From an uncultured Bacteroidota bacterium (GTDB lineage Bacteria; Bacteroidota; Bacteroidia; Flavobacteriales; Flavobacteriaceae), in the NCBI GenBank assembly GCA_903861155.1, contig CAIOTL010000248.1, positions 1 through 43,005 of the forward strand: 43,005 nt of DNA, in the 5' to 3' direction. Below are positions 1-43,005 of the stretch, piece by piece (the stretch's first letter is position 1; each line of letters begins with the position of its first letter). The notes under the pieces are model-generated. The model was not told the DNA's origin, ran no database searches, and worked only from the letters and a program-made list of their open reading frames with translations. The position numbers were made by a program, and so were the translations under genes.

Positions 1-191
1 TCAAACATAAATGTTCTATGAGTTTAATTAAATAGAATTACTATAAAGAGTGTGTAGTAAAATTTTTGAGTTTTGAATTCGCCGAAGAATGAAGTACTTA
101 CGGATTTGCTTTGCAATATTACGAATAATATTTCATGATACAATAGTATTTATTAAAAAGAAAATATATTTTTGTCAAAGAAATTAAGAAA

Positions 192-605
192 ATGTTACAA
201 AGAATTCAAACCATTTATTTACTTCTTGCCTTCATGGCGACCGGAGTTTTACCGTTCATTATTCCATTATGGACAATGAGCGATGGTAAAGAATATCTAT
301 TTATGCAAAATCAAATTTATGTTATAGCTTTTGGTTTAAGTACAACTCTTTCTTTATTGAGCATCATTTCCTTTAAAAAAAGACAAAATCAATTTGTTAT
401 CGGCAGATTGAATATCTTATTAAATTTAATTTTATTAGGCTTGTTTGTATATCGTTCACTAAATTTATCTGGAGAAACACTGGCTGTTTCAGAGAAAGGT
501 ATTGGGATGTTTCTACCTATTGTTGCTATCGTATTATTAGTCTTAGCTAATAAAGCCATCAAAAAGGACGAAGATCTTGTAAAATCTGTAGACAGATTGA
601 GATAA
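192..605 (+). CDS. DUF4293-type four-TM membrane protein
   Basis: MLQRIQTIYLLLAFMATGVLPFIIPLW start and four hydrophobic segments; TAnnTTTG motif at 167-174; terminator follows. Confidence 0.8.
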   Translation: MLQRIQTIYLLLAFMATGVLPFIIPLWTMSDGKEYLFMQNQIYVIAFGLSTTLSLLSIISFKKRQNQFVIGRLNILLNLILLGLFVYRSLNLSGETLAVSEKGIGMFLPIVAIVLLVLANKAIKKDEDLVKSVDRLR

Positions 606-636
606 TCCTATAATCTTAATTTATTAGTGCGAAGGA

Positions 637-667
637 AACCCGAATGTAATTGTTCGGGTTTTTTTTG
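637..667. terminator. Rho-independent terminator
   Basis: aacccgaa(637-644)/ttcgggtt(653-660) stem followed by T-tract. Confidence 0.8.
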
Positions 668-688
668 TGTATAATCTAAACATATTCA

Positions 689-1183
689 CTACTTCTTCCC
701 TATTTCTACGATTTCCAAATCTTTTATTTTATCGCCATCAATGACAAAACGCAACATCGTTCGCATTTGGTGAAAACCACTTTTTCCAGCAGCTCCGGGA
801 TTCATGTGCAATAAATTATGTTTCTTGTCGAATATCACTTTTAGAATATGGGAATGACCACAAATAAACAGCTTTGGAGGATTAGCAATCATTTCGGCTT
901 TAATATTTGGATTGTATTTACCAGGATAACCACCAATATGAGTAATCCAAACATCTACTCCTTCACACATAAACCGATTGTGCTGCGGAAATTCCATTCG
1001 GACTTTGTAATCATCTATATTGCCATAAACACCGTGCAAAGACTTCAATTTTTTGATCGTATCCGTCACAATCAAATCCCCAACATCGCCTGCATGCCAG
1101 ACTTCATCTGCTTGTGCAACATATTTCAAAATCGTTTCGTCAATATGGCTGTGTGTATCGGAAAGTAAAAGTATATTTTTCAT
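689..1183 (-). CDS. YfcE/MJ0936-family metallophosphoesterase
   Basis: LLLSDTHSHID, GDVGD, GNID, GHSH motifs. Confidence 0.9.
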   Translation of the reverse strand: MKNILLLSDTHSHIDETILKYVAQADEVWHAGDVGDLIVTDTIKKLKSLHGVYGNIDDYKVRMEFPQHNRFMCEGVDVWITHIGGYPGKYNPNIKAEMIANPPKLFICGHSHILKVIFDKKHNLLHMNPGAAGKSGFHQMRTMLRFVIDGDKIKDLEIVEIGKK

Positions 1184-1366
1184 ATTTATAGTATTAATGC
1201 AAGTTCCGATCTATCGAAACGAAGCAATCAAGTCCAGGGATTTAGGGTAAAAATAAACATTCAAATTCCAAATAAAAAATCAAATTGAAATTTAAAAAAC
1301 TTTGCTCCATTGCGCCTTCGTGGCAAAAAAATTAATAAGTATCTTTACGGCTTCAAAAAAAACAGC

Positions 1367-2131
1367 TTGAGATATTTTATAAAAATGGCATACAACGGAA
1401 CCAATTATCACGGATGGCAATGTCAGCCCAATGCCACTTCCGTGCAGGAAACACTGAACAAGGCAATGTCAATTGTGCTGAATTATCATATTAATCTTGT
1501 GGGCGCTGGCCGCACCGATACTGGTGTTCACGCCAAGGAAATGTACGCGCATTTCGATTTTGAAAGACCATTTGACGCCCAAAGTTTAGTACACAAACTC
1601 AACTCTTATTTGCCAAAAGACATTGTGGTTTATGACATTATTCCCGTTCACAACGAAGCTCACGCCCGTTTTGATGCCAAAAAACGAACCTACAAATATC
1701 ATATTAACAATTTCAAAGATGCTTTTTTGCAGGACGAAAGCTGGTATTTTTACCAAGAGTTGGATATCGATTTGATGAATAAAGCTTCTGAAATATTGTT
1801 TAAACATATCGATTTTCAATGTTTTTCGAAAGTAAATACCGATGTAAATACCTTCGATTGCACTATTTTTGAAGCGCGTTGGACTCGAGGCATAGCCGAG
1901 CAGGGAATAGCCAAACAAGAAAAAGACAAACTTGTATTCACGATTTCAGCGAATCGTTTTCTGCGAAATATGGTTCGAGCCATTGTGGGAACATTAATAA
2001 ACGTGGGATTGCACAAAATTAGCTTGGACGATTTCAATGTAATTATCAAAAGTAAAAACCGGGAAAACGCAGGTATTTCGGTTCCGGCACACGGATTGTA
2101 TTTGACAAAAATTGATTATGATTATTTATAA
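1367..2131 (+). CDS. truA: tRNA pseudouridine(38-40) synthase TruA
   Basis: RYFIKMAYNGTNYHGWQ, GAGRTDTGVHA, RFLRNMVRAIVGTLI; in-frame TTG at 1367 preferred over the ORF-track start at 1310. Confidence 0.93.
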   Translation: MRYFIKMAYNGTNYHGWQCQPNATSVQETLNKAMSIVLNYHINLVGAGRTDTGVHAKEMYAHFDFERPFDAQSLVHKLNSYLPKDIVVYDIIPVHNEAHARFDAKKRTYKYHINNFKDAFLQDESWYFYQELDIDLMNKASEILFKHIDFQCFSKVNTDVNTFDCTIFEARWTRGIAEQGIAKQEKDKLVFTISANRFLRNMVRAIVGTLINVGLHKISLDDFNVIIKSKNRENAGISVPAHGLYLTKIDYDYL

Positions 2132-2136
2132 CAGCG

Positions 2137-2163
2137 GATTGCATCGCGAGCTCGCAATGACAA
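2137..2163. repeat. Degenerate dispersed repeat of GATTGC...CGCAATGACA type
   Basis: ggattgcatcgcgagctcgcaatgaca between truA and the ABC gene; contains gcgagctcgc palindrome. Confidence 0.4.
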
Positions 2164-2167
2164 AATT

Positions 2168-3922
2168 ATGAAAGCAAAAGCATTTGATACAAAAGTATTT
2201 AAACGTATTTTAAAATACATAAAACCCTATCAATGGCGATTTAATGGAGTGATTATTTTCGCTGTTTGTTTGTCCGTTTTTGCGGCGATTCGTCCTCTAA
2301 TTTTGCAAGGAACGGTGGATACTTATATAAAACCGAAAGATAATTATGGTTTATTGATGTATGTAACCTTGATGGGAATCACTTTGTTATTGGAAGTGAT
2401 TTTCCAGTTTTTCTTTGTTTATTGGGCAAACTGGCTCGGACAAGATATCGTGAAAGATATTCGAACCAAACTCTTCCAACATATGCTGAGTTTCCGAATG
2501 AAATATTTCGATAATGCACCTGTCGGACAATTAGTGACACGTTCCGTTTCGGATATTGAACAAATTGCGCGAATTTTTAGTCAAGGCTTGTTTATGATTG
2601 CCAGTGATTTGATGAAAATGTTTGTTTGTCTCATCATAATGTTCTGGATGAACTGGCATTTGTCTTTAATTGTGGTATTGGCTATGCCAATACTACTTTA
2701 CATAACTCGAATATTTCAAAGAAAAATGCAGGTGGCTTTTGAAGAAGTGAGAACTCAAATTGCAAATATGAATTCCTTCGTGCAAGAAAGGGTTACCGGA
2801 ATGAAAATTGTTCAATTGTTCAATCGCGAAGATGTTGAATTTGAAAAATTCAAAACCATCAACGACAAGCACAAAACGGCTTGGATAAAAACCATTTTGT
2901 ACAACTCCATTTTCTTCCCTATTGCCGATATCATTTCTTCCTTAACCTTGGGATTCATCGTGTTGTACGGTGGACTTCAAATTATAAATGGAAATCCATT
3001 TACGACCTTAGGACAAATGACCGCTTACACGATGTTCATAGGAATGCTCTTCAATCCGTTGCGCCAAATTGCTGATAAATTCAACGAAATGCAGCTTGGA
3101 ATGATTGCCGCTAATCGTGTTTTTGACATTCTCGATACCAAAGACCAAATTCAAGATAAAGGTACCATTGAAGCTCCAATTTTTAGTGGAAACATCCAAT
3201 TCAAGGGCGTTCATTTTGGATATATTGCCGAAGAATATGTCATTAAAGGAATTGATTTATCTGTTTCTGCCGGCAAAACCATCGCCATTGTTGGCGCGAC
3301 TGGAGCTGGAAAATCGACGATTATTAACTTACTGAATCGCTTTTATGAGATCAACAGCGGAACGATTTTTATCGATAACCACAACATAGAAAACTACACT
3401 TTGAGTTCCCTTCGCAAGCAAATTGCTGTGGTTTTACAGGATGTTTTTCTTTTTGCCGATACCATTTTAAACAATATAACCCTAAATAATCGCGAAATAT
3501 CCCGCGACCAGGTTTTGGCTGCGGCTAAAAAAATTGGCGTCCATAAATTCATTATGAGTTTGCCCGATAATTATGATTTCGACGTGAAGGAACGCGGCGT
3601 TATGCTTTCGTCCGGACAACGCCAATTGATTGCTTTTCTCCGCGCTTATGTGAGTAATCCCAGCATTCTTATTCTTGACGAAGCGACTTCATCCATCGAC
3701 ACCTACTCCGAAGAATTGATTCAACGCGCCACCGAAACCATCACCAAAGGCAGGACTTCCATCGTGATTGCGCATCGTCTGGCAACCATCATCAGCGCCG
3801 ACAAAATTGTCGTTATGGACAAAGGTCTAATCGTGGAACAAGGAACGCATCAAGAATTATTGGGAAAAACGGGCGGTTATTACAAAAACCTTTATGATTC
3901 CCAGTTTATCACAGAAGAATAA
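2168..3922 (+). CDS. ABC exporter, fused TM and ATPase domains (MsbA-like)
   Basis: Six-TM N-terminus; Walker A GATGAGKST; LSSGQRQL signature; LILDEATSSID; H-loop AHR. Confidence 0.93.
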   Translation: MKAKAFDTKVFKRILKYIKPYQWRFNGVIIFAVCLSVFAAIRPLILQGTVDTYIKPKDNYGLLMYVTLMGITLLLEVIFQFFFVYWANWLGQDIVKDIRTKLFQHMLSFRMKYFDNAPVGQLVTRSVSDIEQIARIFSQGLFMIASDLMKMFVCLIIMFWMNWHLSLIVVLAMPILLYITRIFQRKMQVAFEEVRTQIANMNSFVQERVTGMKIVQLFNREDVEFEKFKTINDKHKTAWIKTILYNSIFFPIADIISSLTLGFIVLYGGLQIINGNPFTTLGQMTAYTMFIGMLFNPLRQIADKFNEMQLGMIAANRVFDILDTKDQIQDKGTIEAPIFSGNIQFKGVHFGYIAEEYVIKGIDLSVSAGKTIAIVGATGAGKSTIINLLNRFYEINSGTIFIDNHNIENYTLSSLRKQIAVVLQDVFLFADTILNNITLNNREISRDQVLAAAKKIGVHKFIMSLPDNYDFDVKERGVMLSSGQRQLIAFLRAYVSNPSILILDEATSSIDTYSEELIQRATETITKGRTSIVIAHRLATIISADKIVVMDKGLIVEQGTHQELLGKTGGYYKNLYDSQFITEE

Positions 3923-3969
3923 TATAGTTTTCAGAATCTTCTGCACCGAATTAATCCTTCAAAGATTTC

Positions 3970-4004
3970 AAACCTCAAAGGTTTAAAAAAAACCTTTGAG
4001 GTTT
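3970..4004. repeat. Intergenic 14-bp perfect hairpin (nested palindrome)
   Basis: aaacctcaaaggtt taaaaaa aacctttgaggttt. Confidence 0.85.
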
Positions 4005-4056
4005 GTCTCAAACAAAACTTTAAACGGTAAACTTTTTCTTTAATCAAATAAATCCT

Positions 4057-4064
4057 TAATTTTG
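4057..4064 (+). promoter_or_regulatory. Bacteroidota -7 element TAATTTTG upstream of lpdA
   Basis: TAnnTTTG consensus 33 bp before ATG. Confidence 0.55.
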
Positions 4065-4096
4065 CCAACTGAAATTAATCAAGAAAATATACAAAT

Positions 4097-5485
4097 ATGA
4101 AATACGATATTATAGTTTTAGGAAGTGGCCCAGGTGGATATGTTACTGCCATTAGAGCATCTCAATTAGGCTTTAAAGTTGCCGTAATCGAAAAAGAAAA
4201 TCTTGGTGGAGTTTGCTTGAATTGGGGTTGTATCCCAACAAAAGCCTTGCTAAAATCAGCTCAGGTTTTTGATTACTTAAAACACGCTTCTGATTATGGA
4301 TTGACTGTTTCCTCTTTCGATAAAGATTTTCCTGCTGTTATTCAACGTAGCCGTAGTGTTGCTCAAGGTATGAGCAAAGGAGTTACTTTCTTGATGAAAA
4401 AAAATAAAATTGACGTTATCAATGGTTTTGGAAAAATAAAACCAGGTAAAAAAATAGATGTTACCGATAAAGATGGAAAAGTAACTGAATATAGTGCCGA
4501 TCATATTATCATTGCTACTGGAGCACGTTCTCGTGAGTTGCATAACTTGCCACAAGATGGTGTTAAAGTTATTGGATATCGCCAAGCAATGTCATTACCT
4601 ACTCAGCCTAAAAAGATGATTATTGTTGGTTCTGGAGCCATTGGAGTTGAATTTGCTCATTTCTACAACTCAATGGGAACAGAAGTTACCATCGTAGAAT
4701 TTATGCCAAACGTAGTGCCTGTTGAAGACGAAGATATTTCAAAACAAATGGAAAAATCGTTGAAAAAATCGGGAATCACCGTTATGACAAATTCATCTGT
4801 TGAAAAAATTGATACAACTGGAAATGGAGTAAAAGCTTTTGTAAAAACGGCTAAAGGCGAAGTAATTCTTGAAGCTGACATTTTACTTTCTGCTGTTGGA
4901 ATCAAAACCAACATCGAAAACATTGGATTAGAAGAAGTTGGAATTGCTGTTGACAGAGATAAAATCTTGGTTAACGCTTACAATCAAACGAATATTCCTG
5001 GTTATTACGCTATTGGTGATGTTACTCCAGGGCAAGCTTTGGCACACGTTGCTTCTGCCGAAGGAATCAACTGTGTTGAAAAAATTGCAGGTCTTCATGT
5101 AGATCCAATCGATTACGGAAACGTTCCAGGTTGTACTTATGCTACACCAGAAATTGCTTCTGTTGGTTTAACTGAAAAGAAAGCTTTAGAATTAGGTTAC
5201 GAAATTAAAGTTGGAAAATTCCCATTCTCAGCTTCTGGAAAAGCACAGGCCTCTGGAAATTCTGATGGATTTGTAAAAGTAATTTTCGATGCTAAATATG
5301 GTGAATGGTTGGGTTGTCACATGATTGGTGCTGGTGTTACAGATATGATTGCTGAGGCAGTTGTAGCCCGTAAACTAGAAACTACAGGACACGAAATCCT
5401 TAAATCGATTCACCCACACCCAACAATGAGCGAAGCCGTTATGGAAGCCGTTGCTGATGCTTATGGTGAAGTAATTCACTTGTAA
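4097..5485 (+). CDS. lpdA: Dihydrolipoyl dehydrogenase
   Basis: GSGPGGYVTAIRASQLG, GGVCLNWGCIPTKALL redox motif, HPHPTMSEAV C-terminus. Confidence 0.95.
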   Translation: MKYDIIVLGSGPGGYVTAIRASQLGFKVAVIEKENLGGVCLNWGCIPTKALLKSAQVFDYLKHASDYGLTVSSFDKDFPAVIQRSRSVAQGMSKGVTFLMKKNKIDVINGFGKIKPGKKIDVTDKDGKVTEYSADHIIIATGARSRELHNLPQDGVKVIGYRQAMSLPTQPKKMIIVGSGAIGVEFAHFYNSMGTEVTIVEFMPNVVPVEDEDISKQMEKSLKKSGITVMTNSSVEKIDTTGNGVKAFVKTAKGEVILEADILLSAVGIKTNIENIGLEEVGIAVDRDKILVNAYNQTNIPGYYAIGDVTPGQALAHVASAEGINCVEKIAGLHVDPIDYGNVPGCTYATPEIASVGLTEKKALELGYEIKVGKFPFSASGKAQASGNSDGFVKVIFDAKYGEWLGCHMIGAGVTDMIAEAVVARKLETTGHEILKSIHPHPTMSEAVMEAVADAYGEVIHL

Positions 5486-5533
5486 ATCAAATAAATATAG
5501 AGAAGCACAGCAGTACGTCTTACTATTTATATC

Positions 5534-5570
5534 AATCCGTTTTGTAAAAGCAAAGCGGATTTTTTATTTT
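5534..5570 (+). terminator. Terminator after lpdA
   Basis: aatccgttttg/caaagcggatt stem (one G-T pair) plus T-rich tail. Confidence 0.75.
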
Positions 5571-5684
5571 AAAAAACTAAAGCTATTGATATACTTGGCT
5601 ATTCTGTAATAATTCGATACTTTAGACTCTTCAAATTCAAAATACAACTAAATGTTTGAATATTTGTAATAATCCAATAAAAAC

Positions 5685-6828
5685 ATGACTCATATAATCG
5701 TTTTAGGAGCAGGAATGGTAGGTAGTGCAATGGCTGCTGATTTATCAAAGAAACACAGTGTAACCATTGCCGATTTAAGTATTGAAAGATTAAAACATGT
5801 CAAAGAAAAACATCAAGTAATCAGTATTTTACAAGTCGATGTTTGCGACCAAATTAACCTTGAATCTGTGCTAGCTGATTTTGATTTTGTCGTTTGCGCT
5901 GTCCCAGGTTTTCTAGGTTACCGAACCATCAAAACCGTTATTAAAGCTGGCAAAAACGTGGTTGATATTTCCTTTTTTCCTGAAAATGCACTCGAATTAG
6001 ATGCATTGGCCAAAGAAAAAGGAGTAACCGCTATTGTAGATTGTGGTGTTGCACCCGGAATGCATAATATCATTTTGGGCTATTACAACGAAAAACTAAA
6101 ACTGACTGATTTCGAAACCTTAGTGGGCGGTTTGCCAAAGGTAAAAAAATGGCCTTTCAATTATAAAGCTCCTTTTTCTCCAATTGATGTTATCGAGGAA
6201 TATACACGTCCTGCGCGTTATGTCGAAAACGGAAACATCATTGTACGCGAACCCTTGACAGATTGTGAATATGTGGATTTTGACAAAGTGGGAACCTTAG
6301 AATCTTTCAATTCAGATGGTTTACGGTCGATACTTTTTACAATGCCTCATATCAAAAATATGAAAGAAAAAACGCTTCGATATCCTGGTTCACGTGGAAT
6401 ATGTGAGAGTTCTAAAAGATAGCGGCTTCTTTAGCGAAAAGAAAATAGTAGTCAATGGGACCTAAATTTCTCCACTAGATTTTACCAGCAAAATTCTTTT
6501 TAATGAATGGAAATTAGGTCAAACTGAAGAAGAATTAACCATTATGCGTGTCACCTTAATAGGTGAAAATGATAAAGGAGAAACCGAAGAAGTCGTCTAT
6601 AATTTATACGATGAATATTGTCCTGAAACACAAACTTCGTCTATGGCAAGAACTACAGGATACACCGCAACGGCAGTCGCTTCGATGTTTCTGGAAGGTT
6701 TATTTACCGAACAAGGAATTTTTCCTCCAGAATTAATCGGGAAACACGAACTCTGTTTCGAGTATGTTTTGAATTATTTGAAAGAGAGAAATGTGAACTA
6801 TGTGAAAACTCAAAAGAAATTGCTTTAA
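5685..6828 (+). pseudogene. Saccharopine dehydrogenase-family protein, disrupted
   Basis: MTHIIVLGAGMVGSAMAADLSKKH Rossmann start; ORFs 5685..6422 and 6544..6828 are two parts of one protein separated by a +1 change near 6389 and an in-frame TAA at 6463-6465. Confidence 0.85.
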
Positions 6829-6866
6829 TTTGAGATTTTATGTTTTAATAACAAAAAATTCAAAAA

Positions 6867-7304
6867 ATGAAACTTATATTTATATCTATAATTTTCCTTC
6901 TTCTTAATTTTGGAAGTGATACCAACAATAAACAACAGTTACTTTGCCACAAATGGAGACAAATTGGAGTTAAAAATTATGGTAAAAGCTATAAAGCTAT
7001 CGACAAATCAATGTCTGAACTTATTTCATTCAAGTTGGATGGAACTTTTGAAAAAGAACTTTATGGCAGACTTCATTTCAAAGGACGATGGTTGTTTAGC
7101 AATGATTCGTCAAAACTTGCCATAGGAATATATGAAATGAATGGAAAAATTTTAATTGGAAATGAAATACCTTTTCATAATAAATTTGCTAATGACTCAA
7201 TTATTAAACTGACAAAAGATACTTTGATTGATGGGCAATTAAAATATTATGGTGCGGAAAAACGTTATGGACACGATGACGTCTATTATTTGAGAGAAGA
7301 ATAG
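6867..7304 (+). CDS. Hypothetical exported protein, possibly lipocalin-like
   Basis: N-terminal hydrophobic segment, then CHKWRQIG...FKLDGTFEKE...GRWLFSNDSSKLAI. Confidence 0.6.
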   Translation: MKLIFISIIFLLLNFGSDTNNKQQLLCHKWRQIGVKNYGKSYKAIDKSMSELISFKLDGTFEKELYGRLHFKGRWLFSNDSSKLAIGIYEMNGKILIGNEIPFHNKFANDSIIKLTKDTLIDGQLKYYGAEKRYGHDDVYYLREE

Positions 7305-7349
7305 TACAACTCAATAATTATAGAAAAACCAACCTCTCTCCAACTTTTG

Positions 7350-7357
7350 TACTTTTG
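7350..7357 (+). promoter_or_regulatory. -7 element TACTTTTG upstream of rlmH
   Basis: TAnnTTTG consensus. Confidence 0.5.
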
Positions 7358-7377
7358 TTCCTCAAAATTTTTAATTA

Positions 7378-7851
7378 ATGAACATCAAGCTCATCGCCAT
7401 TGGCAAAACGAATAACAAGAATCTTCAATCCTTAATTGACGAATACCAAAAACGTTTATCGTTTTACATCAAGTTCGACTTAGAGATTATTCCCGATATC
7501 AAGAACGTAAAAAACTTGTCGGAAAGTCAACAAAAAGAAAAAGAAGGCGAATTGATTTTGGCGAAAATAACACCAACCGATCAACTTATTTTATTGGACG
7601 AAAACGGAAAAACTTTTTCGAGTGTAGCTTTTTCAGAAGAATTGCAAAAGAAAATGAATTCAGGTGTGAAAACTTTGGTCTTTGTAATTGGTGGTCCTTA
7701 CGGATTTTCAGACACCGTTTATGCAAAAGCTAATGGTAAAATCTCGCTTTCGCTAATGACCTTTTCGCATCAAATGGTTCGTTTGTTTTTTATTGAGCAA
7801 TTGTACCGCGGATTCACGATTTTGAAAAATGAACCCTATCATCACCAGTGA
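7378..7851 (+). CDS. rlmH: 23S rRNA (pseudouridine1915-N3)-methyltransferase RlmH
   Basis: VFVIGGPYGF, SLSLMTFSHQMVRLFFIEQLYRGFTILKNEPYHHQ. Confidence 0.96.
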   Translation: MNIKLIAIGKTNNKNLQSLIDEYQKRLSFYIKFDLEIIPDIKNVKNLSESQQKEKEGELILAKITPTDQLILLDENGKTFSSVAFSEELQKKMNSGVKTLVFVIGGPYGFSDTVYAKANGKISLSLMTFSHQMVRLFFIEQLYRGFTILKNEPYHHQ

Positions 7852-7875
7852 TTTAAGAATTCAGATTGCAGAAAT

Positions 7876-8490
7876 CTAATAAATAAACTCTTCGTTAGTA
7901 TTAATTTTTAAACTTTGTATAAAAATTTCATCCTGAATGTAACTTCCATAAGTCATATTTTTAGCAAAGCAAAATTGCAATTCATCAGCCTTTTCTTTTC
8001 GTATTGAAACCAAATATTGCTTTAAATCATTTCGTTTTACAGCAACATTATTCACTTTAATTTCGTTTTGTTTGTCAAAAAATACGATACAACTTGATTT
8101 TGGTTTCTCCATTTTATAATACACTTTCGTAAAAAGTAGAAACGCCATATTCTTATGAATACTATCCGAATACGAATAATAATTTTCAGCCAATTCGTTT
8201 TTGTGAGCTACCTCACTTCGTTTTTTTTCCTGCAACTTCATCACTTCAGGAATCACCAATCGTAATGGCAAACGCTTGTCAATATTAAAAATCCAGCTGG
8301 TCGAAATAATCTCATTTTTCTTGTTGACTTCTGCCAAAGTATCTTTTTCATTTTTTCTAAAAAATATATAAATCGGAGAATGATCCAATACATTGGAAAC
8401 AATTGTCACATTGGATTTTGGCAATAAAACATCCTCCTTTTTCCCGCAAGATATTAGAATGAAAAGAATAATTAAACTAAAATATTTCAT
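7876..8490 (-). CDS. Hypothetical lipoprotein
   Basis: MKYFSLIILFILISCGKKED lipobox; stop/start abutting folP. Confidence 0.65.
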   Translation of the reverse strand: MKYFSLIILFILISCGKKEDVLLPKSNVTIVSNVLDHSPIYIFFRKNEKDTLAEVNKKNEIISTSWIFNIDKRLPLRLVIPEVMKLQEKKRSEVAHKNELAENYYSYSDSIHKNMAFLLFTKVYYKMEKPKSSCIVFFDKQNEIKVNNVAVKRNDLKQYLVSIRKEKADELQFCFAKNMTYGSYIQDEIFIQSLKINTNEEFIY

Positions 8491-9323
8491 CAGAATTGAT
8501 TGATTTTATTAAACAAAGTAACACATTCCATTGCTTCTTTAACATCGTGAACACGAAGAATTTTTGCGCCTTTAGTCAATGCAATAGTATTTAAAACCGA
8601 GGTTCCGTTCAAAGATTCTTCTGGCGTGCATTTGAACACATTATAAATCATTGATTTTCTGGAAACACCAATAAGTAAAGGCAATTCAAGAATATCAAAC
8701 AATTCAAATTTTTGTAAAACCTCATAATTTTGATCTAATGTTTTGGCAAAACCAAAACCAGGGTCAATAATCAAATCGTTGATGCCAAAACTTCTCACCG
8801 TAGCAACTTTTCCTGAAAAATAGAAAAGTATTTCCTTGACGATGTTTTCATAATTGGTCATTTTTTGCATCGTTTCTGGTGTACCTCGTTTGTGCATCAT
8901 AATGTAGGGAACATCATATTTGGCAACCGTTTCCATCATTTTATCATCAATACTTCCCGATGAAATATCATTAATAATTGCCGCACCATTTTCTATACAA
9001 ATTCGTGCAACCTCACTTCTAAAAGTATCGATTGAAATCAGCATTTTTGGAAAATGCTTCTGAATTAATTCAACTACAGGAATAATTCTAAGCAATTCTT
9101 CTTTTTCAGAAACATACTCTGCTTTGGGTTTGCTAGAATAACCTCCAATATCAATGAAAGTTGCTCCTTCTGATATCATTTTTCTTACTTGTGACAGAAT
9201 TTCAACTTCGCATTTAAACTTTCCACCATCGTAAAATGAATTTGGCGTCACGTTCAAAATCCCCATTACTTTGGGGGTAGATAAATCGATAAGTTGCCCT
9301 TTACAGTTTATTGTCATTTTCAA
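8490..9323 (-). CDS. folP: Dihydropteroate synthase
   Basis: MGILNVTPNSFYDGG, IDIGGYSSKP, IDPGFGFAKT, GVSRKSMI. Confidence 0.95.
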   Translation of the reverse strand: MKMTINCKGQLIDLSTPKVMGILNVTPNSFYDGGKFKCEVEILSQVRKMISEGATFIDIGGYSSKPKAEYVSEKEELLRIIPVVELIQKHFPKMLISIDTFRSEVARICIENGAAIINDISSGSIDDKMMETVAKYDVPYIMMHKRGTPETMQKMTNYENIVKEILFYFSGKVATVRSFGINDLIIDPGFGFAKTLDQNYEVLQKFELFDILELPLLIGVSRKSMIYNVFKCTPEESLNGTSVLNTIALTKGAKILRVHDVKEAMECVTLFNKINQF

Positions 9324-9368
9324 ATCAAAAATCGTTAAACATCATTCTTCAATCAAAATAATTATCCT

Positions 9369-9376
9369 TATTTTTG
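9369..9376 (+). promoter_or_regulatory. -7 element TATTTTTG upstream of DUF1599 gene
   Basis: TAnnTTTG consensus. Confidence 0.5.
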
Positions 9377-9396
9377 TGACAAATATACATCAATAA

Positions 9397-9936
9397 ATGA
9401 ACATAACTTCACAAGAATATGATAAGGTAATTGCGAATTGTCGTTTCCTTTTCATTAATAAAATGAACGATTACGGTAGTGCATGGCGCATTTTACGATT
9501 GCCTTCCTTGACTGATCAAATCTATATCAAAGCCCAAAGGATACGAAGTTTACAGGAAAACGAAGTTCGAAAAATAGACGAAGACGAAACTGGTGAATTC
9601 ATCGGAATCATCAATTATTCGATTATGGCTCTGATTCAATTAGAACTTGGTGTTGTCGATCAACCGGATTTAAATGTGGTGAAAGCAACCGAATTATACG
9701 ATTCAAAAGTCAAACTTACCAAGGAATTAATGGAAAATAAAAACCATGATTATGGTGAAGCTTGGCGCGAAATGAGAGTGAGTTCTTTGACAGATTTAAT
9801 TTTGCAAAAATTGCTTCGTGTCAAGCAAATCGAAGATAATAAAGGAAAAACATTGGTTTCTGAAGGCATCGATGCAAATTATCAAGATATGATTAATTAT
9901 GCTGTTTTTGCATTGATTTTAATGAAGAAATTTTAA
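9397..9936 (+). CDS. DUF1599-domain protein (internally duplicated)
   Basis: NDYGSAWRILRLPSLTDQI and HDYGEAWREMRVSSLTDLI repeats; folP-adjacent synteny. Confidence 0.85.
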   Translation: MNITSQEYDKVIANCRFLFINKMNDYGSAWRILRLPSLTDQIYIKAQRIRSLQENEVRKIDEDETGEFIGIINYSIMALIQLELGVVDQPDLNVVKATELYDSKVKLTKELMENKNHDYGEAWREMRVSSLTDLILQKLLRVKQIEDNKGKTLVSEGIDANYQDMINYAVFALILMKKF

Positions 9937-9952
9937 TTCAAATATTTTAAAA

Positions 9953-11065
9953 ATGAAAAACTTCATCACACAATTCTCCAGACTATTCGTCGGGATTTTA
10001 TTTATCATTTCGGGTTTAATAAAACTGAATGATCCTTTAGGTTTCTCTTATAAACTGGAAGAATATTTCAGTGAACCTGTTTTTAACATACCTTTTTTCG
10101 TGCAATTTTCATTAGCAATTGCCTTGTTTTTGGTAATTTTAGAAGTGTTTTTGGGAGTTATGTTGCTCATTGGTTACAAATCAAAATTCACGATTTGGAG
10201 TTTGTTGATTTTAGTTGTTCTTTTTGCATTTCTTACTTTTTACTCGGCTTATTTTGATGTGGTAAAAGACTGCGGATGCTTTGGTGATGCCTTGCATTTA
10301 ACTCCTTGGCAATCCTTTTCGAAGGATATCGTATTGTTATTTTTCATTCTGATTTTGTTTTACAATAAAAATTTGATAAAACCTTTGTTTTCGTATACTA
10401 TTCAAAATTTTCTAGCTTTTGCAATCATTTTTTTATGTGCTTTTATGGGCTATTGGGTTTTAAATCATTTGCCAATAATCGATTTTAGACCCTATAAAGT
10501 TGGCACAAATATAAAAACGGCAATGAAAATACCGGATAATGCTCCAAAAAGTGTTGTCGAAATGGTATTTATCTATAACGTAAATGGTGTAAATAAAGAA
10601 TTTAAAGAAAAAGATTTGATGTCGCTTCCTGCTGGAGCCAAGTTTGTTGATAGAAAAGACAAGGTAATTGTTCAAGGTTACCTTCCTCCTATTCACGATT
10701 TTAGTTTGGAATTAAACGGTAACAATATTACCCAACAGCTTTTATATAAAGAAAAATCAATTTGGATTGTAGCTTATGATTTAGAAAAAGCAAATACAGA
10801 CGCCTTGCAAAAATTAAACAAATTAGATAAAGATGCTACTGCAAAAGGATATTATGTTGCCCTACTAACTGGTTCGTCAAGTGATGTTATTGCTAGCTTC
10901 AAAAAGAAATACGGTTTCAATTTTGATGTCCTTTTTTGTGATGCAACACCTTTAAAAACAATCGAAAGAGCCAATCCAAGTTTTGTTCTTTTGCATTATG
11001 GAACTATAATTCAAAAGGTTCATTATAATGATATTGACAAATTGAATCTGAATCCTAAATATTAA
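9953..11065 (+). CDS. BT_3928-type DoxX-like membrane protein with C-terminal periplasmic domain
   Basis: LFVGILFIISGLIKLNDPLGFSYKLEEYF, VVKDCGCFGDALHLTPWQSF; synteny with DUF1599/TlpA/tpiA. Confidence 0.85.
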   Translation: MKNFITQFSRLFVGILFIISGLIKLNDPLGFSYKLEEYFSEPVFNIPFFVQFSLAIALFLVILEVFLGVMLLIGYKSKFTIWSLLILVVLFAFLTFYSAYFDVVKDCGCFGDALHLTPWQSFSKDIVLLFFILILFYNKNLIKPLFSYTIQNFLAFAIIFLCAFMGYWVLNHLPIIDFRPYKVGTNIKTAMKIPDNAPKSVVEMVFIYNVNGVNKEFKEKDLMSLPAGAKFVDRKDKVIVQGYLPPIHDFSLELNGNNITQQLLYKEKSIWIVAYDLEKANTDALQKLNKLDKDATAKGYYVALLTGSSSDVIASFKKKYGFNFDVLFCDATPLKTIERANPSFVLLHYGTIIQKVHYNDIDKLNLNPKY

Positions 11066-11091
11066 AATGTAACTTTACCAAAATTTTTAAA

Positions 11092-11589
11092 ATGAAAAAA
11101 ATACTTGTTTTGCTTGTTGCTATCGTCAGTTTTTCTTGCTCTCACGCACAAAAAAAATCATTTTCGAAAGAAGCTTTGTCTGAAAAATTATTAGCAATCG
11201 ATGGAAGCCAAGTTGCTTTTCAAGACATTCTTGCTAAATACAAAGGGAAAACACTTGTTATCGAAGTTTGGGCTTTGTGGTGCAGTGATTGTGTAAAGGC
11301 AATGCCAAAAATAAAAGAATTACAAGCCAATAATCCAGATGTAGCTTACGTATTTATTTCGATGGACAAAACTCCAGAAAACTGGAAAATTGGAATCGAA
11401 AAACATGAACTTAAAGGAGATCATTTTATGGCCAACGACCAAATGAAAGGCGTTTTCGGGAAAGCTATTGATTTAGATTGGATTCCAAGATACATCATCA
11501 TTGACAAAACGGGGAAAATCGTACTTTACAGAGCTATTGAAACCGATTTTGAAAAGATTAATGCCACTTTAAAAAAAGTAACCAAATAG
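11092..11589 (+). CDS. TlpA/thioredoxin-like protein
   Basis: Lipobox-like SFSC; ALWCSDCVKAMP redox CxxC; IPRYIIIDKTGKIV. Confidence 0.88.
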   Translation: MKKILVLLVAIVSFSCSHAQKKSFSKEALSEKLLAIDGSQVAFQDILAKYKGKTLVIEVWALWCSDCVKAMPKIKELQANNPDVAYVFISMDKTPENWKIGIEKHELKGDHFMANDQMKGVFGKAIDLDWIPRYIIIDKTGKIVLYRAIETDFEKINATLKKVTK

Positions 11590-11629
11590 AAATTAAAAAT
11601 AGAATTATCAAATTACAAACACAACTAAA

Positions 11630-12382
11630 ATGAGAAAAAAGATTGTAGCAGGAAACTGGAAAATGCACAAAAATGCAGAACAAACAAAAGATTTATTGAA
11701 CGAATTAATAGCACTAGTTCCAACCGAAAGTGACACACATGTAATTGTAGCACCAACTTTTGTTAACTTGGATTCTGCTGCAGCTCACTTAGAATTTACC
11801 AATATTAATGTGGCTGCACAAAATATGCACCAAGCAGAAAGTGGAGCATATACTGGCGAAATTTCGGCAGATATGCTAAAAAGCATTGGTGTAAACACTG
11901 TAATTCTTGGTCACTCAGAACGCAGAGCTATTTTTCACGAAACTGATGCTTTGATTGCCAATAAAGTAGATACTGCTTTGAAACATGACATGACAGTTAT
12001 TTTTTGTTTTGGAGAAGAATTGAAAGATCGTCAATCTAAAAATCATTTTAATATTGTTGAAAACCAATTAAGAGATGGCTTATTTCATATCGAAGCTAAG
12101 AACTGGGAAAATATTGTTTTGGCCTATGAGCCAGTTTGGGCAATTGGAACAGGAGAAACTGCTAGTCCAGAACAAGCTCAGGAAATGCATGAATTCATAA
12201 GAGAAACAGTTCGCAAAGCCTTTGGAAGCGACGTTGCCGAAGATGTTTCTATCCTTTACGGTGGAAGCGTAAAACCAGACAATGCCAAAGAAATTTTCTC
12301 AAAACCAGATGTTGACGGCGGTCTTATTGGTGGAGCAGCTTTAAAAGCAGAAGATTTTGTGGCAATTATCAAAGCTATTTAA
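11630..12382 (+). CDS. tpiA: Triosephosphate isomerase
   Basis: VAGNWKMHKN, ILGHSERR, AYEPVWAIGTG, LYGGSVKPDN. Confidence 0.97.
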   Translation: MRKKIVAGNWKMHKNAEQTKDLLNELIALVPTESDTHVIVAPTFVNLDSAAAHLEFTNINVAAQNMHQAESGAYTGEISADMLKSIGVNTVILGHSERRAIFHETDALIANKVDTALKHDMTVIFCFGEELKDRQSKNHFNIVENQLRDGLFHIEAKNWENIVLAYEPVWAIGTGETASPEQAQEMHEFIRETVRKAFGSDVAEDVSILYGGSVKPDNAKEIFSKPDVDGGLIGGAALKAEDFVAIIKAI

Positions 12383-12404
12383 GCAAAATTAAATATTTAT
12401 ATTC

Positions 12405-12440
12405 AATCCCCAATTATGAAAATAGTTGGGGATTTTTTTA
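12405..12440 (+). terminator. Terminator after tpiA
   Basis: aatccccaa/ttggggatt stem plus T7. Confidence 0.88.
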
Positions 12441-12470
12441 TACCAAATTCTAATTTAGAATTACGTAAAT

Positions 12471-13679
12471 TTGAGTAAACCCAATTATCTAAAAAGAGTT
12501 ATACCAAATATAGCAATGCTAGTACAAAAAAATACGAATTCTAACCCCAAAACTATAACGCTTGTTCATAGCGGTGAAGATTATTTTTCTCGTTTGGAAC
12601 AAATCATCTTGAAATCTAAATCTGAGATTCATATCCAAACTTATATTTTTGAAAATGATGTCATTGGAAAAAAAATAATTGAAGCCTTAAAAAAAGCTGC
12701 TGCCCGAAATGTCAAAATCTATATTCTTATTGATGGTTTTGGTTCGTTTTCATTTCCTAGAAAACTAATGAACGAACTCGAACATAACGGAATAAATATT
12801 CGATTCTTCTCTCCTATATTTTCGGCAAATAGTATTTATCTTGGAAGAAGATTGCATCACAAAATAGTCGTTGTTGACTCAGAAATCGCATTAATTGGCG
12901 GAATCAATATTGCCGATAAATATCGAGGAACAGCAATAGCTGCACCTTGGCTTGATTATGCTGTTCAATTAAATGATGAGAAGATTGGAACATCGCTTTC
13001 TAAAATTTGTTTGGCAATTTATTATAGAAAGCAACGCATCAGCAGGAAAAAAATCATATCTGTTTTTCAAGGTTTTGAAGAAGTAACCGTGAACATCCTA
13101 CAAAATGATTGGCTGAAAAGAAAAATTGAAATAAGAAATGCTTATATAAAATCATTCCTCAATGCAAAGGAAGAAATAGTAATCGTTGGAAGCTATTTTC
13201 TTCCCGGCAGAAGATTGATTACAGCATTGAAAAAAGCATCTAAAAATGATGTAAAAATCAAATTAATTCTTTCGGGTATTTCAGATTTGCCAATGGCAAG
13301 ACGAGCTAGTTGCTATTTATACTCCAAACTTTTGCGTTATACTATCGAATTGTACGAATGGGAAAATTCTGTTTTGCACGGAAAAGCTGCTGTGGTCGAC
13401 AATAAATGGACAACTATTGGTTCATTCAATCTAAATAATTTGAGTTCGTTTGCCAGCATCGAAATGAACGTAGAAATTAATTTTGTCGAATTTTCAAAAG
13501 AATATCGCTTAGAGCTTAACTCTATAATGGAGCAATGCAAAAGAATAACCGTCGAATCGCACCAATTAACGGATGATTTAAGGTCAAAACTTATTAATTG
13601 GGTTTCATACCGAATTACAAGATTAATAGAAATTATCATTACTTATTTGCCACACAAACGATTTAGAAAGTTTTATTGA
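12471..13679 (+). CDS. Phospholipase D-like / cardiolipin synthase family protein
   Basis: Two HKD motifs: HHKIVVVDSEIALIGGINIADKY and LHGKAAVVDNKWTTIGSFNLNNLS; no N-terminal TM; TTG start. Confidence 0.88.
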   Translation: MSKPNYLKRVIPNIAMLVQKNTNSNPKTITLVHSGEDYFSRLEQIILKSKSEIHIQTYIFENDVIGKKIIEALKKAAARNVKIYILIDGFGSFSFPRKLMNELEHNGINIRFFSPIFSANSIYLGRRLHHKIVVVDSEIALIGGINIADKYRGTAIAAPWLDYAVQLNDEKIGTSLSKICLAIYYRKQRISRKKIISVFQGFEEVTVNILQNDWLKRKIEIRNAYIKSFLNAKEEIVIVGSYFLPGRRLITALKKASKNDVKIKLILSGISDLPMARRASCYLYSKLLRYTIELYEWENSVLHGKAAVVDNKWTTIGSFNLNNLSSFASIEMNVEINFVEFSKEYRLELNSIMEQCKRITVESHQLTDDLRSKLINWVSYRITRLIEIIITYLPHKRFRKFY

Positions 13680-13837
13680 TAACTAAACACTATTGATTAT
13701 TCCTGTTATTTTGATTAAAAAATCACTATATTTATAGTAGAATTAAGTTATCAATTTCAGTCACTTAAACTCTAAATCTGAAATTACTATTTTTTTAATT
13801 CTAAGTTTTTTTTAAACGATTATTAAAATTATTCCAA

Positions 13838-14749
13838 ATGGCATTTATAGACTATTACAAAGTATTGGGAATCGATAAAAGTGCTACAGAAGCCGAGATA
13901 AAAAAAGTGTACCGAAAACTAGCGAGAACTCATCATCCTGACCTCAATCCAAATAATAAGGAAGCCGAAAGAAAATTTAAGGAAGTCAATGAAGCCAACG
14001 AGGTTTTGAGTAATCCAGAAAATCGAAAAAAATACGATCAATATGGTGAAAATTGGAAACATTCCGAAGAATTTGAGAAGTCAAGACAGCAACAGCAATC
14101 TCGAAGAGGCGGTCAACAAGGAGATTTTGGTGGATTTGCTGGTTTTTCTGGCGGCGGCGATTATTCAGATTTTTTTGAATCTATGTTTGGAGGTCGTTCG
14201 GCAAGAGGAAGAACCAGCAATAGGCAATCAAAAGGCGAAGATTTTAATGCTGAGTTACATCTCAACTTGAAGGACGTATACACCACCAATAAACGCGAAT
14301 TGACCATTAACGGGAAAAACATTCGACTCACCATTCCAGCTGGTGTCGAAAATGGCCAAAAAATAAAAATCAGTGGACTTGGTGGAGAAGCCATAAATAG
14401 CGGTGCAAAAGGAGATTTATACATCACCTTTACCATCGAAAACAACACCAAATTTAAAATGGACAAACACAATCTTTATTCAACAGTAGATTTAGATATG
14501 TACACCGCCATATTGGGAGGAGAAATTACTGTAGACACTTTTGATGGCAAAGTAAAACTAAAAGTCATGCCGGGAACACAAAACGGAACGAAAGTAAAAT
14601 TGAAAGGAAAAGGTTTTCCCGTTTACAAAAAAGAGGGGCATTTTGGTGATTTATATATCACTTATCAAATAATAATTCCCACAAATCTTACCGAAAAAGA
14701 AAAAAAATTATTTGTGGAATTGGCCAAGTTGAGAAACGAAAAAAAATAA
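13838..14749 (+). CDS. DnaJ-family (CbpA-like) co-chaperone
   Basis: J domain with HPD ([10 protein letters not shown]), Gly/Phe linker, DnaJ C-terminal domain, no zinc finger. Confidence 0.92.
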
Positions 14750-14753
14750 ACCA

Positions 14754-14774
14754 CTATGGACAAGAAGTCCATAG
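14754..14774. repeat. 8-bp perfect intergenic hairpin
   Basis: ctatggac aagaa gtccatag. Confidence 0.7.
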
Positions 14775-15139
14775 GTTTGGTTGGCAGACTTAAAGTCTAC
14801 AAGATTGCAATATTTATATTTTACCACAAATTTTCACGAATTAATTTGTAAAAATTTCTGGAATTCGTGGTAAATTTTTTAGAATCTAAAAGAAACATTG
14901 CACTAAAAGTGCATAGTTTTAAACTGAATTTGAGAAAATTAAAATTATCAAAACTAACAATTAATCTAGCAGTAAAGCACTTTACAAACACCTTCTTTTG
15001 TCGCAAAAAAATAGCACTTCGTATTTCATCAGCGAAAACAACGAAAAAAACACGAAAAATAAACACTTAATCTCTGAAAATCAGCAGATTATTCGTATAT
15101 TTGAATACCCATTTCTTTAAAAATTTATCCTTATCTATT

Positions 15140-15922
15140 ATGGATGCTATTTTTAAAATAATCGAAGTTTTCAAGGCATTCATGGTTGAAATTGGAGAGG
15201 TCTCCTACTTTGCCGGTCGTTTTTTTAAGGAGACTTTCAAGCGGCCATTCGAATTCAGAGAATTTCTCAGGCAATGCTTTTATATAGGAAACAGATCCTT
15301 ATTACTAGTTTCCATTACGGGATTCATAATAGGATTAGTTTTTACTTTGCAATCACGCCCCACATTATTAGAGTTTGGTGCCGTTTCCTGGATGCCAAGG
15401 ATGGTTAGCATTGCTATTATCAGGGAAATTGGCCCCATAATTACTGCCCTTATTTGTGCAGGACGAATAGGTTCAGGTATTGGTGCCGAGCTTGGTTCAA
15501 TGCGAGTAACCGAGCAAATCGATGCTATGGAAGTTTCAGGAACGAATCCTTTAAAATATCTAGTAGTCACACGGATTTTGGCTACAACTTTAATGATTCC
15601 AATTTTAGTGATTTTTGGTGATGCTATAGCAATAATTGGATCAGCTATGGTTGAAAACGTAAAAGGAAGCGTCTCTTTTTTATTGTATTTCAATCAGGTT
15701 TTTGATGCTTTGGAATTTGGCGATTTAATTCCGGCGACAATAAAGACGTTCTTTTTTGGCTTTGCCATAGGATTGGTAGGCTGTTATAAAGGTTATAATT
15801 GCAGCAAAGGAACTGCTGGTGTTGGTCTCGCAGCAAATTCTGCGGTAGTTTTTACATCAATGCTTTTATTTATTATAGATTTTGTTGCAGTTTTTGTCAC
15901 TGATATTTTTTATGAATTATGA
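15140..15922 (+). CDS. MlaE-family ABC transporter permease
   Basis: [46 protein letters not shown]-type MlaE signature; ATG at 15140 preferred. Confidence 0.93.
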   Translation: [260 protein letters not shown]

Positions 15923-15925
15923 TTT

Positions 15926-16678
15926 ATGGAAACCTCCAAAAAAAATCTGGAACCTGTTATAGAAATCAAGGACTTAAAAAAAAGTTATGGAAATAATCAT
16001 GTTTTGAACGGCTTTAATATGAATCTTGTCGATGGAGAAAACTTGGTTATCATGGGAAAATCAGGTTCCGGAAAATCAGTGATGATAAAATGTTTGATTG
16101 GTCTTGAAGAACCTGATAGTGGAACTATTATAGTAATGGGGAAAGATATTAGCGAACTCGAACACGATGAATTAGACGAATTAAGAACCGAAGTTGGTTT
16201 CCTTTTCCAAGGAAGTGCTCTTTATGATTCGATGACGGTTCGTGAAAACCTAGAATTTCCTTTGAGACGGCATACCAAAAAGTTTGGAAAAATAAAAGAC
16301 ACCACGCCATTGGTTAAGGAAGCTTTAGAAAACGTTGGTTTAGCACACACGATGTATTTGATGCCGGAAGAACTTTCGGGTGGAATGAAGCGAAGAATTG
16401 CACTTGCAAGAACCTTGATTCTTCAGCCAAGGATAATTCTTTATGACGAACCTACTACAGGATTAGACCCAATAACAGCTAAAGAAATTTTGTTATTAAT
16501 GGCCTCTATCCAAAAAAAATACAATACCTCATCCATAATCATCACGCATGACGTGGATTGTGCAAGATCGATTTCGAACAGGATGATTTTAATAGTTGAT
16601 GGCAAAAATTATGTCGAAGGTTCTTTTGAAGAATTATCGACATCGACAGACCCCAAAGTTCAAGCATTCTTTAAATAA
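15926..16678 (+). CDS. MlaF-family ABC transporter ATPase
   Basis: Walker A GKSGSGKS, LSGGMKRR, LYDEPTTGLDP. Confidence 0.94.
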   Translation: METSKKNLEPVIEIKDLKKSYGNNHVLNGFNMNLVDGENLVIMGKSGSGKSVMIKCLIGLEEPDSGTIIVMGKDISELEHDELDELRTEVGFLFQGSALYDSMTVRENLEFPLRRHTKKFGKIKDTTPLVKEALENVGLAHTMYLMPEELSGGMKRRIALARTLILQPRIILYDEPTTGLDPITAKEILLLMASIQKKYNTSSIIITHDVDCARSISNRMILIVDGKNYVEGSFEELSTSTDPKVQAFFK

Positions 16679-16685
16679 TATAAAA

Positions 16686-17672
16686 ATGGAAAAGACAACC
16701 TCACAAAAAATTCGCCTTGGTTTTTTTGTAATCATCGGATTATTGCTATTTATATTTGCCGTCTATTTCGTTGGCAATAAGCAAAAAATGTTTGGAAAAA
16801 CAAATCATTTGGAATCCGTTTTTAATAACGTAAACGGCTTGCAGTTAGGCAATAACGTTCGATATTCAGGAATAAATGTGGGGACAGTTCTAGGTATTGA
16901 AATGATTAACGACACTACCATTAAGGTTGATATGATTATTGACAAGAACATTTTCCCGTTCATCAAAAAAGATGCCATTGCCATAATCAGTTCCGATGGA
17001 TTAGTAGGCAACATGATTATCAATATTCTCCCTGGCAAAGGTACACTTCCATCTGTTGAACCAGGTGACCAAATTCGTTCTCAAAATAAAGTTCGGACCG
17101 AAGATATTTTAAATACACTTAGTGTGACCAACGTAAATGTCTCTAAACTTAGTTTTGATTTGCTCAAAATCACCAAGGAAATCAATGAAGGAAAAGGAAC
17201 CTTGGGAATGTTGCTCAACGATAGTATAATGTCAAAAGATTTGAAAGAAACCTTCATTTACTTGAGAAAAACTGGAAAAGGAACTTCGGAATCAGTGGGA
17301 GAATTGAAGAATATTATTCATTCTTTAGATAAAAAAGACAATGTTATTGGTGTCATAAAAGATACGGCGGTAGCCAATAAAATAAAAAATATAATAAGCA
17401 ATCTAGACAAATCGTCTACAGAAATAAACAAAGTAGTTACGAATCTCAACGCCACAATCCTGAATGTAAAAGACGGAAAAGGTGCCATAAACTACCTTTC
17501 GAATAACCCTAAATTAGTCAACAAAATAGATTCGACCATGACAAATATTAATCAAGCCAGTTCCCGTTTGAATGAAAATCTAGAAGCATTGAAACATAAT
17601 TTCTTGTTTCGTGGTTATTTTAGAAAACAAGAGAAAGCAAAGGCAAAATCTGCCAATACAGAAGAAAATTAA
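16686..17672 (+). CDS. MlaD/MCE-domain substrate-binding protein
   Basis: Single N-terminal TM, VNGLQLGNNVRYSGINVGTV MCE motif; ATG at 16686. Confidence 0.92.
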   Translation: MEKTTSQKIRLGFFVIIGLLLFIFAVYFVGNKQKMFGKTNHLESVFNNVNGLQLGNNVRYSGINVGTVLGIEMINDTTIKVDMIIDKNIFPFIKKDAIAIISSDGLVGNMIINILPGKGTLPSVEPGDQIRSQNKVRTEDILNTLSVTNVNVSKLSFDLLKITKEINEGKGTLGMLLNDSIMSKDLKETFIYLRKTGKGTSESVGELKNIIHSLDKKDNVIGVIKDTAVANKIKNIISNLDKSSTEINKVVTNLNATILNVKDGKGAINYLSNNPKLVNKIDSTMTNINQASSRLNENLEALKHNFLFRGYFRKQEKAKAKSANTEEN

Positions 17673-17715
17673 AAGTAGACTGTATAAAATGTTTAAAACT
17701 ATTAAAACTTAAATT

Positions 17716-18777
17716 ATGATTAAAGTAGAAAAATACGGCATTATTCTCACTCCTTCAAAAAAAGAGTTTGAGAACAATGGTGTGTCAAATCCGGGGATTT
17801 ATCAGGAAGGAAACACAATACACATTTTATATAGAGCGGACCAAAAAGGAAACTATTCCACGATTGGATACGCAAAAAGCGATGGACCAAATAAAGTTGT
17901 GGGGAGAAATACTGAACCGTTAATAACTCCTGAATTAGCCTTCGAGAAAAAAGGTATTAAGGATGCCCGAATTGTTAAAATTGACGATATTTTCTATATA
18001 ACCTACACAGCTTATGATGGAGTCAACTCAATGGGAGCACTTGCCACTTCAAAGGATTTAATCCATTTTAAAAAACAAGGAACAATAACTCCTCCAATAA
18101 ATTATGGAGAATATGAAAAATTAATCCGTAAATGTGGGAATAAACTAAACCCAAAATACCATGATAATTACATGTTTTTTAAAGAATTAGGATTAGCAGA
18201 AGAACAGTTCAGAGGAATCTCAGATAAAGATATAGTGTTTTTCCCAAAAAAAATAAGAGGGAAATTTGTAATGTTACATAGTCTTTGGCCAGGAATCCAG
18301 ATTGTGTATTTTGATCATTGGAAAGATCTGACAAAATCATTTTGGAAAAATTATCTAGGAAATCTTTCAGAACACATAGTTCTAAATCCAAAAGGTGTTT
18401 TTGAAGTAAATTATATCGGAGTTGGCTGTCCGCCTATCGAAACAAAAGAGGGTTGGCTATTGATTTATTATGGAGTACAAGAAACGGCTTTGGGGAATTT
18501 GTTCCATGTTAAGGCCGCGTTACTTCAACTAGATAAACCTGAAATCGAAATAGCAAGACTTACTTATCCCCTATTTTCTCCCACCAAAAAATGGGAAATA
18601 GAAGGAGAAGTTGATAATGTGGTGTTCCCAACAGGTCACGCCTTGTTCGGAAATGATCTCTACATTTATTATGGAGCGGCAAATAAGCAAATTGCAGTTG
18701 CAAAAATGGATATAAACGAATTGCTTATGGAACTAAAAAAAGAAAAAGTTAGTGACGAATCAAAAAAAAACATTTAA
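17716..18777 (+). CDS. GH130-family protein, paralog 1 (divergent)
   Basis: NPGIYQEGNTIHILYRA, KDARIVKI, FPKKIRGKFVMLHS, PPIETKEGWLLIYYGV; no signal peptide. Confidence 0.85.
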   Translation: MIKVEKYGIILTPSKKEFENNGVSNPGIYQEGNTIHILYRADQKGNYSTIGYAKSDGPNKVVGRNTEPLITPELAFEKKGIKDARIVKIDDIFYITYTAYDGVNSMGALATSKDLIHFKKQGTITPPINYGEYEKLIRKCGNKLNPKYHDNYMFFKELGLAEEQFRGISDKDIVFFPKKIRGKFVMLHSLWPGIQIVYFDHWKDLTKSFWKNYLGNLSEHIVLNPKGVFEVNYIGVGCPPIETKEGWLLIYYGVQETALGNLFHVKAALLQLDKPEIEIARLTYPLFSPTKKWEIEGEVDNVVFPTGHALFGNDLYIYYGAANKQIAVAKMDINELLMELKKEKVSDESKKNI

Positions 18778-18804
18778 AAATATTGAATTATTAACAATCG
18801 AGTT

Positions 18805-19848
18805 ATGATAGCAGTAGAAAAACTTGGAATAATACTGAGTCCCACCAACAATGAATTTGAAAACAATGGGGTACTAAATCCTGGGGTTTATCAGGATGGC
18901 AACACTTTGCATTTTTTATATCGAGCTATTCAAAAAGGAAATCTCTCCACCATTGGTTATGCAAAAACCACGGATCCGCTGAAAATAGTCGAAAAATTAA
19001 ACCAGCCATTAATTTCCATAGAATTTGATTATGAAAAAGAGGGAATGGAAGATCCCAAAATCGTGAAAATCGACGATACTTTCTATATGACCTACATTGC
19101 TTATGATGGAATGAACAAAATGGGAGCACTCGCGACTTCGAAAGATTTAATCACTTTCGAAAAACAAGGAATAATTACGCCTCGAATAACTTATCACGAA
19201 TATGATTGCTTAATCAATTCTTGCTATAATGATCTGAATCCAAAATACTATCTATTTTACCAACTCTTCAAAGAAATAGGATTGGGAAATGACTCGTTAC
19301 GATTTCTTAGAATCAGGGCTTTGGCACTATTCCCAAGAAAAATAAAAGGGAAATTTGCTTTATTACTTAGTATTTATCCCGGAATCCAGATTGTGTATTT
19401 TGATGATTTCAAGGATTTAAACCTGACATTTTGGGAAGAATATTTCGAAAACCTGATAGATCAAATTGTTCTTGGTCCCAAAGGTATTTATGAAGTAAAT
19501 TATGTTGGTGTGGGCTGTGTTCCTATCGAAACTAAGGAAGGCTGGTTGTTAATTTATTATGGAGCACAAGAAACACCAACTGGAATTTGGCATCATATCA
19601 AGGCTGCTTTATTAGACATTGACAACCCTAAAAGGGTACTTTCAAGATTAAAAATGCCTTTGTTTTCGCCACAAAAGTTGTTGCAGCAAAAAGGACAGAT
19701 TTGTGATATGGTGTTCCCAACAGGTCACAGCATAATCGACAATGATATTTATATCTATTATGGCGTGGCCAACAAATTCATAGCCGTGACAAGTGTAAAA
19801 TTGAATGGATTGCTTCTGGAATTAAGACAAGCACGAAAAGAGACATAG
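18805..19848 (+). CDS. GH130-family protein, paralog 2 (most divergent)
   Basis: NPGVYQDGNTLHFLYRA, EDPKIVKI, FPRKIKGKFALLLS, VPIETKEGWLLIYYGA. Confidence 0.83.
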   Translation: MIAVEKLGIILSPTNNEFENNGVLNPGVYQDGNTLHFLYRAIQKGNLSTIGYAKTTDPLKIVEKLNQPLISIEFDYEKEGMEDPKIVKIDDTFYMTYIAYDGMNKMGALATSKDLITFEKQGIITPRITYHEYDCLINSCYNDLNPKYYLFYQLFKEIGLGNDSLRFLRIRALALFPRKIKGKFALLLSIYPGIQIVYFDDFKDLNLTFWEEYFENLIDQIVLGPKGIYEVNYVGVGCVPIETKEGWLLIYYGAQETPTGIWHHIKAALLDIDNPKRVLSRLKMPLFSPQKLLQQKGQICDMVFPTGHSIIDNDIYIYYGVANKFIAVTSVKLNGLLLELRQARKET

Positions 19849-19905
19849 GAGAATAAAAAAGATAATGATGATTTAAAAAAACATTGAATTTTTAAAACAA
19901 AAACG

Positions 19906-20970
19906 ATGATAACAGTAGAAAAAATCGGAATAATCCTTAGTCCCACTGATATAGAATTTGAAAACAATGGCGTTTTAAATCCTGGGATTTACCAGGAAGG
20001 AAACACCGTGCATATTTTATACAGAGCAGTACAAAACGGAAATATTTCAACCATTGGTTACGCAAAAACCGAAGGTCCATTTAACATTGTCGAAAGACAC
20101 GACCAACCCCTGATTAATCGGGAATTTGATTATGAAAGTCGCGGGGTTGAAGATGCAAGAATCGTAAAAATTGAAGATACATATTATATAACTTACACGG
20201 CCTATGATGGTTCAAATGCCATGGGAGCACTCGCGACTTCAAAAGATTTGGTCACTTTTAAAAAACATGGAATAATTACGCCAAAAATAAACTATCAAGA
20301 TTATGAACGCTATGCGCTTTGCAATGGCAATAAATTAAATCCAAAATACCATCATTACTATAGGCTTCATCAAGAAATGGGTCTAATTACTGATAAGTTA
20401 CGATTCATAAGAGACAAAGATGTGGTACTTTTTCCAAGAAAAATAAAAGGAAAATTTGTCATGCTACACCGTATCTGGCCTGGAATACAGATTGTTTTTT
20501 TTGAACAGTGGAGTGAATTGAACGATATATTTTGGAAAAAATACATCGAAAACCTTAAGGATTATATTGTTCTTGATCCAAAGGGAATTTTCGAAGTTAG
20601 TTACATTGGCGCAGGAGGTCCTCCTATTGAAACGGCTGATGGCTGGTTATTAATATACCACGGCGTACATGAAACAACAACAGGACATATCTATCACGCC
20701 AAGGCCGCTTTATTGCAATTAGACAACCCCAAAGTTGAAATAGCACGATTGAATTTACCTCTCTTTTCTCCTACCAAACAATGGGAAATCGAAGGTGAAG
20801 TCAATAATGTTGTTTTTCCAACGGGACACGCCTTATTCGGAGAAGATCTTTATATCTATTACGGTGCCGCAGATAAACATACGGCTGTTGCAAAAATAAA
20901 CATAGACGAATTGCTTAACGAATTAAAAAACAGTCTTGATAGATTTGATATTTCGGGGGTGGGGGGATAA
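19906..20970 (+). CDS. GH130-family protein, paralog 3 (motifs best preserved)
   Basis: NPGIYQEGNTVHILYRA, EDARIVKI, DKDVVLFPRKIKGKFVMLHR, GGPPIETADGWLLIYHGV. Confidence 0.88.
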   Translation: MITVEKIGIILSPTDIEFENNGVLNPGIYQEGNTVHILYRAVQNGNISTIGYAKTEGPFNIVERHDQPLINREFDYESRGVEDARIVKIEDTYYITYTAYDGSNAMGALATSKDLVTFKKHGIITPKINYQDYERYALCNGNKLNPKYHHYYRLHQEMGLITDKLRFIRDKDVVLFPRKIKGKFVMLHRIWPGIQIVFFEQWSELNDIFWKKYIENLKDYIVLDPKGIFEVSYIGAGGPPIETADGWLLIYHGVHETTTGHIYHAKAALLQLDNPKVEIARLNLPLFSPTKQWEIEGEVNNVVFPTGHALFGEDLYIYYGAADKHTAVAKINIDELLNELKNSLDRFDISGVGG

Positions 20971-20999
20971 AAACAATATGAATAACAATATTTCAAATT

Positions 21000-22037
21000 A
21001 TGATTACAATCGAAAAACTTGGTGTTTTGCTTGGCCCCACCGAAAAGTCGTTTGAAAAATATGGAACACTAAATCCGGGAGTTTTCCAAGAGGGAAATAC
21101 CGTGCATTTATTTTATAGAGCTGTAGAATTTGGAAACATCTCAACAATTGGTTATGCCAAATCAGATGGTCCTTTCAATATAGTAGAAAGAATGGAGCGA
21201 CCATTAATTGAAATTGATTTCGAATACGAAAAACACGGAGTTGAAGATGCTAGAATAGTGAAAATTGATGACATTTATTATTTAACCTATACTGCTTATG
21301 ATGGCATCAATGCATTGGGGGCACTTGCAACCTCAAAAGATTTAATCCATTTTGAAAAACAGGGGATAATTACCCCACAGGTTAATTATCAGGATTATGA
21401 GGACTTTGTGACCCGAAAAAATGAAGATGAACTGAATCCAAAGTACTTGCTTCTGTATAATCTTTTTGCCGAAATAGGATTAGTTGCCGACAAGTTCAGA
21501 TTACTTAGAGATAAGGATTTGGTACTTTTTCCAAGAAAAATTAATGGGAAATTTGCTTTGTTACATCGCATTTGGCCAGGAATCCAGATTGTCTATTTTG
21601 ACCATTGGAAAGATTTAACCAAATCATTTTGGGAAGATTACCTGAAAAACCTTACCGATTATATTGTTCTGGATCCAAAAGGTTTTTTTGAAGTGAATTA
21701 CATTGGAGCTGGAGGACCTCCCATTGAAACTGAATATGGCTGGTTATTAATATATCATGGTGTACAAGAAACAATAATAGGAAAAACATACCACGCCATG
21801 GCCGCTTTATTACAATTAGACAAACCTGAAATTGAAATATCAAGACTAAAATACCCTCTTTTTTCCCCAACTAGAATTTGGGAAAGAGTTGGCACTGTAA
21901 ATAATGTTGTATTCCCGTCCGGACAAGCTTTGTTTGGAAATGACCTATACATATACTATGGTGTGGCAGACGAGAACATAGCTGTCGTAAAATTAGACAT
22001 AAACGAATTACTTTTAGAACTGAGAATACAAACATAA
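21000..22037 (+). CDS. GH130-family protein, paralog 4
   Basis: NPGVFQEGNTVHLFYRA, EDARIVKI, DKDLVLFPRKINGKFALLHR, GGPPIETEYGWLLIYHGV. Confidence 0.88.
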   Translation: MITIEKLGVLLGPTEKSFEKYGTLNPGVFQEGNTVHLFYRAVEFGNISTIGYAKSDGPFNIVERMERPLIEIDFEYEKHGVEDARIVKIDDIYYLTYTAYDGINALGALATSKDLIHFEKQGIITPQVNYQDYEDFVTRKNEDELNPKYLLLYNLFAEIGLVADKFRLLRDKDLVLFPRKINGKFALLHRIWPGIQIVYFDHWKDLTKSFWEDYLKNLTDYIVLDPKGFFEVNYIGAGGPPIETEYGWLLIYHGVQETIIGKTYHAMAALLQLDKPEIEISRLKYPLFSPTRIWERVGTVNNVVFPSGQALFGNDLYIYYGVADENIAVVKLDINELLLELRIQT

Positions 22038-22048
22038 AATCATTTACG

Positions 22049-24310
22049 ATGGAGGCTAAAAAAGCAATAAAAATGTTAATTGTGAGTTCCTATCCACCTC
22101 GAGAGTGTGGGTTGGCGACTTTTTCGAATGATATTGTAAATTCTGTAAAAAAAGTATTTGGTAACACACTTCCTATTGAAATTTGTGCCTTGCAAAACGA
22201 AAAAAATAATTTTGAATATGACAATGAGGTAACCTATGTTTTATCTACCTCTTTCATAGAAGATTATCGGCAGGTTGCTGAGAAAATAAATGAACGAAAA
22301 GATATTAGTTTAGTTTGTTTTCAACACGAATTTGGTCTCTATGGTGGCGAATATGGAGATTATTTATTGTCATTCCTTTTAGCTTTAAACAAACCTATTA
22401 TTACCGTTTTTCATACTATATTGCCGGAACCAGACAAAAAAAGAAAAAAAGTAGTTTGTGCATTGGCAGATTTGTCAAACAAAATAGTGGTGCTCACCAA
22501 TAAATCCAAAGAGATTTTGATTAACCAATATAGTTGTCAAATCTCAAAAATAAAAGTAATACCACACGGAACCCATATCGTACTTTGGGAACAAAAAGAA
22601 ATATTAAAAAAAGAATATCACTACTCAGATAAAATAGTGATGTCAACATTTGGATTGATTAGCGAAAATAAAGGTATTGAAACCGTATTATATGCTTTGC
22701 CCGAAATTGTAGCCAAACACCCCGAGGTAATCTATATGGTAATTGGGAAAACACATCCTGAAATCATCAAAAGAGAAGGTGAAAAATACCGCAATATGCT
22801 TACAGAAATTGTAAAAGAACTTCATTTAGAAAATAATGTTTTTTTTATCAACGAATACCTTGAATTGAAGCAATTGTTAAAATATTTGACCCTATCCGAT
22901 ATTTATTTATTTACTTCCAAAAATCCAAACCAGGCTGTTAGCGGCACATTTGCTTATGCCATGAGTTGTGGATGTGCAGTTATTTCAACACCAATTCCAC
23001 ACGCAGTTGAAACTCTTGAAGATAATACTGGGATATTATTAAACGAGTTCGACAATGTCACGGAGTTTCAAATTGCAATTCTAAAACTTATTGAAAACAA
23101 AGAGGAATGCCTTTCAATGGGAAGAAATGCCTATTCACAATCTCACGCAACAACATGGGAAAATATAGCCATTAAATATGGATTATTATATGGTGAATTA
23201 ACAAGTAAAGAGGAAGATTTAAGATTTAATTTACCTCCCATCAAATTAGACCATATTAAAGAACTTACAACAAATATTGGAATATTACAATTTTCAAACT
23301 TTAGCCAGCCAGACCCATCATCAGGATATACGCTAGATGACAATTCAAGAGCGTTGATAAATATGGCAATGTATTATTCCTCTTACCTAGATGAAAGCGT
23401 CCTGAAGTTGGCAAACATTTATTTAAGTTTTATAGAAGGTATCCAGCGTGAGGATGGATTTTTTGACAATTATAGGGATATTGACCTTAAGCTAACAGAA
23501 CAAAATTTAGAAGTAAATTTAGAAGATGCAAACGGAAGAGCTTTATGGGCTTTAGGATATGTGATTTCCCAAAAAGAAATTCTTTCCTTGGATTTTGTGA
23601 AAAGGGCAGAAACTTGCTGGGAAAAAGCTTATAAAAATATCCATCAAGTTTCGTCTCCAAGAGCTATAGCGTATACCTTAAAAGGACTTTATAACTACCA
23701 TTTAGTTTCTCCATTAGAAACAATAAAATTACAGATAGAACAACTTGCAGATAAGATTCTGAATCTTTACCATATTAATTCAGCAGAAAATTGGTGTTGG
23801 TACGAAGATTATATGACTTATGTAAATAACGTGATTCCTGAGGCAATGTTATACAGTTATTTAGCAACTGGAAACAAGAAATATTTAAAAATTGCAACCA
23901 TTACTTTTGATTTTCTTTTATCTCATTATTTCATGAAAGGCCAGATAAAAGTAATCTCAAATCGTGGTTGGTTCAAAAAAGAAAATGAAAGAGAGTTTTA
24001 TGGAGAACAACCAATCGAAGTGGCTACTACAATTATCACTTTAGATTTATTCTATCAAGTTACTGGTAATATGAAATATAAAGACCAACTCGAAGTAGCT
24101 TTCTTTTGGTTTTTAGGGAACAATCACCTAAAGCAAATTATGTACAATCCCGAAAATGGTGCGTCTTATGATGGACTGGAAGATAAGCATATCAATATTA
24201 ACCAAGGAGCGGAATCAACATTATGTTTTTTTAAAGCGCGATTAATAATGAATAAATATGCAGAAAAAGCATCCTTTCAAAAAAAATTCTGGAGAGATTT
24301 AGATAATTAA
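22049..24310 (+). CDS. GT4-family glycosyltransferase with long C-terminal domain
   Basis: SSYPPRECGLATFSNDIV, FQHEFGLYGGEYG, FGLISENKGIETVLYALP, VSGTFAYAMSCGCAVISTP; residues ~400-753 form a second, mostly helical domain. Confidence 0.85.
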   Translation: MEAKKAIKMLIVSSYPPRECGLATFSNDIVNSVKKVFGNTLPIEICALQNEKNNFEYDNEVTYVLSTSFIEDYRQVAEKINERKDISLVCFQHEFGLYGGEYGDYLLSFLLALNKPIITVFHTILPEPDKKRKKVVCALADLSNKIVVLTNKSKEILINQYSCQISKIKVIPHGTHIVLWEQKEILKKEYHYSDKIVMSTFGLISENKGIETVLYALPEIVAKHPEVIYMVIGKTHPEIIKREGEKYRNMLTEIVKELHLENNVFFINEYLELKQLLKYLTLSDIYLFTSKNPNQAVSGTFAYAMSCGCAVISTPIPHAVETLEDNTGILLNEFDNVTEFQIAILKLIENKEECLSMGRNAYSQSHATTWENIAIKYGLLYGELTSKEEDLRFNLPPIKLDHIKELTTNIGILQFSNFSQPDPSSGYTLDDNSRALINMAMYYSSYLDESVLKLANIYLSFIEGIQREDGFFDNYRDIDLKLTEQNLEVNLEDANGRALWALGYVISQKEILSLDFVKRAETCWEKAYKNIHQVSSPRAIAYTLKGLYNYHLVSPLETIKLQIEQLADKILNLYHINSAENWCWYEDYMTYVNNVIPEAMLYSYLATGNKKYLKIATITFDFLLSHYFMKGQIKVISNRGWFKKENEREFYGEQPIEVATTIITLDLFYQVTGNMKYKDQLEVAFFWFLGNNHLKQIMYNPENGASYDGLEDKHININQGAESTLCFFKARLIMNKYAEKASFQKKFWRDLDN

Positions 24311-24311
24311 A

Positions 24312-25436
24312 TTATATGCTCTTCAAACCAAAAACCAACAAATCAATGTCTTCTTTTGTGTTGAAATGGCTAAAAGAAATACGCAAACTTGGTTTTTTCA
24401 AATCCTCGTTCGAAAGCATTTCGGCCAAAACATGAGATGGCTTAATACTTCCCGATTGACAGGCACTGCCACGAGAAACAGCAATTCCTTTCATATCCAG
24501 ACTAAACAAAATCATTGCTGTTTTATCTTCAGAAAATGGTAATAAAACATTCAAAATAGTATAAATTCCATCGGGAGTTCCATTAATTACAAAAGATGGA
24601 AATTCAATTTCAAGTTGGTCAATCAAATAGTTTTTCAATTCAGAAATATGGGATCTTTCGGTTTCCAAATTTATATATGAAATTTCCAAAGCCTTTGCCA
24701 TTCCTGCAATTTGATGTATCGATTCGGTTCCGGGACGTAAGCCTTTTTCTTGTTCGCCACCGTAAAATAAAGGTTGCAATCCTGAATTTTTCTTGACATA
24801 AGCAAATCCCACACCTTTTGGTCCGTGAAATTTATGCGCACTGGCTACCATAAAATCAATAGACAAATGCTTTAAATCAATTTCTAACTTACCAACGGAT
24901 TGTACCATATCCGAATGAAAAAGTGCATGATGTTGCTCGCAAATTCGCCCCACTTTTTCCAAATCAAGCGCAGTTCCAATTTCATTGTTCACGTGCATCA
25001 GACTCACTAACGTTTTGGGTCCTTGTAAAAGCAAATCGACTAAATGTGAGAGGTCAATTTCTCCGTTTGACTTAATCGCAACATAATCAACTTGAATGAC
25101 AAACTCTTTTTGTAAAGCTTGAACTGTCGATAAAACGGCGTGATGCTCAATTTTACTTGTGATAATTCGTTTTACTTTTAAATCCCTTACCGCCGATCGA
25201 AGAATCCAATTATTGGCTTCAGTGCCACAGGAAGTGAAAATAATTTCCTGTGTTAAAGCGTTCAACTGTATGGCGATGCTCTTTCTGGAAAGTTCCAAAA
25301 TACTTTTGGAATTCCGCCCAAAACTGTGTGTTGACGAAGGATTTCCGTAATCTTCCAACAATATTTTCATCATTTCCTGAACAACTTCGGGACGAATCTG
25401 AGTGGTTGAGGCGTTATCGAGATATATTTTTTTCAT
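24312..25436 (-). CDS. Cysteine desulfurase (NifS/IscS-like)
   Basis: MKKIYLDNASTTQIRPEV, SAHKFHGPKGVGF PLP lysine, SRGSACQSG catalytic Cys; ATG at 25436 preferred. Confidence 0.92.
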   Translation of the reverse strand: MKKIYLDNASTTQIRPEVVQEMMKILLEDYGNPSSTHSFGRNSKSILELSRKSIAIQLNALTQEIIFTSCGTEANNWILRSAVRDLKVKRIITSKIEHHAVLSTVQALQKEFVIQVDYVAIKSNGEIDLSHLVDLLLQGPKTLVSLMHVNNEIGTALDLEKVGRICEQHHALFHSDMVQSVGKLEIDLKHLSIDFMVASAHKFHGPKGVGFAYVKKNSGLQPLFYGGEQEKGLRPGTESIHQIAGMAKALEISYINLETERSHISELKNYLIDQLEIEFPSFVINGTPDGIYTILNVLLPFSEDKTAMILFSLDMKGIAVSRGSACQSGSIKPSHVLAEMLSNEDLKKPSLRISFSHFNTKEDIDLLVFGLKSI

Positions 25437-25441
25437 TGGCG

Positions 25442-25449
25442 CAAAGTTA
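25442..25449 (-). promoter_or_regulatory. -7 element TAACTTTG for cysteine desulfurase
   Basis: CAAAGTTA on + strand, 5 nt upstream of the start codon; implies a very short leader. Confidence 0.4.
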
Positions 25450-25454
25450 TGAAA

Positions 25455-25496
25455 TATCAATTGTCATTTCTCTACTATCAATTGTCATTTTTTCAC
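25455..25496. repeat. Two tandem 21-bp direct repeats in divergent intergenic region
   Basis: tatcaattgtcatttctctac / tatcaattgtcattttttcac, 18/21 identical. Confidence 0.75.
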
Positions 25497-25504
25497 TATT
25501 TTTG
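25497..25504 (+). promoter_or_regulatory. -7 element TATTTTTG upstream of lipoprotein gene
   Basis: TAnnTTTG consensus 18 bp upstream of ATG. Confidence 0.5.
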
Positions 25505-25522
25505 ACCCAAATATAATTTAAG

Positions 25523-26488
25523 ATGAAAAGAGTATTGAGCCTATTGTTTTTTGTGATGTTATTAAACGGTTGCAATGAGGGTAATTTAACTGTGCAAAAC
25601 ATTGATTTTAGTACTGTCGCGACACAAAGTTGCAGCACAAACAATATCATCTATAAACTAAATTCGCAAGAAGCCTTAATTATGCAAATTCCAACCACTG
25701 TTTTTGTAAATGAGCCAACAGTTCCGGGAACACCAATACTTATTAACATTGATAATTCGATAAACCGAGTGGTATATCGTTCTTATAATGGAATATTGAC
25801 TTCGGACAACATTTGCAACTCCATTCCGCCAGCAACTCCAACCGTATCTGACCAATGGACGGCAACATCAGGAACAATCCAAATAATTACAACCACGGTA
25901 ACCAAGCCGGGCACAGTTCCTGGCAGCACAACAATCACGGGTTATAACCATAATATTGTTTTCACGAACATCACTTTTGCAAAAAGTAACGGAACCCAAG
26001 TGTATCAAACTTTCCCTTTTGGCGATTATGTAACACCTGCAACTACTTTACCATTTCTCTTTGAAAAAACACTGGAAAGATGCACCTCCAACACTCCCAA
26101 TTTAATCTATAATTATACCAACAGCGAAGCCTTGACATTGAATATCGATCCTACTTTGATTACTAGCGCCGTAACTCCTTTAAATTCACCAAGAACAGGT
26201 TTAATTAGTTCAACTACAAATGCACTTTTTTATCGCTTGTATGCAAATGGAGTAATAACACCAGATTATTTTTGTAAAACTCCGGTTCCTACACTTCCAA
26301 CAATAAGTGAAGAATGGGTTGGCGCAAATGGTGTCTCGGGTATTAGTGGTATTATCGAAGTTACCACGACTACAAATGGAACTGGTTTTAAGCATACTAT
26401 TGTTCTCAAAAATGTAACTTTGACGAATGGAGGAAGCAGTTTCAACCTTGGAGACGCTTATATTTATGGCGATTTATTGACCAACTAA
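25523..26488 (+). CDS. Lipoprotein of unknown function with two internal repeats
   Basis: LLFFVMLLNGCNEG lipobox; two homologous halves. Confidence 0.75.
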   Translation: MKRVLSLLFFVMLLNGCNEGNLTVQNIDFSTVATQSCSTNNIIYKLNSQEALIMQIPTTVFVNEPTVPGTPILINIDNSINRVVYRSYNGILTSDNICNSIPPATPTVSDQWTATSGTIQIITTTVTKPGTVPGSTTITGYNHNIVFTNITFAKSNGTQVYQTFPFGDYVTPATTLPFLFEKTLERCTSNTPNLIYNYTNSEALTLNIDPTLITSAVTPLNSPRTGLISSTTNALFYRLYANGVITPDYFCKTPVPTLPTISEEWVGANGVSGISGIIEVTTTTNGTGFKHTIVLKNVTLTNGGSSFNLGDAYIYGDLLTN

Positions 26489-26495
26489 TTCGTTC

Positions 26496-27047
26496 TTATC
26501 TGCTGTTTTGCTTGATAAAAACCTCGGTTGCACCTTGTCCATATTTTTGATAATTACCGTCTTGGAAAGCAATATTATCATACCGTCCCAACAAAAAATC
26601 AAGTTCCGATTTCAGGATTCCTTCGCCAACTCCGTGGATAAAAACAATTTTGGGAATGCGGTTGCGAATGGCAAATTCGATGTGTCTCTTTGCTGTTTCC
26701 GATTGTAAAGTCAGGATGTCATAATTAGACATTCCTCGCTTGTTAGTAACCAATTTTTCGATGTGCAAATCGAATTCCGGTGCCGAAATTTCGTGCTTAT
26801 CTTTGCGTTCCTTGACGAAACTTCTTGCTTTTGGAATTTCTTTTTCCTTGGCAATATCATCTATATTTATCCTTTTTATAGACTCCATTAAGATACTGGA
26901 ATCGTTTACTTTAAGCAACTCATTGACCGCAAACGTCATCATAAAACCATTCTCGGTTTCTATCGCGATTTCATTTCCTTTGACTTCAAAAACCACTCCA
27001 TTTATGGCCTCATCCAGCACCGAAACCTTGTCTCCTTTATTGAACAT
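26496..27047 (-). CDS. Smr-domain protein (MutS2 C-terminal-like)
   Basis: FDLHIEKL, PKIVFIHGVGEGILKSELDFLL, YGQGATEVFI. Confidence 0.88.
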   Translation of the reverse strand: MFNKGDKVSVLDEAINGVVFEVKGNEIAIETENGFMMTFAVNELLKVNDSSILMESIKRINIDDIAKEKEIPKARSFVKERKDKHEISAPEFDLHIEKLVTNKRGMSNYDILTLQSETAKRHIEFAIRNRIPKIVFIHGVGEGILKSELDFLLGRYDNIAFQDGNYQKYGQGATEVFIKQNSR

Positions 27048-27222
27048 TTTCTTCTTTTTTATCTATATTTTTACTCGGGGTTTTGGCACTCAATTTCATC
27101 ATCCCCAACATAAATACGCCGATAGCAACTAAAACTATATAGACGTTTTTATCGGCTTTTTGTTCCTGGTAAAAAGCAGTTGCAATGGCAATAATCATTA
27201 TTGGAATAATAATCTTTTTCAT
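27037..27222 (-). CDS. Small membrane protein
   Basis: Two hydrophobic segments; overlaps the next gene by 11 nt on the same strand. Confidence 0.55.
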   Translation of the reverse strand: MKKIIIPIMIIAIATAFYQEQKADKNVYIVLVAIGVFMLGMMKLSAKTPSKNIDKKEENVQ

Positions 27223-27293
27223 ATCTTTAACTAATGGATTTCAAAAGTAATGAACTTTAAAACAATACCATTTATTATTGAAAAGGTTTCTTG

Positions 27294-27301
27294 TATTTTT
27301 G
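27294..27301 (+). promoter_or_regulatory. -7 element TATTTTTG
   Basis: TAnnTTTG inside the 5' end of the ORF-track entry, so the true start is downstream. Confidence 0.45.
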
Positions 27302-27323
27302 TACAATTATAAAAACAAAAACA

Positions 27324-27602
27324 GTGGATTTAGAAAACTACATGATTCCGTGCTTGAGCAAGACACTCTTTGGCATTGATTGTTTAGGATGCGGATTTCA
27401 AAGGGATTTCATGCTATTGTTGGAAGGAGACTTTACAACTGCTTTCGAGATGTATCCCGCTAATTATTCCGTACTCATTTTCCAGGAAATTGTTGGTTTG
27501 CATTTTATCGACAAACGAAACAATTACCAAAAACCAATCAAAGTTACGGCAATTCTAACCAGACTTTTTATGATTGTGGATCATGTTTATAAAACCTCCT
27601 AA
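27324..27602 (+). CDS. DUF2752-type small protein
   Basis: CLSKTLFGIDCLGCGFQRDFMLLLEGDFTTAFEMYPANY; likely GTG start at 27324. Confidence 0.75.
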   Translation: MDLENYMIPCLSKTLFGIDCLGCGFQRDFMLLLEGDFTTAFEMYPANYSVLIFQEIVGLHFIDKRNNYQKPIKVTAILTRLFMIVDHVYKTS

Positions 27603-27627
27603 TGTCTTTTTATTAGATGCAAAAATT

Positions 27628-28932
27628 CTAATCAGTCGTAAACTGCAAATACATCAAGGTTAGGGCAGCAGCCGTCATAAGAATTAATGCCGCAAAACCC
27701 AGAATATTTGAAGTTCTGCCATTGGTATATTTCCCCATCACTTTTTTGTTGTTTGAAATATGGAGAATGATGGCGATTAAAACCGGCGCAGTCAATCCGT
27801 AAAGGATGGCGGTATAAATCAATGCCTTAATTGGTGAAAACCCAATATAATTCATAGACAAGCCCAATATTAATGAGATTCCAATAACAACATAAAATGC
27901 TTTTGCTTCATGGAATTTTTTATCAAGACCTTGTTTCCACCCAAAAGTTTCGGTTACAATATAAGAAAGCGAACCACTCAAAACGGGAATAGCCAAAAAT
28001 CCAGTCCCAATTACACCAATTGCAAAAAGCAAATATGCCAAATTTCCGGCCAATGGTTTTAACGCCATAGCGGCTTGTTCCACTGTGTCAATCTTGTGAA
28101 TACCCCCATTAAACAAAACCGTTCCGGTGGTTAGAATGATAAAGAACATCACTAAATTTGAAAGCAACATTCCAAAATCAACATCTTGTTTCATATCATG
28201 AATTATCTTTTTATTCACCATCAAATGTTTTTTATTTTTATTCATTTCTTCCACTTCTACCGATGCTTGCCAAAAAAAAAGGTAAGGAGAAATGGTAGTT
28301 CCAAGGATACCAACGAGTATGCCCATAAAATTTTTATCAAATTTTAGAGTCGGTATAAATGTGTCTTTAAATATTTGCGCAAAATCCTGTTTATATAAAA
28401 AGGGCACAATAAAATAAACCAACATGACAATACAAAGATATTTTAGTGTTGAAGCAATTTTCTGATAAGGCAAATAGATAATTAAACCTAAAAGTATAAT
28501 GGTAAAAACCACGCAAAAATAAGTGGCATCAATAGAAGGAAATAGTAGATTTCCCACCGCTCCCATTCCCGCAATATCGGCACCGATATTCATTACAATC
28601 GCAGGAAAGCTGAACAAAAGCATTATATATAAAACTGGCCTTGGGTAATGACCTTTAAGGGATCCCGTCAAACCTTGCGAAGTGACCATACCAATTCTGG
28701 CACACATTTCCTGGATAGCAGCCATTAGTGGGAATGTAATTATCGCAGTCCAAAGTGTCGAAAGTCCATAAGCGGCTCCTGCCTGTGAGTAGGTTGCTAT
28801 ACCAGAAGGATCATCGTCACTTGCTCCTGTCACAAGTCCAGGCCCGATAATTTTCAAAAAATGAGAAAGTTTGTTTTTTATTTTTAGCATATTACCCATC
28901 TTATTGTTTTGATTAAATTGATTAGAACCCAA
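27628..28932 (-). CDS. Nramp-like divalent metal transporter, copy 1
   Basis: GPGLVTGASDDDPSGIATYSQAGAAYG and GTTISPYLFFWQASVEVEE; ~11 TM segments. Confidence 0.88.
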   Translation of the reverse strand: MGSNQFNQNNKMGNMLKIKNKLSHFLKIIGPGLVTGASDDDPSGIATYSQAGAAYGLSTLWTAIITFPLMAAIQEMCARIGMVTSQGLTGSLKGHYPRPVLYIMLLFSFPAIVMNIGADIAGMGAVGNLLFPSIDATYFCVVFTIILLGLIIYLPYQKIASTLKYLCIVMLVYFIVPFLYKQDFAQIFKDTFIPTLKFDKNFMGILVGILGTTISPYLFFWQASVEVEEMNKNKKHLMVNKKIIHDMKQDVDFGMLLSNLVMFFIILTTGTVLFNGGIHKIDTVEQAAMALKPLAGNLAYLLFAIGVIGTGFLAIPVLSGSLSYIVTETFGWKQGLDKKFHEAKAFYVVIGISLILGLSMNYIGFSPIKALIYTAILYGLTAPVLIAIILHISNNKKVMGKYTNGRTSNILGFAALILMTAAALTLMYLQFTTD

Positions 28933-29067
28933 AAATCACAAACTTGTTTCTCTAAAGAAATACAATCCTAAAAGGGTAACTTGCACTCGAAAAAAATAAT
29001 TTGCATGCTAATGTACCTTTTTATAAAATCACATCTGCAAAAATGGCAAATCATATTCGCTAATATT

Positions 29068-29098
29068 AAAAAAGAGGCTTATTGAAAACCTCTTTTTT
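29068..29098. terminator. Bidirectional terminator between Nramp copies
   Basis: aaaaaagagg (29068-29077)/cctctttttt (29089-29098). Confidence 0.85.
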
Positions 29099-29124
29099 GC
29101 CTGTCAAACCTATTCTATTTCTAA

Positions 29125-30393
29125 CTAATCAGTTGTAAACTGTAAATATAACAAAGTTGATGCTGCGACAGTCATAATAATTAACGCCGCAAACCCCAGA
29201 ATGTTTGATTTCCTGCCATTAGTATATTTTCTCATTATTTTTTTATTGTTCGAAATATGAAGAATAATGGCGATTGTAACTGGAGCCGTCAATCCATAAA
29301 GAATGGCGGCATAAATCAAGGCTTTTATTGGCGAAATACCAATGTAATTTAATGACAACCCTAAAATTAGGGAAACACCCATAACCGTATAAAATGCTTT
29401 AGCTTCGTGGAATTTTTTGTCAAGACCTTGTTCCCATCCAAAAGTTTCGGCAATCATATAAGAAAGCGAACCACTTAGAACAGGAATCGCTATTAATCCT
29501 GTACTAATTATTCCTATGGCAAAAAGAAGATAGGCTAGATTTCCTGCTAATGGCTTTAACGCCATTGCTGCTTGTTCTACGGTGTCGATTTGATGAATTC
29601 CTCCATTGTAAAGAACTGTACCTGTAGTAAGAATGATGAAATACATAACAAAACCGGAAAAAGACATTCCAAAATCGACATCTTCAGTCATCTCATGAAT
29701 TATTTTTTTGTTTACCACCAGATGCCTTTTGTTTTTGTTCATTTCCTCCACTTCCACGGACGCTTGCCAAAAAAAGAGGTAAGGCGAAATAGTGGTTCCA
29801 AGAATACCAACAATAATACCCATAAAATCTTTATCGAATTTAATAGAAGGAATGAACGTGGCTTTAAGTATTAGTGCAAAATCCTGATGGTACAAAAAAG
29901 GAACAATAAAATAAACCAACATGACGATACATAGATATTTCAACGTTGAAGCGATTTTTTGGTATGGCAAATAAATAATCAATCCCAAAAGCACAACGGT
30001 AAACAGAACACTAAAAAAAGTGGCATCTATAGTTGGAAACAATAAATTCCCCACTGCTCCCATTCCTGCGATATCGGCACCTATATTCATTACAATAGCT
30101 GGAAAACTAAACAAAATCATAAAATACAAAACGGGTCTTGGATAATTATTTCTAAGAGCACCGGCTAAACCTTGAGAGGTCACCAAACCTATTCTGGCAC
30201 ACATTTTTTGAATCGCATCCATAAGTGGCCATCCAATTAGTGCCGTCCACAAGGTCGAAAGCCCATAAGCCGCACCCGCCTGTGAGTAAGTCGCAATTCC
30301 CGAAGGATCATCGTCGCTCGCACCTGTCACGAGTCCCGGCCCGAGAAGTTTCCAAAAGCGGTAAAGTTTATTTGTTGGTTTATGATTGTTCAT
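29125..30393 (-). CDS. Nramp-like divalent metal transporter, copy 2
   Basis: Strong similarity to copy 1 along the whole length; same DDDPSGI and TISPYLFFWQ motifs. Confidence 0.88.
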   Translation of the reverse strand: MNNHKPTNKLYRFWKLLGPGLVTGASDDDPSGIATYSQAGAAYGLSTLWTALIGWPLMDAIQKMCARIGLVTSQGLAGALRNNYPRPVLYFMILFSFPAIVMNIGADIAGMGAVGNLLFPTIDATFFSVLFTVVLLGLIIYLPYQKIASTLKYLCIVMLVYFIVPFLYHQDFALILKATFIPSIKFDKDFMGIIVGILGTTISPYLFFWQASVEVEEMNKNKRHLVVNKKIIHEMTEDVDFGMSFSGFVMYFIILTTGTVLYNGGIHQIDTVEQAAMALKPLAGNLAYLLFAIGIISTGLIAIPVLSGSLSYMIAETFGWEQGLDKKFHEAKAFYTVMGVSLILGLSLNYIGISPIKALIYAAILYGLTAPVTIAIILHISNNKKIMRKYTNGRKSNILGFAALIIMTVAASTLLYLQFTTD

Positions 30394-30446
30394 TTTTTAA
30401 GATGTTTTAAATTGGCAAAAACTAAAAAGTAGAAAATAGGAAATTA

Positions 30447-30510
30447 ATTTTATAAATATGTAAATTAGCCAATAAATCAATTTACTGGCTAATTTACATA
30501 TTTATAAAAT
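30447..30510. repeat. 64-nt near-perfect palindrome in divergent Nramp/cysE intergenic region
   Basis: attttataaatatgtaaattagcca (30447-30471) and its exact reverse complement (30486-30510); inner taaat/attta. Confidence 0.9.
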
Positions 30511-30520
30511 CAGATTTGCA

Positions 30521-30548
30521 TAAAAGATAATTCATCTTTTATTTTTTA
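30521..30548 (+). terminator. Hairpin plus T-tract (terminator or attenuator-like)
   Basis: taaaagat (30521-30528) aattc atctttta (30534-30541) followed by T-run. Confidence 0.5.
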
Positions 30549-30642
30549 TGTCTTCATCCTGTGTTTTTTACTTAATCGTTTCGGCAATTTCTAAAAACAC
30601 CTTACTTTTACTGCTTTCAAATAACTATTCAAATCTAAAACC

Positions 30643-31434
30643 GTGGCAAAAGACATAATTATCCGAAATATTTCAGCTTTAAAGAGTAATTCCTCCATCA
30701 ATTACGGAATCAAGACAAAAGTACAAGGTTTTACGGAAAAACTTTTCTATACCTTGTTTGACGCCAATGCCTCGTTGATCGAAAGCGTTGACGAACTCGA
30801 AACCTTGTTCACGGAAATTTCAAAAATATCTTGCAAAAAACCGAAAGAATTATGCGATGGTGTTTGGAACCAATTCCTTGAAAAACTGCCTTCAGTTCTC
30901 GAAAAGCTGAATCAGGATGCTGAATATATATTGGAAAACGACCCTGCTTCGAACAGTATAGAAGAAGTGTATCTGGCTTATCCTGGATTTTACGCCATCG
31001 CTATTTATAGATTGAGCCACGAATTATATCATTTAGATATGTTGCTGTTTTCAAGGTTAATGAGCGAATATGCCCATCAAATCACGGGAACCGACATTCA
31101 CGCAGGTGCAACAATTGCATCACCTTTCTTTATTGACCACGCCACAGGAATCGTAATTGGAGAAACCACCGTCATCGAAAAACACGTAAAACTGTACCAA
31201 GGAGTAACATTGGGAGCTTTGAGCGTGAGCAAGGATATGAAAAATGCAAAAAGACATCCCACGGTGGAGAAAAATGTTTGCATTTATGCCAATGCCACTA
31301 TTCTTGGAGGTGATACCATCATTGGAAAAAACAGCATTATTGGAGGAAATACTTGGATAACCAAATCCATTCCTGCCAAATCCATTGTGACCAATACCAC
31401 CACCACCGAAGTGAAAATAAAAGAGTTAAAATAG
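30643..31434 (+). CDS. Serine O-acetyltransferase (EpsC/CysE type)
   Basis: YAHQITGTDIHAGATIASPFFIDHATGIVIGETTVI and left-handed beta-helix repeats; GTG start. Confidence 0.92.
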   Translation: MAKDIIIRNISALKSNSSINYGIKTKVQGFTEKLFYTLFDANASLIESVDELETLFTEISKISCKKPKELCDGVWNQFLEKLPSVLEKLNQDAEYILENDPASNSIEEVYLAYPGFYAIAIYRLSHELYHLDMLLFSRLMSEYAHQITGTDIHAGATIASPFFIDHATGIVIGETTVIEKHVKLYQGVTLGALSVSKDMKNAKRHPTVEKNVCIYANATILGGDTIIGKNSIIGGNTWITKSIPAKSIVTNTTTTEVKIKELK

Positions 31435-31436
31435 AT

Positions 31437-32324
31437 ATGAAGTCACAAAAATTATTAGACCTAATTGGGAATACGCCTTTGGTGGAAACCGTGAATATGG
31501 TCAAAAACAAAAACGTCAAACTTTTATTGAAACTCGAAGGAAATAATCCCGGGGGAAGCGTGAAAGATCGCGCAGCTTACAACATGATTGCATCGGCAAT
31601 CGAAAGAGGGGACATTAAAAAAGGAGACAAACTCATTGAAGCCACCAGTGGTAACACCGGAATTGCATTGGCCATGATTGCCCAATTATTCAATATCAAA
31701 ATTGAACTGGTTCTTCCTGAAGATTCGACAAAGGAACGTACACAAACCATGCGTGCTTATGGTGCCAACGTTATTTTGACTCCCGCAAAAGAAGGAATCA
31801 TTGGTTCCAGAGATTATGCCGACAAAAAAGTGGCCGAAGGAGGTTACATTATGTTGAATCAGTTTGCCAATGACGACAATTGGAAGGCGCATTACAAATC
31901 CACTGGTCCAGAAATCTGGAATGATACCGAAGGAAACGTAACCCATTTTGTTTCGGCAATGGGAACTACCGGAACCATCATCGGAACTTCAACTTACTTA
32001 AAAGAGAAAAATGCAGCCATCCAAATTATTGGTGCACAGCCGAGCAACGGTTCCCAAATACCCGGAATCAGGAAATGGCCGCAAGAATATTTGCCCAAGA
32101 TATTCGATGCATCGAAAGTGGATACAATCATTGAAGTGAGCGAAAAAGAAGCACGAAAAATGACAAAACGTTTGGCTCTTGAGGAAGGCATTTTTGCAGG
32201 AATGAGCAGTGGCGGTTCTGTGGCAGTTGCTTTGAAAATAGCCAACCAACTGGAATCAGGAGTAATAGTTGCCATTATTTGTGACCGTGGTGATCGCTAT
32301 CTATCTTCGGATTTGTTTGATTGA
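31437..32324 (+). CDS. cysM: Cysteine synthase, CysM-like
   Basis: LIGNTPLVE, PGGSVKDRAAYNM, EATSGNTGIALAM, GTTGTIIG; ATG at 31437. Confidence 0.9.
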   Translation: MKSQKLLDLIGNTPLVETVNMVKNKNVKLLLKLEGNNPGGSVKDRAAYNMIASAIERGDIKKGDKLIEATSGNTGIALAMIAQLFNIKIELVLPEDSTKERTQTMRAYGANVILTPAKEGIIGSRDYADKKVAEGGYIMLNQFANDDNWKAHYKSTGPEIWNDTEGNVTHFVSAMGTTGTIIGTSTYLKEKNAAIQIIGAQPSNGSQIPGIRKWPQEYLPKIFDASKVDTIIEVSEKEARKMTKRLALEEGIFAGMSSGGSVAVALKIANQLESGVIVAIICDRGDRYLSSDLFD

Positions 32325-32454
32325 GATTTTTAATAGGTTTGGTGTGCTGGATACCAGGTTCAAAATCTGAAATGCTTTGCAATCCAGAAAACTTTCGTGA
32401 TGCTGTCGCTCGATTCAAAAATCTATTTAATCCACCTACAAAAAAACATCTCAA

Positions 32455-33141
32455 ATGAAAAGATCAATTTACTTCATCCTCCTTTTATCAATATTTATGG
32501 GACAAAACACGGAAGCTCAGGACTGGGCAAATTTAAATAAATACCAAAAAGAGAATGGTTCTCTCCAACCATTGGAACCCGGACAAAAAAGAACCGTCTT
32601 TATGGGAGATTCCATTACCGAATTCTGGTCTATCGTTGACCCCGAGTTTTTTGCCGGAAAACCATACGTGAATCGGGGTATCAGTGGACAAACAACTCCG
32701 CAAATGCTAATTCGTTTCAGACCCGATGTGATTACTTTGAAACCCTCTTTAGTGATACTTATGGCTGGCGTCAACGACATTGCCAGCAATACAGGTCCTT
32801 CGACATTGGAAATGATTACCGACAATGTTTTTTCGATGGCTGAACTGGCCCAGGCAAATCATATAAAGGTCATTTTATGCTCGGTGCTGCCCGCTTATAA
32901 TTTTCCTTGGAATCTGGGTTCATATCCCGCCGAAAAGATTGTAACACTCAACAAAACGATACAAAAATATGCCGATGTAAACGGGTTTTTGTACCTCGAT
33001 TATTATTCAGCCATGGTGGATGGTCGAAAAGGTTTGAAGTCTGCCTATTCTGATGATGGCGTACATCCCAACAAAACTGGATACGAAGTAATGAATCCAT
33101 TAGCAGAAAAAGCGATAGCGAAAGTGTTATCGAAGAAATAA
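32455..33141 (+). CDS. SGNH/GDSL-family hydrolase, exported
   Basis: Signal peptide; FMGDSITEFW, NRGISGQTT, LMAGVNDIA, SDDGVHPNKTGY blocks. Confidence 0.92.
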   Translation: MKRSIYFILLLSIFMGQNTEAQDWANLNKYQKENGSLQPLEPGQKRTVFMGDSITEFWSIVDPEFFAGKPYVNRGISGQTTPQMLIRFRPDVITLKPSLVILMAGVNDIASNTGPSTLEMITDNVFSMAELAQANHIKVILCSVLPAYNFPWNLGSYPAEKIVTLNKTIQKYADVNGFLYLDYYSAMVDGRKGLKSAYSDDGVHPNKTGYEVMNPLAEKAIAKVLSKK

Positions 33142-33236
33142 GACTTTTTTATTGTTTATTTTCGTTTGCTTCGAATATTACTTAGATAAACTTCGTTGAG
33201 ACTCATCATGAAACAAGAATTAGAAAATAATATTGA

Positions 33237-34346
33237 TTAGTTCTTCCTGAAAGCCAAGCAAACAGGAGAACATAAAGCAATCCTTTTATGAGTATCCGCA
33301 AGACTTCCCGTGACTTTATCTCTTTTGAAAATTACAATATCATTCGTATATTGATGTGCCACCAAAAGGAAATTTCCTGTTGGATCAATGGCGAAATTTC
33401 GAGGACCTTTTCCCAAAGTGCTGGTTCTTTCCACAAATTCTAATTTTCCGCTTTTTAAAATCTTGTAAATCGAAATGTCATTGGCTGTACCACGATTTGT
33501 GGCATAAATAAATTTTCCGTCTGGTGAAATATGAATATCCGCTGAACCAATATCTCCTTTGAAATCTTTTGCCACAATCGAGGTTTCAGACACTTTTTTC
33601 AATATTCCATTGAAATAACTAAACGTGGTTAACGTGCCGTCTAATTCCTGCAATACGTAGACAAACTTACCATCTTTACTGAACGTTAAATGCCTTGGAC
33701 CGCTTCCCGGTTTAACGGAGAAGCTGCTTTTAAGTTTCAAAATTTCGTTGGAGGAATTCAAATTATATTGATACACATAAACCTTGTCAGTCCCTAAATC
33801 ATTGGCCAAAATATACTTTTTGTCAGATGTAAAATATACCGTATGAACGTGCGGACTTTCTTGTCTTTTGGCGTTAATTCCTTTTCCTGAATGCTGCACG
33901 ACTTGTTTGGTTTCAGTTAAACTGCCATCACTATTTTTGCCAAAAATCGAAATGTTTCCTCCAGAATAATTAGCTACAATAACATTTTTGTCATCATTGA
34001 TGATGTAACAAGGATCAGCACCTTTTGAATCTTGTGAATTGATGAAGTCCAGTTTTCCGGTTTTGGAATCAAATTTAAAAGCGCTAATCGTGCTTTTTGG
34101 ACCGTTTTCGTTTACCGAATAAACGAATCTATTGTCATTGGAAACCGTAAAATAACTAGGATTTACTATATTTTCAGTAGCATTTTTGAAATTGAAATCT
34201 CCAGTATTTGAATCGAATTCAAAAACATAAATTCCTTTGCTTTCGCATTTATTAGTGTAAGTCCCAATTAATAAATTGAACTTGTTTTCCTGTGCTTGCA
34301 ATGTAGCTAAAGCGAAAATGGAAAGAAGAATATAGATTTTTTTCAT
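33237..34346 (-). CDS. Lactonase (6-phosphogluconolactonase-like beta-propeller), exported
   Basis: MKKIYILLSIFALATLQAQ signal peptide; LIGTYTNKCESKGIYVFEFD; GPRHLTFSKDGKFVYV. Confidence 0.88.
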   Translation of the reverse strand: MKKIYILLSIFALATLQAQENKFNLLIGTYTNKCESKGIYVFEFDSNTGDFNFKNATENIVNPSYFTVSNDNRFVYSVNENGPKSTISAFKFDSKTGKLDFINSQDSKGADPCYIINDDKNVIVANYSGGNISIFGKNSDGSLTETKQVVQHSGKGINAKRQESPHVHTVYFTSDKKYILANDLGTDKVYVYQYNLNSSNEILKLKSSFSVKPGSGPRHLTFSKDGKFVYVLQELDGTLTTFSYFNGILKKVSETSIVAKDFKGDIGSADIHISPDGKFIYATNRGTANDISIYKILKSGKLEFVERTSTLGKGPRNFAIDPTGNFLLVAHQYTNDIVIFKRDKVTGSLADTHKRIALCSPVCLAFRKN

Positions 34347-34464
34347 ATTTATTAATATATTATTGAAAAGCAAAAGTAAATAATCTATTTTGGTTTTGTT
34401 AACGATTTTAAATGTTACTCCATAAAAATACAATAATATGAACTTACAATTATTTGCAAATTCG

Positions 34465-34472
34465 TACTTTTG
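34465..34472 (+). promoter_or_regulatory. -7 element TACTTTTG upstream of BatA-domain gene
   Basis: TAnnTTTG consensus. Confidence 0.5.
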
Positions 34473-34489
34473 ACAAACTCAATAACAAA

Positions 34490-36457
34490 ATGCAATTCAA
34501 ACATCCAGAAATCCTCTATTTCCTTTTCTTATTGGTTATACCAATTCTGGTTCATTTGTTTCAATTACGCCGTTTCAAAAAGGAATATTTCACGAATGTT
34601 CGCTTCCTGAAAGAACTTTCCATTCAAACCAGAAAGAGTTCAAAAATTAAAAAATGGCTGCTTTTGGCCACGCGTTTATTATTGTTATCCTGTATCATTG
34701 TCGCATTTGCGCAACCTTTTTTCAAAGCCAAAGACACCAAAAACAGCTACAACGAAATGTATATCGTTTTGGACAATTCCTTTTCGATGCAAGCCAAAGG
34801 TCAAAAAGGTGAATTGCTAAAAAGAGCCGTTCAAGAATTGCTCGAAAATACGCCAGAAAACCAAACTTTTTCCCTGATTACCAATTCCCAAACTTTCTGG
34901 AACACCAATATAAAATCAATCCAAAAAGAACTGCAAAATCTTAAATACAGTGCTTTTCCATTCCAACTGGAAAGCGCCATGACAAAAATAAAATCCCGAA
35001 AATTAGCATTTAACAAAGATATTATCGTGATTACGGATGCGGTTGGTTTAGAACCAAAACAACTAAAAAGCATCGACAAAAGTTTCAATACCTATTTTAT
35101 TATTCCGAAAGCGGAACATAAAAATAACGTTTCCATTGATAGCGTTTTCATTCATCAAACTTTGGACGAATTCTATGAAATTGGCCTAAAATTAAGTGCT
35201 TATGGCGAAAATTCCAAGGAGACTCCAGTAGCTTTATACAATCAAAATAAACTGGTTGCAAAGACTTTGACCAAATTAGAAACCAAGAACCCGAGTCCCA
35301 GTAATTATCGGAACGAACTGGCGAAGCAAAAAACACTTTATTTCACCATTCCAAAAAAAGATTTCCACGGCTATGCCTCCATCACTGACAACGGTTTGGA
35401 ATATGACAATACCTTGTATTTCAGTATTTCAAAACCCGAAAAAAGCAACGTAATCAGCATTGGTACAACCGAAAAAAGCAAATTTATTTCTAGAATTTAC
35501 ACGAGCGATGAATTCAATTACAGCAATTTTACCATAGCAACATTAGATTATAATTCGCTCGAAAAACAAGATGCTATAGTGTTGAACGAATTGGACGAAG
35601 TCCCGCAAGCGTTGCAAACGACTTTGAACTCTTTTGTGGAAAAAGGCGGGAATTTGGTGATAATTCCTTCGGCTACAAATTCTGTTGAAAACCTGAATCA
35701 GTTTCTGATGAATTTTGGTTCTTTCCAATTCAAATCATTGGAAAACAAGGAGAAATTGGTGACTAAAATCAACTTCAACCATCCTTTATTTTCCGGCGTT
35801 TTCGAAAACAAAATTGATAATTTTCAGTATCCAAAAACAAAAAATTCCTTCGGAATTTCAAGTTCCAAGCCGGCTGCTTTGCATTATGACGACCAAAGCT
35901 CTTTTTTGACTTCGATAAACAATCCAATTTCGGCTGTATATGTTTTTGCTGCGCCAATCAATCTGGCGAATTCCAATTTTCAACAATCGCCTCTGATCGT
36001 GCCAACCTTCTTTAAAATGGCAATCAACAATCGAAATAAGGGAATAAATGCGCTCACAATTGGCAACAATAATCCGTTTTTGGTTGATGCAACTTTGTCC
36101 AAAGACGAAATTTTGAATGTCAAAAATGATACGGAGACATTTATTCCGATTCAACAAATCCTGAACAATAAGGTGAAATTGACCTTCAATGATTATCCGG
36201 TGCAAGCGGGCAACTTTAGGATTTACAGACAAAAAGAATGGCTGCAAAACATCAGTTTCAACTATAATCGAACCGAAAGTGATTTGAATCAAGCTAACGA
36301 AAATATGCTTTCCGATTATAAAAAAATCGATGCTATCAACTCCGTTTTCGACACTTTAAAAACCAACAAAAACGACATTCAAATATGGAAATGGTTTGCT
36401 ATATTTGCATTGCTTTTTCTAGCAATCGAAATGGCAATTATACGATTCGTGAAGTGA
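34490..36457 (+). CDS. BatA-domain (N-terminal double-TM, VWA-like) membrane protein
   Basis: MQFKHPEILYFLFLLVIPILVHLFQLRRFKKEYFTNVRFLKEL; YIVLDNSFSM; C-terminal TM. Confidence 0.88.
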   Translation: MQFKHPEILYFLFLLVIPILVHLFQLRRFKKEYFTNVRFLKELSIQTRKSSKIKKWLLLATRLLLLSCIIVAFAQPFFKAKDTKNSYNEMYIVLDNSFSMQAKGQKGELLKRAVQELLENTPENQTFSLITNSQTFWNTNIKSIQKELQNLKYSAFPFQLESAMTKIKSRKLAFNKDIIVITDAVGLEPKQLKSIDKSFNTYFIIPKAEHKNNVSIDSVFIHQTLDEFYEIGLKLSAYGENSKETPVALYNQNKLVAKTLTKLETKNPSPSNYRNELAKQKTLYFTIPKKDFHGYASITDNGLEYDNTLYFSISKPEKSNVISIGTTEKSKFISRIYTSDEFNYSNFTIATLDYNSLEKQDAIVLNELDEVPQALQTTLNSFVEKGGNLVIIPSATNSVENLNQFLMNFGSFQFKSLENKEKLVTKINFNHPLFSGVFENKIDNFQYPKTKNSFGISSSKPAALHYDDQSSFLTSINNPISAVYVFAAPINLANSNFQQSPLIVPTFFKMAINNRNKGINALTIGNNNPFLVDATLSKDEILNVKNDTETFIPIQQILNNKVKLTFNDYPVQAGNFRIYRQKEWLQNISFNYNRTESDLNQANENMLSDYKKIDAINSVFDTLKTNKNDIQIWKWFAIFALLFLAIEMAIIRFVK

Positions 36458-36486
36458 AACGAAAGTCAAATAATTAAATAAGCACT

Positions 36487-37740
36487 ATGAAAATAATTAT
36501 CAGGGAAGCAAAAATCATCGATTCCGAAAGTCCTTTTCACAACAAAACAGTTGACCTTTTAATTGTTGATAGCAGTATCAAAAAAATAGGAAAATCGCTG
36601 ACTAATTCAGAAAATTCGAAAGAAATTAAACTCGATAACCTACATATTTCCCAAGGTTGGTTCGACAGCAGCGTTTCGCTTGGCGAACCTGGTTTTGAAG
36701 ATCGGGAAACCATTGCAAACGGATTAAATGTTGCCGCACGAAGCGGTTTTACAGCCATTGCATTGCAACCCAACTCCTTCCCGATTATCGACAATCAATC
36801 GCAAATTAACTTTGTAAAAAACAAAGCCAATGGTTTTGCTACACAACTTTTTCCGATTGGCGCTTTGACAAAAAATAGCGAATGCAAGGATATGACCGAA
36901 TTATTCGATATGAAAAATGCTGGAGCCGTGGCTTTTGGAGATTACAACAAGAGTTTGGACAATGCCAATTTACTAAAAATTGCCCTACAATATGTTCAAG
37001 ATTTTGACGGATTAATTATTGCTTTCTCACAAGAGTCGAACCTAAAAGGAAGTGGGGTTGCTAATGAAAGCGTGGTTTCGACAAAACTGGGATTGAAAGG
37101 AATTCCGAATCTGGCTGAAGAATTACAAATTGACAGAAACTTGTTTCTACTGGAATACACAGGCGGAAAACTGCACATTCCGACAATTTCTACTGCAAAA
37201 TCCGTACAACTAATCAAAGAAGCAAAAGCCAAAGGTTTGAACGTAACTTGCAGTGTTGCCGTGCATCATTTGGTTTTAACCGATAAGAAAATAGAAGGTT
37301 TCGATACCAGATATAAAGTTTCGCCGCCATTGAGAACTGAAACTGACAGAAAAGCGTTGATTGCCGGAATTCTCGATAATACAATCGATATGATTACTTC
37401 TGATCACAATCCAATAGATATTGAACATAAAAAAATGGAATTTGATTTGGCCAAAGACGGAACCATTGGTTTAGAAAGTGCTTTTGGTGCATTGTTAACC
37501 GTTTTGCCTTTAGAAAAGGTAATCGAAAAATTGACAGCTGGAAAAACAACTTTCGGAATAAATAAAACTTCAATAATTGAAGGAGAAAAGGCAAACATTA
37601 CCTTGTTCAATCCTGAAGGAAAAAGTACTTTCGCCAAAGAAAACATCTTGTCGAAATCAAAAAATTCGGCTTTTCTTGAAATAGAAATGAAAGGAAAAGT
37701 ATATGGAATTTACAATCAGGGGAAATTAATTTTAAACTAA
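36487..37740 (+). CDS. Dihydroorotase homolog with altered metal site
   Basis: Amidohydrolase fold markers GEPGFEDRETI, VAVHHLVLTD, MITSDHNPI; DxHxH replaced by DSSVS. Confidence 0.85.
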   Translation: MKIIIREAKIIDSESPFHNKTVDLLIVDSSIKKIGKSLTNSENSKEIKLDNLHISQGWFDSSVSLGEPGFEDRETIANGLNVAARSGFTAIALQPNSFPIIDNQSQINFVKNKANGFATQLFPIGALTKNSECKDMTELFDMKNAGAVAFGDYNKSLDNANLLKIALQYVQDFDGLIIAFSQESNLKGSGVANESVVSTKLGLKGIPNLAEELQIDRNLFLLEYTGGKLHIPTISTAKSVQLIKEAKAKGLNVTCSVAVHHLVLTDKKIEGFDTRYKVSPPLRTETDRKALIAGILDNTIDMITSDHNPIDIEHKKMEFDLAKDGTIGLESAFGALLTVLPLEKVIEKLTAGKTTFGINKTSIIEGEKANITLFNPEGKSTFAKENILSKSKNSAFLEIEMKGKVYGIYNQGKLILN

Positions 37741-37746
37741 AATGCA

Positions 37747-37777
37747 GACCTTACAGGTTTTAAAAACCTGCAAGGTC
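37747..37777. repeat. Intergenic 14-bp hairpin with one mismatch (nested palindrome)
   Basis: gaccttacaggttt taa aaacctgcaaggtc. Confidence 0.8.
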
Positions 37778-37792
37778 CACAAAAACTCATAA

Positions 37793-38116
37793 ATGAACAG
37801 CATCGAAAAGGGAAAAACTGCCGCCATAACAAGCTATATTTTAATCATTGGAGTCTTCATTGCAATGTCGATGAATTCTGAAAACAAGAATTCGTTTGCT
37901 TCCTTTCATATTCGTCAAGCGTTGGGTTTATCGATTACTTTTATTTCGTTGGGATTGATAATCAGCAATTTTGACAGTCCAATGATTTCGATCTCGATGT
38001 GGGTTTTTCTCTCTGTTTTATGGACTTATGGAATTTTTAGTGCCATAAACGGTGAAACAAAACCGATTCCTTTATTGGGAAATTATTTTCAAAAATGGTT
38101 TGTGAAAATAACTTAG
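37793..38116 (+). CDS. Small multi-TM protein (DUF4870-like)
   Basis: FASFHIRQALGLSITFISLGLII and FSAINGETKPIPLLGNYFQKWF. Confidence 0.65.
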   Translation: MNSIEKGKTAAITSYILIIGVFIAMSMNSENKNSFASFHIRQALGLSITFISLGLIISNFDSPMISISMWVFLSVLWTYGIFSAINGETKPIPLLGNYFQKWFVKIT

Positions 38117-38120
38117 TTAA

Positions 38121-38768
38121 ATGAAATTATCACTTGAATATCTCATTAGAGATCCGAAAATAAAATTGAACAAAAATCCTCTTTTGCTATTGCTTCACGG
38201 CTATGGCAGTAACGAGCAAGATTTATTTTCTTTTGCCAGCGAACTTCCAGACGAATATTATATTGTTTCGGTACGTGCTCCATACAATATGCAATACGGA
38301 AGTTATGCTTGGTACTCTATCAACTTTGACGCCGATCAAAACAAGTTTTCGGATAATGATCAAGCAAGAATTTCGAGAGATTTGATTTCCCATTTTATTG
38401 ACGAATTAATCGAAAACTATCCAATTGATGCCAGGAATGTGACATTAATTGGTTTTAGCCAAGGCACAATTTTAAGCTATGCCGTAGCACTTTCGTATCC
38501 CGAAAAAGCACAAAGAGTGGTAGCGATGAGTGGTTACATCAATCAGGAAATTTTGGAAGAAAATTATTTGAAAAATTCGTTTGCCAATCTAAAAATATTT
38601 GCTTCACACGGTACGGTTGACCAGGTTATTCCGTTGGAATGGGGTCGAAAAGCAAAACCTTTTTTGGATAAATTAGGGATTTACACGACTTATAAAGAAT
38701 ACCCGATTGGACACGGAGTTTCTCCACAAAATTTTTATGATTTCAAGAATTGGTTGCTTCAGAATTAG
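38121..38768 (+). CDS. Alpha/beta hydrolase, carboxylesterase/phospholipase type
   Basis: LLLLHGYGSNEQD, GFSQG nucleophile elbow, HGTVDQVIP, GHGVSPQ. Confidence 0.92.
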   Translation: MKLSLEYLIRDPKIKLNKNPLLLLLHGYGSNEQDLFSFASELPDEYYIVSVRAPYNMQYGSYAWYSINFDADQNKFSDNDQARISRDLISHFIDELIENYPIDARNVTLIGFSQGTILSYAVALSYPEKAQRVVAMSGYINQEILEENYLKNSFANLKIFASHGTVDQVIPLEWGRKAKPFLDKLGIYTTYKEYPIGHGVSPQNFYDFKNWLLQN

Positions 38769-38769
38769 A

Positions 38770-39270
38770 CTATTTCTGATAAATTAACGACTGAATTGTT
38801 TCGAAAGAAACCGTTTCGTTATCATTGACAAAATACTTCAATAAAACTTCGCCCCAATATTCACCGTCGCTAAAATCGGCAATTATCCATCGATGATTCA
38901 AGATTCTCACCTTGTTGATGATGAATTTATTGGCTCCAATCTGATCTTGACTAATGTATGGATTCCCCTTGGGATTAGCATTAAAATCCATTAATTTTTC
39001 GGTAACAAAAGGAATCAACTTTTCAATTTGGATCGTTTTTGTCGCATTATCAGGATTGAAATAATTTTGGGCATTTTCATTTTTTGCTAAAGAAAAATAA
39101 TTGGCATCAGCCAGATTATTATTGGCGGAATTTAAGTTGTATTTCCATTTTTTCTCTGCATTTGCATATCGATTATGTTCAAAAGTTAGTTCCTTGCTGA
39201 AATACATATAGGTGAAAACATTCAAAAGTAGCACAAGTATAAATAGATAAAGCTGTAAGGATTTTTTCAT
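38770..39270 (-). CDS. Hypothetical protein with N-terminal membrane anchor
   Basis: Intact ORF with N-terminal TM; same strand as and 11 nt from the MBL gene. Confidence 0.65.
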   Translation of the reverse strand: MKKSLQLYLFILVLLLNVFTYMYFSKELTFEHNRYANAEKKWKYNLNSANNNLADANYFSLAKNENAQNYFNPDNATKTIQIEKLIPFVTEKLMDFNANPKGNPYISQDQIGANKFIINKVRILNHRWIIADFSDGEYWGEVLLKYFVNDNETVSFETIQSLIYQK

Positions 39271-39281
39271 TTTGAGTGAGA

Positions 39282-40046
39282 TTAAATTGTGATTTCCAAA
39301 TTGTCATAAGCTAGATAAATGTTCTTCGGAAGTTTTTGTTGCACTTCGTCGTGGAAACCCATAATATGGCTAATGTGAGTAAGATATGTTTTTTCGGGTT
39401 TAATTAAAGTTATAAAATCTAAAGCTTCCTGCAAATTAAAATGCGTCGTGTGAGGTTCTTCACGCAAGGCATTTACAACCAGAACTTTTAAGTTTTTTAA
39501 TTTGTCTATTTCACATTTCTCAATAGTTTTTACGTCAGTCAAATAGGCAAAATCATCAATTCTGTAACCAAAAACCTGAAGATTTCCGTGCATCACGTTG
39601 ATAGGAATTGCCATTTTGTCCCCAATGGAAAAAGGATGATTGTTGATTACTTCAATTGTTTTTACTGAAGGCGCTCCCGGATATTTATTTTCGATTTCAA
39701 AAATATAGTCAAATCGTTTTTTTAGATTCTCGATTACTCGCTGATGTGCATAAATTGGGATCGTGCCTTGTTTGAAATTAAAAGGACGAATATCGTCTAA
39801 ACCAGCGGTATGATCTGAGTGCTCATGAGTGTATATAATTCCGTCCACTTTTTGACAATTTGATATCAACATTTGCTGTCTAAAGTCGGGGCCACAATCG
39901 ATTACAAAAGAATGATTTTTCCAAGAAATCCAAACCGAAACTCGAAGTCTTTTATCCTTATTATCAGTGCTTTTACACACAGAATGGTTACTGCCAATTA
40001 CGGGAATTCCTTGTGAAGTGCCTGTTCCCAAAAAATAAACTTTCAT
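39282..40046 (-). CDS. MBL-fold metallohydrolase (PhnP-like)
   Basis: FLGTGTSQGIPVIG, IDCGPDFRQQML, THEHSDHTAGLDDIRPFN, LTHISHIMG. Confidence 0.9.
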   Translation of the reverse strand: MKVYFLGTGTSQGIPVIGSNHSVCKSTDNKDKRLRVSVWISWKNHSFVIDCGPDFRQQMLISNCQKVDGIIYTHEHSDHTAGLDDIRPFNFKQGTIPIYAHQRVIENLKKRFDYIFEIENKYPGAPSVKTIEVINNHPFSIGDKMAIPINVMHGNLQVFGYRIDDFAYLTDVKTIEKCEIDKLKNLKVLVVNALREEPHTTHFNLQEALDFITLIKPEKTYLTHISHIMGFHDEVQQKLPKNIYLAYDNLEITI

Positions 40047-40115
40047 CTAGCACGGTTTTTACAAATTATTTAACAAAAATAGGATTAATTCTCTTTCATT
40101 AGAAACCTATTTTAG

Positions 40116-40123
40116 TAACTTTG
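40116..40123 (+). promoter_or_regulatory. -7 element TAACTTTG
   Basis: TAnnTTTG consensus 25 bp upstream of ATG. Confidence 0.5.
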
Positions 40124-40148
40124 CAGTAATAAGCCCTATTTAAAAGAA

Positions 40149-41609
40149 ATGGATACAGAAATAAAGTTGAAAGGTGATAAAGTCATCGAACAAATTCCTT
40201 CGATAAAAGACAAAGCACTGCGTATTAATTTAAACGAAAACATTTACGGAACTTTTGCCGAAATTGGTGCCGGGCAAGAAACTGTAAGGCATTTTTTCAG
40301 GGCTGGAGGTTCTTCCGGGACCATTGCAAAGGCGACATCAGCTTATGATAAAGACTTTAGTGATTCCATTTATGGAGTTGAGGAGGATGGGCGTTATGTT
40401 ACTGAAAGTCGCCTCAAAAAAATGCTTACACATGAAGAAGAATTAATAGAAAAAAGATTAAGCAGAAAAAAACATCCAAATAAAATTTTCTTTACCTACG
40501 CCAATACCGTTTCAACTATTGATTTTGCCAAACAATTCAAAGGGCATGGATGGGTTGGCATTCGATATCAAATTGAACCTGACGAAGCCTATAACGAAAT
40601 TATTCTCCATATTCGATTCAAGGAAACCGATGTTCGATTGCAACAAGAAACCCTTGGTGTTCTTGGAGTAAATTTAATTTATGGTGCCTATTATAAATAT
40701 AATGACCCCAAAAGACTGTTACGATATTTGTACGACCATTTAGACAAAGACCAATTAGAAATAGATACCATCAACTTCTCGGGACCACGTTTTGCTGATG
40801 TTGACAATCGTTTAATGAGTTTGCAATTGGTAAAAAATGGGATGACTGATGCCGTTATATTTGATCCTGAAGGTAAAAACATCCTTCCTGCAGCTATATT
40901 GTACAAAAAAAACATACTCACTTTAAGAGGAAGTTTCCGTCCTGTTACAAAAGTGAATATGGATATGTATAAAGAATCTTTAAAAATGTTTTTAGAAGAG
41001 CATAAAGTGGATGCTGAAAACACATTGGTTATTTTTGAAATTACGTTGTCCAACTTGCGTTCCGATGGTGAAATTGATGAAAGAGATTTTATGGATCGAG
41101 CGGAACTACTTTGTTCGCTTGGCCAAACAGTTATGATTTCAAATTTTCAGGAATATTATAAAGTTGTCGAATATTTTTCTAAATATACCAAGGCTAGAAT
41201 GGGATTGGCAATGGGAGTTAATAATTTAGTGGATATTTTTGACGAAAAATACTATCGCCATTTAAGTGGTGGAATTTTGGAAGCTTTCGGAAAATTATTT
41301 TACCGTGATATGAAAGTATACTTGTATCCAATGATAGATAAAAACGGAGAAATAATGAATTCCGAAACATTAAGAGTTCATCCTCGAATGAAGGAATTGT
41401 ATAAATTTTTCAAATTCAATGGAAAAGTTGTTGATATCAAAAACTTTAATCCTGCAAACTTGGAAGTTTTCTCGCGCGAAGTGTTAAAAATGATCAGTGA
41501 CAACAAACCAGGTTGGGAATCTATGTTGCCGTCCGGTGTTGCCGAAATAATCAAAAAAAAGCAACTTTTTGGATATAATCCAACCGAAATATTAGAGAAA
41601 AGTAATTAG
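40149..41609 (+). CDS. Conserved-looking 486-aa protein of unknown function
   Basis: Long intact ORF, no TM or signal peptide, -7 motif upstream, terminator downstream; NLNENIYGTFAEIGAGQETVRHFFRAGGSSGTIAKATSAYDK. Confidence 0.85.
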   Translation: MDTEIKLKGDKVIEQIPSIKDKALRINLNENIYGTFAEIGAGQETVRHFFRAGGSSGTIAKATSAYDKDFSDSIYGVEEDGRYVTESRLKKMLTHEEELIEKRLSRKKHPNKIFFTYANTVSTIDFAKQFKGHGWVGIRYQIEPDEAYNEIILHIRFKETDVRLQQETLGVLGVNLIYGAYYKYNDPKRLLRYLYDHLDKDQLEIDTINFSGPRFADVDNRLMSLQLVKNGMTDAVIFDPEGKNILPAAILYKKNILTLRGSFRPVTKVNMDMYKESLKMFLEEHKVDAENTLVIFEITLSNLRSDGEIDERDFMDRAELLCSLGQTVMISNFQEYYKVVEYFSKYTKARMGLAMGVNNLVDIFDEKYYRHLSGGILEAFGKLFYRDMKVYLYPMIDKNGEIMNSETLRVHPRMKELYKFFKFNGKVVDIKNFNPANLEVFSREVLKMISDNKPGWESMLPSGVAEIIKKKQLFGYNPTEILEKSN

Positions 41610-41643
41610 ACCAAAATTTCAGATAAGCGCTTTCAGATTACAT

Positions 41644-41680
41644 AAAAAGCCGATAAAACATATTTTTTATCGGCTTTTTT
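41644..41680. terminator. Bidirectional terminator between convergent genes
   Basis: aaaaagccgataaaa / ttttatcggcttttt. Confidence 0.9.
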
Positions 41681-41690
41681 CATTTATTAC

Positions 41691-42143
41691 TTATTTCAAA
41701 ATCTGGGCAGCGTGAGCCTTCGTTTTTACATCGGAAATAACTTCATCAATGATTCCATTTTCATTTATCACGAATGTAGTTCTGTGAATGCCGTCATATT
41801 CTTTTCCCATAAACTTTTTGGGTCCCCAAACCCCAAAAGCTTGAATCACGGATTTATCTTCGTCTGCCAATAACGGAAAAGGGAAATTGTATTTTTCCTT
41901 GAATTTAGCTTGAGCTTTAGCTGTATCAGCACTGACGCCCAAAAGTTCATAATTATTGGCTTGGAAACGTTCAAAATTATCGCTTAAATCGCAAGCTTCA
42001 GCAGTGCATCCTGGTGTATTCGCTTTTGGATAAAAGAAAACCACTACTTTTTTTCCTTTATAATCGGCTAATTTATGATGATTTCCGTCTTGGTCATGTC
42101 CGGAAAAACTAGGCGCTTTGTCACCTTTCTTTAATGTTGTCAT
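41691..42143 (-). CDS. bcp: Thioredoxin-dependent thiol peroxidase (Bcp/PrxQ)
   Basis: VVFFYPKANTPGCTAEACDLSDNF. Confidence 0.95.
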   Translation of the reverse strand: MTTLKKGDKAPSFSGHDQDGNHHKLADYKGKKVVVFFYPKANTPGCTAEACDLSDNFERFQANNYELLGVSADTAKAQAKFKEKYNFPFPLLADEDKSVIQAFGVWGPKKFMGKEYDGIHRTTFVINENGIIDEVISDVKTKAHAAQILK

Positions 42144-42251
42144 TTTTTAAATTTTAGAATATAGAATTTAGATTTTAGTTTTGCAAATTTCCTAATGACA
42201 TTGTAATTGCCATTGAAATTGCTTTTCTTTACGACTCAAATTTAATCAAAA

Positions 42252-42911
42252 ATGACGAAACCCGAACGTGTAACGTTTGTTATAAATACGTTAAAAGAAT
42301 TGTATCCCAATGTCCCGATTCCTTTAAATCACAAAGATCCATACACTTTGCTGATTGCCGTTTTGCTTTCGGCACAATGCACTGATGTTCGCGTCAATCA
42401 AATTACGCCCTTGCTTTTTGCCAAAGCGGATAATCCGTATGATATGATCAAAATGTCAGTCGAGGAAATAAAAGCAATCATTCGTCCTTGTGGTTTATCG
42501 CCAATGAAGTCGAAAGGAATTCACGGTTTGTCGCATATTTTGATTGAAAAACACGAAGGAAAAGTTCCAAAAAGTTTCGAAAGTTTGGAGGAATTACCAG
42601 CCGTAGGTCACAAAACCGCGAGTGTTGTAATGTCCCAAGCCTTTGGTGTTCCCGCATTTCCGGTTGACACACATATTCACCGGTTGATGTATCGGTGGAA
42701 TTTATCTAATGGAAAAAATGTGGTTCAAACTGAGAAAGATGCCAAACGACTTTTCCCAATAGAAATTTGGAACGATTTGCACCTTCAAATGATTTGGTAT
42801 GGTCGCGAATATTCTCCGGCTCGAGGTTGGGATTTAGAAAAAGATATTATTACCAAAACCGTTGGAAGAAAAACTATTTTGGAAGTATTCCAAACGAAAA
42901 CATCCCGGTAA
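42252..42911 (+). CDS. nth: Endonuclease III homolog lacking the Fe-S cluster cysteines
   Basis: LLIAVLLSAQCTDVRVN, LPAVGHKTASVV, FPVDTHIHR; C-terminal REYSPARGWDLEKDIITKTV. Confidence 0.9.
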   Translation: MTKPERVTFVINTLKELYPNVPIPLNHKDPYTLLIAVLLSAQCTDVRVNQITPLLFAKADNPYDMIKMSVEEIKAIIRPCGLSPMKSKGIHGLSHILIEKHEGKVPKSFESLEELPAVGHKTASVVMSQAFGVPAFPVDTHIHRLMYRWNLSNGKNVVQTEKDAKRLFPIEIWNDLHLQMIWYGREYSPARGWDLEKDIITKTVGRKTILEVFQTKTSR

Positions 42912-43005
42912 TTCCAGGGATATTTTCCTAATTAGCCAAAATTTCGAAACTCATTTTGTTAACTTTTATTATGCTTAACGCTTTTGAGTAATTTAATAAA
43001 AAAGA

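Follow-up and report, generated by a model that had tools for sequence, protein, structure and literature searches.

What does a cell keep a dihydroorotase for once the residues that hold the metal and the substrate are gone? The question is raised by an open reading frame in the 43,005-nucleotide stretch of Flavobacteriaceae DNA analyzed herein (the window), the features of which are collected in Table 1. The best NCBIfam matches of its product are all dihydroorotase models, with the TIGR00857 score of 277.4 bits lying just below the cut-off of 279.05, and its closest PDB relatives (3mpg, 4yiw, and 3d6n) are type-I dihydroorotases.

Table 1. Positions in the window of the dihydroorotase-like gene, its active-site codons, and its neighbors
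Feature	Positions	Strand	Remark
Pseudo-dihydroorotase ORF, 417 aa	36487..37740	+	uninterrupted; predicted type-I dihydroorotase fold, dead active site
DSSVSLGEPG replacing DxHxHxREPG (S62, S64, G66; residues 60-69)	36664..36693	+	alignment
D152, at the D151 position, retained	36940..36942	+	57/58 in own family
F180, replacing metal ligand H178	37024..37026	+	alignment to solved enzymes
T233, replacing metal ligand H231	37183..37185	+	alignment to solved enzymes
D306, at the D304 position, retained; lost in many other Bacteroidia lineages	37402..37404	+	
I310, replacing substrate-binding H308	37414..37416	+	His occupies this position in 21/21 intact enzymes and in 7% of pseudo-enzymes
BatA-like membrane protein (PF07584)	34487..36457	+	conserved neighbor in most of the class
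107-aa small protein, no Pfam family	37793..38116	+	downstream neighbor, conserved within the family

A reading made from the sequence alone had proposed that both histidines of the metal-binding motif are serine, that its arginine is glycine, and that the frame is nonetheless intact, all of which is exactly what the DNA encodes. The further suggestion that later regions of the enzyme remain was borne out for D152 and D306 and failed for the later metal histidines (now F180 and T233) and substrate residues (now I310 and S279). Specifically, in the numbering of the Bacillus anthracis enzyme, H59, H61, R63, H178, H231, and H308 have given way to S, S, G, F, T, and I, substrate residue N277 is replaced by S279 in the alignment to solved dihydroorotases, and D151 and D304 are the catalytic residues left. 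As judged by alignment, the loss spans the whole active site beyond the HxHxR motif, with the two aspartates excepted, and the protein does not carry the set that marks catalytic type-I dihydroorotases (HxHxR, two later His, the Asp bridge, and the catalytic Asp). It is thus a catalytically dead type-I homolog (hereafter, pseudo-dihydroorotase) and almost certainly not a dihydroorotase.

The predicted fold is that of the enzyme, a TIM barrel with a composite N/C domain. An AlphaFold2 model (mean pLDDT of 91.6) found its best Foldseek matches, over the full length, in 4yiw (B. anthracis) and 3d6n (Aquifex, from an ATCase complex), with a TM of 0.94 to each. The gene is under strong purifying selection, with a dN/dS of 0.05-0.09 against and among congeners (usable pairs, as synonymous sites are near saturation in more distant ones). 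Comparison with named genomes assigns the window to Flavobacterium. The Ser/Ser/Gly state occurs in 75 of 79 Flavobacterium species, and S/C/G occurs in the other four, so it is not an assembly error; the conservation holds within the genus, and other Bacteroidia lineages carry different replacements. Flavobacterium-like copies, 78-86% identical, were also met in metagenome-assembled records titled Klebsiella, Rhizobium, Chitinophaga, or Sphingobacterium (L258, L291, L302, L309, and L326), bins that are probably mislabelled or contaminated.

The window genome (G000; 95.7% complete) encodes a second dihydroorotase elsewhere (G000:C47, locus L002, 1492-2832), and the possibility that the window protein is the organism's sole dihydroorotase was therefore rejected. 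L002 scores 725 bits against PRK09236 (cut-off of 535) and belongs to the PRK09236/2gwn type, a member of the dihydroorotase superfamily that is 27% identical to the window protein and falls in a different clade. Its retained residues are the substrate Arg, the catalytic Asp, and three His of the original four (that of QxHxR and the two later ones), and these are invariant in the 11 sequences of the type examined. The first metal His is Gln (DDQVHFREPG), and the only structure met for the type is a structural-genomics entry, 2gwn of Porphyromonas gingivalis. A second pyrC with an intact HxH, which the sequence-only reading had proposed to look for, was thus found in the form of a second dihydroorotase with a QxH motif instead. 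In the sister family f2, probably the Weeksellaceae, the QxHxR type was the only dihydroorotase found in PyrB-bearing genomes (most f2 genomes with a match), and it is therefore presumably catalytic; by its retained residues, L002 is presumably the catalytic dihydroorotase of the window genome as well. The presence of L002, together with the lost site, supports the earlier proposal that the window protein is not the catalytic enzyme and disposes of the objection that the genome might hold no other.

Orthologs were gathered from the organism's own family (f1, that of Flavobacterium), other Bacteroidia families, and the rest of the phylum. Among them, 141 were neither full-site nor QxH-type sequences; three of these are other dihydroorotase-like proteins (L041, L069, and L072), and the remaining 138 are pseudo-enzymes, nearly all from Bacteroidia. 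None of the 138 has a full catalytic site, most keeping two of the seven catalytic residues and a few members of the class keeping five, while all 21 intact sequences, which fall outside the pseudo clade and comprise L065, L077, and 19 sequences from elsewhere in the phylum, carry the complete set. The replacements are lineage-specific: S/S/G in the own family and N/N/G, F/H/C, Q/N/R, R/N/C, and others elsewhere. In the tree, the pseudo-enzymes group together in one clade, for which one change from intact to eroded accounts (clade support of 100/100 in a further tree). The metal site was thus lost once, at the base of the Bacteroidia, and later erosion has differed by lineage. Columns lost relative to the intact enzymes are essentially catalytic, while EPG, E194/P207/E211, PPLR, and others stay, and the same column comparison yielded no new conserved polar set in the pseudo-enzymes, a pattern that fits a kept scaffold. 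One eroded sequence from outside the class (L120 of G343, family f30) lay inside the pseudo clade in one tree and among the intact enzymes in another, and hence may reflect a separate, independent inactivation. One plasmid-borne relative from Bacteroidota is annotated as a dihydroorotase.

The distribution of the pseudo-dihydroorotase tracks the type of PyrB, the aspartate transcarbamoylase (ATCase) chain. In a sample of 119 genomes of the class, in which a PyrB counted as resident at an identity of at least 59%, the resident type was accompanied by the pseudo-dihydroorotase in 100 of 103 genomes (three were without it), and the gene occurred in none of the 16 genomes with no PyrB or another type (Fisher p of ~4e-17, with relatedness ignored). 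Within the own family, at a completeness of at least 90%, 209 genomes carry both genes (the PyrB type was read in part of them), two have neither (G129 and G210), and one (G236) has PyrB-PyrI and no pseudo-dihydroorotase. This pattern is repeated across roughly a dozen lineages. PyrB and pseudo-dihydroorotase were lost together in families f55, f61, and f74 and in genomes G129, G210, and G408; a PyrBI replacement without the pseudo-gene is seen in f68 and f88 and, inside the own family, in G236; and G571 has a class-B-type replacement, with no PyrI on the stretch read. A Bacillus-type PyrB (348 bits to 3r7d) stands without a pseudo-dihydroorotase in f2, as do diverged PyrBs in f77 and f84, that of f84 being closest in the PDB to the Aquifex ATCase. 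Also among the 16 is G319, with an intact dihydroorotase adjoining a different PyrB. The PyrBs from genomes that carry the pseudo-gene fall into one clade (SH-aLRT of 80, or 88 with the f64 exception included). That exception concerns two good genomes, G511 and G579, in which a fast-evolving PyrB derived from the resident type has no pseudo-dihydroorotase match at E<=1e-30, a threshold at which a weaker match may be missed. A full pseudo-gene was likewise not found in G015, G090, G142, G113, and G580, which are incomplete assemblies (G580 is 81% complete).

Several PyrB lineages deserve separate mention. The PyrBs of f64, f77, and f84 (L174-L180), without a pseudo-dihydroorotase, have unusually long branches (0.6-1.4, where the median end branch is 0.17), reflecting either replacement or adaptation to life without a partner. 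In one genome each of f2 and f9 (L157 of G470 and L156 of G319, respectively), pyrB is paired with a pyrC whose product retains an intact HxHxR; these dihydroorotases group in the tree with Bacillus and Collinsella, respectively. In G236, a pyrimidine cluster of another type (L041 on C17) combines PyrB-PyrI, a fused PyrE/PyrF-like ORF, and a different dihydroorotase; the genome gave no match for the native PyrB, the QxH PyrC, or the pseudo-dihydroorotase, and the cluster represents either transfer or contamination.

Gene order offers a view of the ancestral arrangement. In genomes from outside the class, the intact ortholog frequently lies directly downstream of pyrB, its start no more than a few bases from the pyrB end, and the PyrBs so linked are 44-60% identical to that of the window genome. 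In the latter, the pseudo-gene lies on contig C248 and pyrB, following pyrR, on C77, so that the direct downstream position is absent; linkage to pyrB is not essential to a class-A2-like mechanism. Within Bacteroidia, the gene usually adjoins the BatA-like gene (in Flavobacteriaceae as in the majority of the other families sampled), with different neighbors in f4 (DUF4199 and a glycosyltransferase), L199 (DusB), and L207 (PanB). Across pairwise distances from 15 genomes, the partial correlation of PyrB with the pseudo-dihydroorotase given BatA was 0.61, and that of the pseudo-dihydroorotase with BatA given PyrB was 0.20; this is weak evidence, given that relatedness was only partly controlled.

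Class A ATCases are dodecamers, in which ATCase trimers are bridged by dihydroorotase dimers, and class A2 is the form with a dead dihydroorotase chain (PMC7053772). Without that chain, the ATCase of Pseudomonas aeruginosa is a monomer and has no activity (PMC7053772). The Pseudomonas chain (PyrC', or pDHO; PMC7053772, and Schurr 1995 cited there) is, like the window protein, a type-I homolog of ~45 kDa without catalytic residues, and the existence of each is tied to a PyrB. Several further marks of class A2 recur here: the homolog lacks both metal and substrate residues, the genome encodes, by its sequence, a separate catalytic dihydroorotase (L002), and co-occurrence points to genetic dependence on PyrB, with G511 and G579 excepted. 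The resident PyrB itself matches 6pnz (204 bits), 3d6n (199 bits; the Aquifex ATCase chain, second best), and 2at2 (190 bits) in the PDB and does not classify as a class C (Bacillus-type) ATCase. A PyrI-based class B enzyme was rejected for the window genome, which has no TIGR00240 match. The Aquifex aeolicus class A1 reactor of ATCase and dihydroorotase (3d6n and 4bjh) shares the fold (TM of 0.94) and dihydroorotase type of the window protein, but its dihydroorotase is catalytic once in the complex, whereas the metal site is missing from the window protein. In the fungal CAD-like/Ura2 protein (5nnl), an inactive dihydroorotase is kept beside ATCase, as we propose here, although as a fused domain of one polypeptide with a weak sequence match (E of 0.00029). 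In the literature searched, subscription journals lying mostly outside it, neither a pseudo-dihydroorotase nor a class A ATCase was reported for Bacteroidetes.

The proteobacterial eroded dihydroorotases (from Azospirillum, Sinorhizobium, Shinella, Ruegeria, and Acinetobacter) differ in that pyrB lies directly upstream in the examples examined, whereas the Bacteroidia gene is unlinked, and they form a clade apart from the Bacteroidia pseudo-enzymes. Because forcing the two together costs 21-24 log units, with an AU p for joint origin of 0.062 (all sequences) or 0.034 (four long-branch sequences removed), a common origin is only moderately disfavored, and independent inactivation is favored without being settled. 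The trees thus lend moderate support to a Bacteroidia pseudo-subunit that evolved independently of the proteobacterial ones.

Taken together, these results lead us to a reading to which we assign a probability of about 0.8, that the window protein is the non-catalytic partner subunit, acting in assembly, stability, and/or regulation, of the resident class-A2-like PyrB. The sequence-only reading had called the protein structural or neofunctionalised; the structural ATCase option is now favored because gene presence and absence follow PyrB type across Bacteroidia. The ancestor would have carried an A1-type arrangement in which an active pyrC followed pyrB. A PyrC from another clade (the QxHxR type) would have taken over dihydroorotase catalysis early in the Bacteroidia. 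The old subunit, having lost its metal site at the class base, would have preserved its fold along with the conserved residues outside catalysis, while its gene became separated from pyrB. It would have been retained because the resident PyrB needs a partner, as PyrB does in class A. The mechanism is most likely, by analogy, that of the P. aeruginosa class A2 ATCase, such that the protein would bind PyrB physically in a dodecameric form and PyrB would be inactive without it. Points against a PyrB partner are the unlinked pyrB, the BatA-like gene as usual neighbor, the f64 exceptions, and the diverged PyrBs of f77 and f84 that persist without a partner.

The constancy of the BatA-like neighbor raises the alternative of a partner or regulator of that membrane protein, unrelated to pyrimidines, but the neighbor changes in f4, L199, and L207, presence follows PyrB type, and the distances of the pseudo-dihydroorotase track PyrB rather than BatA, leaving this improbable. 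Slightly less probable still is a role as a subunit, itself non-catalytic, in a hetero-oligomer with the second dihydroorotase. The QxHxR PyrC co-occurs with the pseudo-dihydroorotase in nearly all Bacteroidia genomes sampled and deviates at its first metal His, but most f2 genomes with a match have the QxH enzyme alone, with PyrB present, so the enzyme does not need the pseudo-dihydroorotase, and the ancestral gene order pairs the family with PyrB.

About equally unlikely is that the protein is still an enzyme, with another metal arrangement or another substrate. The barrel and the D151 and D304 positions are kept in the own family, and a few class members retain five of the seven residues; against this, the metal His, substrate Arg, and H308 have been replaced differently in each lineage, as in a relaxed site, D304 is also lost in many lineages, and new conserved polar residues did not emerge. 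A sequencing artefact or decaying pseudogene was rejected as having next to no probability: beyond the odd motif, such a reading could draw on frames split in two in single relatives (L186 of G538 and L062 of G055), which may be sequencing frameshifts, but the residues are shared by 79 Flavobacterium species, the frames are intact class-wide, and dN/dS is low. With a partner subunit of PyrB retained as the preferred reading, a bolder extension, which we regard as rather doubtful, is a Bacteroidia-wide, hidden, and independently evolved class-A2 ATCase, its obligate dead subunit encoded apart from pyrB and usually beside a BatA-like gene; the pseudo-subunit may then be regulatory, its eroding site serving as a lineage-specific effector or docking site.

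Curated models thus score the window protein as a dihydroorotase, which it almost certainly is not. If the partner reading is true, the first committed pyrimidine step in most of a major bacterial class would depend on a pseudoenzyme, and the Pseudomonas-type arrangement would have had an apparently separate origin. Several natural ATCase replacements, each accompanied by loss of the pseudo-subunit, make this dependence directly testable. The family would also be a clear instance of a scaffold derived from a metabolic enzyme, with its active site decaying along many lineages.
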